Shown piece by piece: positions 1 to 64,000 of a stretch of DNA of 64,000 nucleotides. This DNA comes from Ignavibacteria bacterium. GTDB taxonomy: Bacteria > Bacteroidota > Ignavibacteria > Tepidaquicellales > OLB5. The stretch spans positions 62,001 through 126,000 of the forward strand of contig JAFLBX010000002.1 of assembly GCA_017303675.1 (NCBI GenBank). The letters run 5' to 3'. A program made the translations under genes and the position numbers. Below the pieces are notes generated by a model. It searched no databases. It was given only the letters and a program-made list of their open reading frames with translations, and had not been told where the DNA came from. Position 1 is the stretch's first letter. Each line of letters opens with the position of its first letter.

Positions 1-660
1 GATAGATACGGCAGGGATATTTTAAGCAGGCTTATCTACGGAAGCAGGATCAGTTTATCAGTTGGTGTAATTTCCGAAAGTATTGCAATTTTTATTGGTG
101 TTTTCCTCGGAGCGCTGGCAGGTTATTTCCGCGGTAAAACCGATGCTGTAATAATGTGGTTTATAAATGTAGTCTGGTCTTTCCCTTCGATATTATTTAT
201 TATTGCATTATCTGTTGTGCTTGGTAAAGGTTTTTGGCAGTCTTTTGTTGCGATCGGATTAACAGGTTGGGTTGATATTGCCAGGATCGTACGCGGACAG
301 TTTTTTTCTCTGCGTGAAACTGAATACGTAGAAGCAACACGCGCACTGGGCTACAGGCCTACCAGGATAATTTTCAGGCATATTCTGCCTAATACTATTG
401 GACCGATCATAGTAACGGGTACTGCGGGATTGGCAACATCAATAATTTTTGAAGCAAGCTTAAGCTTCCTTGGTCTCGGAGTTCAGCCGCCAACAGCCAG
501 CTGGGGGCAGATGGTTTTCGACGGGTATAAATATATTGTTGCAGGAACAAACTACGGACTGGCTCTTTATCCTTCACTTGCAATAATGATCACAGTTTTT
601 GCTGTCAACCTGATAGGTGACGGTTTAAGGGATGCATTTGATCCTAAGATGAGAAGATAA
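1..660 (+). CDS. ABC transporter permease, DppC/OppC type (5' end missing)
   Basis: Inner-membrane permease of a peptide/nickel-type ABC importer. The reading frame is open from the first base, so the true start lies upstream and the gene is partial here; 219 residues are visible. The visible N-terminal part reads DRYGRDILSRLIYGSRISL, the usual lead into the BPD_transp_1 domain of DppC proteins. The cytoplasmic EAA loop, which docks on the ATPase, is seen around 325-410 (EYVEATRALG ... RHILPN). Several hydrophobic segments follow, and the end (GDGLRDAFDPKMRR) is typical of the family C-terminus. The partner permease and ATPases would be expected outside the window. Substrate cannot be told from the permease alone. 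Confidence 0.93.
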   Translation, partial: DRYGRDILSRLIYGSRISLSVGVISESIAIFIGVFLGALAGYFRGKTDAVIMWFINVVWSFPSILFIIALSVVLGKGFWQSFVAIGLTGWVDIARIVRGQFFSLRETEYVEATRALGYRPTRIIFRHILPNTIGPIIVTGTAGLATSIIFEASLSFLGLGVQPPTASWGQMVFDGYKYIVAGTNYGLALYPSLAIMITVFAVNLIGDGLRDAFDPKMRR

Positions 661-721
661 AATTTTTCCGGCTTTAAACCCTGAATACAAATTATCAGCA
701 CATATTTTTCTTTTTTAACAG

Positions 722-1864
722 ATGAATGAATTAAAACACTTATTATTCTTAACTCAAATTGAAGGACTTGGCGCAATCCGCACCAAAAGGCTGATAGATA
801 AGTTCGGCAGCGCAGAAAATGTGTTTAATGCTGCGCCATCGGAGCTAGCCGAAATTGAGAATATAAGTGATAAAACAGCAATGCTTATTCTTAATTCTTA
901 TTCAGGCTTTAAGCAGTTTGATGATACGTTTGATGAATATATTTCAAAAGCCGATAAGCTGAACATCAGCATTTTACCGCTTTCAAGTCCGGAATATCCT
1001 GATCTGTTAAAAAGAATTTACGATCCGCCGGTTTTGCTTTACCTGCGCGGCAAACAATCACCTGATAAGCTCATCAATTCAATTGGTATTGTTGGCACCA
1101 GGAAACCAACTGATTACGGGAAAAAAATGGCTGAAAAATTTGCTGAAGAGCTTTCCTCAGCAGGAATTGCTGTTGTAAGCGGTTTTGCCAGAGGAGTGGA
1201 TACTTACGCTCATAAAGCTGTACTGAAAAATAAAAATGCTTCAGCAATTACTGCAGCGGTTTTTGGCTGCGGTGTAGATATGATCTATCCACCGGAAAAT
1301 AAAGCTTTGTATGATGAAATGCTGGAAAAAGGATTGTTGATATCCGAATACGAAATATCAGCATTTCCTGATGCAGTGAACTTCCCCAAGCGAAACAGGA
1401 TAATAAGCGGCCTTTCATTTGGAACAATTGTTATTGAAAGTGATATTGATGGAGGCGCGTTGATAACAGCGCGTACCGCTCTGGACCAATCGAGAGAGGT
1501 GTTCGCAGTACCGGGCTATATTACTTCTAAAGTAAGCCATGGCACAAATGCTTTGATAAAAAATGGACAGGCTAAGCTGGTTGAAAATCTTGATGACATT
1601 TTAGTCGAGATATCCAATAAGCTGGTTGGCTTGAAACTTAACAGCGTAAATGGTAATTCAATATCTGTAAACGAAGTACCGGAGCTAAACGGCAATGAAA
1701 AGCTGGTTTATGACACATTTTTGATGAATCTGGAGCCAATTCATATTGATCTTATATCAGAGAAATCGGGATTGAATATATCAGATTCATTGGTCACATT
1801 GCTTAATATGGAATTCAAAGGTATTGTGGAGCAGCTTCCGGGAAAACGATTTAAGCTGAGCTAA
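722..1864 (+). CDS. dprA: DNA-processing protein DprA
   Basis: Loads RecA onto incoming single-stranded DNA during natural transformation. 380 residues, normal for the family. An N-terminal helix-hairpin-helix-like part (residues ~10-60, IEGLGAIRTKRL) precedes the Rossmann-like DprA domain (~90-300), which shows GTRKPT at 125-130, SGFARGVD at 153-160, the FGCGVDMIYP segment, and FPKRNRIISG. The last ~70 residues look like the winged-helix C-terminal domain. No strong ribosome-binding site precedes the ATG. Its stop is 10 bases before rpoN, so the two are probably co-transcribed. No other competence genes are in the window. Confidence 0.95.
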   Translation: MNELKHLLFLTQIEGLGAIRTKRLIDKFGSAENVFNAAPSELAEIENISDKTAMLILNSYSGFKQFDDTFDEYISKADKLNISILPLSSPEYPDLLKRIYDPPVLLYLRGKQSPDKLINSIGIVGTRKPTDYGKKMAEKFAEELSSAGIAVVSGFARGVDTYAHKAVLKNKNASAITAAVFGCGVDMIYPPENKALYDEMLEKGLLISEYEISAFPDAVNFPKRNRIISGLSFGTIVIESDIDGGALITARTALDQSREVFAVPGYITSKVSHGTNALIKNGQAKLVENLDDILVEISNKLVGLKLNSVNGNSISVNEVPELNGNEKLVYDTFLMNLEPIHIDLISEKSGLNISDSLVTLLNMEFKGIVEQLPGKRFKLS

Positions 1865-1874
1865 ATAAGGAAAA

Positions 1875-3266
1875 ATGTTAAAAAATTCACAGGGACAGGT
1901 ATTACAGCAAAAACTTTCACCGCAGGCAATACAGGCGCAGCTTCTGCTTGCTATACCTACTATTGCGCTTGAGCAGGAAATTAAAAAACAGCTTGAAGAT
2001 AATCCCGTACTCGAAGACGGAATCGATTCAGATGATAAAGCAGAAACTTTGCCTGAAGATAGTTACGAAACCGAAAGCTGGAATTCATATCCTGAGCGAA
2101 GCAGCTACAACAGCAGCTTTTCAGGAACTGATGAAGAAAGAACCGATTACCTGTTAAATAAACAGGGCAAGCAGAAGGAAACACCTCTTGAGCAGGTTTA
2201 CAGAATGGGATTAAGCAGCGGAGAACTTATCATAGCTGAAGAGATTCTTGGCAACCTGGAAGATGACGGTTATTTGAGAATTTCACTGGAAGAAATAAAG
2301 GAAGATATTGCAGAAAAGTATTCAGCTGAAACAGACATTGCTGAAATAGAGCACGTTCTGAATATTGTACAGAATCTTGACCCGCCCGGGATAGCAGCAA
2401 GAAATCTGCAGGAATGCCTTTCTATACAATTAAAAGATCTCTCAAACGGCTTAGATGATAATGACCGGGAATTGTGTCTCAAAATGATAAATGAGCATTT
2501 TGAAGAATTTAAGCTGAAGCATTTTGAAAAGCTTGCCAAGCTGCTGAATGTAAACCTTGAAAAAATTAACGAGCTTTTTGAAATTATCCACAGGCTGAAT
2601 CCCGCACCGGGCAAACAGGATACAGCTGCAGATTATATTATTCCTGATTTTATTGTAAGGGAAGTGGACGGAAATTTAATTGTAGAGCTAACCGGAAGCT
2701 CTAAACCGGGGATAAAGATCAGCAAGAAATACATGGAAATGCTTAAAGATAAATCGACAGGCAAGGATACCAGGGATTTTCTTAAAAATAAGGTTGAATC
2801 AGCGCGTTGGTTCATTAATGCTATTGAATCAAGAAGAGAAACCATGCTTAAGATCATGAATGCAATTGTGAACAGGCAAATGGAATTTTTCACTTCACAC
2901 GGCGAAAATTTAAAGCCAATGTTTGAAAAAGATATCGCAGAAGATATCAATATGGATATTTCAACCGTTAGCAGAGTAGTGCGCGGCAAATATGTTCAAA
3001 CAGATTTCGGAATTTTTGATCTGAAATACTTTTTTTCTGCAGCAATGAAAACCGAGAGCGGTGAAGATGTTTCAAACAGGATATATATGGATAAAATAAG
3101 GGAATTGGTTGAAAAAGAAGATAAATCTAAACCGCTAAGCGATGAAAAAATAGCTGAATTAATGAATAATGAAGGGTTTAATCTGGCTAGAAGAACAGTT
3201 GCTAAATACAGGGAAAATATGAAAATACCGAAAGCTACTTTAAGAAGAAAAATCATATTGAACTAA
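1875..3266 (+). CDS. rpoN: RNA polymerase sigma-54 factor RpoN
   Basis: Alternative sigma factor for -24/-12 promoters that need an AAA+ activator. 463 residues, in the family range. Region I is Gln/Leu-rich (residues 1-40, LQQKLSPQAIQAQLLLA); an acidic linker follows (~45-90), then the core-binding domain (~105-270), a helix-turn-helix near 345-370 (DISTVSRVVRGKY), and the RpoN box ARRTVAKYRE at ~438-447. The ATG follows AAGGAAA. It lies 10 bases behind dprA. No sigma-54 activator and no convincing -24/-12 promoter was found in the window, so its targets are elsewhere or not recognisable by eye. Confidence 0.96.
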   Translation: MLKNSQGQVLQQKLSPQAIQAQLLLAIPTIALEQEIKKQLEDNPVLEDGIDSDDKAETLPEDSYETESWNSYPERSSYNSSFSGTDEERTDYLLNKQGKQKETPLEQVYRMGLSSGELIIAEEILGNLEDDGYLRISLEEIKEDIAEKYSAETDIAEIEHVLNIVQNLDPPGIAARNLQECLSIQLKDLSNGLDDNDRELCLKMINEHFEEFKLKHFEKLAKLLNVNLEKINELFEIIHRLNPAPGKQDTAADYIIPDFIVREVDGNLIVELTGSSKPGIKISKKYMEMLKDKSTGKDTRDFLKNKVESARWFINAIESRRETMLKIMNAIVNRQMEFFTSHGENLKPMFEKDIAEDINMDISTVSRVVRGKYVQTDFGIFDLKYFFSAAMKTESGEDVSNRIYMDKIRELVEKEDKSKPLSDEKIAELMNNEGFNLARRTVAKYRENMKIPKATLRRKIILN

Positions 3267-3370
3267 TAATAATATCTGTGAATATTAGCAGGGTTCACCG
3301 GAATTTTTTAAATAAATATATGTTTTTATAATTACAGAACACAGGATTTTTACAGAAATAAGGAGCATAA

Positions 3371-3907
3371 TTGAAGAATAAAATATTAAGCACTACAGTT
3401 GTTGGATTGATCAAAGACGGCAAAGCAGCAATGGGCAGTGACGGACAGGTAACAGTTTCAAATACAGTATTAAAGCATAACACGAAAAAAGTCCGCAAAA
3501 TTTATAATAATAAGGTGCTGGCCGGATTTGCCGGCTCAACTGCTGATGCATTAACCCTATTTGAAAAGTTTGAAGCCAAGCTGGAGCAGTATAAAGGCAA
3601 CCTGCCAAGAGCCGCAGTTGAGCTAGCAAAGGACTGGCGGACAGACAGGTATTTGCGCAGGCTTGAAGCATTACTGGCTGTTATGGATAGCAAGCATGCA
3701 TTCATTATTTCCGGTAACGGCGATGTTATTGAACCTGATGACGGAATTGTAGCCATCGGCTCAGGCGGCAGCTTTGCTACTGCAGCTGCAAGAATGCTTG
3801 TTAAATATTCAGACCTGCCTTCAGTTGAAATTGTTAAAGAAGCACTTAATACAGCTGCCGATATTTGCATATATACGAACCACAGTGTGACTATTGAAGA
3901 ACTTTAA
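3371..3907 (+). CDS. hslV: ATP-dependent protease subunit HslV
   Basis: Proteolytic core of the HslUV (ClpYQ) cytoplasmic protease, an N-terminal threonine hydrolase. 178 residues, normal. The TTG start at 3371 is chosen because AGGAG lies five bases upstream and no ATG fits. The chain begins MKNKILSTT, so a seven-residue propeptide would be removed to expose the catalytic Thr at 8. The [10 protein letters not shown] and [17 protein letters not shown] segments and the IGSGGSFA turn are family signatures. It ends normally, 58 bases before hslU, and the pair should be one transcript. Confidence 0.95.
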
Positions 3908-3965
3908 AATCAGAATCATAACCCTTTTTAAATTTAAAATTTCTTAGAAAGAACAATTTATAAAC

Positions 3966-5507
3966 ATGTCAGAAAATACGGAAGATAAAATAATATCAGA
4001 AGATAATTTATTACCCGAAGAAGAAAAAAACACAGCAAAACCTGTGAACGGGAAAACCGAAAAAAAACCAAGAGCAAAAAAAGAGCAAAAGCATGAAGAG
4101 AATCTGCTTCTGAAAGAATTAACTCCTTCTCAAATAGTTGGCGAGCTTGATAAATATATAATAGGGCAGAATAATGCTAAAAAATCGGTTGCAATTGCAC
4201 TTAGAAACAGGTGGAGAAGAAAACAGATATCAGACGGCCTTCGTGAAGAAATTATGCCTAATAATATCATTCTAATAGGACCCACCGGTGTAGGTAAAAC
4301 TGAAATTGCGCGCAGGCTTGCAAAGCTTTCGAACGCACCGTTCATAAAAGTAGAAGCTTCAAAATTCACTGAAGTTGGTTATGTTGGCAGGGATGTTGAA
4401 TCAATAGTGCGTGAGCTTACTGATCTTGGTGTAACAATGGTTAAATCAGAAAAGAGCATAGAGGTTCAGAAGAAAGCGGAATATCTTGCAGAAGAAAGGC
4501 TGCTTGATATTCTTATACCTCCGGTAAAGAAAAAACATGATGATGCCTCAGCAGCCCAGGCTACGCTGGGATTTACAGCCACATCAACTGCGCCCGTTGG
4601 GGAAGAAGATAAAGAAGATAATTTCAAAACACGCGAAAAATTCCGTGAAAAGCTGCAAAAAGGTGAGCTTGATGAAAGAGTTATAGAAATTGATATAAGC
4701 GGTGATGGTATGCCTATGATGCAGGTAATGGGTCCGATCGGGCTTGATGACCTTGGTGTAAACCTGCAGGATCTTTTCAGCAGTGTAATGCCAAAGAAGA
4801 TGAAAAAACGCAAGATGACAGTTAAAGAAGCGCGTGTAGTGCTTGTGCAGGAAGAGGCTCATAAGCTTATTGATATGGATTCAGTGATTAAAGAGGCAAT
4901 TACAAGGGTTCAGGAATATGGAATAGTATTTATTGATGAAATAGATAAGATTGCCGGACCTCAGGGAAAAGGGCAGGGACCCGATGTTTCACGGGAAGGT
5001 GTTCAGCGTGACCTTCTGCCTATTGTTGAAGGTTCAAGTGTAACTACTAAATACGGCTCAGTTAAAACAGACCATGTCCTTTTCATTGCAAGCGGAGCTT
5101 TTCATGTGGCAAAACCAAGTGACCTTATCCCGGAGCTTCAGGGTAGATTCCCCATAAGAGTTGAGCTTAACAGCTTAACTGAAGAAGACTTCGTTAAGAT
5201 TTTAACCCAGCCGCAGAATGCATTACTTAAGCAATACGAAGCGCTCCTGAGATCAGAAGGTGTTGAGCTGGTATTTGAAGAGGACGGAATATTTGAAGTG
5301 GCTAAAATTGCTGCAGAAGTAAATGAACAGGTCGAAAATATCGGTGCAAGAAGGCTGCATACTATTCTTTCAACTGTTCTTGAAGAGATATTATACAATA
5401 CACCGGATAAAAATGCTGAAAAGAAGATAGTTGTAGATAAAGATCTGGTAAATGAAAAGCTTAAGGATATTGTTAAGAACAGAGACTTAAGCAGGTATAT
5501 TCTGTAA
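3966..5507 (+). CDS. hslU: ATP-dependent protease ATPase subunit HslU
   Basis: AAA+ unfoldase that feeds substrates into HslV. 513 residues, longer than the ~440-470 common in the family. The excess is mostly a charged Lys/Glu-rich N-terminal extension of about 50 residues before the conserved start [17 protein letters not shown]. Walker A is GPTGVGKT at 105-112; Walker B is FIDEIDKIA near 320. The substrate-gripping I-domain lies between (~160-290). The C-terminus LSRYIL is the tail that inserts into HslV pockets. The start ATG could be replaced by a later one only by losing the extension; no better ribosome site argues for that. Confidence 0.96.
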
Positions 5508-5515
5508 TTAATTAT

Positions 5516-5523
5516 TATCTTTG
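5516..5523 (+). promoter_or_regulatory. Bacteroidetes-type -7 box upstream of the 5564 gene
   Basis: TATCTTTG fits the TAnnTTTG element recognised by the primary sigma factor of Bacteroidetes. It lies 40 bases before the ATG at 5564. No clear -33 TTTG at the right spacing. Confidence 0.45.
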
Positions 5524-5563
5524 TATTGTTGGTTTAATAAGAATTCAAAAAGGAGAAAACATA

Positions 5564-6406
5564 ATGAGATTTTCCGTAAAATTACTGCTTATTCTTGCTT
5601 TTTTATCAGGTAACCTTTTTGCGCAATTTTCACCTGAGCTAAAGCTTTCTGAAAATAAAAGCTTGCTGAAAAATAAGGAATTTGTTCCTGAACACAAAAA
5701 ACTTGATCTGAATAAGGAGTATAAAGAGAGTTACCAGCTTAAAAAAAGAAAAACCGTCTCTTCGTATTTCGGGGCAGGGTATTCATTTATGATTTTTACA
5801 AATTCTTATATGAGCTCAGCTTTCCCGATTCTGGATACCAGGAACGGAACATTTTTAACTAACATAAATCTGTTTTTTGGATTTTCAATAGCCCAGGCAG
5901 TTACTCTCGAATTTTCTCCAACCATACTATTTACAAGCAATAATAAACAGGTAGATTATGCATTATCATCACCAATGGTAATTAACGGCACTTCTTATAA
6001 TTACGCGCATACGAGCACAAACGGAATTATAGCACTGCCATTGGCTATTAATGTTAGGTTCTTCCCGCTGTTCAAACAAAAAAGCTTTGCAAGGCTGTTT
6101 TTCATTGGCGGTGGTGCAGGTGCGGTTTGGGTAAGAGAAGAAAATGATGTGACTTATAATAATTCACCAAATACATTTTATTATTATAGTGAACCCGGCC
6201 AGAACGGGTTATCAACCAGCCAATGGGCGCCTTTGTTCAGGGTAATTTCAGGGTTTACCGGTACCGGCGGTCAGTTCGGATTCGGTGGTGAGCTTAGTTA
6301 CAACTTTATTCCTTTAAAACAGGACCAGACAAAACCATTTGCTACAAAGTTCGCGAAAGATATGAACAGTGTAGATATAACTTTAAGATTTTACTTCAGC
6401 CTGTAA
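5564..6406 (+). CDS. Putative outer-membrane beta-barrel protein
   Basis: Function not recognised. 280 residues. A signal peptide is clear (residues ~1-20, ending FAQ). After a Lys-rich stretch (~25-60) the chain has alternating polar/aromatic segments, Gly-rich turns and no long hydrophobic helix, which suits a small outer-membrane barrel. The C-terminus (DITLRFYFSL) ends in aromatic residues alternating with polar ones, like the last strand of such barrels. The ATG is set by AGGAG at 5551-5555. It is a single gene, with its own -7 box and a strong terminator after it. Confidence 0.6.
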   Translation: MRFSVKLLLILAFLSGNLFAQFSPELKLSENKSLLKNKEFVPEHKKLDLNKEYKESYQLKKRKTVSSYFGAGYSFMIFTNSYMSSAFPILDTRNGTFLTNINLFFGFSIAQAVTLEFSPTILFTSNNKQVDYALSSPMVINGTSYNYAHTSTNGIIALPLAINVRFFPLFKQKSFARLFFIGGGAGAVWVREENDVTYNNSPNTFYYYSEPGQNGLSTSQWAPLFRVISGFTGTGGQFGFGGELSYNFIPLKQDQTKPFATKFAKDMNSVDITLRFYFSL

Positions 6407-6425
6407 TAAACAATTACTTTTAAAA

Positions 6426-6450
6426 AAAAGCAGCTTAAACAGCTGCTTTT
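6426..6450 (+). terminator. Rho-independent terminator after the 5564 gene
   Basis: Perfect 10-bp stem (AAAAGCAGCT pairing with AGCTGCTTTT), five-base loop, then a T run. Confidence 0.85.
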
Positions 6451-6516
6451 TTTATGTTTATTGATATTAGTTGCCAATAGCGACAAATGTCATAGGAATG
6501 CCCCTGCCTTATTTTG

Positions 6517-6524
6517 TATATTTG
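6517..6524 (+). promoter_or_regulatory. -7 box upstream of the multihaem cytochrome gene
   Basis: TATATTTG, a TAnnTTTG match, 52 bases before the ATG at 6577. No clear -33 element is visible. Confidence 0.4.
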
Positions 6525-6576
6525 TATTCAACCTCCCGAAAGCTCAATTTTTTAACCAAATTCAAAAGGAGTATAT

Positions 6577-8016
6577 ATGTTTGGAAAATTGAGATTCATA
6601 TCATCATTTTTACTGTTTTTTATCCTTTTGCCCGGATTAATTTCACAGGAATATATTGTTCTTGGGTGGAATGACCTTGGAATGCATTGTTCTAACCGGG
6701 ACTTTTCTAAAATGGCTGTGCTGCCGCCATACAATAATGTGTTTGCGCAGGTGATAAAAAAACAGCAGGGTTTGTCTCCGCAAATTGTTACATCTGGCTT
6801 TACACTGGAGTATTCCATTCCGGGAAATACTTATTCCATCGGCAAGACCAACTTCTGGAGCTATGCTCAGGTACTGTTCGGCTTGCCAAACCCGCTGCCT
6901 GATAATATCGGGCTGACAGGTAAAGGATTAACCGGAACGATGGATGTTTCCACAAATTATTTCAAGGTGCTTGGAATTCCAAACACACCGTTTGCAGATG
7001 CTGACCTGGTTAATGAAAGGCCGTTCCAGACATTTCACTTAAATGCCAAGCTGAACGGTAATACTGTCGCATTTACAGATAATGTGATACCTGTAAGCAA
7101 TGAAATAGGCTGCTTTCAAAGCGGCTGTCATACAAGCGAGCAGTCCATAAAAGATAACCATGAAAATGTTCCGGGTTTCAGGCAGAACTCCCCGGAGCTT
7201 TGCGCAAGATGCCATGCATCAAATGCATTGGGAACAGTTGGCGACCCTGAGGCGAAACCATTTTCCTTCAGAATTCATGATAAGCATAAATTCATTCAGC
7301 CGGTAAACAGCATTAATACATGTTATAAATGCCATCCCGGACCCAATACTCAATGTTTCAGGGATGTGATGAGATCCGGCAATATGACATGCCAGGATTG
7401 CCACGGAACTATGTCAACCATTGCCAATACAATTGAAACAGGCAGAAGACCCTGGCTTGATGAGCCAAAATGCGGAAGTTCCGGTTGCCACGGCAGCAAT
7501 TACGCTGAAGAGCCTAATAAATTATACAGGGAGTCAAAAGGGCACGGAGGGCTGTTATGTTCATCCTGCCACGGGAGTCCGCATGCGATTTATCCAACAA
7601 CCCAGCCAAATGATAATCTACAGAGCATCAGGCTGCAGGGACATGCAGGCGCTATTAATGACTGTATGGTATGTCATACAGTACCGCCATCAGGTCCGGG
7701 TCCCCACGGTATCACATATATCGGCATAATCAAGATCAACGAAGAAATTCCAACAAAGTACAGCCTGTATCAGAATTATCCTAACCCGTTCAACCCGAAA
7801 ACAAATATTAAATTTGATATTTCGGAAAGAACTTTCCTTACATTAAAAGTTTATGATGCATTGGGCAGGGAAGTTGAAACACTTGCCGAAGGCGATATTT
7901 CACCGGGTTCATACAGTGCCAAATGGGATGCTGAAAGATACAATTCAGGCATTTATTTCTATATCTTAAAGACAAGTAAATATACTTTAACTAAAAAAAT
8001 GATCCTCCTTAAATAG
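6577..8016 (+). CDS. T9SS-exported multihaem c-type cytochrome
   Basis: Probable surface-attached electron-transfer protein. 479 residues. Signal peptide 1-23. An N-terminal domain that I do not recognise (~25-175, starting VLGWNDLGMHC) lacks haem sites. Residues ~179-367 carry five CXXCH sites (CARCH 209, CYKCH 249, CQDCH 272, CSSCH 328, CMVCH 363) and two CX4CH sites (C179-H185, C299-H305), so up to seven covalent haems. Residues ~395-479 are the T9SS sorting tail beginning QNYPNPFNP. The ATG follows AAAGGAG. Haem attachment would occur in the periplasm before T9SS export. Single gene between two terminators; redox partner unknown. Confidence 0.85.
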   Translation: MFGKLRFISSFLLFFILLPGLISQEYIVLGWNDLGMHCSNRDFSKMAVLPPYNNVFAQVIKKQQGLSPQIVTSGFTLEYSIPGNTYSIGKTNFWSYAQVLFGLPNPLPDNIGLTGKGLTGTMDVSTNYFKVLGIPNTPFADADLVNERPFQTFHLNAKLNGNTVAFTDNVIPVSNEIGCFQSGCHTSEQSIKDNHENVPGFRQNSPELCARCHASNALGTVGDPEAKPFSFRIHDKHKFIQPVNSINTCYKCHPGPNTQCFRDVMRSGNMTCQDCHGTMSTIANTIETGRRPWLDEPKCGSSGCHGSNYAEEPNKLYRESKGHGGLLCSSCHGSPHAIYPTTQPNDNLQSIRLQGHAGAINDCMVCHTVPPSGPGPHGITYIGIIKINEEIPTKYSLYQNYPNPFNPKTNIKFDISERTFLTLKVYDALGREVETLAEGDISPGSYSAKWDAERYNSGIYFYILKTSKYTLTKKMILLK

Positions 8017-8037
8017 TTAAAATGTAATCACAAATTA

Positions 8038-8069
8038 AAAAAGACAGGCTGTTTCAGTCCTGTCTTTTT
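8038..8069. terminator. Bidirectional terminator between convergent genes
   Basis: Perfect 11-bp stem (AAAAAGACAGG with CCTGTCTTTTT) and ten-base loop, with A and T runs on both sides, so it can serve the cytochrome gene (+) and the acyl-CoA dehydrogenase gene (-). Confidence 0.85.
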
Positions 8070-8094
8070 TATTGTTACAAAAAAAAATTGAAAT

Positions 8095-9237
8095 TTAATC
8101 TTTCAGCATTGCCCTGGAAATAACCACTTTCTGGATCTCTGAGGTCCCTTCGTATATTTCAGTGATCTTTGCATCCCTTAAGTATCTTTCTACCTGGTAC
8201 TCTCTAACGTAACCATAGCCGCCGTGAACCTGTATCGCTTCAAGAGCATTGTTTACTGCAACCTTGCTTGCAAGCAGCTTACCCATAGCTGCTTCTTTTG
8301 CGTAAGGCATATTCTGATCTTTCAGCCAGGCAGCTTCAAGTACAATATTCCTAGCTGCTTCTACATTGGTAGCCATATCCGCAATTTTAAACTGTATAGC
8401 CTGCAGATTTGCAATCGGATTGCCGAATGCCTTCCTGGTTTTTGCATATCTCACAGATGCTTCCAGTGATGCCTGCGCTATACCAAGTGCCTGTGACGCT
8501 ATTCCTATTCTGCCGCCGTTTAGCGTTTCCATAGCTATCTTGAATCCCAGACCTTCTGAGCCTAAGAGCTGATCTTTATGAACCCGGCAGTTATTAAAGC
8601 TTACAGTGCAAGTATCACTGCTCCTGATGCCAAGCTTATCTTCCTTAATGCCGGTTTCAAGGCCTTCAGTACCTTTATCTACAAGGAAAGTTGAAATACC
8701 CTTGTGTCCCTTTTCCTTATCTGTCATTGCCATAACAAAATATGTATCAGCATTCTTGCCGTTGGTTATCCAGTTCTTGATCCCGTTAAGGATATAATGA
8801 TCGCCGTCTTTTACAGCTTCAGTCTTTTGCTGGGTAGCATCACTGCCTGCTTCAGGCTCGCTTAAACAGAAGCAGCCTAATTTTTGACCGGATGCCAGCG
8901 GCTTTAAAAAGCGTTCCTTCTGCTCATCGGTTCCCCAGTGATTTATTCCGTAACAGACAAGTGAGTTATTCACTGACATTATTACTCCTACTGATGCATC
9001 CACTTTGGATATTTCTTCCATGGCGAGAACGTAGCTTACTGCGTCAAATCCTGCGCCGCCCCATTCCGGGGGTACCATCATACCCATAAACCCGAATTCA
9101 CCAAGCTTTTTTACTATATCAAACGGAAATTCCGCCTTAATATCACGTTCTATAGCTGATGGAGCAATTTCGTTTTGAGCAAAATCTCTTGCTGTATCCC
9201 TGATCGCAATTTGCTCTTCTGTAAAGTTAAAATCCAT
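8095..9237 (-). CDS. Acyl-CoA dehydrogenase (short-chain/butyryl-CoA type)
   Basis: FAD flavoenzyme that forms the alpha-beta double bond of acyl-CoA in beta-oxidation, or runs in reverse in butyrate-type metabolism. 380 residues, normal for short-chain members. N-terminal helical domain, middle beta domain (LSEPEAGSDA, WITNGKNAD), and C-terminal helical domain. The catalytic Glu is in IYEGTSEIQK near the end, after the HGGYGY turn. The next two genes on this strand encode the hydroxyacyl-CoA dehydrogenase and thiolase of the same route, but no crotonase or electron-transfer flavoprotein is nearby. Chain-length preference is inferred only from resemblance. Confidence 0.92.
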   Translation of the reverse strand: MDFNFTEEQIAIRDTARDFAQNEIAPSAIERDIKAEFPFDIVKKLGEFGFMGMMVPPEWGGAGFDAVSYVLAMEEISKVDASVGVIMSVNNSLVCYGINHWGTDEQKERFLKPLASGQKLGCFCLSEPEAGSDATQQKTEAVKDGDHYILNGIKNWITNGKNADTYFVMAMTDKEKGHKGISTFLVDKGTEGLETGIKEDKLGIRSSDTCTVSFNNCRVHKDQLLGSEGLGFKIAMETLNGGRIGIASQALGIAQASLEASVRYAKTRKAFGNPIANLQAIQFKIADMATNVEAARNIVLEAAWLKDQNMPYAKEAAMGKLLASKVAVNNALEAIQVHGGYGYVREYQVERYLRDAKITEIYEGTSEIQKVVISRAMLKD

Positions 9238-9261
9238 TTTATTTTTTATTTAGTTGAATTT

Positions 9262-10119
9262 TTATTTTTTTGAATAATCATAAAAACCTTTGCCTGATTT
9301 TCTGCCTAAATAACCGGCTGCCACCATTTTCTTCAGCAGGGGACATGGGCGGTATTTTGAATCACCCAGACCGTTGTGCAGTACTTCCATTATCGAAAGG
9401 CAGACATCAAGCCCGATGAAATCAGCTAGTGTTAACGGACCCATTGGATGAGCCATGCCTAGCTTCATTACATTATCAATAGCTTCAGGTGTTGCTACGC
9501 CTTCCATTACACAATACATGGCTTCATTCAGCATAGGCAGCAGTACACGGTTAGAAACAAATCCCGGGTAATCGTTCACTTCTACCGGAACCTTATCTAT
9601 TTTTTCTGAAAGCTCTTTAATTATGCTGTAAGTTTCATCACTGGTGGCAAGTCCGCGGATAACTTCTATCAGCTTCATTACCGGAACGGGATTCATAAAA
9701 TGCATGCCGATCACCTTATCAGCGCGCTTTGTTATAGCAGCAATTTCAGTAATTGAAATTGATGATGTATTGCTTGCAAGTATTGCTTCAGGCTTGCAGC
9801 TTTCATCCAGGGTCCTGAAAATATTTTTTTTGATCTCGAAATTTTCAGTGGCTGCTTCTATAACCAGCTCGGAATCTTTGGCGTCAACCAGGTTTGTTGA
9901 AGTTTTAATATTAGCTAAGGCGGAATCCATTTTTTCTTTCGTAATGGCTTCTTTTTTTAGCTGGCGCTCAAGGTTTCCTGTGATGGTTTTGATTGATCTT
10001 TCAAGAAATTCCTGCTTGATATCAATTAAAGTTACCTTGTAACCGTACAATGCAAATACATGGGCAATTCCATTGCCCATTGTTCCTGAACCTATGACTG
10101 AAATGTTTTGAATATTCAT
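9262..10119 (-). CDS. 3-hydroxybutyryl-CoA dehydrogenase
   Basis: NAD-dependent oxidation of 3-hydroxyacyl-CoA. I place the start at the ATG at 10119 ([12 protein letters not shown]), giving 285 residues. An in-frame GTG at 10149 would give ten more, but that codon falls inside a repeated intergenic element and the added residues do not resemble the family. Rossmann motif [11 protein letters not shown] is at the N-terminus; the catalytic His is in [14 protein letters not shown]; the C-terminal domain has [15 protein letters not shown] and ends [14 protein letters not shown]. It lies 24 bases upstream of the acyl-CoA dehydrogenase gene and is probably co-transcribed with it. Confidence 0.93.
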
Positions 10120-10146
10120 TATGAATTTGATCTCCGAAAATTTGAT

Positions 10147-10212
10147 CACCTGAACTCGTTTCAGGGTCTGTATTAAATATGCAATAGATGCTGAAACGAG
10201 TTCAGCATGACA
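10147..10212. repeat. Inverted-repeat element, copy 1 (short)
   Basis: Left arm 10147-10169 (CACCTGAACTCGTTTCAGGG...) and right arm 10186-10212 (ending TTCAGCATGACA) are near-complementary, with a 16-base centre. A longer relative is at 33143-33247. It sits between the thiolase and hydroxyacyl-CoA dehydrogenase genes and could form an RNA hairpin within that transcript. Confidence 0.75.
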
Positions 10213-10224
10213 TAAATATTAACC

Positions 10225-11403
10225 TTAGATCTTTTCTATTATAATTGCAGTAGCTTCGCCGCCGCCATTGCAAAGTGTAACAAGGCCGTAACGCTTATTG
10301 AGCCTGTGCAGGTTGTACAGCAATGTAATAAGCAGTCTTGCTCCTGATGCGCCGATAGGGTGTCCTATTGCTATTGCGCCGCCGGTTACATTAACCTTTG
10401 CGGGGTCAATTCCGGCTATCTGGTTAACTGCGCAGCTTACAACAGCGAACGCTTCGTTGATCTCAAACAGGTCAATATCGTCCTTAGTTAAGCCGGCTTT
10501 TTTGCAAACCTTATCTATCACGTATCCCGGAGCTGTTGTGAACCAGTCCGGCGCGTGTGAATGGGTTGCCTGGGCAACTATTCTTGCCATTGGTTTTGAA
10601 CCTGAGCTCTCAGCATGCTCTTTTGACATCAATACAACAGCGCCTGCTCCATCATTTATATTTGATGCATTAAAAGCTGTGATAGTACCTTCTTTTGCGA
10701 ATACAGGCTTCAGCGAGAAAGCTTTTTCAAAGTTCACTTTCCCAGGGTCTTCATCTGTATCAAATAAGGTGACATTTCCTTTCCTGTCCTTCATCTCAAC
10801 TGGTACAATAGCATCTTTAAAATACCCGTTCTTTATGGCATCGAGCGCTTTTTCATATGAGCCCTTTGCGAATTCATCCTGCATTTCACGTGATACTTTA
10901 TGTTCTGCCGCGCAAAGCTCTCCAAGCATTCCCATATGTTTATTGCCGTAGGGATCCCAAAGCCCATCGTGTATCATCAGGTCAAAGATCTCGCCATTAC
11001 CCATCCTGTAACCATTGCGCGCTTTTTTTAATATGTACGGAGCATTGGTCATGGATTCCATACCCCCAGCAACAACAATTTCTGCATCGCCGGCTTTGAT
11101 AGCCTGCTCGCCCAGCATCACAGATTTTAAGCCGGAACCGCACACTTTATTTATTGTTGTTGCAGAAACAGAATCAGGTATTCCCGCACCAAGTGATGCC
11201 TGCCTTGCAGGCGCCTGTCCAAGGCCGCCCTGCAGAACGTTACCCATCAATACTTCATCTATTTCTTCGGGTTTAATGCCCGCTCTTTTTACTGCTTCTT
11301 TAATTGCAAATGCGCCAAGCTGGGGAGCTGAAAAACCGCTTAAGCTTCCATTGAATGCTCCAACCGCTGTCCGCGCTGCTGATACTATTACTACTTCCTT
11401 CAT
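10225..11403 (-). CDS. Acetyl-CoA C-acetyltransferase (thiolase)
   Basis: Biosynthetic/degradative thiolase: two acetyl-CoA to acetoacetyl-CoA, or the reverse. 392 residues, the standard length. The acyl-carrying Cys is in NKVCGSGLKS (~residue 88), the base His in AIGHPIGASG, and the second Cys in TLCNGGGEAT near the C-terminus. First gene of a three-gene group (thiolase, hydroxybutyryl-CoA dehydrogenase, acyl-CoA dehydrogenase) that covers three of the four steps between acetyl-CoA and butyryl-CoA. A repeat element of about 66 bases separates it from the second gene. Confidence 0.94.
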   Translation of the reverse strand: MKEVVIVSAARTAVGAFNGSLSGFSAPQLGAFAIKEAVKRAGIKPEEIDEVLMGNVLQGGLGQAPARQASLGAGIPDSVSATTINKVCGSGLKSVMLGEQAIKAGDAEIVVAGGMESMTNAPYILKKARNGYRMGNGEIFDLMIHDGLWDPYGNKHMGMLGELCAAEHKVSREMQDEFAKGSYEKALDAIKNGYFKDAIVPVEMKDRKGNVTLFDTDEDPGKVNFEKAFSLKPVFAKEGTITAFNASNINDGAGAVVLMSKEHAESSGSKPMARIVAQATHSHAPDWFTTAPGYVIDKVCKKAGLTKDDIDLFEINEAFAVVSCAVNQIAGIDPAKVNVTGGAIAIGHPIGASGARLLITLLYNLHRLNKRYGLVTLCNGGGEATAIIIEKI

Positions 11404-11436
11404 TTTACCGTTGCTTTATATTGTTAAATTTATTTT

Positions 11437-12216
11437 TTATTTATTGATGTTTGAGCTTGCTGAATTTATTATCTTGATGAATTTTTCAGCTTCCAGCGAA
11501 GCCCCTCCAATTAAGCCACCGTTCACTGTCTGTGAAGCAAACAGCTCCTTAGCATTATCGGGGGTCACACTGCCGCCGTAAATAATCCTGGTATTCTTCG
11601 AAATATCCTCATTGTACATTTTTTTCAGCTTCTTCCTCAGGAAATTATGCGCTGTTTCCACCTGGTGGGCAGTTGCATTTTTGCCTGTGCCTATAGCCCA
11701 AACAGGTTCATATGCTATAGTTACATTTACAATGCCTTCTTCGCTAACATGAGTAAGGCAGGCTGTAAGCTGCTCTTCAATCACAGATTCAGTGAGCTTA
11801 TCTTCATGTTCCTGCAGATTTTCACCCAGGCAAACAATAGGTTTCAAGCCTTCATCAAGTGCTTTCAGCACTTTTTTATTTATGATAGTGTTGGTTTCGT
11901 GGAAATACTGCCTGCGTTCTGAATGGCCTAAGATAACGTATTCACATCCGCATGATTTAAGCATGCCTGCAGAAATTTCACCGGTGTAAGCGCCGATTGT
12001 TTCGAAATGCATATTCTGCGCGCCAAGCTTAATGTTTGTTCCGCTGAGTTTTTTGTTAACTGCGTCAAGTGATGTGAAAGGCGGGCATAAAACCACTTCA
12101 GCGTCAATTGATTTGTGTTTTTCGGTATATTGTTTCAGCTCATCAGCAAACTGCTGAGATTGCACGAGCCCTTTGTTCATTTTCCAGTTCGCAACTATTA
12201 GCTTCTTTTGTGACAT
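11437..12216 (-). CDS. tpiA: Triosephosphate isomerase
   Basis: Interconverts dihydroxyacetone phosphate and glyceraldehyde 3-phosphate in glycolysis. 259 residues, slightly above the usual ~250. Catalytic residues are seen as ANWKMNK (Lys), GHSERRQYF (His), and AYEPVWAIGTG (Glu); the phosphate-binding loop is YGGSVTPDN. Start ATG gives MSQKKLIVANWKMN, in keeping with the family. It is 33 bases upstream of the thiolase start and 37 bases downstream of the gatB stop, so it may be part of one long minus-strand transcript. Confidence 0.97.
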   Translation of the reverse strand: MSQKKLIVANWKMNKGLVQSQQFADELKQYTEKHKSIDAEVVLCPPFTSLDAVNKKLSGTNIKLGAQNMHFETIGAYTGEISAGMLKSCGCEYVILGHSERRQYFHETNTIINKKVLKALDEGLKPIVCLGENLQEHEDKLTESVIEEQLTACLTHVSEEGIVNVTIAYEPVWAIGTGKNATAHQVETAHNFLRKKLKKMYNEDISKNTRIIYGGSVTPDNAKELFASQTVNGGLIGGASLEAEKFIKIINSASSNINK

Positions 12217-12253
12217 AAGTTATACTCCGTTCGCCTACGGTTTGTTAGCCGTA

Positions 12254-13714
12254 TCAGTTATTGCTTAAATTCTTTATTATAAGTTCATTTACAGTTTTGG
12301 GGTTAGCCTTACCCTTTGATTCTTTCATTACTTTACCAACAAATAACCCAAGAAGCTTTGTCTCACCGGCTTTATAACGCTCTACTTCTTTCGGGCTATC
12401 GGTCAGTATCTTTATTATGATCGCTTCTATTTCATTACTATCAGTTACCTGCATAAGATTTTTATCAGTTACGATCTTTTCCGGGTCCTGGTTCGCGTCA
12501 TCTCTGCCTGAAGTTTTCAGCATTTCTGCGTAAACTTCTTTTGCAATATTGTTAGAAATCTTTCCATCTGCAATCAAATTAATCAATTTTGCTAAATTTG
12601 AAGGGTGTATTATATATTCATTAATGCTGATTTTATTTTCATTAAGCACCCGCATTACTTCTGTCATAACCCAGTTACTTGCAGTTTTGTAGCTTTTTTT
12701 ATCTGTAGAACTGCAGATATCTTCAAAATATCCAGCAAGCTCCCTGTTTTGTGTTAACACCTCTGCATCGTATTGAGGGAGCATATATTCATTGATAAAT
12801 CTAGCTGATTTAACATGAGGCAGCTCCGGTAAATTACTGCTTATTCTATTTTTCCATTCTTCATCTACATATACTGTAACAAGATCCGGTTCCGGGAAGT
12901 AGCGGTAATCATGTGCTTCTTCCTTTGAACGCATAGGGATAGTTGCTTTAGCCTTTGCATCGAATGTCATTGTCTGGTGTATAACAGTGCCGCCGTTTTC
13001 AATCAGTTCTGCCTGGCGCTTAATTTCATAATCAAGCGCATCAGCAACATTACGGAATGAGTTTAGATTTTTAACTTCACACTTTGTGCCGAATTTTTCA
13101 GCGCCCTTAAGCCTGACGGATACATTGGCGTCACACCTTAAGCTGCCTTCTTCCATATTGCCGTCGCAAATATCAAGATATATAACAAGCTGCTTAAGCA
13201 TTGTGAGGTAATCATAAGCTTCCTTGGAGCTGCGCATATCAGGTTCGCTTACTATTTCTATTAGCGGAACGCCGCAGCGGTTTAGATCAACCAGTGATTC
13301 ATCAGAAGAGAGATCGTGTATGGATTTACCTGCATCTTCTTCCATGTGAATTCGCGTTATGCCGATAGTTTTTTCGCCAATTGTAACTTTGCCGTGTTCG
13401 CATATTGGCTGATCGAACTGTGATATTTGATATCCTTTCGGGAGATCAGGGTAAAAATAATTTTTTCTTGCGAAAATAGAGCGCTCTCTTATGCTGCATT
13501 TTGTTGCAGTCCCCAGCTTTAAAATAAATTCTACCAGATTCCTGTTGAGAACAGGTAAAGTCCCGGGATGCCCGAGACAAACAGGGCAAATGTTGGTATT
13601 CGGTGGAGCGTTGAATTCAGTTGAGCATGAACAAAAAGCTTTGCTTTTTGTTTTAAGCTGTGCGTGAACTTCAAGCCCTATAACCGCTTCGTATTTTGAG
13701 TAGTGTGAATCCAA
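12254..13714 (-). CDS. gatB: Asp-tRNA(Asn)/Glu-tRNA(Gln) amidotransferase subunit B
   Basis: Subunit of GatCAB, which converts mischarged Glu-tRNA(Gln) or Asp-tRNA(Asn) to the amidated form. 486 residues, normal. The chain begins with the family signature YEAVIGLEVHAQL and has the zinc-site cysteines in FCSCSTEF and NICPVCLGHPG, the kinase-like core (~1-290, GVPLIEIVSEPDM) and the YqeY-like tRNA-binding tail. The start is a TTG at 13714; no ATG precedes the conserved region in frame. gatA and gatC are not in the window. Confidence 0.96.
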   Translation of the reverse strand: MDSHYSKYEAVIGLEVHAQLKTKSKAFCSCSTEFNAPPNTNICPVCLGHPGTLPVLNRNLVEFILKLGTATKCSIRERSIFARKNYFYPDLPKGYQISQFDQPICEHGKVTIGEKTIGITRIHMEEDAGKSIHDLSSDESLVDLNRCGVPLIEIVSEPDMRSSKEAYDYLTMLKQLVIYLDICDGNMEEGSLRCDANVSVRLKGAEKFGTKCEVKNLNSFRNVADALDYEIKRQAELIENGGTVIHQTMTFDAKAKATIPMRSKEEAHDYRYFPEPDLVTVYVDEEWKNRISSNLPELPHVKSARFINEYMLPQYDAEVLTQNRELAGYFEDICSSTDKKSYKTASNWVMTEVMRVLNENKISINEYIIHPSNLAKLINLIADGKISNNIAKEVYAEMLKTSGRDDANQDPEKIVTDKNLMQVTDSNEIEAIIIKILTDSPKEVERYKAGETKLLGLFVGKVMKESKGKANPKTVNELIIKNLSNN

Positions 13715-13726
13715 TAATTTTTCTCA

Positions 13727-13779
13727 GGGCTAAAGCCCCTGTTATATAGTTTTAAATTAACCACGACCTAAAGGTAGTG
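13727..13779. repeat. Bipartite palindromic element, inverted copy
   Basis: GGGCTAAAGCCC (13727-13738), a 22-base spacer, then an imperfect palindrome CCACGACCTAAAGGTAGTGA (13761-13780). This is the reverse-complement arrangement of the element at 53198-53248. It lies upstream of gatB. Confidence 0.65.
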
Positions 13780-13836
13780 ACAATAACGATAACTAAGTAT
13801 TAAAGCAGCTTTTTGATTTTTAATATTTGCTCTTTG

Positions 13837-15051
13837 TTATTTGTTAAGAACCTGAGTTATCTTCTCAGCAGCATCTTTAAAGCCATCAGCGGCTATTATT
13901 GCAAGTCCTGATTCATCGAGCATCTTTTTCGCGATATCTGCGTTTGTTCCGGCAAGCCTTACTACTACCGGTACCTGAATGTTGATGTTTTTAGCCGCTT
14001 CTATGATACCGCCTGCTACACGGTCGCACCTAACAATACCGCCGAATATATTCACAAGTATAGCTTTAACATTGGGGTCAGAAAGAATAATCCTGAAACC
14101 GTTCTCAACGGTTTCTTTTGAAGCTCCGCCGCCAACATCAAGAAAGTTTGCCGGCTCGCCGCCTGCAAGCTTAATGATATCCATTGTTGCCATTGCAAGT
14201 CCCGCGCCGTTTACCATACATCCAACATTGCCGTCAAGCTTTACATAGTTCAGGCTGTATTTTGAAGCTTCAACTTCAAGCGGGTCTTCTTCATTGGTAT
14301 CTCTAAGCTCAGGATAATCTTTATGCCTGAACATCGCGTTATCATCAAGAGTCATTTTAGCATCCAGTGCAACTATCTTTTTATCGTTCAAAATAGCCAT
14401 TGGATTTACTTCAATAAGCGAAGCGTCGCTTTCTTCATATGCCTTGTAAAGTGTCTTTATGAACGGAACAAAATTCTTGAATACTTCGCCTTCCAAACCA
14501 AGCCCGAAAGCTAGCCTTCTTATCTGGAAAGGCTGTAAGCCTATATTTGGGTCAATCCATTCTTTAATGATCTTCTCCGGGGTTTCTTCTGCTACTTTTT
14601 CAATTTCTACTCCGCCTTCTGTTGATGCCATAATTACATTTTTACCAACTGATCTATCAAGCAGAATACCAATATAGAACTCATGAGTGTAATCCAGACC
14701 TTCTGTAATAAAAAGGGTCTGAACAATTTTACCTTCTTCACCGGTCTGGTGTGTTACCAGCAGGTTGCCAAGTATTTTTTCGGCGTATTCCTTTGCTTTA
14801 GCGGCATCGGTTGTGAACTTCACGCCGCCATCCATGATAAGCTCGTCGCGGTTATTTGGGTTGTAAACTTTACCTTTTCCTCTTCCGCCTGCATGTATCT
14901 GTGATTTTACCACATACTGGTTTATACCGTGAGACTGCAGAGTGCTTATTGCAGCATCAAACTCAGATATTTCTTTTATCGGGATACCGTTTTGTACGGG
15001 AACTCCGTATTTTAACAAGATCTGTTTTGCCTGGTATTCGTGTAATTTCAT
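13837..15051 (-). CDS. sucC: Succinate-CoA ligase (ADP-forming) subunit beta
   Basis: Beta subunit of succinyl-CoA synthetase in the TCA cycle: succinyl-CoA to succinate with ATP or GTP made. 404 residues; the family is commonly ~390. The ATP-grasp domain is N-terminal (MKLHEYQAKQILLKYGVP; SQIHAGGRGKGK), Mg-binding IEVNPMAI follows, and the C-terminal CoA-ligase domain has NFLDVGGGAS and NIFGGIVRCD. The alpha subunit gene sucD is not adjacent, which is unusual compared with many proteobacteria. It lies 40 bases after a lipoprotein gene and may end the operon that begins with P5C dehydrogenase. Confidence 0.96.
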   Translation of the reverse strand: MKLHEYQAKQILLKYGVPVQNGIPIKEISEFDAAISTLQSHGINQYVVKSQIHAGGRGKGKVYNPNNRDELIMDGGVKFTTDAAKAKEYAEKILGNLLVTHQTGEEGKIVQTLFITEGLDYTHEFYIGILLDRSVGKNVIMASTEGGVEIEKVAEETPEKIIKEWIDPNIGLQPFQIRRLAFGLGLEGEVFKNFVPFIKTLYKAYEESDASLIEVNPMAILNDKKIVALDAKMTLDDNAMFRHKDYPELRDTNEEDPLEVEASKYSLNYVKLDGNVGCMVNGAGLAMATMDIIKLAGGEPANFLDVGGGASKETVENGFRIILSDPNVKAILVNIFGGIVRCDRVAGGIIEAAKNINIQVPVVVRLAGTNADIAKKMLDESGLAIIAADGFKDAAEKITQVLNK

Positions 15052-15091
15052 TTTAAAATTTATTTATAGTTTATTAATATTATAAAATTTT

Positions 15092-15370
15092 TTATTTTTT
15101 GCTGTTCTTCAGGTTCTGTATGCTCTTTTCGAGCTCTTTTTCAAGTGAATCTGTGCTTCGCTTAAGTGAATCAAGCTTTTTCTTGAAGCTGTTATTTACT
15201 GTATCGTTGAGCTGCTTAAAGTTTTCTCTTCTGATGGAATCAAGCTTTTTATCTGTTTCTTCCTGTATCCGAATCATTTCTTTATATGTATCAGTATCTT
15301 CAAACTTTTTCTTTCCGAACATTCCGCATCCGGATACAGCAAGGGCAAGAAATAAAATTGTAATTTTCAA
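15092..15370 (-). CDS. Small coiled-coil lipoprotein A
   Basis: Function unknown. 92 residues, start TTG. A lipoprotein signal ends at AVSGC with Cys15 as the lipid site. The rest is almost wholly charged helix with Leu/Ile at heptad spacing (LDSIRREN, KKLDSLKRSTDSLEKELE), so a coiled coil, ending in Lys-Lys. It resembles the next gene upstream (15387-15641) in the LDSL repeats and Lys-ending tail, so the two may be old tandem duplicates. Located 16 bases after that gene and 40 before sucC. Confidence 0.7.
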   Translation of the reverse strand: MKITILFLALAVSGCGMFGKKKFEDTDTYKEMIRIQEETDKKLDSIRRENFKQLNDTVNNSFKKKLDSLKRSTDSLEKELEKSIQNLKNSKK

Positions 15371-15386
15371 TTAATTATTTTACAGG

Positions 15387-15641
15387 TTATTTTGATTTTT
15401 TTGACTGCTTGTCAGTTTCTTCCTGCATCAATGAATCAGCTTTTGATTTAAGTGTGTCAAGCCTTTTCATCAGAGAGTCCAGTGATTTTCTGTCAATGGA
15501 CGAATCTATTTTTTTAAGGTTCTCATCTATCTTTTCGTTCACCTTCTCATTAACTTTTTCTTCAACTTTTTCGGTTATCCTGCTGCAGTTCAATACAAGT
15601 CCTAAAACCAGTAATGCGGACAGATATTTAATAATTTTCAT
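15387..15641 (-). CDS. Small coiled-coil lipoprotein B
   Basis: Function unknown. 84 residues. Signal peptide with lipobox LVLNC, Cys19 as lipid site. The mature part repeats short Glu/Lys units (EKVEEKVNEKVNEK, DENLKKIDS) and LDSL/LKSK heptads, predicting one long helix or coiled coil, and ends KKSK. It begins four bases after the L-2-hydroxyglutarate oxidase stop, a spacing that suggests translational coupling. Like its neighbour it could span the gap from outer membrane to cell wall, but nothing in the sequence proves that. Confidence 0.7.
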   Translation of the reverse strand: MKIIKYLSALLVLGLVLNCSRITEKVEEKVNEKVNEKIDENLKKIDSSIDRKSLDSLMKRLDTLKSKADSLMQEETDKQSKKSK

Positions 15642-15645
15642 AATA

Positions 15646-16845
15646 CTATAATTTTGATTTAATAATTCCAGCTATGGTTTTGCCTATTGAAAGGCTTGAT
15701 GTTGCAGCAGGCGAGGGGGCATTTAAAACATTTATGATGTTTTCCTTTTCGAGAATAAGAAAATCATCTATCAGCCTTCCATCCCTGCTGATTGCCTGGG
15801 CTCTCACCCCGGCACCGCCGGGTATCAGATCATTACCGGTAATTTCAGGCATCAGTTTCTGTAAAGCCTTGACAAAGGCTTTTTTGCTGTATGACCTTTT
15901 GAACTCACCCAAACCGGTTTTGAAATACTTCGATGCAATTGTATAAAATCCTTTCCATGTGAATGTCCTGAAGCTATCTTTAAAGCTGAATGAAGTTCTT
16001 GTGTAACCTTCCTTTCTGAAGGAAAGAACTGCATTCGGACCCGCTTCAACATCCCCGCCTGTCATCCTCGTAAAATGCACACCCAAAAAGGGGAATGCCG
16101 GATCTGGAACAGGGTAGATCAGATTCTTTACCAGGTATCTTTTTTCAGGTCTAAGCTTATAATACTCACCCCTGAAAGGGATAATCCTTGTATCAATGCC
16201 TGATTCACTGAGCGCAGCAACTTCGTCAGACTGCAGGCCGCAGCAATTTACAAATATTTTTGTGCTGAATGAACTGTTACCGGTTTCGATCTTAACTTGA
16301 CCTGATTCCGATATTACATTTTTAACTTTCTGATGAAACCTGATCTCACCGCCGGAGCTTAAAATTAATTCAGCGTATTTTTTAGAAACAGCCTTATAAT
16401 CAATTATGCCTGTATACGGAACGTGTATAGCTTTGATCCCGGCAGCATGCGGCTCAATTTCTTTAAGCTCATTTTTATCAAGGAACCTGATTTTACTGAG
16501 TCCGTTGGCTATACCGCGTTCATAAATATTATTAAGCGCTGCAAGCTCGTTTTCATCAACAGCAACAATAACCTTTCCGCAGATATCATAATAGATATTA
16601 TGTTTATCGCAGAAATCAAGCAGCATTTTGTAGCCGTTGATGCAGTTAAGCGCTTTCAGGCTGCCGGGCTTGTAATATATTCCGGAGTGTATAACTCCGC
16701 TGTTATTGCCGGTCTGATGTTTTGCGGCTTCTGCTTCTTTTTCAAGAACCAGTACCTTAGTCCCGGGTGTTTCTTCAAGGACTTTCAATGCAGCTGCAAG
16801 TCCGACAATACCGGCACCGGCTATTATTACATCATATCCAGACAA
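15646..16845 (-). CDS. lhgO: L-2-hydroxyglutarate oxidase
   Basis: FAD enzyme that oxidises L-2-hydroxyglutarate to 2-oxoglutarate. 399 residues, normal. The FAD-binding motif IIAGAGIVGLAAA is at the N-terminus, followed by the ribose-binding Glu (VLVLEKE) and the GNNSGVIHSGIYY segment characteristic of LhgO. The C-terminal GGAGVRAQAI... region closes the FAD site. The start is a TTG at 16845, six bases after the P5C dehydrogenase stop, so the pair is one operon. Together they deliver glutamate and 2-oxoglutarate to the TCA cycle. Confidence 0.9.
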   Translation of the reverse strand: MSGYDVIIAGAGIVGLAAALKVLEETPGTKVLVLEKEAEAAKHQTGNNSGVIHSGIYYKPGSLKALNCINGYKMLLDFCDKHNIYYDICGKVIVAVDENELAALNNIYERGIANGLSKIRFLDKNELKEIEPHAAGIKAIHVPYTGIIDYKAVSKKYAELILSSGGEIRFHQKVKNVISESGQVKIETGNSSFSTKIFVNCCGLQSDEVAALSESGIDTRIIPFRGEYYKLRPEKRYLVKNLIYPVPDPAFPFLGVHFTRMTGGDVEAGPNAVLSFRKEGYTRTSFSFKDSFRTFTWKGFYTIASKYFKTGLGEFKRSYSKKAFVKALQKLMPEITGNDLIPGGAGVRAQAISRDGRLIDDFLILEKENIINVLNAPSPAATSSLSIGKTIAGIIKSKL

Positions 16846-16851
16846 ACCGTA

Positions 16852-18405
16852 TTATTTAAAGATCTTTTCAGCTATGACCTTTGTCTGCATGAAAAGCAGC
16901 AGGTAATCAAATCCGCCGGCTTTAGAGCATGTTCCGCTCATATTATAACCGCCGAACGGATGAACACCTACCAGCGCACCAGTGCATTTCCTGTTGAGAT
17001 ACAGGTTACCAACAAAGATCTCTTCAGCAGCTTTTTTAATTTTCTTTTTATCCTTTGAATAAGCTGCCCCGGTTAAGCCGTATTCAGTATTGTTTGCAAT
17101 CTTTATGCCTTCTTCAAAATCACTTGCCTTTATAACTGCAAGTACCGGTCCGAATATCTCTTCCTGTGCAATTGTATCGTTAGGCTTTACATCTGCAATA
17201 ATAGTAGGCTGTATAAAATATCCGGCTTCATTTGCTTTTGCTCCTCCGAATACTATTCTGCCGCCTTCACTTACTGCCTTTTGGATATAGTTTAATATGC
17301 TGTCTTCTGATTTTTTATTTATAACTGCAGCCATACCCGGGTTATCCTCTGCGGGTCCGACTTTAATTGTGGAAGCTTTATCAACTAACAGGTCTATGAA
17401 CTTATCGTAGATCTTTTCGTGAACTATAACTCTTGAACATGCTGAACATTTCTGGCCCTGGAATCCGAAAGCTGATGCAATTACTCCCGCAGCAGCATCA
17501 TCAATTGATCTTAATTCGCTATCAACAACAATCGAATCCTTTCCGCCCATTTCAGCAGTAACACGTTTGATCCATTTCTGTCCGGGCTGCGCTTTTGCTG
17601 CGAGCTGGTTGATGTGCAGGCCTACTTCACGTGAGCCTGTAAATGATACAAATCGTGTAAGCGGGTGCTCAACAAGCATATCGCCGATTAAACCGCCTGA
17701 GCCGGGAAGGAAATTAACAACGCCTGCCGGAAGCTTTATTTCTTCAAGAAGCTCCATGAACTTCCAGGCTATTACGGGTGAATCGCTGGAAGGCTTTAGT
17801 ACAACTGTATTCCCTGTTACAAAAGCTGCTGTTGTCATGCCAACCAATATTGCCAGCGGGAAATTCCATGGCGGAATCACTACGCCAACCCCGAGAGGAA
17901 TATATTTCTGGTTATTTTCTTCACCTTTTATTTTAACAAGCTTAATGCTTTTTTCATACCTCAGCATTTCCCTGCCGTAGAATTCCATAAAATCTATTGC
18001 TTCAGCTACATCACCGTCAGCCTCAGCCCAGTTCTTGCCTACTTCATATACCATCCAGGCAGCAAATTCAAATTTGCGCTTACGCATCAGCTTGGCAGCT
18101 TTAAATAAATAATCAGCGCGTTTTTTAGCCGGGACCCTTTTCCATTCATCGAATTTAGCGTAAGCGGTTTCTATAGCGCGGTCAGCCATTTCCGGGGTTG
18201 CTTTTGATACTCTTCCGATTATCTCATTGGTGTTTGAAGGGTTGATAGATGTAATTTTATCTTCTGTTACGATTTTTTCTCCGCCTATTACAAGCGGGTA
18301 TTCATAGCTTAATTCATTGCGGACTTTTTCCAAAGCTGCGCGGAATTTTGCTGCATTTTTGGAATTTGTAAAATCTGTAAACGGTTCGTTCTTAAAAGCT
18401 TTCAT
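16852..18405 (-). CDS. L-glutamate gamma-semialdehyde (P5C) dehydrogenase
   Basis: Second step of proline breakdown: NAD-dependent oxidation of glutamate semialdehyde to glutamate. 517 residues, matching the monofunctional RocA/PruA type rather than the bifunctional PutA. Catalytic Glu in VTAEMGGKDSIVV, catalytic Cys in QGQKCSACSR, and the cofactor segment IPPWNFPLAI are all seen. The C-terminus GGYNMSGTCSKAGG is typical. Proline dehydrogenase is not in the window. First gene of a tight minus-strand group with lhgO, two lipoproteins and possibly sucC. Confidence 0.94.
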   Translation of the reverse strand: MKAFKNEPFTDFTNSKNAAKFRAALEKVRNELSYEYPLVIGGEKIVTEDKITSINPSNTNEIIGRVSKATPEMADRAIETAYAKFDEWKRVPAKKRADYLFKAAKLMRKRKFEFAAWMVYEVGKNWAEADGDVAEAIDFMEFYGREMLRYEKSIKLVKIKGEENNQKYIPLGVGVVIPPWNFPLAILVGMTTAAFVTGNTVVLKPSSDSPVIAWKFMELLEEIKLPAGVVNFLPGSGGLIGDMLVEHPLTRFVSFTGSREVGLHINQLAAKAQPGQKWIKRVTAEMGGKDSIVVDSELRSIDDAAAGVIASAFGFQGQKCSACSRVIVHEKIYDKFIDLLVDKASTIKVGPAEDNPGMAAVINKKSEDSILNYIQKAVSEGGRIVFGGAKANEAGYFIQPTIIADVKPNDTIAQEEIFGPVLAVIKASDFEEGIKIANNTEYGLTGAAYSKDKKKIKKAAEEIFVGNLYLNRKCTGALVGVHPFGGYNMSGTCSKAGGFDYLLLFMQTKVIAEKIFK

Positions 18406-18452
18406 GTTATTTTATATACTTTAAAATGATTTATATTATTTGTGAAAAAATT

Positions 18453-19697
18453 TTAATATCCTAAAATTTTGCAGATTTCATCATGCAGCTTTGGCCTGAT
18501 ACTTCTGACTTCTTCACTTGAACGGTTCGGGTAAACCCTGTTTGTAAGAAATATTACAATCAGGTCTTTTTCCCTGTCACACCAAACCGAAGTGCCGGTA
18601 TAGCCTGTATGGCCAAAACAGTTAGATGAAAACCTGTTGCCGCATGCAGGCGGGTATTTTGTCGGCTCAGGTTTGGTTTCCCATCCCAAAGCGCGTGTGT
18701 TAGCGTAACCAAGTCCCGTTGCTTTGGCAGTAAACAGCTCAACTGCAGATGCAGTGAACATTGTATCCTGCAGCGGCTGCGGTGACATTCTGCGTTCATC
18801 TGTAAACCTGCCATTATTAAGCATCATCTGCATGAATTTGAACAGGTCAGGTCCGGTGGAAAAAAGTCCTGCATTACCTGATACACCTTCAAGGATCGCA
18901 GCAAGCTCATCATGTACATAGCCAACAAGCAGCTGATTGCGCCAGTATGTATCAAGCTCAGTCGGTGCAATCCTGTAATCTTCACTCATCGGAACGAGGA
19001 AGTATGTATCTGTCATATTAAGCCTGCTGAAAATATTTTCTTTGCAGAAAATATCAAGCTTTGTTCCGCTGATGCGTTCAACAATTTCACCAAGAAGAAA
19101 TGCATTGTAGTCGCTGTATAAAGTCCTCGTGCCAGTTTCATATTCTTTGGAACAGTTGTAAATGGCATCCTTAACTTTCTGAGGTGAATCCATATTTGGA
19201 TCCTGGTAAAAAGGAGTCCATGCAGTTAAGCCTGAATTATGCACGAGCAGATTATAAACTGTAATATCGTTCTTACCATTTGTTCCGAATTCCGGAATAT
19301 ACTGAACTACCGGGGCATTGAGATCAAGTTTACCCTGGTCATAAAGATACATTACGGCTGCAGTTGTTGCTATTACTTTTGTAACAGAAGCAAGGTCATA
19401 AATGGTTTTTAATGTAGTAATTGGCGAATCTTCGCCGTAAGTCAGCCTGCCGTAAGCATTTTGGTAAATAATGCCTTTGGAATTTCCCACAACAAGTACC
19501 GCAGAGGGAAAAGCATTAGACCTGATACCATCTTCAATTAATTGGTCAACAGCAGAAAAATCTGTGTAAGTTTGACCGGCAGAAATCCTATATATTGAAT
19601 TAGAAAGAACAACAAATAAAAGTATTACAAATATCCGGCAAAAAGAGACAAATATCCTTTGAAAAAGGGGAAATAATTGTTGTTTTTGCCTATTCAT
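18453..19697 (-). CDS. Serine beta-lactamase-like hydrolase (class C/esterase family)
   Basis: Envelope serine hydrolase of the beta-lactamase/D-Ala-D-Ala-carboxypeptidase superfamily; the natural substrate is unknown. 414 residues. N-terminal hydrophobic segment (~15-35) is a signal or anchor. Catalytic SxxK is S104-V-T-K107; the YxN motif is YSDYN near 194; the third motif is HTG near 361, as in esterase-like members. A stand-alone gene with a -7 box upstream. Annotation as antibiotic resistance would go too far. Confidence 0.85.
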   Translation of the reverse strand: MNRQKQQLFPLFQRIFVSFCRIFVILLFVVLSNSIYRISAGQTYTDFSAVDQLIEDGIRSNAFPSAVLVVGNSKGIIYQNAYGRLTYGEDSPITTLKTIYDLASVTKVIATTAAVMYLYDQGKLDLNAPVVQYIPEFGTNGKNDITVYNLLVHNSGLTAWTPFYQDPNMDSPQKVKDAIYNCSKEYETGTRTLYSDYNAFLLGEIVERISGTKLDIFCKENIFSRLNMTDTYFLVPMSEDYRIAPTELDTYWRNQLLVGYVHDELAAILEGVSGNAGLFSTGPDLFKFMQMMLNNGRFTDERRMSPQPLQDTMFTASAVELFTAKATGLGYANTRALGWETKPEPTKYPPACGNRFSSNCFGHTGYTGTSVWCDREKDLIVIFLTNRVYPNRSSEEVRSIRPKLHDEICKILGY

Positions 19698-19716
19698 TTG
19701 AAATTTTAATTATTTA

Positions 19717-19724
19717 CAAATATA
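19717..19724 (-). promoter_or_regulatory. -7 box upstream of the serine hydrolase gene
   Basis: On the minus strand this reads TATATTTG (TAnnTTTG), about 20 bases before the ATG at 19697. Confidence 0.45.
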
Positions 19725-19873
19725 CCTATTAACCAAATAAACCTCAATGAAATACGGCATAATTAATGATTTTTAAAGGATTTGTAAATTCACTTTAAAT
19801 GGTTATATATAATTGTTTCAAGCATATATATATTTAACCCCGGTGACTGATTTTTCAACAAAATTATTAACAA

Positions 19874-20971
19874 ATGATAAATAATCCTGCCTTTACTGAA
19901 AATATTTCAAAAATACTGATTCATGACCTGCAAACCGGCTCTATGAACGGATTGCTGCAAAACCTTATCGATTCAATTCCGACAAATATTTCAATTTGGG
20001 AAAGCGGAAAAGTAATATATGCGAACCCTGCATTTTATAAATCTCTCGGGCTTTCACCAGGTGACTTGGATGAGCTTAATGTTTTGGTTGAAAGTGAAGG
20101 TTACTACACAGTGCATCCCGATGATTTCGATTTTTCAGTTGAAAATACTACAATGCTTAAATCTGAAATTGAAAATGGAATAGTGTTTCATAAAGAGATC
20201 AGGATGAAGAACCGTATGAACCCGGATTATAGGTGGTACAACACTTATATCGTAAAAGGGGCAGACCCTAACAGCAATATCGTTATAGAAATTGATGAAG
20301 ATATTCATGATAAAAAAACAGCTTCAGAAGAGCTTAAAAAAGCATTAGCTGATAAAGAACAGCTTATCATGGAAAAAGAGCTGCTTCTTAAGGAAATTCA
20401 CCACAGAGTTAAAAATAATTTCCAGGTTATTTCAAGCCTGTTAAATCTGCAATCGGTTAAAACCAGGGATGATGAAGCTAAAAAAGCGCTTGATGAATCG
20501 AGATCAAGAATTGTATCTATATCTAAAATTCATGAAAGGCTTTACCGAACAAATAATCTTAAGCTTGTTGATGTTAACGAGATAATAAAAGAGATCGTTA
20601 TCGGGCTGGTGAACCTGTACAATTGTAATACAAGGCTTGTTAAGTTCATTTATAACTGCCATGATATCCATCTTTCGATTGATAAAGCAATTCCCGTTAT
20701 GCTGATAATAAATGAAATTGTAAGCAATTCCCTTAAATATGCATTTGATGATTTTGAAAAAGCCTGCATGAAAATTGAATTTACAGAGGAAAGTGAAAAA
20801 AATTACCGCCTTACTATATCAGATAATGGTAAAGGTTATCCTGACGGGTATTCAGAAAAATCAGGCAGTATCGGGTTAATGATAGTTAAAACATTTGCCA
20901 AACAGATAGATGGAAGCGTTGAGTTCAAAAATAAAGATGGAGCAGAATTTACTTTATTGTTTAAGCAATAA
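19874..20971 (+). CDS. Cytoplasmic PAS-domain sensor histidine kinase (HisKA_2)
   Basis: Signal-sensing kinase without membrane segments. 365 residues. A PAS domain fills ~25-145 (NISIWESGKVIYANPAFYKS). A short coiled linker leads to the HisKA_2 phospho-acceptor helix at 174-182, EIHHRVKNN, with the His pair at 176-177. The ATPase domain has the N box (INEIVSNSLKYAF) and G-box region (SDNGKGYPDG ... SGSIGLMIV). No response regulator gene is adjacent, so it is an orphan kinase. The signal and target cannot be inferred. Confidence 0.9.
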   Translation: MINNPAFTENISKILIHDLQTGSMNGLLQNLIDSIPTNISIWESGKVIYANPAFYKSLGLSPGDLDELNVLVESEGYYTVHPDDFDFSVENTTMLKSEIENGIVFHKEIRMKNRMNPDYRWYNTYIVKGADPNSNIVIEIDEDIHDKKTASEELKKALADKEQLIMEKELLLKEIHHRVKNNFQVISSLLNLQSVKTRDDEAKKALDESRSRIVSISKIHERLYRTNNLKLVDVNEIIKEIVIGLVNLYNCNTRLVKFIYNCHDIHLSIDKAIPVMLIINEIVSNSLKYAFDDFEKACMKIEFTEESEKNYRLTISDNGKGYPDGYSEKSGSIGLMIVKTFAKQIDGSVEFKNKDGAEFTLLFKQ

Positions 20972-20976
20972 AAAAA

Positions 20977-20999
20977 GCTCCCTTTATGAGTCAGGGAGC
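20977..20999 (-). terminator. Terminator of the DUF1579 gene
   Basis: Stem GCTCCCT/AGGGAGC with nine-base loop; on the minus strand a seven-T run follows. Also lies directly after the histidine kinase stop. Confidence 0.8.
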
Positions 21000-21023
21000 C
21001 TGAAAGATCCAATTAAAAGAAAT

Positions 21024-21599
21024 TTAATTCTTTTTTGTATTAATAATTTCCATTGTTTTATATTCTTTGCCGTCAGCTGCCGGTCCGTACATTTCCATTT
21101 TTACAGTACCATCTGCATTATATGTAACAACCTGCCTTACATCTACCCAGTTACCTGATAAAGGGTCAACCATTTTACCTGAGTAATTGATCTGCTTGGC
21201 TGTTTCATCCCACTTTCCTGTCATAAACATCATACCGGTACCCATATTATCTATCCATGAATTGACGAAAAGTTTTGCTGCATTATCATAGCCTTCTATT
21301 GAAATGCCGTCAAAAGGCATGCCCATCATTGAGCCTGAAACTTTCGACTGCAGGTACCTGCCGCCGAGTATCATTTCAGAAACAGCTGTAGCTTCTGAGA
21401 CCATAGCTTCTGCTCCGGGTGCCATCCACCATGAGGTTTTCATTGTCCATGTGCCTACACCTTTTGAAAGCATTTTCTGCATTTCGCCCGGTGTCATATA
21501 ATCCATCCATTTTTTCATATTGTCATCCTGCGCGCTGGATGAACCGGTAAAAACTATCACAGTAAAAAGAGCAATTAAAATAAATATTGATTTCTTCAT
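21024..21599 (-). CDS. Exported DUF1579 family protein
   Basis: Function unknown. 191 residues. Signal peptide at 1-23 (ending SSAQ). The mature part matches the DUF1579 pattern: a short Met-rich helix (MTPGEMQKMLSKGVGTW), then WMAPGAEAMVSEATA, MILGGRYLQSKVSG and DGISIEGYDN, which make a lipocalin-like beta barrel. Unusually rich in Met. Single gene with a terminator directly after it; transcribed toward the kinase gene. Confidence 0.8.
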   Translation of the reverse strand: MKKSIFILIALFTVIVFTGSSSAQDDNMKKWMDYMTPGEMQKMLSKGVGTWTMKTSWWMAPGAEAMVSEATAVSEMILGGRYLQSKVSGSMMGMPFDGISIEGYDNAAKLFVNSWIDNMGTGMMFMTGKWDETAKQINYSGKMVDPLSGNWVDVRQVVTYNADGTVKMEMYGPAADGKEYKTMEIINTKKN

Positions 21600-21624
21600 A
21601 GCTGTTAAAAATTAAGTTTATAAA

Positions 21625-21651
21625 AAAATCCCGTCTTTTGAACGGGATTTT
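21625..21651 (-). terminator. Terminator of the 21668 lipoprotein gene
   Basis: Perfect 10-bp stem (AAAATCCCGT with ACGGGATTTT), seven-base loop, T run on the minus strand. Confidence 0.85.
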
Positions 21652-21667
21652 GAGTTAATTGAAAAAT

Positions 21668-22339
21668 TTATTTTTTTCTTTTCTGTGTGTAGTAAGCAAA
21701 GCCAATAAGCATTGTGCCCATTGCCATGCCGATAATTCCGCATAATTTACCGCCGTCTTTTTTAACTACAGTGGTCATTTCAATATCTTTGCCAAGATCA
21801 GCGAGTGTGTATGAATATTTTACAGTCTGCCCGTCTTTTGTTCCGTTTGTTGAAACAACTTCTGAAGGCATTGTGAATTCATAAGTTACTTTGTAGTCGC
21901 TTGCGCTCATCTGTTTAGCAGCTGATGTATCCTGAAGAAGTATGTATTTAAGCTCCATACCGTCTTTATGCTCTTTCCAGGTTACTTTTGCGCTTTCAAA
22001 TCCTTTTGCATCGCTCAGCTTGTTTATATCCTTAAATGTGAGATCGATGTATACGTGTTTTGTTGAGTCATCAAGCTTATCTTCAACTTTAATGCTTGTT
22101 ACATCTGAATTTGAACTTTTGTATTTATCTTTAGCTTTTGCTTCATCAAACTCGAATTTTCCGAGAGTTGTGCCCATTGAAAAATTCTTCATGCTGCTCC
22201 AGTAATGTACCTTCATTGAACCTGAACCGTCTTCTTTTAATGTGGTTTTCTGGTCATAGTTAACGCAGCCTACCAGGTAAATTGAAACGGCAAAAATGAA
22301 TGCTGTTAAGACAGACATTAATTTGAACCTGTTATTCAT
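21668..22339 (-). CDS. Membrane-anchored lipoprotein of unknown function
   Basis: Not recognised with certainty. 223 residues. Lipobox LVGC with Cys25; the next ~165 residues are a beta-rich, Lys/Asp-rich domain that begins with TTLKEDGSGSM, like the LppM/DUF3153 type of lipoproteins. Near the C-terminus is one hydrophobic helix (GIIGMAMGTMLIGFAYY) followed by QKRKK, so it may be held at both ends. Own -7 box and terminator, so transcribed alone. Confidence 0.7.
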   Translation of the reverse strand: MNNRFKLMSVLTAFIFAVSIYLVGCVNYDQKTTLKEDGSGSMKVHYWSSMKNFSMGTTLGKFEFDEAKAKDKYKSSNSDVTSIKVEDKLDDSTKHVYIDLTFKDINKLSDAKGFESAKVTWKEHKDGMELKYILLQDTSAAKQMSASDYKVTYEFTMPSEVVSTNGTKDGQTVKYSYTLADLGKDIEMTTVVKKDGGKLCGIIGMAMGTMLIGFAYYTQKRKK

Positions 22340-22372
22340 TATGTATTTCCTTCCTGTATTGTTTGTGGTTTA

Positions 22373-22380
22373 CAAATATA
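22373..22380 (-). promoter_or_regulatory. -7 box upstream of the 21668 lipoprotein gene
   Basis: Reads TATATTTG on the minus strand, 33 bases before the ATG at 22339. Confidence 0.45.
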
Positions 22381-22431
22381 ATCTATTTATCAATAATAAA
22401 AAATTGTTTAAATAATCGGCTTTACAGCTGT

Positions 22432-24195
22432 TTATTTAATTATTGAAGTTCCGTATTTATGATCTTCAGTTATAGTTACAGGCAGCTTTCCTTTGAATTT
22501 TATTTGTCCTGTCAAAGCGCGCAGTGCCGCTTTAATTGAAAAATCAGAGTCACCATAAGCACAGATATATGCTGATGCTTCAGGGAATTCCTTAAGCAGG
22601 TACGGGTTGCCAAGCGAAACAACAGAAACATTTTTGCTGAGGCTGTTAAGCCTGTTTATAAGTTCAATATTTCCCTGTGAAATTGAGATCTTACCTGTGC
22701 CGTATCTTACTTTGGCATAAACCGCCACAACAATATTATCATATCCCGAAATTTCTTCGGGGGAGCTTTGCGAATCGAATAATGTATAATTGCTAAAATA
22801 TTCTCCTGCAGACTGCTGCAGGTAGCCGGTATTATCCGAAGTGCCGCCTTCGCTTATAATAACAATTGCTGTTTTTCCTGATGAGGGATTTTTATATGGC
22901 AGAATATTATTGTTATCTTTTACAAGTGTTATTGAAGCATCTGCTATTTGCTGAGCCAGCTCATTAGCCTCGATATTATTAACTGATTTGTATACATCAG
23001 ATTCCTGAACCTTCCTGTTGTTAAAAAGTCCAAGCCATTCTTTTGCTTTTAATATTTTTTCGGCAGAGCGGTTAATACGCTCTTCGGATATCTCACCGCT
23101 GAGTACCGCAGCTTCAATTGCATTTACGGTTTTAACTTCATCAAGAGGCATTAAGATAAGATCAATACCGGCATTTACGCACATTACGGCTACTTGTGAA
23201 ACGGAAAAATATTTTGTGATTCCTTTCATGTTCAGTGCATCTGTTACAACCAGGCCTTTGAACCCCATTTTATCTATCAGCAACCCCTGGACAATTGAAT
23301 ATGAAAGTGAAGCGGGAATATTCGGTGTTGCTTCAAGCTCCGGGAAAGCAAGATGAGCTATCATAACAGACATAACTCCTTTATCAATAGCATTTTTGAA
23401 GGGAACAAGCTCAATAGAATTCATTCTATCCATAGTAAAATTGAGCTGGGGTAGGTCATTATGTGAATCTATATCCGTATCACCGTGTCCCGGGAAATGT
23501 TTTGCTGTTGCAATTACTTTGCCATCCTGAAGACCCTTTATCATTGCTTCAGACATTCTTGATACAAGCTGCGGGTCTTCTCCAAATGAACGGACATTAA
23601 TTATAGGGTTGTTCGGATTGTTGTTTACATCGCATACAGGCGAATAATTCTGGTGAATTCCAAGCAGCCTTGTTTCACGGGCAATTTCGAGTCCCATTTT
23701 ATATGCCAGATCATAATTATCAGCTGCGCCTATTGCCATGTTATTGGGAAATAAAGCTCCGTCAGTTACACGCATCCTGGTGCCGCGTTCAAAATCAGAG
23801 CCAATTAAAAGGGGAACATCAGAGTATGACTGCAGAATATTTGATAGCCTTGCGTAATCTGATGAGCTGCCTTTGAAAAATATAAAACCGCCAACCTTTG
23901 TCTCTTCGCATAATTTTTTGAACTTTTTCAGCTCGGCAGAACCTTCCTGGAAATTTTCAGGAACGGCATTTGCTACCACCATCTGCGCGATTTTTTCCCT
24001 TAATGTCATTTCAGCAAGTTTCTTTTTTACCAGCTCGCTTACGGGCTGGCTGTAAAAATCTTTGGTGATTTCATTTTGAAAATTTCTGCCCTCAATCTTT
24101 TCCGGTTTATTAAATGTAATTATGGAAAAAGTAACCAGTGCAAGTATTATTAATATAGCTGAGATTTTCATTATCAGGTATTTTAAATTTTTCAT
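22432..24195 (-). CDS. Glycoside hydrolase family 3, beta-N-acetylhexosaminidase (NagZ-like)
   Basis: Likely cleaves terminal GlcNAc from peptidoglycan fragments. 587 residues, so the two-domain form with a GH3 C-terminal domain rather than the ~340-residue proteobacterial NagZ. N-terminal signal anchor ~10-28. The signature KHFPGHGDTD is at 232-241, with the Asp-Ser-His at 243-245 that supplies the acid/base in this subfamily; the nucleophile Asp is expected in VVTDALNMKG. Residues ~400-587 form the second domain. Own -7 box. Exported or membrane-bound, unlike cytosolic NagZ. Confidence 0.9.
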   Translation of the reverse strand: MKNLKYLIMKISAILIILALVTFSIITFNKPEKIEGRNFQNEITKDFYSQPVSELVKKKLAEMTLREKIAQMVVANAVPENFQEGSAELKKFKKLCEETKVGGFIFFKGSSSDYARLSNILQSYSDVPLLIGSDFERGTRMRVTDGALFPNNMAIGAADNYDLAYKMGLEIARETRLLGIHQNYSPVCDVNNNPNNPIINVRSFGEDPQLVSRMSEAMIKGLQDGKVIATAKHFPGHGDTDIDSHNDLPQLNFTMDRMNSIELVPFKNAIDKGVMSVMIAHLAFPELEATPNIPASLSYSIVQGLLIDKMGFKGLVVTDALNMKGITKYFSVSQVAVMCVNAGIDLILMPLDEVKTVNAIEAAVLSGEISEERINRSAEKILKAKEWLGLFNNRKVQESDVYKSVNNIEANELAQQIADASITLVKDNNNILPYKNPSSGKTAIVIISEGGTSDNTGYLQQSAGEYFSNYTLFDSQSSPEEISGYDNIVVAVYAKVRYGTGKISISQGNIELINRLNSLSKNVSVVSLGNPYLLKEFPEASAYICAYGDSDFSIKAALRALTGQIKFKGKLPVTITEDHKYGTSIIK

Positions 24196-24211
24196 TAAAA
24201 TGCTATTTCTA

Positions 24212-24219
24212 CAAATTTA
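24212..24219 (-). promoter_or_regulatory. -7 box upstream of the GH3 gene
   Basis: Reads TAAATTTG on the minus strand, 16 bases before the ATG at 24195. Confidence 0.45.
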
Positions 24220-24270
24220 AGCATTATTTATCAAAAATTGAAATAAAATCAAATAAACTTCTAGTAATAT

Positions 24271-24326
24271 AGCTATATTAGGTAACTGAAATATCTATTG
24301 ACATAGCTAAATGAGTTAACTATTTT
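24271..24326 (+). promoter_or_regulatory. Promoter-like region with two direct repeats
   Basis: TTGACA (24298-24303), 17 bases, then TATTTT (24321-24326) is a sigma-70-style arrangement. Two similar 17-mers, AGCTATATTAGGTAACT (24271-24287) and AGCTAAATGAGTTAACT (24305-24321), agree at 14 positions; the second fills the promoter spacer. This suggests an operator for a DNA-binding regulator, by inference only. Confidence 0.4.
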
Positions 24327-24386
24327 AAGGGTAATCAATTCTTTAATTTCATCAATTAAATTCCGTAATCACGGATAGGGGGAAAG

Positions 24387-26024
24387 ATGAATAAACTTAC
24401 ACTCACAATTGTAACTATCCTGGTATATGTTACACAGATCTCTGCAATTGGGCAGGAATGGGCTGCGCGCTATAATGGCGGCGGTAATTCATTGGACTGG
24501 TCTTACGCAATTGCATATGATCAGGCAGGTTTTATTATTGTAACCGGTTACAGTACCGGAGCCGGGACAGGCAAGGATTATAAAACAATAAAATATAATT
24601 CTTCCGGTACGGTTTTATGGGAAGCTTCATATAACGGACCCATAAATGGCGGTGATTATTCAAATGCATTAACTATAGATGTTTCCGGAAATGTTTTTGT
24701 AACAGGCAGAGTTGACTACGGCACAACCGGATCTGATATTGTAACTATAAAATACAATTCAGCCGGCGTTCAGCAATGGACTGCAAGGTTCAACGGCGCA
24801 GGCAACAGCCTCGATGAAGGTAAAAGTATTCACCTTGGTGATGACGGCAGTATTTATGTCAGCGGTAAAACCACCGGGCTTACAAGCGGTTTGGATATTG
24901 TGACACTTAAATATAATCCGGACGGCACACAAGCCTGGGCAATGGTTTATAACGGTCCCGGAAACAATGAAGATTATGCAGCATCTCTAGATATAGATGC
25001 TTCAGGGAATGTATATACAGGAGGCTGCAGTATAGGTTCAGGTACAGGCCAGGATATAGTGCTGATCAAGTATAACAGCAGCGGTGCAGAACAGTGGATT
25101 AAAAGATATAATGGTGCAGGTAACGGCGGTGATGCTGTTGTTGGAGTTATTGTTGACGGTGCCGGTGATATTCTTGCAGGCGGATATACAGATATGGGTT
25201 CGGGTCAAAGACAGAACTTCCTTACATTGAAATATAATTCAGCAGGCACACTGGTATGGGAAAAACAGTATAACGGAACTTCAAATTCTACCGATCTTGC
25301 AACTGCAATTACTGTTGATGGTTCAAACAATATTTATCTGACCGGTTTAACAACACAGCTTTTCGGAACTAGGCTTGATTCAAACTACGGAACAATAAAA
25401 TATGATGCTTCAGGAAATCTGCAGTGGGTGGCATTTTATGACGGCCCGAATAATTCAGTTGACGTATCTCGTTCTATATTTGTTGATAATGCTATGAACG
25501 TTTATATCAGCGGAAGCAGCAAAGGCACAGGCTCGGATGATTACGCAACAATTAAATATTCACCTGCAGGTGCGCAGCAGTGGGTAATGTCATATAACGG
25601 AACCGGGAACAGCAATGATTACAGCTCTTCAGTTGTAGCTGATAATTCAGGCAATGCTTATGTTACTGGAAGAAGCTTCGGTGCAGGTACTGATTACGAT
25701 TACGCAACACTGAAATACGGTGATCTTGTCGGCATTCAGACTGTGAACACTGAAATTCCTGATATGTTTTCACTATCGCAAAATTATCCAAACCCGTTCA
25801 ATCCGGAAACAAATATAAAATTTTCAATTCCTGAACAGCAAAATGTTACATTAAAGGTCTTTGATGCTATCGGCAGGGAAGTAAGCAATGATTTCCTTGG
25901 TACTCTTTCACCGGCTGTTTATGAATACAGATTTAATTCAGCAGGCCTCACAAGCGGTATATATTTCTACAGGCTTGTAACAGATAAATTTACGGATACT
26001 AAAAAAATGATCCTGGTAAAATAG
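24387..26024 (+). CDS. SBBP-type beta-propeller protein with T9SS tail (paralogue 1)
   Basis: Secreted or surface protein; biochemical role unknown. 545 residues. Signal peptide ~1-22. Residues ~25-450 hold about eight repeats of roughly 50 residues, each with W...YNG-GN..D, D.SGNVYVTG and a TIKYNS.G core, the beta-propeller (SBBP) pattern. Residues ~459-545 are the T9SS sorting tail with QNYPNPFNPET. A strong ribosome site (GGGGGAAAG) precedes the ATG. It is followed after 270 bases by a paralogue of the same design, so a tandem duplication is likely. Confidence 0.85.
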   Translation: MNKLTLTIVTILVYVTQISAIGQEWAARYNGGGNSLDWSYAIAYDQAGFIIVTGYSTGAGTGKDYKTIKYNSSGTVLWEASYNGPINGGDYSNALTIDVSGNVFVTGRVDYGTTGSDIVTIKYNSAGVQQWTARFNGAGNSLDEGKSIHLGDDGSIYVSGKTTGLTSGLDIVTLKYNPDGTQAWAMVYNGPGNNEDYAASLDIDASGNVYTGGCSIGSGTGQDIVLIKYNSSGAEQWIKRYNGAGNGGDAVVGVIVDGAGDILAGGYTDMGSGQRQNFLTLKYNSAGTLVWEKQYNGTSNSTDLATAITVDGSNNIYLTGLTTQLFGTRLDSNYGTIKYDASGNLQWVAFYDGPNNSVDVSRSIFVDNAMNVYISGSSKGTGSDDYATIKYSPAGAQQWVMSYNGTGNSNDYSSSVVADNSGNAYVTGRSFGAGTDYDYATLKYGDLVGIQTVNTEIPDMFSLSQNYPNPFNPETNIKFSIPEQQNVTLKVFDAIGREVSNDFLGTLSPAVYEYRFNSAGLTSGIYFYRLVTDKFTDTKKMILVK

Positions 26025-26056
26025 GATCAAATTAAAAAATAAACAAAAACTTAATC

Positions 26057-26085
26057 GCCGGGTAATTATTTGCCCGGCTTTTTTG
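26057..26085 (+). terminator. Terminator after paralogue 1
   Basis: Stem GCCGGG/CCCGGC with a ten-base loop followed by a T run. Confidence 0.8.
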
Positions 26086-26219
26086 TTAGTATATTTGTAT
26101 AACTAATTATTGTAAATTCAAAGTTATATTGTTATTCAGCATTTTATTTTATATATTAAAAATATATTTACAGAATATGTTCATTTTTTTACAATGATTA
26201 ATTTATTTGCTCACTGCAT

Positions 26220-26242
26220 TACGGTATTGTAAGGATACCGTA
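26220..26242. repeat. Short palindrome upstream of paralogue 2
   Basis: TACGGTAT, seven bases, ATACCGTA: a perfect 8-bp inverted repeat about 50 bases before the start at 26295; operator-like or hairpin. Confidence 0.4.
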
Positions 26243-26263
26243 TAACAAGTAATTTGCATTAAT

Positions 26264-26271
26264 TAAATTTG
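26264..26271 (+). promoter_or_regulatory. -7 box upstream of paralogue 2
   Basis: TAAATTTG, 23 bases before the ATG at 26295. Confidence 0.4.
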
Positions 26272-26294
26272 TAATTAATAAATACGTAACAATT

Positions 26295-27950
26295 ATGAAG
26301 AAGACTTATCTATTCTTATTATTTACTGCAATATCCTGTATAACCTTTTATTCCCATGATTTATTTTCTCAACCAAATACAATATGGGCAAAAGTTTATA
26401 ACGGACCTTCTAACTTGCAGGATTCAGCGGTAGGAGTATGTATAAACCAGGCAGGTAATGTTTTTATTACCGGCTGGGGACTTGGTACAGGCACCGGCGC
26501 AGATATAGTTACAATAAGGTATAACCCAGAAACAGGAGATACTCTTTGGGTAAACAGATATAATGGCGCTTCTAACCTTGAAGAAAAAGTAAGTGCTATG
26601 ACCTGTGATAATAATGCGGTTTACGTAACCGGATGGTCAATTGATCCGAACAGGGATATTTTAACTATCAAATACGATGCAGCAACCGGCAACAGGCTTT
26701 GGGTAAGAAAATATAACGGAGCAGGTAACGGCGGAGATTATGGTTTTGCAATTGCAGTCAACGCTGCCGGTGAAGTATATGTAACAGGCAGAAGTGATGT
26801 AGGAAGCGGTAACGGTCAAAAATATACAACAATAAAATATGATGCAGCAGGCAACATAGTATCAGGCTGGCCGAGTATCTATACCGGTCCGCTTTCAACT
26901 ACGTTTGACCAGGCTCAGGCAATCAAGCTTGATGCTTCTGGAAATGCGTATGTCACCGGTAAATCAGGCTCAGCTGGAACTGAAAATTTTCTGACAATGA
27001 AAATAAATTCAAACGGAACTGTTGCATGGGCTAAAAGATATAACGGAACACAAAATTCAGAAGATAATGCTTTGGCGCTGGTAATTGAAAATTCCGGCGC
27101 AAATATTTATGTTGGCGGTTACAGCTTCCGTACAGGCGCTGTGCAGGATTACATGACAATTAAATACAATGCATCAACTGGCGATAGCCTTGCAGCCGCT
27201 TCTTATAACGGACCGCTTGGAAGCACAGACCAGCTTACTGCAATGGCAATTGATAACAGCAATAACGTTTACGTTACAGGCTACAGCGCTGCTGTTTCAA
27301 CAGGGTATGACTACGCTACTATAAAATATAATTCGAATTTAAGCCAGCAGTGGCTGCAAAGAACCTCGAATTCAGGCAGTGATTTCCCGTTTTTCATTAC
27401 TGTTGATAATATATCAGGCTTTGTATATGTAACAGGCTCAAGCTTTGCTGCAGGTACAGGATATGATTATTTAACTATATCTTACAACAGCGGCGGCTCG
27501 ATGAACTGGGAAAAAAGAGAGAACAGCTCATCCAGCGGTAATGATTATGCCTCTGGTATAGCGGTCCAGGATAGTGACAGAATTTATATAACAGGCTCTG
27601 CAAACTTTTCAGGTACCGGAATTGCATATTATACATTAAGATATTCCAAGATAATGGCAATTGACCCGATATCAACCAACATACCTTCAAAGTTCGGGCT
27701 TATGCAGAACTACCCGAACCCGTTCAACCCGGTAACATCTATAAGATTTGATATTCCCAAATCATCATTTGTGAACATCAAAGTATTTGATGTAATGGGA
27801 AGAGAAGTTGCTAACTTAGTAAATGAACAGCTTAAAGCGGGTGAGTATATGGTTAAATGGGATGCTGTAAGATTTTCAAGCGGAATTTATTTCTACAGCA
27901 TTGCTGCAGAGGGTTACCAGGTCACCAAGAAAATGATACTGACAAAATAG
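26295..27950 (+). CDS. SBBP-type beta-propeller protein with T9SS tail (paralogue 2)
   Basis: 551 residues; same architecture as the gene before it. Signal peptide ~1-25 (ending FSQ). About eight propeller repeats (~30-455) with YNGPSN, D.AGEVYVTG and DY.TIKYN signatures. T9SS tail ~466-551, QNYPNPFNPVT. It has its own palindrome and -7 box upstream and a terminator after, so it is transcribed separately from paralogue 1. Sequence between the two differs enough that the duplication is not recent. Ligand or partner unknown. Confidence 0.85.
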   Translation: MKKTYLFLLFTAISCITFYSHDLFSQPNTIWAKVYNGPSNLQDSAVGVCINQAGNVFITGWGLGTGTGADIVTIRYNPETGDTLWVNRYNGASNLEEKVSAMTCDNNAVYVTGWSIDPNRDILTIKYDAATGNRLWVRKYNGAGNGGDYGFAIAVNAAGEVYVTGRSDVGSGNGQKYTTIKYDAAGNIVSGWPSIYTGPLSTTFDQAQAIKLDASGNAYVTGKSGSAGTENFLTMKINSNGTVAWAKRYNGTQNSEDNALALVIENSGANIYVGGYSFRTGAVQDYMTIKYNASTGDSLAAASYNGPLGSTDQLTAMAIDNSNNVYVTGYSAAVSTGYDYATIKYNSNLSQQWLQRTSNSGSDFPFFITVDNISGFVYVTGSSFAAGTGYDYLTISYNSGGSMNWEKRENSSSSGNDYASGIAVQDSDRIYITGSANFSGTGIAYYTLRYSKIMAIDPISTNIPSKFGLMQNYPNPFNPVTSIRFDIPKSSFVNIKVFDVMGREVANLVNEQLKAGEYMVKWDAVRFSSGIYFYSIAAEGYQVTKKMILTK

Positions 27951-27971
27951 TATAATAGAAAAAGTTTTATT

Positions 27972-28006
27972 AAGCCGCCTCTGTTATACAGGGGCGGCTT
28001 TTTTTA
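27972..28006 (+). terminator. Terminator after paralogue 2
   Basis: AAGCCGCC/GGCGGCTT outer stem with CTGT/ACAG inner pairs, then a seven-T run. Confidence 0.85.
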
Positions 28007-28066
28007 TTCTATAATGCTTAATATTTGGGAGCTAATTTGTATCTAATACTTATCTTATTTTTTTTG

Positions 28067-28074
28067 TAAATTTG
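28067..28074 (+). promoter_or_regulatory. -7 box upstream of ogt
   Basis: TAAATTTG, 20 bases before the ATG at 28095. Confidence 0.45.
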
Positions 28075-28094
28075 TAAGTTTTATCACCAAAAAA

Positions 28095-28595
28095 ATGATA
28101 TTTTATTCAAAATTTTACGTTTCTCAGCTAAAACGCTCCTTTTTTATTGCAAAAAATGAAAACGGAGTATGTTATATTGATCTCAATGACAATGAAAAGC
28201 AGTTTATCAAAAAGATAATTGCTTATTTGGGTGAGAAGCCTGTAAAAAAGCCCGCTGAGCTGGGATATGAAACAGCGCAGATAAAAGATTACTTTGCCGG
28301 CAAACGTAAAAATTTTGATATGAAAATTTATCTCAAAGGTTCTTCATACCGTCTTGCGGTTTGGCAGGCACTTGCAGGAACAAATTATGGTGAAACTGTT
28401 TCTTATTCTGAGCTGGCAAAGCTTGCCGGAAACAAAAAAGCTATCAGGGCTGCAGCAACAGGATGTGCTGTGAATCCTGTACCTATAATAATTCCATGTC
28501 ACAGGGTAATTTCTAAAAATGGTTCAATAGGCGGTTTTGGCGGCGGAATTGAGATGAAAAGAAAAATGCTTGAGATAGAAAAAGAAAATGCCTGA
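28095..28595 (+). CDS. ogt: Methylated-DNA-protein-cysteine methyltransferase
   Basis: Suicide repair protein that removes O6-methyl from guanine. 166 residues, normal. The alkyl-accepting Cys is in IIPCHRVISKNG; the DNA-binding helix has YSELAKLAGNKKAIRAAA, and the GFGGG loop closes the site. The N-terminal half is the usual poorly conserved ribonuclease-H-like part. No Ada regulator domain. First of three closely spaced plus-strand genes with unrelated functions (ogt, HAD hydrolase, thioredoxin-like protein). Confidence 0.93.
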   Translation: MIFYSKFYVSQLKRSFFIAKNENGVCYIDLNDNEKQFIKKIIAYLGEKPVKKPAELGYETAQIKDYFAGKRKNFDMKIYLKGSSYRLAVWQALAGTNYGETVSYSELAKLAGNKKAIRAAATGCAVNPVPIIIPCHRVISKNGSIGGFGGGIEMKRKMLEIEKENA

Positions 28596-28621
28596 AATAG
28601 AAAGAGACATCGCTTAACGTT

Positions 28622-29230
28622 TTGATACGCAATATTATTTTTGATCTGGGAAATGTGCTGGTTAATGTTGAGTATGAACGGTTTATAAATAAGCTGAAAA
28701 GTCACGGTGTTTCAGATGAAGTGTATATGGATTTTTTCAAAGGCGGCAACTACCGCCTTCTTGGGTATGAATCAGGCGATATTTCAACAGATGAATTCAT
28801 TACAAAATGTCTTAACGGACTGAAACTGAAAATGGAACGTAATGAATATGCCGATGCGTTTAATGATATGTTCAGCGAAATAAAGCCAATGAGCTCCCTC
28901 GTAAAAAGGCTGAAAGATGAAGGCAATTACAGGCTCTACCTGCTTTCTAATACCAGCCCGCTTCATTTTGAGTTCATTAAAAAGCAGTATGACTATGTTA
29001 ACCTGCTTGAAAAGTTTGCGCTAAGTTACGAGCTTAATTCACTTAAGCCGGATGATATAATTTATACTAAAACCTTAGATCATTTAGGCATAGCGGCCGG
29101 GGAATCACTGTTTATCGATGACCTGCCTGAGAATTGCGAAGCTGCCCAAAGACACGGGATCAAAACCATTTGTTATGATAAAAATGATCACGCTAAGTTT
29201 GAAAAAGATTTCGAAAAAAGTTTAATATAA
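28622..29230 (+). CDS. HAD-superfamily hydrolase (subfamily IA, YihX-like)
   Basis: Likely a small-molecule phosphatase. 202 residues. Motif I is FDLGNVL near the N-terminus (nucleophile Asp; the second Asp of DxD is replaced by Gly-Asn as in this subgroup), motif II is LLSNTSPLH, motif III Lys is in NSLKPDDIIY, and motif IV is FIDDLPENCEAA. The start is TTG at 28622, 26 bases after ogt; the conserved motif lies directly behind it, so a later start is excluded. Substrate unknown. Confidence 0.87.
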   Translation: MIRNIIFDLGNVLVNVEYERFINKLKSHGVSDEVYMDFFKGGNYRLLGYESGDISTDEFITKCLNGLKLKMERNEYADAFNDMFSEIKPMSSLVKRLKDEGNYRLYLLSNTSPLHFEFIKKQYDYVNLLEKFALSYELNSLKPDDIIYTKTLDHLGIAAGESLFIDDLPENCEAAQRHGIKTICYDKNDHAKFEKDFEKSLI

Positions 29231-29284
29231 CATTAGAATCATACATTATATTTTGTTCATTACTAATAGCTAATTTAAAACAAG

Positions 29285-29836
29285 ATGCCAGTTTCACCAA
29301 ATGAATTACATATCGGCTCAAAAGCGCATGCTTTTTCACTTCCCGCAACTGACGGGAAAGTTTATTCTTTAAATGATTTTGATGATAAAGATGTGCTTTG
29401 TATTATTTTCAGCTGCAATCACTGCCCGTATGTTAAAGCTGTTGAAGGCAGGATAAATAGTATTGCAAAAAAATATTCCGGCAGATCATTCGTCTTATTA
29501 TGTATTAATTCCAATGATGCTTCGGTTTATCCTGAAGATTCATTTGAAGAAATGAAAAAAAGGGCTGCTGAGCAGGGATTTGTATTCCCGTATCTCCATG
29601 ATGAATCTCAAACAACTGCGCTGGCATATGATGCTGTATGCACGCCGGATATTTACCTGTATGATAAAGCAAGGGTGTTAAGGTACAGGGGCAGGATTGA
29701 TGATAACTGGAAGGATGAATCTGCTGTTAAGAACAAAGATCTTGAACGCGCTGTTGAGCTCCTCCTGGCAGGCAAAGAAATAGATTTTGAGATGGTGCCC
29801 TCAATGGGCTGCAGTATTAAGTGGCGTAAATCCTGA
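29285..29836 (+). CDS. Thioredoxin-fold (AhpC/TSA-type) protein
   Basis: Probable thiol-disulphide or peroxide-handling protein of the cytoplasm; no signal peptide. 183 residues. Redoxin fold with CNHC in FSCNHCPYVKAVEGR, the CxxC active site of this uncharacterised family, then YLHDESQTTALAYDAVCTPDIYLYD, in the order usual for the family. The C-terminal stretch PSMGCSIKW is also typical. The stop codon (29834-29836) lies inside a repeat-like sequence (TCCTGAGCGAAGTGAAGG), so a repeat may have set the present end. Confidence 0.85.
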   Translation: MPVSPNELHIGSKAHAFSLPATDGKVYSLNDFDDKDVLCIIFSCNHCPYVKAVEGRINSIAKKYSGRSFVLLCINSNDASVYPEDSFEEMKKRAAEQGFVFPYLHDESQTTALAYDAVCTPDIYLYDKARVLRYRGRIDDNWKDESAVKNKDLERAVELLLAGKEIDFEMVPSMGCSIKWRKS

Positions 29837-29853
29837 GCGAAGTGAAGGGTATC
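29831..29853. repeat. Short repeat of the TCCTGAGCG...GAAGG family
   Basis: TCCTGAGCGAAGTGAAGGG resembles the core of the elements at 34889 and 35063 (TCCTGAGCGCAGCGAAGGAT). It overlaps the last two codons of the thioredoxin-like gene. Confidence 0.5.
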
Positions 29854-29870
29854 AAAAAAATTTTATAAAA

Positions 29871-29976
29871 CATTCCCAAACTGGAGTTTGGGAATGAGAT
29901 TGCAAGTAAGTATATGTGTGTAATATAAAAGAGTATAATATATAACACCTGCTTCCCAAACTCCAGTTTGGGAAGC
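29871..29976. repeat. Pair of near-identical palindromes before secA
   Basis: 29871-29896: CATTCCCAAACT, GG, AGTTTGGGAATG. 29951-29976: GCTTCCCAAACT, CC, AGTTTGGGAAGC. Each is a perfect 12-bp inverted repeat; the centres GG and CC show the two are in opposite orientation. 54 bases lie between them. The second ends 18 bases before the secA ATG. Arrangement resembles paired REP elements. Confidence 0.75.
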
Positions 29977-29994
29977 AATGAAGGATAATAAAAT

Positions 29995-32900
29995 ATGTTC
30001 AACTTCTTAAAGAAAATATTCCCGTCTAAACATGAAAAGGACGTAAAAGAACTTCTTCCCATTGTTGATGAGATCAACGAGCATTATAAAGAGCTGACTT
30101 CATTGACAGATGATGAGCTTCGGGCTAAAACTGCGGAATTCAAAGAGCTTATCCGCAAAAACACACAGGAGCACGAAGATAAAATCGTTGAGCTTCGCTC
30201 AAAGCTCACAAATGATATATCTCATGATGAGCGCAAGGAAATTTATGACGAGCTCGAAAAAACCGAAAATGAACGGGATGATATAATTGAAGATACCCTA
30301 AATGAAATATTGCCTCAGGCATTCGCAGTTGTTAAAGATACATGCCGCAGGCTTAGCGGTAAGGAGTGGACTGCTGCAGGCCAAAGAGTGCAGTGGGATA
30401 TGATTCCCTTCGACGTACAGCTTATCGGCGGTATGGTTCTGCACCAGGGTAAAATAGCTGAGATGGCTACGGGCGAAGGTAAAACCCTCGTAGGTACATT
30501 GCCCCAATTCCTTAACGCCCTGCCGGGCAAGGGAGTTCACATCATTACCGTTAACGATTACCTCGCAAAACGTGATAGTGAATGGATGGGTGAAATATTC
30601 AAGTTCCACGGCTTAACTGTTGGCGTTATACTCAACGATATGGATAACGATAAACGCCGCGAAGCATATGCATGTGATATTGTTTACGGTACCAATAATG
30701 AGTTCGGGTTTGACTACCTGCGTGATAATATGGTGGTAGATAAAAAGTTCATGGTGCAGCGCGGCCATAACTTCGCTATTGTGGATGAAGTTGACTCCGT
30801 TTTGATTGATGAAGCAAGAACACCGCTTATCATTTCAGGCGCTGTGGAAATGAGCGAGCATAAGTTCGATGAAATGAACCCGAGGGTTAAACGCCTTGTT
30901 GACGCACAGAAGAGCTTAATTGCAAAATTTGTGGGTGAAGCTGAAACTATCATTAATAAAGGCGATGCCGCATCAAAAGATGAAGTACATGCTGCAGGTG
31001 TTGCTTTATTAAGAGCACACCGCGGTTTCCCTAAAAATAAAAAGCTGCTTAAGCTGTTTTCAGAGCCATCAAACAAGACCCTGATGCAGCAAACTGAAAT
31101 AGAATTCCTGCGTGATAACGCAAAGCGTATGCCGGAAATTGATGACGTGATGTACTTTGCAATTGATGAAAAAGCGCATTCAATTGATCTCACCGAAAAA
31201 GGACGTGAATTTTTAACTTCAGGTAATGAAGATAAGGATTTCTTTGTGCTGCCTGATATGGGAACAGAAATAGCGCAGATAGAAAATGACGATACTTTAA
31301 GTGAAACCGATAAGATAGCTAAAAAGGATGCATTAGGCGAATTGTATTCGCTCCGCAGCGACAGGATCCACACAGTTCAGCAGCTACTTAGAGCATATTC
31401 ACTCTACGAAAATGATGTTGAGTATGTTATCCAGGATAACAAGATCATGATCGTTGATGAATTTACAGGACGTGTACTGCCGGGCAGAAGATATTCCGAG
31501 GGTCTGCACCAGGCAATTGAAGCCAAGGAAGGTGTACACGTAGAAAAAGATACGCAAACCCTGGCTACTATCACTTTGCAGAATTACTTCAGGCTATACA
31601 AAAAGCTTGCAGGTATGACAGGTACTGCTGAAACTGAAGCTGGTGAGTTTTTGGATATCTACAAGCTTGATGTTGTTGTAATACCCACAAACCGCGACTG
31701 CATACGCGACGATATGAACGATGTTGTGTATAAAACCAAGCGTGAAAAGTATAATGCGGTCATAGCTGAAATTGAAGAGATGAAAAAGATCGGCAGACCC
31801 GTTCTCGTAGGTACAACATCAGTTGAAGTATCAGAAACACTTTCCAGAATGCTGAAACGCAAACAGGTTGCGCATGAAGTATTAAATGCAAAACAGCACC
31901 AGCGCGAAGCGCAGATTGTGCAGAATGCAGGCTTAAAAAGTGCAGTAACAATTGCAACAAATATGGCAGGCCGCGGAACAGATATTAAGCTTGGTCCCGG
32001 TGTTGCCGATCTTGGCGGATTGCACATAATTGGTACAGAACGCCATGAAGCAAGGCGTATTGATAGACAGCTTCGCGGACGAGCAGGAAGACAGGGTGAC
32101 CCCGGTTCATCCAAATTTTTCCTTTCACTCGAAGATGACCTGATGAGGCTCTTTGGCAGTGAAAGAATTTCAAGGGTTATGGAAAAGCTTGGTATTGAAG
32201 AAGGCGAAGCTATTGAGCACTCAATGATAACAAGCTCTGTTGAGCGCGCGCAGAAAAAAGTTGAAGAAAATAATTTCGGTATCCGTAAAAGACTGCTTGA
32301 GTATGATAACGTTATGAACCAGCAGCGCGAAGTTATTTATGACAGGCGCCGCCAGGCGCTGATGGGTGAGCGTATCAAAGATGAGATCTTTGATATGGCG
32401 GGCTCATACGTTGAAAAAACCGTACAGAAATATTATCCTGAAGGCGATTACAACGGGCTGAGAGATGAGGTGCAAAGGACATTCACAGTACTTATGGATA
32501 TTACGCCTGATGAATTCCAGAGGCTTGGCGAAAAAGGGCTTGAAGACTATATCATGAAGCTTGTGCATGAGAACTATTCACGCAAAGAAGAAAAATACGG
32601 CGTTGACTTGATTGCGCAGATTGAACGTTTTGCGATGCTTACAGTAATTGATGATAAATGGAAAGAGCACCTGCGTGAAATGGATGACCTCAAGGAAGGT
32701 ATCAATTTCCGCGCATACGGCCAGAAGGATCCGCTGATTGAATACAAAAAAGACGGCTTCGGACTTTTTGTTCAGATGCTCGAAGATATCAGCAAGGATG
32801 TGATCAACTTTGTGTTCAAGTTCACTACACAGGAACAGAAAGTTGAAGCCCCGGTACAAAAGCAGCGTATGCCGCAAAGAATGACAACCATTAAACAGAG

Positions 32901-33072
32901 TGCAGATGGTGTAGGGTTGAAAATGACACCCGAGCAGTCAGATAATATGCAGGGGCAGCCTAATGATACTAAAAAGATCCCTATTAAAGTCGGACCCAAA
33001 ACCGGCAGAAACGATCCTTGTCCTTGCGGCAGCGGCAAAAAATACAAAAATTGCCACGGCAAAGAAGCATAG
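29995..33072 (+). CDS. secA: Preprotein translocase ATPase SecA
   Basis: Motor that drives unfolded proteins through SecYEG. 1025 residues, longer than the ~900 of E. coli; the extra is a segment after ~residue 290 rich in charge (up to ~440), as in Bacteroidetes-type SecA. Walker A MATGEGKT at 157-164; Walker B in AIVDEVDSVLIDEA; NBD2 has GTERHEARRIDRQLRGRAGR. The C-terminus has the zinc-binding CPCGSGKKYKNCHG. It would supply T9SS and lipoprotein substrates encoded nearby. Preceded by paired palindromes and followed by a terminator. Confidence 0.97.
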   Translation: MFNFLKKIFPSKHEKDVKELLPIVDEINEHYKELTSLTDDELRAKTAEFKELIRKNTQEHEDKIVELRSKLTNDISHDERKEIYDELEKTENERDDIIEDTLNEILPQAFAVVKDTCRRLSGKEWTAAGQRVQWDMIPFDVQLIGGMVLHQGKIAEMATGEGKTLVGTLPQFLNALPGKGVHIITVNDYLAKRDSEWMGEIFKFHGLTVGVILNDMDNDKRREAYACDIVYGTNNEFGFDYLRDNMVVDKKFMVQRGHNFAIVDEVDSVLIDEARTPLIISGAVEMSEHKFDEMNPRVKRLVDAQKSLIAKFVGEAETIINKGDAASKDEVHAAGVALLRAHRGFPKNKKLLKLFSEPSNKTLMQQTEIEFLRDNAKRMPEIDDVMYFAIDEKAHSIDLTEKGREFLTSGNEDKDFFVLPDMGTEIAQIENDDTLSETDKIAKKDALGELYSLRSDRIHTVQQLLRAYSLYENDVEYVIQDNKIMIVDEFTGRVLPGRRYSEGLHQAIEAKEGVHVEKDTQTLATITLQNYFRLYKKLAGMTGTAETEAGEFLDIYKLDVVVIPTNRDCIRDDMNDVVYKTKREKYNAVIAEIEEMKKIGRPVLVGTTSVEVSETLSRMLKRKQVAHEVLNAKQHQREAQIVQNAGLKSAVTIATNMAGRGTDIKLGPGVADLGGLHIIGTERHEARRIDRQLRGRAGRQGDPGSSKFFLSLEDDLMRLFGSERISRVMEKLGIEEGEAIEHSMITSSVERAQKKVEENNFGIRKRLLEYDNVMNQQREVIYDRRRQALMGERIKDEIFDMAGSYVEKTVQKYYPEGDYNGLRDEVQRTFTVLMDITPDEFQRLGEKGLEDYIMKLVHENYSRKEEKYGVDLIAQIERFAMLTVIDDKWKEHLREMDDLKEGINFRAYGQKDPLIEYKKDGFGLFVQMLEDISKDVINFVFKFTTQEQKVEAPVQKQRMPQRMTTIKQSADGVGLKMTPEQSDNMQGQPNDTKKIPIKVGPKTGRNDPCPCGSGKKYKNCHGKEA

Positions 33073-33099
33073 TTTAGTTTGGAATAATTTTGACATCTT

Positions 33100-33126
33100 A
33101 AAGGCGTTCATTTTGAACGTCTTTTT
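33100..33126 (+). terminator. Terminator after secA
   Basis: AAAGGCGTTCA, TTT, TGAACGTCTTT stem (one G-T pair) with T run. Confidence 0.75.
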
Positions 33127-33142
33127 GATTACTCATTAATCC

Positions 33143-33247
33143 TGTCACCCTGAACTTGTTTCAGGGTCTACTCACATACTCATATGTATATCGTTATAAC
33201 CCATTCATGTGTATGTGAACAGATGCTGAACCAAGTTCAGCATGACA
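33143..33247. repeat. 105-base imperfect inverted repeat, copy 2 (long)
   Basis: Outer arms 33143-33169 (TGTCACCCTGAACTTG...) and 33221-33247 (...AAGTTCAGCATGACA) are complementary with few mismatches, and the inner halves (CTCACATACTCATATG versus CATTCATGTGTATGTG) pair as well, so almost the whole element can fold into one hairpin. The arms match the element at 10147-10212. It lies between secA and the antiporter gene. Confidence 0.75.
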
Positions 33248-33362
33248 AGATATGAGCTGTAAAACATTTCTCATTACTATTCACACAAAATTGAGTTGAG
33301 ATAAAAGATAAACACATTTGATTTACATTTAATCTTTCCATACTTACAGTTAAATTCTCTTT

Positions 33363-34877
33363 ATGCTGCCATTTGAATACATATTACTGGTTCTTTCAGT
33401 GCTTATACTGATAAGCATTACTTTAACCAAAATATCTGAAAACCTCGGTCTTCCGGCGCTTATTTTATTTTTGGTTGTGGGAATGCTTGCAGGCTCTGAC
33501 GGGCCGGGGAAGATACATTTTGATAATGTATACATTGCGCAGTATGTTGGCATAGTAGCCCTGATATTTATATTATTTTCAGGCGGACTTGAAACCAAAT
33601 GGCGGGAAGTTAAACCTGTCATGTGGACTGCTTTTACGCTTTCCACCTTAGGTGTTGTGTTAACTACGGGAGCATTGGGATTATTTGTTCATTATTTTTT
33701 TGAGCTTCCGCTTGCAGAAAGCTTTTTAATAGGAGCAATTATCTCTTCAACTGATGCTGCCGCTGTATTTTCAGTTTTGCGCGCAAAAGGTACCAGGCTG
33801 AAGGGCAGGATCAAGCCGCTGCTTGAGCTTGAGTCAGGCAGCAATGACCCGGCTGCAATAATGCTGACAATTATACTGATACAGTATATCCAGACAGATG
33901 ATGTATCAGGATTTAAGATTGTACTTTTCCTTTTCCAGCAGCTTATTCTTGGCGCTGCAATGGGTTTCGGGGCCGGAAAGCTTCTTTCAGTTTCTTTCAA
34001 CAAATTTAAATTCTCTTATCCAAGCCTGTACCCTGTCTTTGCCATAGCATCGGCTATATTTGTTTATGCAGCAGCAGCTTCTGTTGGCGCAAGCGGAATA
34101 CTTGCTGTATATATAGCGGCTGTAATTTTAGGCAACAGCGAGTTCATTCAGAAAAGATCACTTATCAGGTTTTTTGACGGCCTTGCTCTGCTTGGGCAGA
34201 TTGTAATGTTCTTAACCCTGGGACTGCTTGTTTATCCATCGCAGTTATATGCAGTTATCGGACCCGGCCTGATACTTTCTGCAGTGCTGATATTTTTTGC
34301 CCGTCCGGTCGGAGTTTTTATTTCAATGATGTTCTCCAAATTCAGGCTAAACGAAAAGTTTTTTATTAGCTGGGTTGGATTAAGAGGTGCAGTACCGGTC
34401 ATTCTTGCTACTTTTCCGCTTACTGCCGGACTGGAAATTGGACCGTATATTTTTAACCTGATATTCTTTATTACAATTACCTCAGCGCTTGTTCAGGGAT
34501 GGTCAATACCGCTGACTGCTAAGTTATTTGGCGTAAAAGGTGAAAATGAACGTGCGGCACACATTCCCATAGAAATGACAGATTCTGAGAAAACAAATAA
34601 TGATCTGCTGGACCTTATTATCCCGCAGAACTCCGCAGTTGCTGGCAGATCACTTGCAGAGCTAAGGCTTCCTCCTGAGAGTCTCATAACAGTAATTTAC
34701 CGCGATAATGACTACGTCGTGCCAAGCGGCGGCTCTATACTGGAAGAAGGAGATACGATCCTGGTATTGGTTAATAAAGGAAATATTGAAGCTGTAAAAA
34801 ATATCTTTACAAAGCTAAAAAGTACCGATAAGGTTACCGATCCCGCTAAAAGAACTCTTAATATAAAGAAGATATAA
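33363..34877 (+). CDS. CPA1-type cation/proton antiporter (NhaP2-like)
   Basis: Exchanges K+ or Na+ for protons across the inner membrane. 504 residues. Residues ~5-395 hold 12-13 hydrophobic segments, with ISSTDAAAVFSVL and LESGSNDPAAIMLT, the ion-binding region of CPA1 (TDAA and ND). A C-terminal RCK_C (TrkA_C) domain follows at ~410-485 (AGRSLAELRLPPESLI ... GDTILVLVNKG), as in NhaP2/CvrA. Which cation is moved cannot be told. Single gene; no -7 box recognised. Confidence 0.9.
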   Translation: MLPFEYILLVLSVLILISITLTKISENLGLPALILFLVVGMLAGSDGPGKIHFDNVYIAQYVGIVALIFILFSGGLETKWREVKPVMWTAFTLSTLGVVLTTGALGLFVHYFFELPLAESFLIGAIISSTDAAAVFSVLRAKGTRLKGRIKPLLELESGSNDPAAIMLTIILIQYIQTDDVSGFKIVLFLFQQLILGAAMGFGAGKLLSVSFNKFKFSYPSLYPVFAIASAIFVYAAAASVGASGILAVYIAAVILGNSEFIQKRSLIRFFDGLALLGQIVMFLTLGLLVYPSQLYAVIGPGLILSAVLIFFARPVGVFISMMFSKFRLNEKFFISWVGLRGAVPVILATFPLTAGLEIGPYIFNLIFFITITSALVQGWSIPLTAKLFGVKGENERAAHIPIEMTDSEKTNNDLLDLIIPQNSAVAGRSLAELRLPPESLITVIYRDNDYVVPSGGSILEEGDTILVLVNKGNIEAVKNIFTKLKSTDKVTDPAKRTLNIKKI

Positions 34878-34888
34878 TAATTGATTTT

Positions 34889-34940
34889 TGTCATCCTGAG
34901 CGCAGCGAAGGATCCAGGGGAGGTTAGCAATAATTTTCAT
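34889..34940 (+). repeat. 52-base direct repeat, copy A
   Basis: Begins TGTCATCCTGAGCGCAGCGA and runs to TTTTCAT. The first 40 bases are identical to copy B at 35063 and the last 12 differ at two positions. Confidence 0.85.
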
Positions 34941-35062
34941 ATGAGATAAATCTTTGATGTTATTTAATGATAAAGAATAACTTAAGTTGATTTTCTATAT
35001 GGAGAAAAGCAATTCGTGACTTCGTCGCTTCGCTCCTCTGAATCACAAAAAAAAATAAGCCA

Positions 35063-35114
35063 TGTCATCCTGAGCGCAGCGAAGGATCCAGGGGAGGTTA
35101 GCTAAAATTTTCAT
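35063..35114 (+). repeat. 52-base direct repeat, copy B
   Basis: Same orientation as copy A, 174 bases downstream. The TGTCATCCTGA start is shared with the TGTCATGCTGA arms of the inverted-repeat elements at 10186 and 33221 (read on the other strand). Confidence 0.85.
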
Positions 35115-35191
35115 TTGCGGTATATATAAGTGGTTATATAATGATAAAGTGCAAAATATTTCTAACCATTTTAACTATCAACAAAAATCCC

Positions 35192-35199
35192 TAACTTTG
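35192..35199 (+). promoter_or_regulatory. -7 box upstream of the multicopper oxidase gene
   Basis: TAACTTTG, 29 bases before the ATG at 35229. Confidence 0.45.
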
Positions 35200-35228
35200 C
35201 ATAATAATAAAATTTTTACGGGATATAT

Positions 35229-36971
35229 ATGAAAAGAAGAGACATGATCTTAAAAACGCTTGCAGCCGGAGCGCTTTTAACGGTACCAAAACCTTTGCAA
35301 ATGTTTGCAAATGAAAAGAAAAATGCTGTTTTAACAGAAATATCAGGCACGGGGAATCCGCTAAGGTTTCCGCCTGTATTTACCAACGGCGGCAATATGG
35401 TTCTGGCTGAAACGACCGAACAGGTATGGCCGGGACAGGATACACAGATCATAACAATTAACAGCTCATATCCCGGTCCAAGCGTTGTAATTGATAAAGG
35501 ACAGACCTTTACAGCCAACGTTATAAATAATCTGAATGAAGTAATTACCACCCATTGGCATGGCGTCAGCACTCCTGCTAATATGGATGGTCATCCAAGA
35601 AACCCCATAAACCCGGGCTCATCATTTACATATACTTTTCCTGTAACTAACAGGGGTGGTACGTATTTTTATCATGCTCACGCCGATATGTTAACTGCAA
35701 AGCAGGTTTACAGGGGCTTCGCCGGATTTTTTATAGTGCGTGACCCGGCTGAAAATTTTAATCTTCCTTCCGGTATTTATGATGTTCCGCTTTGCATCCA
35801 GGATAGAAGAACAGCCGATATACCAAATTTTACATACAATCCCGGCTCACCTGAACAAACATGGGGAATGCTTGGAAATACTGTATTAGTAAACGGAACA
35901 CCGGACGCTTACTTCGAGGTCAGCAGAACGTTATACAGGTTCAGGCTGCTCAACGGTTCAAACGCCCGTGTTTATAAAATTGCATTTTCCGATAGCAGGT
36001 CTTTCCATATTATAGCTACCGATGGCGGACTTAAGGATGCTCCTGTTCAGGCAACTGAGTTCAATCTTGCGCCCGGTGAACGTGTTGAGATCCTGGTTGA
36101 TTTTTCAGGTAATACAATTGGCTCAAATGTAACTTTAAGGTCGCTGGCTTATTCATTTGGCGGCACATTACCGTACAAACAGGGCATAGCCCTGGATATT
36201 ATCAGGTTTGATGTAGTGAATAATAATACTTCCGGCGGAGTAATACCCGGCGCTTTTAATCCTATTACATACTACAATCCAGCAGATGTGGCTCAGACAA
36301 GAACTTTTACTTTAACTATGAGCGGTTCGCACCCTATGCATAAGATAAACGGGCTGACATTTGATATCAACCGCATTGACTGGCAGACAAGGCTCAACTC
36401 TCTTGAAAAATGGAGGATTATAAATCAAACTGCAGATTATCATCCGATGCATACACATGAAGCACAATGGCAGGTGCTTTCAAGAAATAACAACACAAAT
36501 CTGCCGCCATCGGATAAAGGATGGAAGGATACTGTTAACCTGAGTCCGGGTGAAACTGTTGAAGTATTGGTTAAATTCACTGACTATAAAGGGCTTTATC
36601 TTTTCCACTGCCATAACCTAGAGCATGAAGATGACGGAATGATGCTGAACTTTGAAATTATCGATCCTATCGGAATTCAGCAGATCGGCACTGAAGTGCC
36701 TAAAAGCTTTGAGCTTCATCAGAACTATCCGAACCCGTTCAATCCGGCAACTAAGATCAAATTCGATGTAGCAGAAAGAGTATCTGAAGATGCTTCGCTG
36801 AAAATCTTCGATATTCGCGGCAGGCAGGTAGCGGAATTATTTAAAGGCAGAATATCACCGGGAAAATATGAAGCAGAGTGGAAACCAGGTTTTATGCCAA
36901 GCGGTACTTACTTTGCAAGATTTACTGCAGGCAGCTTTACCAAAACTATAAAGCTTATACTTGCTAAATAA
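35229..36971 (+). CDS. Multicopper oxidase with Tat-like signal and T9SS tail
   Basis: Oxidises a substrate (metal ion or phenol-type) and reduces O2 to water. 580 residues. The N-terminus KRRDMILKTLAAGALL has a twin-arginine motif, fitting export of a folded cofactor protein. Copper ligands: THWHG 109-111, YHAHAD 149-151, HPMHTH ~418-423 and FHCHNLEHEDDGMM ~460-473 (type 1 Cys and axial Met). Residues ~493-580 are the T9SS tail (QNYPNPFNPAT). So all four copper sites are complete. If both signals work, copper loading occurs before surface delivery. Single gene with its own -7 box and terminator. Confidence 0.9.
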   Translation: MKRRDMILKTLAAGALLTVPKPLQMFANEKKNAVLTEISGTGNPLRFPPVFTNGGNMVLAETTEQVWPGQDTQIITINSSYPGPSVVIDKGQTFTANVINNLNEVITTHWHGVSTPANMDGHPRNPINPGSSFTYTFPVTNRGGTYFYHAHADMLTAKQVYRGFAGFFIVRDPAENFNLPSGIYDVPLCIQDRRTADIPNFTYNPGSPEQTWGMLGNTVLVNGTPDAYFEVSRTLYRFRLLNGSNARVYKIAFSDSRSFHIIATDGGLKDAPVQATEFNLAPGERVEILVDFSGNTIGSNVTLRSLAYSFGGTLPYKQGIALDIIRFDVVNNNTSGGVIPGAFNPITYYNPADVAQTRTFTLTMSGSHPMHKINGLTFDINRIDWQTRLNSLEKWRIINQTADYHPMHTHEAQWQVLSRNNNTNLPPSDKGWKDTVNLSPGETVEVLVKFTDYKGLYLFHCHNLEHEDDGMMLNFEIIDPIGIQQIGTEVPKSFELHQNYPNPFNPATKIKFDVAERVSEDASLKIFDIRGRQVAELFKGRISPGKYEAEWKPGFMPSGTYFARFTAGSFTKTIKLILAK

Positions 36972-36993
36972 AACTGAAGTAATTTTTAATTAC

Positions 36994-37027
36994 AAAAAAG
37001 ACGTCTGTTGAGGACGTCTTTTTTATT
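36994..37027 (+). terminator. Bidirectional terminator after the multicopper oxidase gene
   Basis: Perfect 12-bp stem (AAAAAAGACGTC with GACGTCTTTTTT), seven-base loop, A/T runs on both sides; also suits the convergent yhcH-like gene. Confidence 0.85.
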
Positions 37028-37047
37028 TTTCATTATGCAAAACATAT

Positions 37048-37509
<462 letters not shown>

Positions 37510-37645
37510 TTATAATTTTCAATGTAAATAAATAAATCAATTTACTTAACCTGCTATTTTGTCTAAAAACAGATGGAGTATAACAGATTAGTGTATTATT
37601 TCTGCTTGATTTTATTTAAATTAAATTAATTAACAGCTAAAAAAT

Positions 37646-38974
37646 ATGAAAAAAATTTACATACTGGTTATTTTATACGTATTTTCAATTAATATTTTTG
37701 CTCAAAACTATTCGCCTTATATTCCATTAATGACATCAGGTTCTCCTATAACTAACGGGGTCAGGTATCCCGGCTCAGCAGGTTATTCATTCAATGATTC
37801 AGCATGGATATATATTCTAGGCGGTTTACAGGATGGCAATGTTATAACCAATACTGTTTACAGGTATAACGTGCTTGCGGATTCATGGAGCGCTGTTACT
37901 AATTTTCCTGACGGTAATTACTGGATAAGCGCAGCTGCTGTGGCAGGTAAAAAACTATACAGCTTCGGCGGGACATATACGCTTGCTTTAAATGAATGTA
38001 CACCGCGTGTAAAAATATTCAATCTGGTATCAAACACCTGGTCAGATGGAGAAAATATGCCTTTTGGAAGAGTATTTCATTCAGTAACCGCATACCAGGA
38101 TTCACTGATTTACTGCGCAGGCGGCTGGGGATACCCCTCAGGCACTGTTTATAATGATGTGTATGTGTATAATGTTTTTGCCAACTCGTGGCGTGCAGCA
38201 ACCAACATGCCTTCTCCCAGATGCGGCGGTGTGCTGGCTGCGGCGGGTGATACCCTTGTATATGTTTGCGGAGGCCCAAACTGGACAAATCCTTCAGCAA
38301 CCAACACAGTTTACCGTGGTGTGATAAGCCAGAGCAACAGAAGCGTGATCACATGGGATTCAACAGGTGCAGTATATCCCGGCGGAGTAAGAAACTCAAT
38401 ATACGGCGCATCATGGGGTAATAAAGGAATAATAGTAAGCGGAGGCTACCAGGTAACAACTGTAACAAGCCAATGTTATGTTTATTCACCCGGCGCAAAT
38501 ACATGGACTCCTCAGCCTTCATTGCTGGCTCCCAAAACCGATCACGGCGCTGCCTGTGTTAATATAGGGAATATCTGGAAATTTATCAGCGCTGCAGGCA
38601 CAACAAACAGAACCGGCGGTAACTCTAATACTGTAAATATTCTAACGGACACTATGACCGGCATAACAGGTATAGTTTCTACAGGTAATAATTTACCAAA
38701 TGGATTTACACTTGATCAAAACTATCCTAATCCGTTTAATCCCGTTACAAAAATTAAGTTTTCAGTTGCTGCGGGCAATTCAGAAAATGTTTTTACTTCA
38801 CTGATTATATATGATATCATGGGAAGGGAAGCAGAAAAAATATTTTCAGGTGAGCTTAAACGGGGAACTTATACAATGCTATGGAATGCAGAAAATAAAC
38901 CAAGCGGAACTTATTTTGCGAAGCTGACCTCAGGTGAATTTTCGTCAACTATCAAGATGTTGATGATAAAGTAG
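37646..38974 (+). CDS. Kelch-repeat protein with T9SS tail
   Basis: Secreted or surface beta-propeller; ligand unknown. 442 residues. Signal peptide ~1-20 (ending FAQ). Residues ~25-340 contain Kelch-type blades (IYILGGLQDG, LYSFGGTY, IYCAGGWGYPSG, VYVCGGPN, GIIVSGGYQ) each followed by a Tyr/Trp segment (YNVLADSW, FNLVSNTW, YNVFANSW). Residues ~352-442 are the T9SS tail, QNYPNPFNPVT. Single gene; a hairpin at 39047 follows. Confidence 0.87.
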   Translation: MKKIYILVILYVFSINIFAQNYSPYIPLMTSGSPITNGVRYPGSAGYSFNDSAWIYILGGLQDGNVITNTVYRYNVLADSWSAVTNFPDGNYWISAAAVAGKKLYSFGGTYTLALNECTPRVKIFNLVSNTWSDGENMPFGRVFHSVTAYQDSLIYCAGGWGYPSGTVYNDVYVYNVFANSWRAATNMPSPRCGGVLAAAGDTLVYVCGGPNWTNPSATNTVYRGVISQSNRSVITWDSTGAVYPGGVRNSIYGASWGNKGIIVSGGYQVTTVTSQCYVYSPGANTWTPQPSLLAPKTDHGAACVNIGNIWKFISAAGTTNRTGGNSNTVNILTDTMTGITGIVSTGNNLPNGFTLDQNYPNPFNPVTKIKFSVAAGNSENVFTSLIIYDIMGREAEKIFSGELKRGTYTMLWNAENKPSGTYFAKLTSGEFSSTIKMLMIK

Positions 38975-39046
38975 GCAAGATCAATAATTCGGGTAATTGC
39001 GGGAGAAAGTACTTGCAAGCTATTGCACGGAAGCTGCTCATCTTTA

Positions 39047-39079
39047 ACTTCAAAAGTCATAAAGACTTTTGAAGTTTTA
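39047..39079. terminator. Terminator-like hairpin between convergent genes
   Basis: Perfect 12-bp stem (ACTTCAAAAGTC with GACTTTTGAAGT), five-base loop, then TTTAT. It may end both the Kelch gene and the reductase gene. Confidence 0.65.
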
Positions 39080-39153
39080 TCATGTTTTAAACTATACCGT
39101 ATATATGATAAGACTTCAGAAGCTGTATGACTTCCTGGACTAAATATTCTTTT

Positions 39154-39885
39154 TCACCAAACTAATCCGCCATCAACGCTTAATGTAATTCCTGTAATAA
39201 ACGCCGCATCATCTGATGCTAAGAACAGGTACGCCTTTGCAATATCATTAGGTGAACCAAGTCTGCCTAATGGAGTGCGCTGTTTGATGTTATCCAGAAT
39301 TTTTTCAGGTACGGTATTTAGCATTCCTGTATCTATGAATCCCGGCGCAACTGCATTAACTGTAATGCCATTTCTGCCAAGCTCCCTGGCCCAGGTTTTT
39401 GTCATACCAATAACGCCGCTTTTTGATGCGGCATAATTTGTCTGCCCGAAATTTCCATATAAACCCACTATAGATGATGTATTTATTATCCTGCCGTATT
39501 TTTTTTCAGCCATATGTGCCGCAGCATACTTCGTCATAAAAAAAACGCCTTTCAGATTAATATCAATTACTTTCTCAAATTGTTCTGATGACATTTTCAC
39601 AAGCGATGCATCGCTTGTTATACCTGCATTATTGATTAGTACATCCAAACTGCCGAATTTCTTTAAAGTATCATTGATACAAAAGTATGCTGATGATTTA
39701 TCTGAAACATCGGTTTTAATAAACCTGCAATTTTCGCCAAGTGATTCAGCAGCTTCTTTTCCTGCTGCTTCGTTTGTATCGGCAATAACAACATTTGCTC
39801 CTTCTGAAATGAACAATTTTGCTGTTTCAAGTCCTATGCCGCTTGCGCCGCCGGTTATTACAGCGGTTCTGTTATGTAATTTCAT
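39154..39885 (-). CDS. 3-oxoacyl-ACP reductase-like short-chain dehydrogenase
   Basis: NAD(P)H-dependent reductase of the FabG/PhaB group. 243 residues, normal. Cofactor loop TGGASGIGLETAK, NNAGIT, catalytic Ser in NTSSIVGLYG, and YAASK with the Tyr-Lys pair. The C-terminus FITGITLSVDGGLVW is classical. No other fatty-acid synthesis gene is adjacent, so it may be a second FabG or an acetoacetyl-CoA reductase; the sequence does not separate these. Single gene. Confidence 0.88.
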   Translation of the reverse strand: MKLHNRTAVITGGASGIGLETAKLFISEGANVVIADTNEAAGKEAAESLGENCRFIKTDVSDKSSAYFCINDTLKKFGSLDVLINNAGITSDASLVKMSSEQFEKVIDINLKGVFFMTKYAAAHMAEKKYGRIINTSSIVGLYGNFGQTNYAASKSGVIGMTKTWARELGRNGITVNAVAPGFIDTGMLNTVPEKILDNIKQRTPLGRLGSPNDIAKAYLFLASDDAAFITGITLSVDGGLVW

Positions 39886-40057
39886 TATTAGTGGTCTGTA
39901 ATATTAACTCTCAAGTTACAACTTTAATTATTATTAAAAAATACATTGTTTACAGTGCTTTTATTATGTAAAAATTTGTAACAAAAGGAACTTGTTAGCT
40001 GTAATTGCCATTATTTATTGATAGTTAACCAATTACCCATTTCATTAGTAGCTAAAA

Positions 40058-41161
40058 TTGCGTATTTTTGATAAATATTCTCAATCCCATTTGAAAAAAA
40101 TATTATTAATTTCTGTACCGGTTGTAATTTTAGTCATTCTTGGTTTTATATTCGTCCCGAAATTTACAGCAAATACTGATAAACCAGATCAGAAAAAAGG
40201 ACCAAACCAGCAAAATCAGCAGATAAGTGTGGATGGTTTTGTTCTAAAGCCTGAGATTCTTGATAATGATATAAAAGCTATTGGCAATATTCTTGCCAAT
40301 GAAGAAGCTGAGATCAGAAGTGAGATTTCAAGAAAAATAAGGGGTATTTATTTTAAGGAAGGCACTTACGTTGGCAAGGGTTCAACTTTGTTCAGGCTTG
40401 ATTCCGATGATCTTACTGCAAAACTGCGCAGGCAGCAAATAGATGAAAGGCTTGCTGTAACAAAGCTTGAGCGCGAAAAACAGCTGATAGAAAAAGGCCT
40501 TACTTCCCAGGAAGAATATGATATTATGGAAGCTACCCTTGAGCAGATAAGAGCAGAAATTTCAATAACAAGGATCGATATTACCAAAACATATGTAAGG
40601 GCTCCATTTTCAGGTATTATAGGTTTACGCAATGTAAGCAGCGGAGCTTATGTCACTCCTCAAACTGTCTTAACTACCATGCAGGATGTGAGCAAGGTTA
40701 AAATAGATTTTTCAATTCCCGAACGCTACATTTATCTTTTTCAGAAAGGCCAGAAAATAAAGTTCAAAGTGGACGGGCTTGACGGCGAGTTTGAAGCTGA
40801 AGTTTATGCTTATGAGCCGAAGGTAGAAAATAATACGCGCTCGCTTGTTCTGAGAGCAGTTACAAACAACCCCGGGAAAAAGCTTATGCCAGGTACATTT
40901 GCAAATGTTACTTTTCTGATTAGTGAAAATAAAGATGCAATTATGATTCCGACAGAAGCGCTTATACCAAAATTAAAAGGACAGAGTGTTTACGTTGTAA
41001 AAGACGGCACAGCTAAGTTATTGGATGTTGATATAGGCGCAAGGACAGAAACGTTAATCGAAATAAGATCTGACCAGCTAAAAGCAGGTGATACAATTGT
41101 TACTACGAACATTTTAAGGCTCAGGGATAATTCACCTGTGAAAGTTGAGAAAGTTAATTAG
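40058..41161 (+). CDS. RND efflux periplasmic adaptor (membrane fusion protein)
   Basis: Links the inner-membrane pump to an outer-membrane channel. 367 residues from TTG 40058; a -7 box at 40063 makes TTG 40091 (LKKILLISVPVV, 356 residues) the likelier start. One N-terminal membrane anchor, then a helical hairpin (~110-165, LERE, EEYDIMEATLEQIRAEI) flanked by lipoyl-like halves (ARVR-type sequence YVRAPFSGIIGLRN), and a beta-barrel domain (~185-280). Next gene is the pump, three bases on, so co-translation is probable. No outer-membrane factor gene follows. Confidence 0.9.
   Translation: MRIFDKYSQSHLKKILLISVPVVILVILGFIFVPKFTANTDKPDQKKGPNQQNQQISVDGFVLKPEILDNDIKAIGNILANEEAEIRSEISRKIRGIYFKEGTYVGKGSTLFRLDSDDLTAKLRRQQIDERLAVTKLEREKQLIEKGLTSQEEYDIMEATLEQIRAEISITRIDITKTYVRAPFSGIIGLRNVSSGAYVTPQTVLTTMQDVSKVKIDFSIPERYIYLFQKGQKIKFKVDGLDGEFEAEVYAYEPKVENNTRSLVLRAVTNNPGKKLMPGTFANVTFLISENKDAIMIPTEALIPKLKGQSVYVVKDGTAKLLDVDIGARTETLIEIRSDQLKAGDTIVTTNILRLRDNSPVKVEKVN
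40063..40070 (+). promoter_or_regulatory. -7 box inside the 5' end of the RND adaptor frame
   Basis: TATTTTTG fits TAnnTTTG. It lies after the first TTG (40058) and 20 bases before a second TTG (40091), arguing that translation starts at 40091. Confidence 0.4.
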
Positions 41162-41164
41162 CCT

Positions 41165-44100
41165 ATGAGCCTGAGTGCAACTTCAATTCGCAGACCCGTT
41201 CTTTCGATAGTATTTTCGCTTATTATCATAATTTTCGGGATAGTTGCGTTCACATTTCTTGAAGTGCGCGAATACCCGAGTGTTGACCCTCCCATTGTGA
41301 CCGTAACAACAAATTACCCCGGCGCAAACTCAGAAGTAATAGAGACCCAGATAACCGAACCGCTTGAAGAATCATTAAACGGCATCGATGGTATTAAAAG
41401 CTTAACATCCCAAAGCAGGGAAGGGCAAAGCCAGATCACTATCGAATTTTCACTTGCAAGAAACCTAGAAGATGCTTCAAATGATGTGCGTGACAGGGTT
41501 TCAAGAGCTCTTAACAACCTTCCCCGCGATGTTGATCCCCCCGTAGTGCAGAAATCTGATGCAGATGATACCCCGATTATATTTATGTATGTACAAAGCA
41601 ATACAAAAGATATACTTGACGTGAATGCTTTTGCAACAAATGTAATAAAAGAAAGGGTTCAAACTATACCGGGGGTAAGTTATGTGAGGATATTTGGTGA
41701 ACGCCGTTACGCAATGCGGATGTGGCTTGATCCTGAAAAACTTGCTGCTTATAAGCTAACTCCAATTGATGTAAGAACAGCCCTGGAAAAAGAAAATGTC
41801 GAGCTTCCTTCAGGAAGAATTGAAGGTGATAATACAGAGCTGACAATAAGAACATTGGGACGTCTAAAAAATGCTGAAGAATTCAATGACCTGATAGTAA
41901 GAGAAAACAACGGAACTGTTATTAGATTCAGGGATATCGGTTACGCTGTACTTGGCCCTGAAAACGAAAGACAGTCCTTAAAACGCGCTGGGCTTCTGGG
42001 TGTAGGTGTTGCTGTAACAATGCAGCCAGGGGGTAATGCAATTGAGATTTCAGATGAGTTCAAAAGAAGATTCGAACAGCTAAAAAAAGAGATACCATCT
42101 GACTATAATATTGAAGTCGGTTTTGATTTTTCTGAATATATTAGAACTACAATCAGTGAAGTAGAAGAAACTATTTTTATCGCTTTCGGACTGGTGATCC
42201 TGATTATTTTCCTGTTTTTACGTGACTGGCGCTCAACAATTATACCTATTGTGGCTATTCCGACTTCAATAATTTCAGCATTCTTCATTATGTATGTAAT
42301 GGGGTACTCAATAAACGTATTAACGCTTGTAGGCATGATCCTCGCAATCGGCCTGGTAGTGGACGATGCAATTGTAGTACTTGAAAATATATATTCAAAA
42401 ATAGAAGAGGGGATGAATCCCATTGAAGCAGCTTACAAAGGCTCAAAGGAAATTTATTTTGCGGTAATTTCTATTACAATTGCGCTTGTTGCGGTATTTT
42501 TACCAATAATGTTCATTGAAGGAACCACGGGAAAGCTGTTCAAGGAATTTGCAATAGTTATTGCAGGATCTGTCTTGGTCTCAGCATTTGTAGCGTTAAC
42601 TCTGACGCCTATGATGAGCTCAAGGCTGCTTAAAGCTCACGCTAAACATAACAGGTTCTATAATGCTACAGAACCATTTTTTGTTAAAATGATCGAGACC
42701 TACAGGAAAATGCTGATTGGTTTTATGAAGGTAAGGTGGCTGGCATTTGTAATTGTTGCAGCTATCGGAGTTCTGATATACTATACTGGATCCTCGCTTA
42801 AAAGTGAGCTGGCTCCCCTGGAAGACCGTTCAAATTTAAGAATCCAGGCATCAGCTCCGGAGGGAGCAACTTTTGAATATATGCAGAAATATATGGATGA
42901 GCTCACCGATGTAGTTCTTTCAGTCACTCCGGAAGTACAAACACCGATTACATTTACCGGAGCCGGAGGCCAGTCTAATAACGGATTTATGAACCTTTAT
43001 CTTCTGCCACCGGATCAACGTGAACGTTCTCAACAACAGATTTATGATAAACTAACTAAAGAAATAAATTCTATTACAGGAATTCGTGGGTTCCCGTCTC
43101 AGCCTCCTACAATTGGATCCAGATTCGGAGGGCAGCCTGTCCAATTTGTTCTTCAGGCTCCTGAATTTGACAGGTTCTTTGAAATACTGCCAAAATTTCT
43201 GGAAGAAGCCAAAAAACAGCCTGAGCTGCAGTTTGTTGATGCAAACCTGAAGATCAATAAGCCTGAGATTAATCTTTCAATTGACAGGCAGAAAGCATCT
43301 GATCTTGGTGTATCATTCAATGATGTAGCTTCAACACTGCAGATAGCCTTCGGCAGCCAGAGATTCGGTTATTTCATTAAAGAAGGCAAGCAGTACCAGG
43401 TACTCGGACAGGTAACAAGGGATAAACGCGATAATCCGTATGACCTGAAATATCTTTATGTACGCAATAAGAACGGCGAGCTTATCCAGCTTGATAACCT
43501 TGTTACATTGACAGAGCAGGCAGCGCCTACAACAAGATTCAGATATAACAGGTATTCAGCGACTACAATTACTGCAGGGTTAACTCCCGGATACACTTTA
43601 GGAGATGGTATCGCCGCAATGCGCCGCGTTGCTGCCGAAGTTTTACCTGAAGATTTTAACACTGCACTTGCAGGGCAATCGAAGGATTTTGAAGACAGCT
43701 CCTCGAGTTTACTTTTTACTTTCGTATTTGCGCTGATAATTATTTATCTTGTTCTTGCAGCCCAGTTTGAAAGCTTCATCGACCCGTTTATAATTCTTCT
43801 TACAGTGCCTCTTGCGCTCTTTGGCGCGTTGCTTTCGCTGTGGGTTTTCGGTATGACGCTTAATATCTTCAGCCAAATTGGAATAATTATGCTTATAGGG
43901 CTTGTGACAAAGAATGCTATACTTATTGTTGAATTTGCAAACCAGAAAAAAGAAGAAGGTCTTGGAATACTTGAAGCTGTTGATGAAGCGGCAGTGCAGA
44001 GGTTCAGACCAATCATGATGACAAGTATTGCATCAGCGCTTGGCGCGCTGCCTATAGCAATTGGCATTGGAGCCGGAAGCCGTGTATCGCTTGGAGTAGC

Positions 44101-44263
44101 TATTGTAGGTGGTTTGATATTTTCAACTTTTCTAACACTTTTTATTGTACCGGCAATATATTCATATTTTTCACGTCATAAAGCAGCAAATCCTGATTTG
44201 AAAAAGTATAATGAAAACGATAACTTGGAAGTTCAAACTCTTCCAGCCCAAAAACCATCTTAA
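41165..44263 (+). CDS. RND-family efflux pump (AcrB/MexF-like, HAE1)
   Basis: Proton-driven exporter of drugs or other amphiphiles. 1032 residues, standard. 12 hydrophobic segments in the 1+5+1+5 layout with two large periplasmic loops. The proton-relay acidic pair is in GLVVDDAIVVLENI (TM4) and the Lys in LVTKNAILIVEFA (TM10). It begins three bases after the adaptor stop. Substrate cannot be inferred. The expected TolC-like partner is not in the window. Confidence 0.93.
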   Translation: MSLSATSIRRPVLSIVFSLIIIIFGIVAFTFLEVREYPSVDPPIVTVTTNYPGANSEVIETQITEPLEESLNGIDGIKSLTSQSREGQSQITIEFSLARNLEDASNDVRDRVSRALNNLPRDVDPPVVQKSDADDTPIIFMYVQSNTKDILDVNAFATNVIKERVQTIPGVSYVRIFGERRYAMRMWLDPEKLAAYKLTPIDVRTALEKENVELPSGRIEGDNTELTIRTLGRLKNAEEFNDLIVRENNGTVIRFRDIGYAVLGPENERQSLKRAGLLGVGVAVTMQPGGNAIEISDEFKRRFEQLKKEIPSDYNIEVGFDFSEYIRTTISEVEETIFIAFGLVILIIFLFLRDWRSTIIPIVAIPTSIISAFFIMYVMGYSINVLTLVGMILAIGLVVDDAIVVLENIYSKIEEGMNPIEAAYKGSKEIYFAVISITIALVAVFLPIMFIEGTTGKLFKEFAIVIAGSVLVSAFVALTLTPMMSSRLLKAHAKHNRFYNATEPFFVKMIETYRKMLIGFMKVRWLAFVIVAAIGVLIYYTGSSLKSELAPLEDRSNLRIQASAPEGATFEYMQKYMDELTDVVLSVTPEVQTPITFTGAGGQSNNGFMNLYLLPPDQRERSQQQIYDKLTKEINSITGIRGFPSQPPTIGSRFGGQPVQFVLQAPEFDRFFEILPKFLEEAKKQPELQFVDANLKINKPEINLSIDRQKASDLGVSFNDVASTLQIAFGSQRFGYFIKEGKQYQVLGQVTRDKRDNPYDLKYLYVRNKNGELIQLDNLVTLTEQAAPTTRFRYNRYSATTITAGLTPGYTLGDGIAAMRRVAAEVLPEDFNTALAGQSKDFEDSSSSLLFTFVFALIIIYLVLAAQFESFIDPFIILLTVPLALFGALLSLWVFGMTLNIFSQIGIIMLIGLVTKNAILIVEFANQKKEEGLGILEAVDEAAVQRFRPIMMTSIASALGALPIAIGIGAGSRVSLGVAIVGGLIFSTFLTLFIVPAIYSYFSRHKAANPDLKKYNENDNLEVQTLPAQKPS

Positions 44264-44411
44264 TAAATCCATCCACAATCAGAATGTGTTCTTTTCTTCA
44301 AATTGTTCATTTCAATGAATGAACTTACAGAATTAGCCGTTAATTTGTATGAAAATTTTATTGATCAATTATGACTAAATCTGTGGGTTTTTAATTCAAA
44401 CATTTTTTTGC

Positions 44412-44419
44412 TATATTTG
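44412..44419 (+). promoter_or_regulatory. -7 box abutting guaB
   Basis: TATATTTG ends two bases before the guaB ATG at 44422, so transcription would start at or very near the start codon: a leaderless or nearly leaderless mRNA. Confidence 0.5.
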
Positions 44420-44421
44420 CT

Positions 44422-45891
44422 ATGGCACACACAAAAATTATCGAAAAAGCAATTACCTTTGATGATATTTTGCTCGTTCCCGCAAAATCAAAGGTCTTAC
44501 CCAGGGACGTAAATATTTCCGCTAGATTAACTAAAAACATCACTTTAAATACACCGATTTTATCCGCTGCTATGGATACTGTTACTGAATCCGAGCTTGC
44601 CATTGCTATGGCGCGCGAAGGAGGTATAGGTATTCTGCATAAGAATATGTCAATCGAAAAACAGGCATCTGAAGTTGACAGGGTAAAAAGAAGTGAAAGC
44701 GGTATGATCTTGGACCCGATCACACTGAAGGTTGATCAGACAGTTGGCGACGCCAACAGATTAATGGAACGTTATAAAATTTCAGGTTTCCCTATCATAA
44801 ATGACAACAATGAGCTTATCGGGGTCTTAACAAACCGCGATCTTAGGTTCGAACCCAATCAGAACACAAAAGTATCTGAGCTGATGACAAAGGAAAACCT
44901 TGTCACAGCGCCTGTGGGAACAACACTTGAGCAGGCAGAAAGAATTCTGCAGAAACATAAGGTTGAAAAGCTGCCTGTTGTTGATAAGAACGGCAAGATA
45001 AAAGGTCTCATAACATTTAAAGATATCATCAAACGCAAAAAACATCCGTTTGCTGCCAAGGATTCGCACGGCAGGCTTATCTGCGGCGCAGCTGTTGGTA
45101 TTGCAGCTGATACACTTGATAGAGTTGCGGCTCTTGTTAAAGCCAGCGTTGATGTGGTTGTTGTTGATACAGCACACGGTCACTCACAGGGTGTACTGAA
45201 CGTTGTTAAGGAGATAAAAAAGAAATTTGATATAGATGTTATCGCAGGCAATGTTGCAACCGCTGAAGGTACTCTTGACCTGATAAAAGCAGGAGTTGAT
45301 GCCGTGAAGGTGGGAATTGGCGCAGGCTCTATTTGCACAACAAGGGTTGTTGCAGGTGTGGGAATGCCGCAGATAACAGCAGTATTTAATGCTGTTTCAG
45401 CAGCCGCGAAATATAAGATACCGATTATTTCCGATGGAGGAATTAAACAAACAGGTGATATACCCAAAGCTATCGCTGCAGGTGCTGATTGTATCATGGT
45501 GGGCGGACTTCTTGCAGGAACCGAGGAATCACCCGGCGAGAAAGTACTATACGAAGGACGTGTATTTAAAATGTACCGCGGAATGGGGTCGCTTGAAGCA
45601 ATGAAAGCCGGCAGCGGTGACAGGTATTTCCAGGACCCGGAATCAGAATTAAGCAAGCTGGTACCCGAAGGTATAGAAGGCAGGGTGCCTTATAAAGGAC
45701 CGCTGAGCGATGTGATCTACCAGATGGTAGGCGGCTTAAGAGCCGCCATGGGTTACTGCGGCTGCGGTACAATTGCTGAGCTTCAGAAAAACGCTAAGTT
45801 CATTGAAATAACAAATGCAGGACTTAAGGAGTCTCACCCGCATGATGTTATTGTTACCAAGGAAGCGCCGAATTACCAGGTAAGAAGATAA
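44422..45891 (+). CDS. guaB: IMP dehydrogenase
   Basis: Rate-limiting step of GMP synthesis: IMP to XMP with NAD. 489 residues, the standard length. The barrel starts [19 protein letters not shown]; a CBS-domain pair (~95-205, [19 protein letters not shown]) is inserted. The active-site Cys loop is GSICTTR, the IMP-binding SDGGI follows, and the flap is [11 protein letters not shown]. The start fits the family, yet it lies only two bases behind a -7 box. A strong terminator follows. Confidence 0.97.
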
Positions 45892-45909
45892 AGCAAAATA
45901 ACAAATGTC

Positions 45910-45944
45910 AAAGCCCAAATGCCAAATGCATTTGGGCTTTTTTT
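45910..45944 (+). terminator. Terminator after guaB
   Basis: Perfect 12-bp stem (AAAGCCCAAATG with CATTTGGGCTTT), seven-base loop, T run. Confidence 0.9.
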
Positions 45945-46026
45945 ATATAAAAAATTTTCGGTGAAATCCTGTTCCAGAAGGATGAGTGGTAAATTTATTT
46001 TTTTTCGGTTTTTTCCGAAAACAAAA

Positions 46027-46053
46027 AGGGCAGAGGAAAAAACTCTCTGCCCT
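46027..46053 (-). terminator. Terminator of the 31-residue peptide gene
   Basis: Stem AGGGCAGAG/CTCTGCCCT with nine-base loop; on the minus strand a T run follows. A second small hairpin (TTTTCGG/CCGAAAA) lies just beyond, near 46003-46021. Confidence 0.85.
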
Positions 46054-46084
46054 AATATAAACTGATTCAAGTAACTATAAAAAA

Positions 46085-46180
46085 CTACCTTACTTTCTTT
46101 TTATGTCTGTTCTTTCTCAGTCTTTTTTTCCTCTTGTGAGTAGCCATTTTATGGCGTTTTCTCTTTTTACCGCTCGGCAT
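46085..46180 (-). CDS. 31-residue basic ribosomal-type peptide (AURKAIP1/COX24, bS22/mS38-like)
   Basis: Very small, extremely basic: MPSGKKRKRHKMATHKRKKR then a further 11 residues of mainly Lys/Arg. This matches the short AURKAIP1/COX24-domain proteins of Bacteroidetes and the mS38/bS22 small-subunit proteins. The ATG has AAGGAG at the right distance, a terminator closes the gene, and it lies behind HU on the same strand, with about 140 bases between. Identification rests on motif memory, not on an alignment. Confidence 0.82.
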   Translation of the reverse strand: MPSGKKRKRHKMATHKRKKRLRKNRHKKKVR

Positions 46181-46319
46181 TAATTGCTCCTTGCTTTATG
46201 ATTATTATTAAATTTTTACTTTATATTAATTGTTTACTTTTACTTTCTGCGCTTTTTGCAGTCCCGCGTTTCTGCTTGGCGGGATTGCCTTCTGCTTTTT
46301 GATCTTTGCCTGCTTCTTA

Positions 46320-46622
46320 CTACTTTTCATTATACTTCTCAAGCAGTGAATCGTTAACAGCCTTTTTAAATTCTTTTGATACTTTGAACATCGGCACGAA
46401 CCTTCTGCCCAGCTCTACTTTAGCCCCGGTTTTCGGGTTCCTTGCTATCCTCGGCTTGCGCTCTTTAACTTTAAAGGTACCAAAACCCCTTATTTCAATG
46501 CTTTCCTGTTCCTTCAGCGCGTCAATAACGCATAAAATGAAACCTTCAACAACGGTTTCCGTTTCAACTTTGCTTAATCCTGTTGCGTTAGCAATTTTAT
46601 TCGCTATATCTGCTCTGGTCAT
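46320..46622 (-). CDS. HU/IHF-family DNA-binding protein
   Basis: Nucleoid protein that bends DNA as a dimer. 100 residues, a little above HU's 90. Conserved FGTFKVKERK and the DNA arm RNPKTGAKVELG (~60-72). It ends EKYNEK with TAG TAA in tandem. After the stops the same frame stays open for a Lys/Ala-rich stretch to about 46215, discussed as a finding. A -7 box lies about 50 bases upstream. It follows sppA by 58 bases. Confidence 0.94.
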   Translation of the reverse strand: MTRADIANKIANATGLSKVETETVVEGFILCVIDALKEQESIEIRGFGTFKVKERKPRIARNPKTGAKVELGRRFVPMFKVSKEFKKAVNDSLLEKYNEK

Positions 46623-46668
46623 AAATTAAAATGAATTGATTTAACTTATAGTTTTTCTGTATTAAACT

Positions 46669-46676
46669 CAAAAATA
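46669..46676 (-). promoter_or_regulatory. -7 box upstream of the HU gene
   Basis: Reads TATTTTTG on the minus strand, 46 bases before the HU ATG and next to the sppA stop. Confidence 0.4.
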
Positions 46677-46680
46677 AACT

Positions 46681-47652
46681 TTAAGGCTGAAACTTATACT
46701 GCAGGATCGGCTCATCAAACAGCTTGCCTTTTATATCTGTCACATCTTCTATTTTTGAGCCTAACATTTCTTCGAAGAAAGAGAATTTTTTCTTTTCTCT
46801 CACAATTCTCGGTTCACCTTCAATCCCTGCCATTTTTCCTGTTATCCTTATGGCATCTTCAAAAGTACCCAGTGAATCGATAAGCCCGTAATCCTTTGCC
46901 TGCAGTCCAGTAAATACCCTTCCGTTAGCATACTGAAGGAGTACCTGTTTATCCATTTTGCGTTCTTTTGCAACAACATCCAGAAACTGTGAAAAGCTGT
47001 TATCAACAACATCCTGGAAATAAGCCTTATCTGAATCGCTCATGGTTTTAAACGGACTGCCTGCATCCTTCAGGCTTCCGCTTTTAATTGTTGTCTGGTT
47101 TATGCCGAGCTTCTCAGCAAGATCTTTTATGCTGATAAACTGCGCAATAACCCCGATACTTCCGGTTAGTGTCCCCGGATTTGCAATTATCAGGCTTGAA
47201 CCGACGGCAATATAATAGCCGCCTGATGCGGCAATAGAACCCATTGATACTACAATTATCTTGCCGCTCTCACGTGTTCTTTTTACTTCTTCGTAAATTT
47301 CCTGCGAAGCGGCTACGCCGCCGCCGGGTGTATTTACACGAAGAATTATCGCCTTTATCGATTTATCTTCCCTGAAGCGTTTGATCTGCTCAACGGTCTT
47401 TTCAGATGATACGATAACATCATTAATTTCAACGATCGCTATCTTATCGCCTGAACCGCCGGAAACGTATTCGCCTCCGTCACGTTTAATGGCGGAAGCG
47501 AATGCAAAAAAGCTCACAGCAACAATTATCATTCCCAAAAACATCAGGCTTAAAAATATACCCCAGAACCATCTGCCTGAGTTATCCTTTTTTGGCTGTA
47601 CTACTGGCCTGTTCTGAATATTTGTATTTGTTATTTGGGGATCCTGCTGCAT
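46681..47652 (-). CDS. sppA: Signal peptide peptidase SppA (short form)
   Basis: Membrane serine protease that degrades cleaved signal peptides. 323 residues, the single-domain form of Gram-positives and many other bacteria, half the size of E. coli SppA. One N-terminal membrane anchor (~28-50). Catalytic Ser in MGSIAASGGYYIA; the general-base Lys is expected in GSLKDAGSPFK. It lies 13 bases after the TPR lipoprotein gene, probably one operon, and 58 bases ahead of HU. Confidence 0.93.
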   Translation of the reverse strand: MQQDPQITNTNIQNRPVVQPKKDNSGRWFWGIFLSLMFLGMIIVAVSFFAFASAIKRDGGEYVSGGSGDKIAIVEINDVIVSSEKTVEQIKRFREDKSIKAIILRVNTPGGGVAASQEIYEEVKRTRESGKIIVVSMGSIAASGGYYIAVGSSLIIANPGTLTGSIGVIAQFISIKDLAEKLGINQTTIKSGSLKDAGSPFKTMSDSDKAYFQDVVDNSFSQFLDVVAKERKMDKQVLLQYANGRVFTGLQAKDYGLIDSLGTFEDAIRITGKMAGIEGEPRIVREKKKFSFFEEMLGSKIEDVTDIKGKLFDEPILQYKFQP

Positions 47653-47665
47653 CTATAATATAAAA

Positions 47666-48535
47666 TTATTTCTTTTCGTTCTTAAGCTGGTCACGCATTT
47701 TGATAGCATCCTGCGCTTTATCATTTTCACCTAAGTTAGCGTAAACCTGGATCAAAAGCTCATATGCGTTCAGCTTGTTATCAGCATCCTTGGAAGAGGT
47801 AAGCTCTTCGAGAAACGGTAAAGCAGCTTTATATTTATCTTTGTATGAAGGATCATCAGGATTTGTTTCTCTCAGCTTCTCGCCCCATTTCAGGTTTGCA
47901 AGTGAAATGTTATATATAATTACTTCGTATGCTCCTGAGCCTTTTGTTACTTTGCTTAAGCCGTTATTATATTCACTGATTGCGCCTGCAAAATCACCGT
48001 TCTTTTCAAGCTCTACGCCTTTATCGATGGTGGGTTTTACAAGGATCGTGTTTATCCTGCCGTTTAATGCTGCGATGTTATCTTTTACGAATGCGCTATC
48101 GGGCAACAATGCCAGGGCAATTTCGAAATTATTAAGCGCTTCTGTGAATTTATTTACTGCATCCTTGTCATTTCCTGTTTTAGCAATCTTTTCGCCGTCT
48201 TCGTACTGTTTGTAACCTCTGTCATACATCGTTCCCCAGGCTTCGGTAAGCTCTGTTCTAAATGAGTTCTTGCCGATACCCCTGTATTTATCCATAGCAT
48301 CTTTTACGCCAGCAGCTTTTCCAAGCTGTGCGCGTGACATTGCAAGATAAAACCATGCTTCTTCATTTGTAGGGTTATTGTTGGTTTCTTTTGTAAATTC
48401 TTCTTCTGCTTTTTTATAATCACCCTGGTTATATGCTAACTTGGCAGTTGTTTGTTCTGCTGTTGAACATCCTCCAAAATAAAATACAACTGCAAATAAT
48501 AACAAAAATACCGATAAAACTTTTACGGACCTCAT
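47666..48535 (-). CDS. TPR-repeat lipoprotein
   Basis: Envelope scaffold of unknown partner. 289 residues. Lipobox FGGC with Cys23. The rest is helical with TPR-type units (AYNQGDYKKAEEEFTKE, EAWFYLAMSRAQLG, ALNNFEIALALLPDSA, DFAGAISEYNNGLSK, AYELLIQVYANLGENDKA). AGGAG lies 12 bases before the ATG. Operon with sppA downstream. The gene upstream on the same strand is BatA-like, 100 bases away, which may or may not be co-transcribed. Confidence 0.85.
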   Translation of the reverse strand: MRSVKVLSVFLLLFAVVFYFGGCSTAEQTTAKLAYNQGDYKKAEEEFTKETNNNPTNEEAWFYLAMSRAQLGKAAGVKDAMDKYRGIGKNSFRTELTEAWGTMYDRGYKQYEDGEKIAKTGNDKDAVNKFTEALNNFEIALALLPDSAFVKDNIAALNGRINTILVKPTIDKGVELEKNGDFAGAISEYNNGLSKVTKGSGAYEVIIYNISLANLKWGEKLRETNPDDPSYKDKYKAALPFLEELTSSKDADNKLNAYELLIQVYANLGENDKAQDAIKMRDQLKNEKK

Positions 48536-48634
48536 TTGGTTGATTCTCCTGTTATTTTTATAATTTTCTTGTAATCGCCTTATTTTTAAGGACTTAAATA
48601 TACTTAAAAAAAAACTTATTAAAAAGTTAATAAA

Positions 48635-50773
48635 TCATTTATTTCTTAAAAGTGATCTTGAAAGTAAATACTCAATTATCAGGAATATAACTGCAAGCGC
48701 CAAAAAATACTGCCAAAGGTCTTTACCCGTTCTAAGGTCAATTACTGATGCAGTTAACACATCTTCGTTTGAAATTACGTTCGCATTAATCCCGTAAGTA
48801 TCTTTAAATAAAGTCTCAATTTCCCCGGAATTCATTCTGCCTGTTCTTGTTTCTGATATATCGAAGTTCACAGGTACCCTCAGCATATCATCTGAACTTC
48901 CGGCTGATGAAATTCTGTATATACCGGTGTTCTTAAATTCATTGCCAAAATTTACGAGCTTATTTTCACCGGGTAATACTATTTTTGCGGAATTTTGGCT
49001 TTCAACCGGAGGTGTTACCAAAACAGTATCAATGGAGTTACCCGCAGCCGGAATTTCCGCAAAATAATCACTGCCCGCTGTTGCGGATTTAATGCCATTA
49101 AGATTTGATGTATATAAAATGCTTCTTATTGTGACAGGTGAAAATAAGTTCTTTACCGGGAAGTTACTTGATGCCATATCAGGTGATGAAGCAAACATTA
49201 TCAGCTTGCCTTTTCCTTTGGAATATTCTTCCATAAAATTTGTACCGTTTGTAAGTGTAACTATTGATACGGCATTTCTGCCGCCTGAAAGGCTGAATCC
49301 GCTTAGAATCTCAGGTGATTCAATACTGGTATTATTTTTATCCGCTTCAAGCCTGAATATGCCTTCAAAAACCGGGTGGCTGTAATCAATTTTTTCGAAC
49401 TTTGCCGGGGTTTCTGCGTAATACTTTCCGCCGATATAAGGAAGGTCAAGCTCTTTCATAATAGTATTGTTGTAATTGGATATATCTGTGGATGCCCCGG
49501 GATATATAACAGCCCCGCCGCCTCCATCAATATATTCCTTCAGTATTACAGCTTCTTTTTCAGTGAACGATGGCTTGTTGATGATTATGATACTGTTAAA
49601 TGCTTTCAGGTTTTCGCCGGTTATATCAGATGCATTAATTTCTTTAATGTTATATAGAGTTGTGATATCAGTTGCCTGGGATATTGCCTCTGAGGTATTC
49701 AGCACAGCTTTTATGTATTCAGCATCTATTGGTGTACCGGTGGCGATAAGTAAATTTACTTTTTCGGGAATGTAGAATGAAAAGTACTGCCTGTTATCGC
49801 CTGATATTTCGTCATCTGCAATATCGTTTTGAACAAGCTCAATGCTGCCTGAAGAAAATCCGGCAGTCTCTGGTTTTATTATAAATTCAGTTTCAACTGA
49901 AGTGTTCGCCGGTACATCCAAAACTTTTTCTTCTTTGTGACTTCCAAAAGTGATAATTACGCTTTTGTTAACGGAATTAAAATTGTTGTGATTATTAAGC
50001 TTTACTTTTATCTTTACAGGCCTTGCCTTTTCGTAGATCTTGGAAACTATGTTTACCGTATCCATCGAAATATTATTTGCATTCCTGCTGCCTGTTAATA
50101 CTACAGTAAAATTCATATTCCCGCGGCTTTTTAGCCCGTCAGAATAGACAACATCATATTTCAGGAAGCTTGACTGCCCGTCAGTAACCAGGTAAACTTC
50201 TTTATGCGTATGTGTTGCGGAGCTTAATATTCCTTCAGCGTAGTACAATACCTCGGGTAAATCCCTGGTTACTTCTGATGTTTTTAAATTTACCAGTGTA
50301 TCTTTAATTTTTGAAAGATCTTTATACGGTACAGTTGAACCCGATGAGCTGATCCCTGATACTGTTGTAAAGAATACCTCATCATCCGCGCTGATAGCAT
50401 CAAGAATTTCCGCTATTTTTTTCTTCCCGTTCTCAAGGTCATTTCCGTTCTTATCACGTGACTGCATGCTGAAGGAATCATCAAATATTATCAGAACAGA
50501 GCTTTTTGTTTTTTCACCCGGTGAGCCCAGAAATCCTTTATCAAAAGGCTTTGCGAACATCATTACAAGGAATATAATGAATGCTATCCTGGATAACAGG
50601 ATGAGAAGCTGTTTGAGCTTTATCTTTTTGTATTTGGATTGTTGTATTTCTTTTAAGAACATCAAAGTGGAAAATTCGATTTTTTTTGTCCTCTTAAGAT
50701 TGAAAATGTGTATCAATATCGGTATTGATACAGCAGCTAATCCCCATAATAATAACGGATTTAAAAATGTCAT
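48635..50773 (-). CDS. BatA-domain membrane protein with von Willebrand A domain
   Basis: Aerotolerance-operon-type (Bat) protein; exact role unknown. 712 residues. N-terminal double-membrane BatA domain (1-80): FLNPLLLWGLAAVSIPILIH and a second segment after KKIKLKQLLILLSR. A vWA domain (~90-260) has the MIDAS DDSFS. The middle is beta-rich with a glutamine-amidotransferase-like part (~330-450, GGGGAVIYPG). A C-terminal membrane helix (LALAVIFLIIEYLL) ends the chain. A -7 box lies five bases before the ATG, so the mRNA leader is minimal. Confidence 0.88.
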   Translation of the reverse strand: MTFLNPLLLWGLAAVSIPILIHIFNLKRTKKIEFSTLMFLKEIQQSKYKKIKLKQLLILLSRIAFIIFLVMMFAKPFDKGFLGSPGEKTKSSVLIIFDDSFSMQSRDKNGNDLENGKKKIAEILDAISADDEVFFTTVSGISSSGSTVPYKDLSKIKDTLVNLKTSEVTRDLPEVLYYAEGILSSATHTHKEVYLVTDGQSSFLKYDVVYSDGLKSRGNMNFTVVLTGSRNANNISMDTVNIVSKIYEKARPVKIKVKLNNHNNFNSVNKSVIITFGSHKEEKVLDVPANTSVETEFIIKPETAGFSSGSIELVQNDIADDEISGDNRQYFSFYIPEKVNLLIATGTPIDAEYIKAVLNTSEAISQATDITTLYNIKEINASDITGENLKAFNSIIIINKPSFTEKEAVILKEYIDGGGGAVIYPGASTDISNYNNTIMKELDLPYIGGKYYAETPAKFEKIDYSHPVFEGIFRLEADKNNTSIESPEILSGFSLSGGRNAVSIVTLTNGTNFMEEYSKGKGKLIMFASSPDMASSNFPVKNLFSPVTIRSILYTSNLNGIKSATAGSDYFAEIPAAGNSIDTVLVTPPVESQNSAKIVLPGENKLVNFGNEFKNTGIYRISSAGSSDDMLRVPVNFDISETRTGRMNSGEIETLFKDTYGINANVISNEDVLTASVIDLRTGKDLWQYFLALAVIFLIIEYLLSRSLLRNK

Positions 50774-51076
50774 ATTTGCAAAGCTAAATATTTATTCTTT
50801 TTATTAAACTTGATAAATTTATCCTTGTTCCGTGATGTAAACTGCGGCTTTTAATTCCCCCTTTGAAGTGGGACGATATCCCAGCTAATGGTACAACCGC
50901 AATCGAACTTTAAATCACCCAAATCAAAACTCTCCAATGGAGATGATGCATGTAAAGTGACATTATTCTTTGTAATATTAACCTCACTTTATCTATATAA
51001 ATTGCAACTTAAACAAAATAAAATTATTTTGCTTTTCCTGATCTAAAAAATTAAAAATCATAAATATATAAGTAAT
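50774..51076. other. Divergent intergenic region, 303 bases
   Basis: No gene. Besides the BatA -7 box it contains a degenerate repeat near 50861-50945 (ATTCCCCCTTTGAAGTGGGA) resembling the 53681 element, and A/T-rich sequence upstream of acs where no clear promoter was recognised. Confidence 0.5.
50779..50786 (-). promoter_or_regulatory. -7 box abutting the BatA-like gene
   Basis: Reads TAGCTTTG on the minus strand, followed by five bases and then the ATG (50771-50773). Confidence 0.45.
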
Positions 51077-53026
51077 ATGGACCAGTCAAAATTCACATCT
51101 TTAGAAACAGAAAAACGCGTTTTCAAACCTAACCCGGAGTTTTCCAAAAAGGCGCACATTAAGTCAATGGCGCAGTATAAAAAAATGTATAATGAATCAG
51201 TAAAATCTCCACAGAAATTCTGGGCGAAAGCAGCAGCAGAGCTGCACTGGTTCAAAAAATGGAAAACCGTATTACAGTGGAAAGCGCCGCACTCAAAATG
51301 GTTCGTTGGCGGAAAAATAAACATGAGCTACAACTGTCTGGATAGACACCTTGATAGCTGGAAAAGAACCAAAGCAGCGATAATATGGGAAGGCGAGAAC
51401 GGAGATACCGCTACATGGACCTACCAGGAGCTTCACCGCCAGGTATGCAAATTTGCCAACGTACTTAAGAAAATGGGAATTCAAAAAGGTGACCGCATAT
51501 GCATATATATGCCTATGGTTCCTGAAATTGCTGTGGCAATGCTGGCATGCACAAGGATTGGCGCGGTGCATTCAATTGTGTTTGGCGGATTTTCAGCCTC
51601 AGCTTTAATTGACCGCATAAACGACGCGCAGGCTAAGATGGTCATTACAGCCGATGGCGGCTACCGCCGCGGTGAAATTGTAAACCTTAAGGCTAATGTA
51701 GATGAAGCATTGCCCGGGTGTCCGACTATTGAAAATGTAATTGTTGTGAACCGTACCGGCCATCATATTGATTTCCATTTGGGGCGTGACCACTGGTACA
51801 GTGAGCTCATGATGGGTGTTGATGATGAGTGTCCCGCAGAACCGCTTGACAGCGAGCATCCGCTTTATATTTTATACACCAGCGGCACTACCGGAAAGCC
51901 TAAAGGCATCCTGCACACAACAGGGGGGTATGCAACGCAAACTTATTTGACAAGCAAGTATGTATTTGACCTGAAGCCGGAAGATATTTACTGGTGCACC
52001 GCCGATGCCGGCTGGGTAACAGGCCACTCATATGTGGTTTACGGTCCTTTGCTTAACGGCGCAACTACACTGATGTATGAAGGCGCGCCTAATACCCCGA
52101 ATCCTGACAGGTTCTGGGAAATTATCGATAAGTATAAAGTGAACATTTTTTACACTGCTCCTACTGCTATCCGCGCATTTATAAAATGGGGCGAGGAGTG
52201 GCCGCTGAAGCATAAGCTTGATTCCCTTAGATTGCTTGGCACTGTCGGCGAGCCCATCAACCCCGAAGCATGGATGTGGTATCACAAAGTGATTGGCAAG
52301 GGCAGGTGCCCGATAGTTGATACATGGTGGCAGACAGAAACTGGGGCAATTATGGTGAGTCCGTTGCCCGGCGCAACACCAACAAAACCGGGTACTGCGA
52401 CTCTGCCGTTCTTTGGTATAATGCCTGAGGTTATTTCAAAAGAGGGCAAGGTTTGCAAAGCAAACGAAGGCGGGTATTATGTAATTAAACATCCCTGGCC
52501 GGGAATGCTGCGCACTATATGGGGTGATGATGAGCGTTATAAAAAGCAGTACTGGTCGGAGTTTCCCGGGCTTTATTTTACGGGAGACGGCGCAAGGCGG
52601 GATAAAGACGGTTATTTCTGGATAATGGGCAGGGTAGATGATGTGATAAATGTGAGCGGCCACAGGATTGGCACAGCGGAAGTTGAATCAGCCCTTGTAT
52701 CACACCCCAAGGTGGCAGAAGCCGCCGTTGTTGGCAAGCCTGATGACATGAAGGGTTCGGCTATATCAGCTTTCGTTACACTGGAAGGCAGATATAAACC
52801 CAGCGAGGAACTGAATGCAGAGCTGAAACAATGGGTAACCAAACAAATAGGAGCGCTGGCCCGCCCGGATGAGATACGCTTCACAGAAGCGCTGCCAAAA
52901 ACACGCAGCGGCAAAATAATGCGCCGCCTGCTCCGCGAAATTGCAACCCAGGGCTCAGTAAGCGGCGATACCACCACCCTCGAGGATTTTTCAGTGCTGG
53001 AAAAGCTGAGAACAGATGAAGAGTGA
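51077..53026 (+). CDS. acs: Acetyl-CoA synthetase
   Basis: AMP-forming conversion of acetate and CoA to acetyl-CoA. 649 residues, the standard length. Nucleotide-binding loop [11 protein letters not shown], then the WWQTETG motif and [13 protein letters not shown] hinge region. The C-terminus has [10 protein letters not shown] with the Lys that is acetylated to switch off Acs in many bacteria; no acetyltransferase or deacetylase gene was seen here. Single gene; a heptamer repeat array begins six bases after its stop. Confidence 0.97.
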
Positions 53027-53031
53027 TTTAA

Positions 53032-53066
53032 AATTACGAATTAGGAATTAAGAATTACGAATTAGA
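53032..53066 (+). repeat. Heptamer tandem array AATTANG x5
   Basis: AATTACG, AATTAGG, AATTAAG, AATTACG, AATTAGA in direct succession, directly behind acs. Confidence 0.85.
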
Positions 53067-53197
53067 AGCAAAAACAGAACACAGATTACACTGATGGAAC
53101 GGATTAACACTGATTAGATTCATTTGTTGTTGATGATCTTAGAGTCTAATCAGGCAACACCAACAACGGAGGTTTTATCGGATTTAAATAATAATAG

Positions 53198-53248
53198 CCA
53201 CGGTCTTTAGACCGTGGGATAGTTGGGAAAAAATATGGGCTTTAGCCC
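53198..53248. repeat. Bipartite palindromic element, direct copy
   Basis: CCACGGTCT, TT, AGACCGTGG (53198-53217, perfect 9-bp stem), 19-base spacer, then GGGCTTTAGCCC (53237-53248). The reverse arrangement is at 13727-13779. It ends 14 bases before the start of the 53263 gene. Confidence 0.75.
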
Positions 53249-53262
53249 TAAACAAATAATTT

Positions 53263-53664
53263 ATGAGTAGACATGAAACATGGCGTACGCGTAAGTATTG
53301 GGAATCTGTAGGTGGACTATTAATTGAAGAATTTTGCGTTATTCGTAAAGGTGTTAATAACGGAACAAGATTAATTGATGGCGTTATTGTATTAGGTGAA
53401 TCTACAAAGCTGCATGACAGCAATTTTTATGACATAAGAGATAAAGATGTAATTTGTATTCAAACAAAACAAAGCAGGCTTGGAATGTATTTGATGGGGC
53501 AAGCCTTTTTTTCAGCAGAATTGTTAAAAAGGTATTTTCCCAAAAGTATAAAAAAAGTATTAATTTGTGGAAAGGATGACGAAATTCTAAATCCAATTTG
53601 CATGAAGTTTGATATAGAAGTTGTAATTATTCCGGAGAGTGAAATCGGACAACTTTATACTTAA
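53263..53664 (+). CDS. Uncharacterised protein, possible PD-(D/E)XK-like fold
   Basis: Function unknown. 133 residues, no signal peptide or membrane helix. The order of residues - RLIDGVIVLGE (Asp39, Glu46), then CIQTKQSRLGMYLMGQAFFS (Gln67-Thr-Lys69) - recalls the D...(E/D)xK core of the nuclease superfamily, with Gln in place of the second acid. This is weak by itself. The gene sits between a palindromic repeat element (53198-53248) and another repeat (53681-53760). Codon use looks like the neighbours. Confidence 0.6.
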   Translation: MSRHETWRTRKYWESVGGLLIEEFCVIRKGVNNGTRLIDGVIVLGESTKLHDSNFYDIRDKDVICIQTKQSRLGMYLMGQAFFSAELLKRYFPKSIKKVLICGKDDEILNPICMKFDIEVVIIPESEIGQLYT

Positions 53665-53680
53665 ATTCAAAGAGTTATAG

Positions 53681-53760
53681 AGGCAACTCCCCCTTGCAGT
53701 GGGAGGGTGGCTGAATGGACCACATTCCACTCGCCATTTCATGGTGAGGGGACTGAATAA
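53681..53760. repeat. Imperfect inverted-repeat element
   Basis: CTCCCCCTTGCAGTGGGAGG at one end and a related sequence (CACTCGCCATTTCATGGTGA) in opposite orientation at the other. A degenerate relative is near 50861. Confidence 0.5.
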
Positions 53761-53772
53761 AAATGAAATAAA

Positions 53773-54045
53773 ATGCTTACACCAAAATACAATATACTGC
53801 TTAACGGAAAATACTTTGACGCACTTTACCCGCTGGATTATTATAATGATAAAAAGATATTTCATGATTCCGGTGCGAGACAGTTTTTTGTAATTTACCA
53901 ATTAGCATGCAGCAGGAAACATGAAATAGAGATTGAAGAAATAACTTCGGGAAGTAAAATAGCAGTTCCTGATGAAATTTATTTCAGGAAGTGGATCGAA
54001 GATCATTACCCCATGTATCTTAATTATCTTGATAACTACAATTAA
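53773..54045 (+). CDS. Small uncharacterised protein
   Basis: Not recognised. 90 residues, no signal peptide. Aromatic-rich (many Tyr) with an acidic C-terminal half (HYPMYLNYLDNYN). A frame of this length with a plausible ATG and a following gene on the same strand after 34 bases supports a real gene, but no ribosome site is clear. Lies just behind a repeat element, with which its first codons do not overlap. Confidence 0.5.
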   Translation: MLTPKYNILLNGKYFDALYPLDYYNDKKIFHDSGARQFFVIYQLACSRKHEIEIEEITSGSKIAVPDEIYFRKWIEDHYPMYLNYLDNYN

Positions 54046-54079
54046 AAAAGCGTCCCGCACCAGTGGATATTAAAAACAT

Positions 54080-54607
54080 ATGAAAGAAAACGAACCAATA
54101 TTAATTAAAGCTGAATTTAACCCGATTGTAAAAACGTACATACTTCTGTATATTTTCGGGATAATGTTTGTTACAGTTGTTGGGATTCCTTTAGCCATAA
54201 TATGGCTATGCGGAGTTGGTCAGTGGTACAGCCGCCATTTTTATGAAAAGCTATATTGCGTGCTGACCGAAAAGCATCTAAGGTTCAGAATGGGAATATT
54301 ATTCACAGTTGATAAAACCATTCCGCTTGAAAATATCCAGGACCTGACATTTTATGAAGGGCCCGTATTGCGCCACTTTAACCTGGCAATGCTGAAAGTT
54401 GAAACAGCAGGGCAGGGCGAGCACTCAGGCAACCAGATGAAGCTTGTGGGCATTATAGGTGCGCATGATTTCCGCAGCCGGGTGCTGCAGCAGCGCGAAG
54501 CTGTTAAAATGAAGCTTACCGCTGCCAATGAAAACGATCCGCAGATAATTCTGCTGGAGAAAATAGCTTCAACTCTGGAGAGAATTGAAGCCAATTTTAT
54601 AAAGTGA
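54080..54607 (+). CDS. Bacterial PH-domain (YdbS/bPH2-like) membrane protein
   Basis: 175 residues. Two closely spaced membrane helices (~20-45, YILLYIFGIMFVTVVGIPLA) followed by a bPH2 domain: YCVLTEKHLRFRMGILF, KTIPLENIQDLTFYEGPVLR and TAGQGE are typical. Role unknown; the family is widespread and often linked to envelope functions. It ends 42 bases before the convergent serine hydrolase stop. Confidence 0.85.
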   Translation: MKENEPILIKAEFNPIVKTYILLYIFGIMFVTVVGIPLAIIWLCGVGQWYSRHFYEKLYCVLTEKHLRFRMGILFTVDKTIPLENIQDLTFYEGPVLRHFNLAMLKVETAGQGEHSGNQMKLVGIIGAHDFRSRVLQQREAVKMKLTAANENDPQIILLEKIASTLERIEANFIK

Positions 54608-54649
54608 ACACTGTAATTTACATTTTTACTGCCAATGCTGTTTTACTGT

Positions 54650-55972
54650 TTACTTGTTTCCCAGCTTCTCAAGCATCTTTTTTGCATTCGGATTATTTGG
54701 AGCAAGCTCCAGTACTTTTTTGTAGTTTTCGATTGCCTTTTCATTTTCACCCTTGTTCATATAAGCTTCACCCAATGAATCCCATACATTCGGCTCCCCC
54801 GGAAACAGTCTGGTATTCAGCTTAAATACTTCAATTGCATCATCAAGCTTATTATCATTCATAAGCTCATATCCAAAAAAATTCAGATGGCGGTCATTGT
54901 ATAGCATTCCGTAAGATTCAAGCAGGGTTTGTAGCTGGCTTTCAAGCTTTGTTATACCGCCATTTTTAAGGATGTCATACATTTTCATTTCAAGGGTAAT
55001 ATCAGGTTTCGGGTATTCCCTTCCGTTTACGGCATCTTCAAATCTCATAATTATTTCATCAGCAACCTGCCCGAAATTTGAATTAATAATTACAGTATAT
55101 CCATCCTTCATTTGAGCAAATACGCTATTCCATACAGGTGTACCTCCGGCACGGATCGCCTGGCTTAAATAGCCTGTTTGCCTCAGGTATTGGTCAAGCT
55201 TAAGCAGGTCGCGTGCATTAGAAAACATACCTCCTGCAGGCGAAGGCTGCTCCATAAACGGTGAATTAACCTTTTCGCCTGAAAATGTTATTCTTGTTCC
55301 TGCAGCCATATTAGGTACAGTTTCCCCGAGAATTAAATAATGGGTATTTTCCAAATCTAAAGGCAGCAGCAGCCGTTCTTTCAGATTTTCTGTATAGCTT
55401 TTGCCCGTTACTTTTTCTATGATCCCGCCAAGCACAACATACCCTGAATTTGAGTATTCCTGCTGAGTGCCCGGTTCAAAAAGCAGCGGTTCGTTCTTTA
55501 TTATTTCAAGGAAATCATTTACAGTTTTAAACCTGGCTCTGTTTTGGTTGAACTCAGGATTATTTAAATAATCTCCCAGGCCGGCTTTCATTTCGATTAG
55601 CATTTTTATTGTGATCTTATCTCCGGTTTCCCCGGGGTAAATATCAAGATACCTGCTCAGCGGATCATCGAGCTTTAATTTATTTTCCTGCTCAAGCTGT
55701 TTTATTAATGTATGTGTGAACATCTTGTTAAGCGAGCCTATTCTGAACAATGTTTCAGGTGTAACAGGAATTTTCTTTTCCCAGTCAGCAAAACCATATT
55801 GTTTTTCTGATATCACATTGCCATCTTTTGCTACCAGAACGTTTCCTGAAAACAAACCGAGGGCGTTGTATTCATTTATGATCTTATCCAGTTTATCTGT
55901 GAAATCATCCGCAATAGTACTGGCTGTAAAAACGGTAAAAAAGAGGATTTTTAATAAATAATTTAATTTCAT
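54650..55972 (-). CDS. Serine beta-lactamase-like hydrolase fused to TPR
   Basis: Exported hydrolase of the beta-lactamase/esterase superfamily. 440 residues. Signal peptide ~1-22. Catalytic SxxK is S80-L-N-K83; YxN is YSNSGY near 165. In place of the usual HxG third motif the expected site reads IRAGGTPVWNSVF. Residues ~365-440 form two TPR units (LNFFGYELMNDNKLDDAIEV, EAYMNKGENEKAIENYKKVL), a domain fusion known in this family in Bacteroidetes. Substrate unknown. Single gene. Confidence 0.85.
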   Translation of the reverse strand: MKLNYLLKILFFTVFTASTIADDFTDKLDKIINEYNALGLFSGNVLVAKDGNVISEKQYGFADWEKKIPVTPETLFRIGSLNKMFTHTLIKQLEQENKLKLDDPLSRYLDIYPGETGDKITIKMLIEMKAGLGDYLNNPEFNQNRARFKTVNDFLEIIKNEPLLFEPGTQQEYSNSGYVVLGGIIEKVTGKSYTENLKERLLLPLDLENTHYLILGETVPNMAAGTRITFSGEKVNSPFMEQPSPAGGMFSNARDLLKLDQYLRQTGYLSQAIRAGGTPVWNSVFAQMKDGYTVIINSNFGQVADEIIMRFEDAVNGREYPKPDITLEMKMYDILKNGGITKLESQLQTLLESYGMLYNDRHLNFFGYELMNDNKLDDAIEVFKLNTRLFPGEPNVWDSLGEAYMNKGENEKAIENYKKVLELAPNNPNAKKMLEKLGNK

Positions 55973-56135
55973 TTTTGGTTGTTATATTGGTTATATCAAA
56001 TAGATACATTATAGGAGTAAAAAGTTGCAAAAATAATTAATTGTCATTCCTATTTTACAGAAATAATCTTATTTTAGTTTTGATTCTGTTTCGCAAATTC
56101 ACTATTTCACTATTCACTATCTCGCTATTTATTTT

Positions 56136-56567
56136 ATGGCTGAAATAAAAACCAAAGCTACAAAAGTAAGCGTAAAGAAATTCATTGATTCAGTTGAAGA
56201 TGAACAGAAACGGAAAGATAGTTATGTACTTATTAACATGATGAAAAAGATAACGAAGGAAGAGCCGAAAATGTGGGGACCAACGATAATAGGATTCGGA
56301 AAATATGAATACAGGTATGAAAGCGGACATGGTGGTGAAATGTGTATAACCGGATTTTCTCCGCGCAAAGCGGCATTTTCAATTTATCTGCTTGCAGGTA
56401 AAGATAAGTCACCTGAGCTTTTTAAAAAACTGGGCAAATATAAAATGGGCAAAGCCTGTCTGTATGTAAAAAGACTTTCTGATATTGATCTGAAAATACT
56501 TGAAGAACTTATAAAAGTATCAGTAAAATATATTAAGAGCTATAAATTATTCCCGCACAGGGCATGA
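56136..56567 (+). CDS. DUF1801 domain protein
   Basis: 143 residues. The YdhG/DUF1801 fold: VKKFIDSVEDEQKRKDSYVL, MWGPTIIGFGKYEYRYESG and KLGKYKMGKACLYVKRLSDI are the family pattern. Function unknown; no catalytic motif known to me. It overlaps the next gene by four bases (ATGA), so the two are translationally coupled. No signal peptide. Confidence 0.85.
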   Translation: MAEIKTKATKVSVKKFIDSVEDEQKRKDSYVLINMMKKITKEEPKMWGPTIIGFGKYEYRYESGHGGEMCITGFSPRKAAFSIYLLAGKDKSPELFKKLGKYKMGKACLYVKRLSDIDLKILEELIKVSVKYIKSYKLFPHRA

Positions 56568-57007
56568 CACAAAACGAATTATATCTCGTATTGGGAGTCA
56601 ACGGGTTTATTTCATTAACTATGCTTTTAATAGGGATCATCTCCTACATTCGAACCAAAAGGTTTTTGAATTCCGCAGTTGAAACACGCGGCACTGTTGT
56701 AGAAGGTGTTTATAAAGGTCAGGCTGATGGCGGCGGCAGTATGTATTCACCTAAAATTCAATTTTCTGATACTATGGGAAGAATCCATGAATTTACAGAA
56801 AATTGGTCGAGCAACAGGCCTGATTTTAAAGTTGGTGATGAAGTGATAGTTTTATATAACCCTGAAAATCCCTTAAAAGCACGAAGGGGCGGAAAAAAAT
56901 GGAAATTTTTTTTCATAGCATGGCTAATCGGCGGACTTGGAATGTTATTTTCAGGAATTCTTTTAATTATTATTATTGTTATGATATTTGTACCAATTGG
57001 TAAATGA
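56564..57007 (+). CDS. DUF3592 membrane protein
   Basis: 147 residues. N-terminal membrane helix (~8-27), a soluble beta domain (~40-105, RGTVVEGVYKG ... GDEVIVLYNPENPLKARR) and a C-terminal pair of hydrophobic stretches (FFIAWLIGG, GILLIIIIVMIF). This is the DUF3592 layout; function unknown. Overlaps the preceding gene by four bases. The next gene begins 49 bases on. Confidence 0.8.
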   Translation: MTQNELYLVLGVNGFISLTMLLIGIISYIRTKRFLNSAVETRGTVVEGVYKGQADGGGSMYSPKIQFSDTMGRIHEFTENWSSNRPDFKVGDEVIVLYNPENPLKARRGGKKWKFFFIAWLIGGLGMLFSGILLIIIIVMIFVPIGK

Positions 57008-57056
57008 TCTATTAATAGATTTACATAATTATCCTATTAACTAAACCGGCATAAAA

Positions 57057-57584
57057 ATGAAAAAACTGACCTTGCTCATTATGCTTCTTTCGATCCATCC
57101 TTTATTTTCACAAACTGATTCTTCTGTAACTTTCGGATTGCCTGAGATGAGAATTAAACAGGTAGAAAAGGGAAAAATCGTAACATATGATTTTGATAAC
57201 AGTCTCAATAAATTTATTCTGACCCCTTCTATGCTTCTGCCTGATACAAATAAATATAAATACAAAGTTAAACTCGCTGATGTAAAACAAGTTCAGTTCC
57301 GCACTGGCTCAAATTTCTGGAATGTAGCAGGTATTGTTGGTTCTGTTGGATTTGTGCTTGGATTTTTTGCATGGGGATATTTTGATTTCAACCATCCGCC
57401 TGATTTCCACATAAACCAGGCTGTAATGGGCGGTTTTGTTACTGCTATACCTTTTGCCCTTATTGGAGGAATTTTCGGAGCTTTAAGCAGTAATTATGAA
57501 GATTACGAATTCCCGGGTATGAATGATAAACAGAAGTATAACGCGCTTTTAAAAGTGTTCAAAAAATACCGGCAAAAAAGGTAA
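57057..57584 (+). CDS. Uncharacterised exported membrane protein
   Basis: Not recognised. 175 residues. Signal peptide ~1-19 (ending FSQ). After a soluble part with alternating hydrophobic residues (~25-75, PDTNKYKYKVKLADVKQVQF) come two hydrophobic segments (~85-105, NVAGIVGSVGFVLGFFAWGY; ~120-145, VMGGFVTAIPFALIGGIFGA). Ends in a Lys/Arg-rich tail. Could be an inner-membrane sensor or a glycine-zipper-type envelope protein. Confidence 0.6.
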   Translation: MKKLTLLIMLLSIHPLFSQTDSSVTFGLPEMRIKQVEKGKIVTYDFDNSLNKFILTPSMLLPDTNKYKYKVKLADVKQVQFRTGSNFWNVAGIVGSVGFVLGFFAWGYFDFNHPPDFHINQAVMGGFVTAIPFALIGGIFGALSSNYEDYEFPGMNDKQKYNALLKVFKKYRQKR

Positions 57585-57683
57585 CATTAATTTTAGAGGT
57601 TTTAAATCAATTTTTAGTGTTTATTTTTGCATGCATGCCGGTTCAGACTGCCGGCAAAGAATTTTAATTTCACAATCAAAAAA

Positions 57684-57839
57684 ATGGATAGAGCAATAAT
57701 AATATTTGCGGTAATCGGAACGCTCATGTTTGCGGCGTATATGTTCTTTATTATCAAAACTTCATATGATGATGAAAAACAGAAAAAGAAGGAAAAGCTT
57801 GAAGAAGAAAATAAAATGAATCAAAACGGCAGGGAATGA
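57684..57839 (+). CDS. Small single-span membrane protein
   Basis: 51 residues from the ATG at 57684; a longer in-frame start at 57627 would add 19 residues without resemblance to a signal and covers a hairpin (TGCCGG/CCGGCA), so I prefer the shorter form. One membrane helix (AIIIFAVIGTLMFAAYMFFI) then a charged, Lys/Glu-rich cytoplasmic helix. It overlaps the YjbQ gene by four bases, so is read with it. Function unknown. Confidence 0.6.
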   Translation: MDRAIIIFAVIGTLMFAAYMFFIIKTSYDDEKQKKKEKLEEENKMNQNGRE

Positions 57840-58258
57840 GCGTTTACCAGAAGGAATTTTCACTAAAACCCCGCCCGCGCGGTTTTCATATTATTACAGA
57901 TGAAGTTTTGCAGCACATCCCAGAGCTGAAAAATGTTAAGCTGGGTATTGCAAATATCTTCATTAAGCATACCTCCGCATCTTTAAGTATCAATGAAAAC
58001 GCTGACCCAAGCGTAAGAACTGATATGGAAACCCATTTCAATCTCATGGTACCTGAAGATGCAGATCATTATGAACATACATTCGAGGGTCCCGATGATA
58101 TGACCTCTCATATCAAAACTTCAATTATTGGTTCATCACTCAGCATTCCTGTTACCAACGGTAAATTAAACCTTGGCACCTGGCAGGGCATCTACTTATG
58201 TGAACACCGCAATAGCGGAGGCAGCCGTAAACTTGTAATTACAATTATTGGAGAGTAG
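57836..58258 (+). CDS. YjbQ family protein (UPF0047)
   Basis: 140 residues, normal. The family signatures are clear: IFIKHTSASLSINENADPSVR, a likely metal or active site with conserved His and Asp, DHYEHTFEGPDDMTSHIKT, and GTWQGIYLCEHRNSGG at the C-terminus. Members have been linked to thiamine-phosphate synthesis activity in vitro, but the physiological role is unclear. Start ATG is coupled to the preceding gene stop (ATGA). Confidence 0.9.
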   Translation: MSVYQKEFSLKPRPRGFHIITDEVLQHIPELKNVKLGIANIFIKHTSASLSINENADPSVRTDMETHFNLMVPEDADHYEHTFEGPDDMTSHIKTSIIGSSLSIPVTNGKLNLGTWQGIYLCEHRNSGGSRKLVITIIGE

Positions 58259-58346
58259 TCCAATTTTTTTACTTATTAATATAAGTGATTATATATTAGC
58301 TTATAATACGCCCTTCGTAAAATTTAATTAATGGAGAAAAATTACT

Positions 58347-60233
58347 ATGAATCACAAATTTTACGAAATTATTATAATTTTTTTCATTTTTATGTTATTT
58401 TCAGGTATGTCGGTTTCACAAGATACCGGGCTAAAAGATCTTACACGTCATAATTTTAAAAAAACTGATATGCAGCTCAAAATTGAAAAGGAAATAATGG
58501 AGCTGAAAAAGCAGGACAAATTTGAAAATTTACCGAGAATTATTGAATTGAATAAAAAGCTCGAAGAAATTAATGGTACGGGGAAAACTGAGTCAGGCAG
58601 TATTTTCAACGGAAATTATAACGACCGGCTGGTAAATTTCAATATGCCTTCATTCGTCGGTTTCACTGATGATATTCAAAATGCCCGTATATATACAAAC
58701 AGCAGCAGGAATATTAAGGGTATTGCCGGTGCAATTGAACAGCGCGGTTCTACTGCTGGGAAATTATGGTCAGTTGTGTTCTATTCAGCTGATAGTACAA
58801 GTCCTGATACTTTCAGGGTGTATTATTCAGTAAATAACGGCCAAAGCTGGTCAGAATATATATCAGGAAATATCAGGCCAGGGGATTTTGTAACTCCAAA
58901 TGATATTGATATGGAACTGGTTGAAAATAATACCGGCCAAAAATATCTGTGGGTTGCGTTCGGATTCAAAAGAATATCAGGAAGAAAAGCGGTTGGTGCA
59001 TTTGTAATTCAGGTTCCTTCTATTAACGGTACTTTTTACAATATGCTAGAGTGGCCCGTTAGTGATTCATTAAAAAGCTATTATAATATCAGGCTAACAA
59101 CAGATAATTCACAATATGCGGCTACACCGTTTATATACATAGCTTGCTCGTTTGATTCAACAGATTCAAACGGAAACAGGATCAATTCTCAGAAATTTGC
59201 AAGGATATTAAGCCCTTATTTAATTAACAACCCTGCATTCTCATTTTTAGCTCCCAAGTTCTACTGGTATGAAAATTCAGGCACGGTATCAAGGACAACA
59301 TATACTGATATAGCGTATTTTAATAATTCTGGCGAAGATTCACTTATTGTCTCGTTTTGCGGCGTGCAGGATAGCACAAAATTATTTTTTGCCAAAAGTG
59401 ATATTCTGGGCAATCCGCCCGTATCTTCAGCGGGAGCAGGGGGAAATATCGGCGGCTCAAATCCTAACAGCATTAAAACTCACGCAAGGCTTTCGTCAAA
59501 CGGAAACAGTAACGGAAGTATTGTTTGCATTTTCCGTGAATTAAATAATTCCAATTGGAATGTTAAATGGATCTCATCAGCAAACTTCGGAAATTTTGAA
59601 GCTCTATATTCAGATTCACCGGTGCTGGGAAGCCTGGTCAATCCAAACTTTGCCCCTGAAATAACTGCAGTCAGGAACGGGAACACTCATTATATTTCAT
59701 TTATGACCAATGCTTCTGAAGACAGTATCCATTATATAGCAATGAATTCATCAGGACAAACTTCTCATATATATAAAATGAATTATTATTCAGGTTCAGA
59801 AGTTATTACTCCAAAACCGCTGTTCAGATATCAAAACGGTGACAGCTGTTTGATGCTTAATTCAGAAGATGGACCGCATAATATGATATCATCAGCAGGC
59901 TGTTCAGGTGTTCCGATCGGAATAAACAGTATAAATGAATTTATACCGGGAGAATACCGCCTTTTGCAGAATTACCCCAATCCATTTAATCCGGAAACTA
60001 ATATTTCTTTCTCGATCCCTTCAAATGCTTACGTTAAGATCATTGTTTATGATATAAGCGGGAAAGAGGTTAAAGTACTTGCAGATTCTGATTTTACTCC
60101 GGGTAGTTATGAACTGAAATTCGACGGCTCATCATTTGCCAGTGGTATTTATTTCTGCCGGTTTGATGCAGCAGCAGAAGGCAGCATAACTGCCGGTTAT
60201 ACCGATATCAAAAAAATGGTTTTACTGAAATAA
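58347..60233 (+). CDS. Secreted protein with T9SS tail
   Basis: 628 residues, function unknown. Signal peptide ~1-25 (ending VSQ). A charged helical stretch (~40-80, MQLKIEKEIMELKKQDKF) then a long beta-rich region (~95-520) with BNR-type turns such as FRVYYSVNNGQSWSEY, which suggests a propeller. Residues ~535-628 are the T9SS sorting tail (QNYPNPFNPET). A ribosome site (GGAGAAAA) precedes the ATG. Terminator follows. Confidence 0.8.
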   Translation: MNHKFYEIIIIFFIFMLFSGMSVSQDTGLKDLTRHNFKKTDMQLKIEKEIMELKKQDKFENLPRIIELNKKLEEINGTGKTESGSIFNGNYNDRLVNFNMPSFVGFTDDIQNARIYTNSSRNIKGIAGAIEQRGSTAGKLWSVVFYSADSTSPDTFRVYYSVNNGQSWSEYISGNIRPGDFVTPNDIDMELVENNTGQKYLWVAFGFKRISGRKAVGAFVIQVPSINGTFYNMLEWPVSDSLKSYYNIRLTTDNSQYAATPFIYIACSFDSTDSNGNRINSQKFARILSPYLINNPAFSFLAPKFYWYENSGTVSRTTYTDIAYFNNSGEDSLIVSFCGVQDSTKLFFAKSDILGNPPVSSAGAGGNIGGSNPNSIKTHARLSSNGNSNGSIVCIFRELNNSNWNVKWISSANFGNFEALYSDSPVLGSLVNPNFAPEITAVRNGNTHYISFMTNASEDSIHYIAMNSSGQTSHIYKMNYYSGSEVITPKPLFRYQNGDSCLMLNSEDGPHNMISSAGCSGVPIGINSINEFIPGEYRLLQNYPNPFNPETNISFSIPSNAYVKIIVYDISGKEVKVLADSDFTPGSYELKFDGSSFASGIYFCRFDAAAEGSITAGYTDIKKMVLLK

Positions 60234-60270
60234 GCTGTTTGGTTTTGCTTTAAATCATTTCATGTAGTAT

Positions 60271-60305
60271 AAAGGACTGATATGTTTGGCAGTCCTTTTT
60301 TATTT
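60271..60305 (+). terminator. Terminator after the 58347 gene
   Basis: Stem AAAGGACTG/CAGTCCTTT with ten-base loop and T run. Confidence 0.8.
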
Positions 60306-60329
60306 ATATGTAATTAACTGATTTTTATT

Positions 60330-60337
60330 TAACTTTG
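60330..60337 (+). promoter_or_regulatory. -7 box upstream of the DUF1622 gene
   Basis: TAACTTTG, 15 bases before the ATG at 60353. Confidence 0.45.
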
Positions 60338-60352
60338 TAAAAATATAATACT

Positions 60353-60706
60353 ATGATGGAAGATTTTTTCTATATGATAGCCCAGGCAGTTGAAACTGTA
60401 AGCTTTGCTGTTATGCTGTACGGCGCTTTGCTTGCGATCCTGGGATTTATAAAAAATGAATTCGGCAGGATAAATGGTAAGTTCACATTTAAAGCCTTAA
60501 GCAAAATACGAATAGATTTCGGTAATTATATACTATTGGGACTTCAATTTCTCATAGCTGCCGATATAATCGAAACTATTTTAAAACCTGAAGTTGAAGA
60601 ATTGATCGAGCTGGGAGGTATAGTGATTATAAGGATATTGCTTAGTTACTTTCTTACCAGAGAAATTGATGATATCAAAAAAAGTGATAATGTAAAAGAA
60701 GAATAA
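60353..60706 (+). CDS. DUF1622 membrane protein
   Basis: 117 residues; family function unknown. Three hydrophobic segments: ~10-33 (VETVSFAVMLYGALLAILGF), ~60-78 (NYILLGLQFLIAADII) and ~85-105 (LIELGGIVIIRILLSYFL), followed by REIDDIKK. These match the DUF1622 pattern, including the RIDFGNYILLGL core. Start: the first of two adjacent ATG codons. Terminator behind. Confidence 0.85.
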   Translation: MMEDFFYMIAQAVETVSFAVMLYGALLAILGFIKNEFGRINGKFTFKALSKIRIDFGNYILLGLQFLIAADIIETILKPEVEELIELGGIVIIRILLSYFLTREIDDIKKSDNVKEE

Positions 60707-60708
60707 AA

Positions 60709-60736
60709 AAAGAGGCTATCTGTAAAAAGCCTCTTT
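60709..60736. terminator. Bidirectional terminator
   Basis: Stem AAAGAGGCT/AGCCTCTTT, A run before and T-rich after, between the DUF1622 gene and the convergent hydroxylase-type gene. Confidence 0.75.
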
Positions 60737-60760
60737 ATATAATTATTAACAATCTTTTGT

Positions 60761-61438
60761 TTAAGCCTTTGCTTTGTTATCGTCATCTTTATCAAGCTCA
60801 ATATCCGGTACTTTTTTCAGGTCTAACATATAGCTTGGAATTGTACGGAAAACGTAATCCCACAGTGGTGTAGATACACCGTAAGCTGTATGCTCATCTT
60901 CGTAGTGATGGCGAAGGTGATATGATCTTAAAAATCCGCCGAACCTGCCTTTTAAGTTTATATGATGTGTAGCGTAATGAATTGAATCATAGCTCACATA
61001 ACCGAGTACGAATCCCGAAAATATTATCAGGTAATAATTACCGAATGCAGCCATAAAAAGATAAAAGAAAAATGTGGCAAGCGGAACGCTGACAAGCAGC
61101 GGCATTACAAGCCTGGTTGCATCTCTGGGGTAATCATGGTGAATACCGTGAACAAGAAAATGTATCTTTTTTCCTGTTACTGTTTTTGGTTCATAATGGA
61201 AAACCCACCGGTGAATTATATATTCTATAAGTGTCCATAACAGAATACCGCCAAGATAAGCGAGAATTCCGTTTAAAACCGGTACTCTTTGAAAGCCGAA
61301 GTATGCGCAGATAAGCAGCACCGGAACGTAAACTACAACCGGCGTAACTGGATGGATGTGCGAAAAATACTCCAGGAATGAATTTTTGAACAGGGGTATT
61401 GTTTCGTTCTTGTTGGATACGTACTTTGACTTTGCCAT
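60761..61438 (-). CDS. Fatty-acid-hydroxylase/sterol-desaturase-family membrane enzyme
   Basis: Di-iron membrane oxygenase, closest in pattern to fatty acid 2-hydroxylases. 225 residues. Four membrane segments and the His cluster: HRWVFHYE, HGIHHDYPRD, HYATHH and HLRHHYEDEHTAYG, in the order and spacing of the FA_hydroxylase domain. No cytochrome b5 domain. 2-hydroxy acids occur in sphingolipids and other envelope lipids of Bacteroidetes, which suggests but does not show such a product. A -7 box lies upstream. Confidence 0.88.
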   Translation of the reverse strand: MAKSKYVSNKNETIPLFKNSFLEYFSHIHPVTPVVVYVPVLLICAYFGFQRVPVLNGILAYLGGILLWTLIEYIIHRWVFHYEPKTVTGKKIHFLVHGIHHDYPRDATRLVMPLLVSVPLATFFFYLFMAAFGNYYLIIFSGFVLGYVSYDSIHYATHHINLKGRFGGFLRSYHLRHHYEDEHTAYGVSTPLWDYVFRTIPSYMLDLKKVPDIELDKDDDNKAKA

Positions 61439-61459
61439 TTTATTTGAATAGTTTAATTA

Positions 61460-61467
61460 CAAATTTA
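61460..61467 (-). promoter_or_regulatory. -7 box upstream of the hydroxylase-type gene
   Basis: Reads TAAATTTG on the minus strand, 21 bases before the ATG at 61438. Confidence 0.45.
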
Positions 61468-61518
61468 CTAAAATATTAAGGTATTTTCAATAAATAACAA
61501 TTTAACAGGGTAATTTTT

Positions 61519-62052
61519 ATGGAATTAAAACGGTGGAAAAAGCTGAAGACAGAGGTAATTTATACAAATGACTGGTGGAGCTATAAAATTGATGACTATA
61601 CACTGCCTGATGGCAGCCCCGGAAAATATCATTATGCTTTTACTTTCGGCTCAGTTTTCATTATTCCTGTTACTGATACCGGCAAAATTATGCTTGTAAA
61701 ACAATACAGGTATTTAAATGACAGGTTCAGTCTCGAATTCCCCGGAGGGGGAGTAAAGGCAGAAAATGACCATGATAACCAGGCTAAGAAGGAATTGGTT
61801 GAAGAAACCGGCTTTTCCGGGGATTTAACTTATGCCGGTATGTTCAACCCCTACAACGGGGTTACAAATGAAATTTGTAAAGTGTATATTGCGCGGAACT
61901 TAAAACCAAGTTCTGCGTATAAAAAAGATGATTCTGAGGAATTTGAGATATTTGAATTTACACCGGAAGAAATTGAAAAAATGATAGGTTCCAATGAAAT
62001 TTATGACGGTATGACGCTTGCTAGCTGGGCACTGGTAAAAAATAAATTATAA
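61519..62052 (+). CDS. Nudix hydrolase
   Basis: Hydrolyses a nucleoside diphosphate derivative, perhaps ADP-ribose or a sugar nucleotide. 177 residues. The Nudix box is GGGVKAENDHDNQAKKELVE then ETG (REUXEE as KELVEE). Compared with the consensus the first Glu of the box is replaced by Asn, with Glu one position earlier, and Arg by Lys; the metal-binding EE pair is kept. Flanking FIIPVTDTGKIMLVKQYR is typical of the ADP-ribose pyrophosphatase type. Activity needs testing because of the altered box. Confidence 0.88.
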   Translation: MELKRWKKLKTEVIYTNDWWSYKIDDYTLPDGSPGKYHYAFTFGSVFIIPVTDTGKIMLVKQYRYLNDRFSLEFPGGGVKAENDHDNQAKKELVEETGFSGDLTYAGMFNPYNGVTNEICKVYIARNLKPSSAYKKDDSEEFEIFEFTPEEIEKMIGSNEIYDGMTLASWALVKNKL

Positions 62053-62073
62053 AATAAACTAAAAATATACAGA

Positions 62074-62817
62074 ATGAAAATAATATTCACACTGCTTCTT
62101 TTGTTTTTCGCATTTAATTTAAATTCACAGGTCAGGGATACAGCTTTTACACTGGATATTAACTTTGACAGGGAAGATGAAAAAATTATATGCAGTTACG
62201 ATGAAAGGACTCATGAATTTACACTGAAGATTAATGACCAGACTATTTCACATCAGTTCATGGATTCATATGATTATGCAGTGGAAGTTATTGATATGAA
62301 CCGCAATGATAACCTGAAGGAAGTAATTGTGAAAGGTTACGGTAACAGTGACCAGAGCGATATGTACTTTTTCCAGTTCATAAACGGTAAGATAGTGCCA
62401 TGCGGGCACCTGCCTTCAAATTTTGGAATCGAAGTTACAGGTAACAGCGAAATTACCGAGCATGCCTGGATGGGTTTCTGGACTGCAAAGATAAGATATG
62501 ACTTTGATACAAAGAATAAAACATTGACCAGGATCAATGATGAGTTTTATGATGTTAACCAGGAATGTGAAGTAAAAACACCGTTCAGGCTCCTTGTAAA
62601 AAGGGATGATAACTCAGAAACTGCAGTTACTTTAGCGCCAAAGACCAAGCTCACAATTATTAAAGCAGATATTACGCCGGTTTGCAAATATGAAGACGGT
62701 ACAGACGATGATTTTTCATGTGACTGGTTCCTTTTTAAAACATCAGATGGTAAACAGGGCTGGTGCAGGCTCAAGGATTTTCAGCAGAATGTTGATGGCT
62801 TGATATGGGCAGGCTGA
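62074..62817 (+). CDS. Uncharacterised exported protein
   Basis: Not recognised. 247 residues. Signal peptide ~1-19 (ending LNSQ). The N-terminal ~150 residues are beta-rich with many acidic residues. The last ~60 (APKTKLTIIKADITPVCKY ... GKQGWCRLKDFQ) resemble a bacterial SH3-like domain with GWC. Two Cys pairs may form disulphides. It starts 21 bases after the Nudix gene, so probably same transcript. Confidence 0.6.
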   Translation: MKIIFTLLLLFFAFNLNSQVRDTAFTLDINFDREDEKIICSYDERTHEFTLKINDQTISHQFMDSYDYAVEVIDMNRNDNLKEVIVKGYGNSDQSDMYFFQFINGKIVPCGHLPSNFGIEVTGNSEITEHAWMGFWTAKIRYDFDTKNKTLTRINDEFYDVNQECEVKTPFRLLVKRDDNSETAVTLAPKTKLTIIKADITPVCKYEDGTDDDFSCDWFLFKTSDGKQGWCRLKDFQQNVDGLIWAG

Positions 62818-62825
62818 GTAAGTGA

Positions 62826-62867
62826 TCCCGCTTACAGCGGGACTTCGAAAATTACTTCGTAATTTTC
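62826..62867. repeat. Two adjacent hairpins after the 62074 gene
   Basis: TCCCGCT/AGCGGGA (62826-62842) and GAAAATTAC/GTAATTTTC (62847-62867), each perfect, four bases apart. No T run, so not a standard terminator; a repeat element or processing signal. Confidence 0.55.
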
Positions 62868-62947
62868 TTGAAAGTAAATGTTAAATTTTTTCTTGTTACA
62901 CTCTATATAGCAGCTGTGATATCTCAAACTAATTATGGAAAAAAACT

Positions 62948-62977
62948 AAAAGGTGAATGAAAGTTCACCTTTTTTAA
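62948..62977 (+). terminator. Terminator after the 62074 gene
   Basis: Perfect 10-bp stem (AAAAGGTGAA with TTCACCTTTT), six-base loop, T run. Confidence 0.85.
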
Positions 62978-63081
62978 TAGTATTAATTATGAATTTAAAT
63001 TGAAATTATTCAATTGATTTATTAATACATTCAAATATCCCTTAATAATTTATATAATTGCAGATTAAATAAAATTTCAGG

Positions 63082-63759
63082 ATGAAGCAGCTTTTAAAAG
63101 GTGATCTGAAACATATAGGCACAGCATTTGTCAAGGTTTATCCTATGACCTTCAGGCGTATATTTATGCACTGGCAGATAACACTTTCAGCATTATTCGC
63201 CATAGTTTCAGCATTTTATCTTGATCCTGCAGTAAAAGATATCATTACGGGAATCAATAACAATATTGCCGATGCTGCTTTTGAATTCGGCAGGTGGTAC
63301 GGCAACGGATTGCCTACACTTTACTTATTTATAGGGCTATATATTACAGGGCTTATCTTCCAGAAATATAAGCTGCGCGAAACCGGGATACTTATACTTG
63401 AAGCATACATATTTTCAGGGCTTATCACTTTGATCTTTAAATCGGCCTTTGGCAGGTTCCGCCCGTATACCAACAAAGGTGATTTCGCATTTTACGGATG
63501 GAACTGGTCTAACAATGATATGTTCTCATATATATCAGGTCATGCTGCAGTTTCATTCGCTCTTTCAACTATTTTAGCTTCAACAACAAATAATTATTAC
63601 CTGAAATCTTTTTATTACCTGCTTGCAGTCATAACATGTTTCAGCAGGATCTATCATAACCAGCACTGGTTCAGTGATGTGCTTAGCGGTGCAATTTCAG
63701 CTTACCTGATAAGCCGGGTACTGGTGGCAATACATAAAGAGCCTGAATCTGATTTTTAA
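63082..63759 (+). CDS. PAP2-family membrane phosphatase
   Basis: Lipid phosphatase, perhaps for undecaprenyl pyrophosphate or phosphatidate. 225 residues. About five membrane helices. The three motifs are complete: KSAFGRFRP (KX6RP), YISGHAAVSF (catalytic His) and SRIYHNQHWFSDVLSG (SRX5HX3D). Single gene with an A/T-rich upstream region; no -7 box seen. Confidence 0.9.
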   Translation: MKQLLKGDLKHIGTAFVKVYPMTFRRIFMHWQITLSALFAIVSAFYLDPAVKDIITGINNNIADAAFEFGRWYGNGLPTLYLFIGLYITGLIFQKYKLRETGILILEAYIFSGLITLIFKSAFGRFRPYTNKGDFAFYGWNWSNNDMFSYISGHAAVSFALSTILASTTNNYYLKSFYYLLAVITCFSRIYHNQHWFSDVLSGAISAYLISRVLVAIHKEPESDF

Positions 63760-63790
63760 TTATTAATAATTATATATATTTTTTAACAGA

Positions 63791-64000
63791 ATGAACGAAC
63801 CAAAATTATTTTTACGCGCAAGATGGCAGGACCTTATTCTGATAACATATGAAGTTGAACCGGAGCTTATTGCTGAACATATTCCACCCGGACTGGAGCC
63901 TGATACAATTAACGGCAAGGCTTTTGTCAGCCTTGTAGCATTTGACTTTCTGGAAACCAAAATTAAAGGTATTAAAGTGCCTTTCCATGTAAATTTCCCG
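63791..64000 (+). CDS. DUF2071 (YqjF) family protein, 3' end missing
   Basis: The first 70 residues of a protein that runs off the window. MNEPKLFLRARWQDLILITY, then EVEPELIAEHIPPGLEPDTI and GKAFVSLVAFDFLETKIKGI, match the start of YqjF/DUF2071 proteins, which are uncharacterised. The ATG at 63791 is the only reasonable start. Preceded by 31 bases after the PAP2 gene. Confidence 0.8.
   Translation, partial: MNEPKLFLRARWQDLILITYEVEPELIAEHIPPGLEPDTINGKAFVSLVAFDFLETKIKGIKVPFHVNFP

Follow-up and report, generated by a model that had tools for sequence, protein, structure and literature searches.

A conserved seven-haem cytochrome with a type IX secretion tail in an Ignavibacteria bacterium, a predicted redox module of the cell surface

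Results

A cytochrome gene with seven haem sites and a C-terminal sorting domain

On the plus strand of the window (the whole stretch of 64,000 nucleotides of an Ignavibacteria bacterium analysed here), an open reading frame encodes a 479-aa protein, whose features and immediate surroundings are listed below, with the basis of each assignment in brackets.

6423..6453, +, terminator-like hairpin between an upstream barrel gene and the cytochrome gene (hairpin scan)
6577..8016, +, heptahaem c-type cytochrome with a T9SS type A tail (open reading frame, 479 aa, motif counts, family models)
6577..6645, +, putative Sec signal peptide, residues 1-23 (hydrophobic start by eye; the homologues' conserved core starts at residue 24)
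6646..7101, +, N-terminal domain, residues 24-175, predicted beta-sandwich of no known family (model and family searches)
6667..6690, +, WNDLGMHC signature, residues 31-38, with candidate ligand H37 and non-haem C38 (alignments)
7111..7131, +, haem site 1, CX4CH, residues 179-185 (motif and conservation)
7201..7215, +, haem site 2, CXXCH, residues 209-213 (motif and conservation)
7321..7335, +, haem site 3, CXXCH, residues 249-253 (motif and conservation)
7390..7404, +, haem site 4, CXXCH, residues 272-276 (motif and conservation)
7471..7491, +, haem site 5, CX4CH, residues 299-305 (motif and conservation)
7558..7572, +, haem site 6, CXXCH, residues 328-332 (motif and conservation)
7663..7677, +, haem site 7, CXXCH, residues 363-367 (motif and conservation)
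7777..8013, +, T9SS type A C-terminal sorting domain, residues 401-479 (PF18962, TIGR04183, CTD fold)
8047..8064, +, terminator-like hairpin just 3' of the cytochrome gene (hairpin scan)

The signal-peptide-like start, as judged by eye, reads MFGKLRFISSFLLFFILLPGLIS, followed by QEY. The seven candidate haem sites that an earlier note on this DNA had proposed stand out clearly, as the five CXXCH and two CX4CH motifs compare with shuffle means of 0.017 and 0.017 (0.03 together; 20,000 shuffles), and residues 268-368 match PF14522 (Cytochrome_C7) above its curated cut-off. An AlphaFold model of the full-length protein, built on a 79-sequence alignment, had a mean pLDDT of 89.6. The positions of the terminator-like hairpins that flank the gene suggest a single-gene unit, in a region where the number of hairpins is not above that of shuffles. 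The upstream gene (5564-6406, plus strand) encodes a 280-aa outer-membrane-barrel-like protein of no known family, which is syntenic with the cytochrome gene within the genus.

The haem sites and additional histidines are conserved among homologues

Among 81 sequences from a peptide-seeded scan, all seven haem sites were kept at 99-100%, as were H37, H195, H234, H237, H323, H336, H377, C38, C260 and M265. Since the peptide WNDLGMHC itself served as a seed, its perfect conservation in this first set is partly a product of the search. A second check relied on 29 sequences from whole-genome searches that were obtained without query peptide seeds: here, the haem motifs, five of the extra histidines, C38 and C260 were invariant, H37, H323 and M265 varied, and the signature also appeared as WSESGMHC, WNDLGMSC or WNDIGMKC. 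At two of the haem sites, some relatives have CXXCH where others have CX4CH. With seven CXXCH or variant sites conserved in both the 81 and the 29 sequences, the protein has the hallmark of a multihaem c-type cytochrome, and the possibility that most Cys-His motifs might prove variable, which would have spoken against the earlier note, did not materialize, all seven being kept in essentially every homologue.

The five histidines 195, 234, 237, 336 and 377 (almost) never vary in the main family, in the fused subfamily described below or in the unseeded matches, and they suit a role as distal haem ligands. In the fused subfamily, H37 and H323 are lost and M265 is replaced by histidine, for which reason we dropped the view that the alignments establish bis-His coordination of all seven haems; C38 is constant there.

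A widespread family with exchangeable C-terminal modules

We scanned the genomes of 84,980 species with the 365-residue core, seeded by query peptides, and found at least 575 relatives; the best 80 of these at least 575 were kept, with 44-88% identity. The core of about 365 aa, comprising the unrecognised N-terminal beta domain and the seven haems, recurs in about ten phyla. Its hosts, for some of which the labels are uncertain, include Ignavibacteria, Bacteroidota, Chlorobiota, Calditrichota, Zixibacteria, GN15, Eisenbacteria, Latescibacterota, Gemmatimonadota, Neomarinimicrobiota, Sumerlaeota (BRC1), Desulfobulbaceae/Desulfocapsaceae and Chloroflexota. The cytochrome belongs to a widespread, highly conserved and unnamed family. 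No relative was found in plasmid records.

A conserved GPH marks the end of the core, after which the C-terminal modules begin. According to labels given by eye (about 20 representatives have model support, and several dockerin or CTD matches lie just under the cut-off), the core is followed by T9SS CTDs in Ignavibacteria, Bacteroidota and Calditrichota, by FlgD/T9SS-like domains in Eisenbacteria, Latescibacterota and Gemmatimonadota, by dockerin-like repeats in Zixibacteria, GN15 and single others, by SLH in one Chloroflexi member, and by a short tail, often ending like YLPLVxR, in Chloroflexota; Desulfobulbaceae and others have no tail at all. On the core tree, these labels require at least 13 changes, compared with 36 when shuffled, which points to tails that are clustered yet have been exchanged several times. 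The T9SS tail is one of several lineage-specific C-terminal modules and not a family-wide trait.

Several relatives depart from this layout. A 1035-aa protein of Zixibacteria (L044:989-4096) has ten CXXCH and four CX4CH motifs, apparently in two tandem cores; two others (L018:3199-5793 and L019:7860-10523) carry Ig-like domains of about 400 aa between the core and the T9SS tail. The short hydrophobic YLPLVxR-like tail of Chloroflexota (L073-L086) is possibly that phylum's own sorting signal.

In a distant subfamily, found in three genomes of the same class, the seven-haem core is part of a fused protein of about 890 aa (L135:6940-9630, L134:7543-10221 and L133:7466-10126), in which it is preceded by an N-terminal multi-TM domain and one class-I haem site (monohaem cytochrome c). 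The fused genes directly follow a conserved gene for a TM protein of 355-357 aa, and a gene for a TM protein of about 147 aa, PsiE-like where scanned, is also found at two of the three loci. The haem part of a fused member matches PF22113 (MtrC/MtrF domains II/IV) with 35.1 bits (cut-off 30), and the fused arrangement suggests that electron transfer into the core may be quinone-linked. We considered cytochrome bd subunit I as an identity for the TM domain and rejected it, as the likeness was seen by eye alone and the domain had no match in Pfam, NCBIfam or PDB sequences.

The N-terminal domain equals the haem domain in conservation

The N-terminal stretch of about 150 residues had been described beforehand as unrecognised, and it remains so in Pfam and NCBIfam: residues 24-175 of the cytochrome gave no match at E-values up to 5, and the tallies for 71 family members (with positions given for the first member alone) contained no family with a plausible role for this domain. 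A profile search of PDB sequences returned one chance-level match (6f0k, E 0.35). Because the Ig-like tail swamped the PDB search of the full-length model, the core was refolded alone; this model had a pLDDT of 87.9, with a beta-rich N-terminal domain mostly above 90. It had no PDB match with Z >= 5 (best Z 4.5), a result that shows neither a new nor an unrelated fold, as the rows mainly covered residues 1-311 and the aligner re-scored the Foldseek list alone.

Mean pairwise identity is 0.53 over residues 24-175, compared with 0.49 over the haem domain without its ligands, and about 29 residues of the N-terminal domain are near-invariant. Given that this domain is as conserved as the haem domain and lies outside any curated family, its conservation argues for a specific function beyond conduction.

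The tail and the genome's secretion machinery match

Residues 401-476 match both PF18962 (40 bits, cut-off 27) and TIGR04183 (40.2 bits, cut-off 23). The predicted tail fold resembles the C-terminal domain of PorU (6za2; Z 9.6, 86 aligned residues, rmsd 2.7), PorZ (5m11; Z 8.9) and the mirolase CTD (8qb1; Z 9.3), although many unrelated Ig-like rows give similar scores. The source genome encodes SprA (910 bits over a joined frame) and PorU (917 bits). The cytochrome therefore combines what is expected of T9SS type A cargo, namely a sorting domain above both cut-offs with the beta-sandwich fold of a CTD, in a genome with SprA and PorU, and the earlier description of a multihaem cytochrome with a complete T9SS tail is upheld on all of these counts. 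Nor is the tail absent or degenerate in related genomes, which would have weakened that description; all eight complete orthologues from the genus keep it intact. The 3.65-Mb source genome has at least about 150 places that match the T9SS tail, so that this tail is a common class of export signal in the organism and not a stray domain; a set of at least about 150 such tails is a large secreted set for a genome of this size.

We also searched for SprA in 50 host genomes. SprA was matched in every one of the 28 whose relative carries a T9SS- or FlgD-like tail, and no such tail occurs in the 13 SprA-negative ones; in a few host genomes, the SprA match is partial and below the cut-off. This concordance is consistent with the tail serving the T9SS and is not independent proof of it, because the two groups of hosts separate mostly along the deepest branch of the tree, which makes lineage a confounder. 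The seven-haem protein is very probably shipped to the cell surface by the type IX secretion machine.

The gene is accessory within its genus

The gene is present in 10 of 13 genomes of the genus (one copy is broken by a contig end). As the three congeneric genomes that lack it are near-complete (97-99%), the gene is accessory. The surrounding gene order is kept within the genus and not beyond it; the neighbours gave no functional clue and none is conserved outside the genus, so that the context names neither a donor nor a substrate.

Other haem-protein genes of the source genome

CXXCH-coding patterns number 362 in the source genome, compared with 170 for a reversed-pattern control, i.e., an excess of about 190. 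One cluster (C1:1863418-1872486, equivalent to L111:7419-16487) encodes an 18-haem protein, a b561-like protein, a 17-haem NapC-like protein, a three-haem protein, an unrecognised 443-aa protein, and proteins with 14 and 6 haems. From its position, we would guess that the 443-aa protein is a porin; the cluster is conduit-like and could serve as the surface electron donor. A second multihaem cytochrome with a T9SS tail (C1:1858114-1860252, minus strand; L111:2115-4253) is encoded next to this cluster on the opposite strand; this 712-aa protein has nine CXXCH motifs and MtrC/F-like and C554-like domains and is unrelated to the seven-haem one. Of 35 good genomes in the order, 27 have a homologue of it, and the T9SS tail was present in all six copies inspected in full, including that of the source genome. 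With two unrelated representatives, T9SS-tailed multihaem cytochromes form a class of cargo in this genome. Genes labelled as NrfHA-like from haem count and size alone lie at C1:452629-454402.

Discussion

Comparison with known systems

Like known T9SS type A cargo (TIGR04183/PF18962), the cytochrome has a Sec start and a C-terminal Ig-like sorting domain and comes from a genome with SprA and PorU; what sets it apart is its passenger, a seven-haem cytochrome. In the available part of its effector table, a T9SS review names proteases, CAZymes, adhesins, S-layer proteins and a haem-uptake protein, and the word cytochrome occurs nowhere in the review (PMC10202324). Multihaem secreted proteins of Bacteroidota have been reported in bulk, and the seven-haem family is not named in the available part of that report (PMC11495043). 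Our search of the open-access literature found no paper that ties the T9SS to multihaem cytochromes.

The protein shares with OmcA/MtrC-type cytochromes (TIGR03507, PF22113) a beta domain followed by a multihaem domain, an expected location at the surface and a weak resemblance to PF22113, but it has a single beta domain, seven haems instead of ten, a T9SS tail and no adjacent porin. It did not match TIGR03507 at E-values up to 5, and 5 of 71 relatives did (best E 1.6e-5). The cytochrome was likewise not among the matches to the DmsE/MtrA decahaem model TIGR03508, which has a cut-off of 192 bits and for which the relatives shown scored about 18-32 bits. The C-terminal haem repeats exceed the c7 cut-off and so resemble cytochrome c7/c3-type repeats (PF14522, PF14537), from which the protein differs in its two CX4CH sites, its seven haems and a conserved N-terminal domain outside those models.

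With porin-cytochrome conduits (MtrCAB, OmbB-OmaB-OmcB), the cytochrome would share the purpose of bringing electrons to the outer surface. In contrast to them, it stands alone: no haem gene adjoins it in the window, genes for a porin or periplasmic partner are not alongside, and a conduit-like cluster is found elsewhere in the genome. The earlier note had proposed T9SS delivery as a route for electron transfer unlike such conduits. The T9SS-tailed cytochrome at its centre stands, whereas the separate electron route is not supported in that form, given that the T9SS moves the protein and not electrons and that the genome has a conduit-like cluster of its own. As the T9SS carries no electrons over the outer membrane, a surface electron donor would still be needed.

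Proposed role and alternatives

On balance, we lean towards a role as an extracellular terminal redox module at the cell surface. In the scheme that we infer for haem loading, secretion, anchoring and the direction, donor and acceptor of the electrons, the protein would be exported by Sec and would receive its seven haems c in the periplasm, as is general in the maturation of c-type cytochromes. Its C-terminal domain would then be the part by which the folded protein is recognised, SprA would provide the passage, and PorU would release the protein or anchor it at the cell surface. Sec export, CTD-guided passage through SprA and processing by PorU are taken from published work on the T9SS (PMC11285876, PMC10994853), and haem attachment at an earlier step would fit with the periplasmic folding of T9SS cargo that precedes its export (PMC11285876). 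At the surface, the seven haems may relay electrons between a surface electron source (the quinol-linked multihaem and conduit-like cluster of the genome is a candidate) and an external partner. The conserved N-terminal beta domain would provide a specific docking or reaction site, and with such a site the protein probably does more than a generic wire would.

Surface multihaem cytochromes usually conduct or store electrons, published work connects Ignavibacteria with Fe(III) reduction and with anodes (PMC7399161; PMC3534657), and the haem part is weakly similar to MtrC/MtrF domains II/IV, as seen with PF22113 in a fused member. A generic wire or capacitor at the surface, which only conducts or stores electrons destined for minerals, humics or partner cells and has a merely structural N-terminal domain, is therefore conceivable; we hold it to be less likely, as a plain wire would have no need for non-haem residues that are unusually conserved across phyla, including the near-invariant ones of the N-terminal domain.

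The protein might also leave its tail unused and work inside the outer membrane with the quinol chain, as a periplasmic cytochrome. In the fused subfamily, the same core is borne by a membrane-anchored and so probably periplasmic protein, and some family members lack a tail; both points speak for this location, but we regard it as unlikely in view of a tail that is complete, CTD-folded, conserved in the genus and swapped elsewhere for other surface-type modules, in a genome with SprA and PorU. HBP35 of P. gingivalis, a T9SS cargo, is a haem-binding protein for haem uptake (PMC10202324), which raises the question of haem storage or uptake in place of a redox function. This we consider very improbable, given that haem is predicted here to be bound covalently through seven c-type motifs, together with conserved extra histidines, and that no haem-uptake genes lie near the cytochrome gene.

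For the whole family, we tentatively propose, as a possibility held with considerable reserve, that the core represents an undescribed, horizontally spread family of extracellular oxidoreductases with the N-terminal beta domain as active or docking site and with export or anchoring tags of each lineage's own, and that T9SS delivery of multihaem cytochromes would then be a general, overlooked part of extracellular electron transfer in Ignavibacteria, Bacteroidota and neighbouring groups. If true, export of cytochromes by the type IX machine would provide the Bacteroidota group with a means of its own for positioning redox proteins outside the cell. The family's conservation over phyla is high enough for use as a marker, and one relative comes from a named isolate, Maribellus sediminis Y2-1-60, in which localisation and function are testable.
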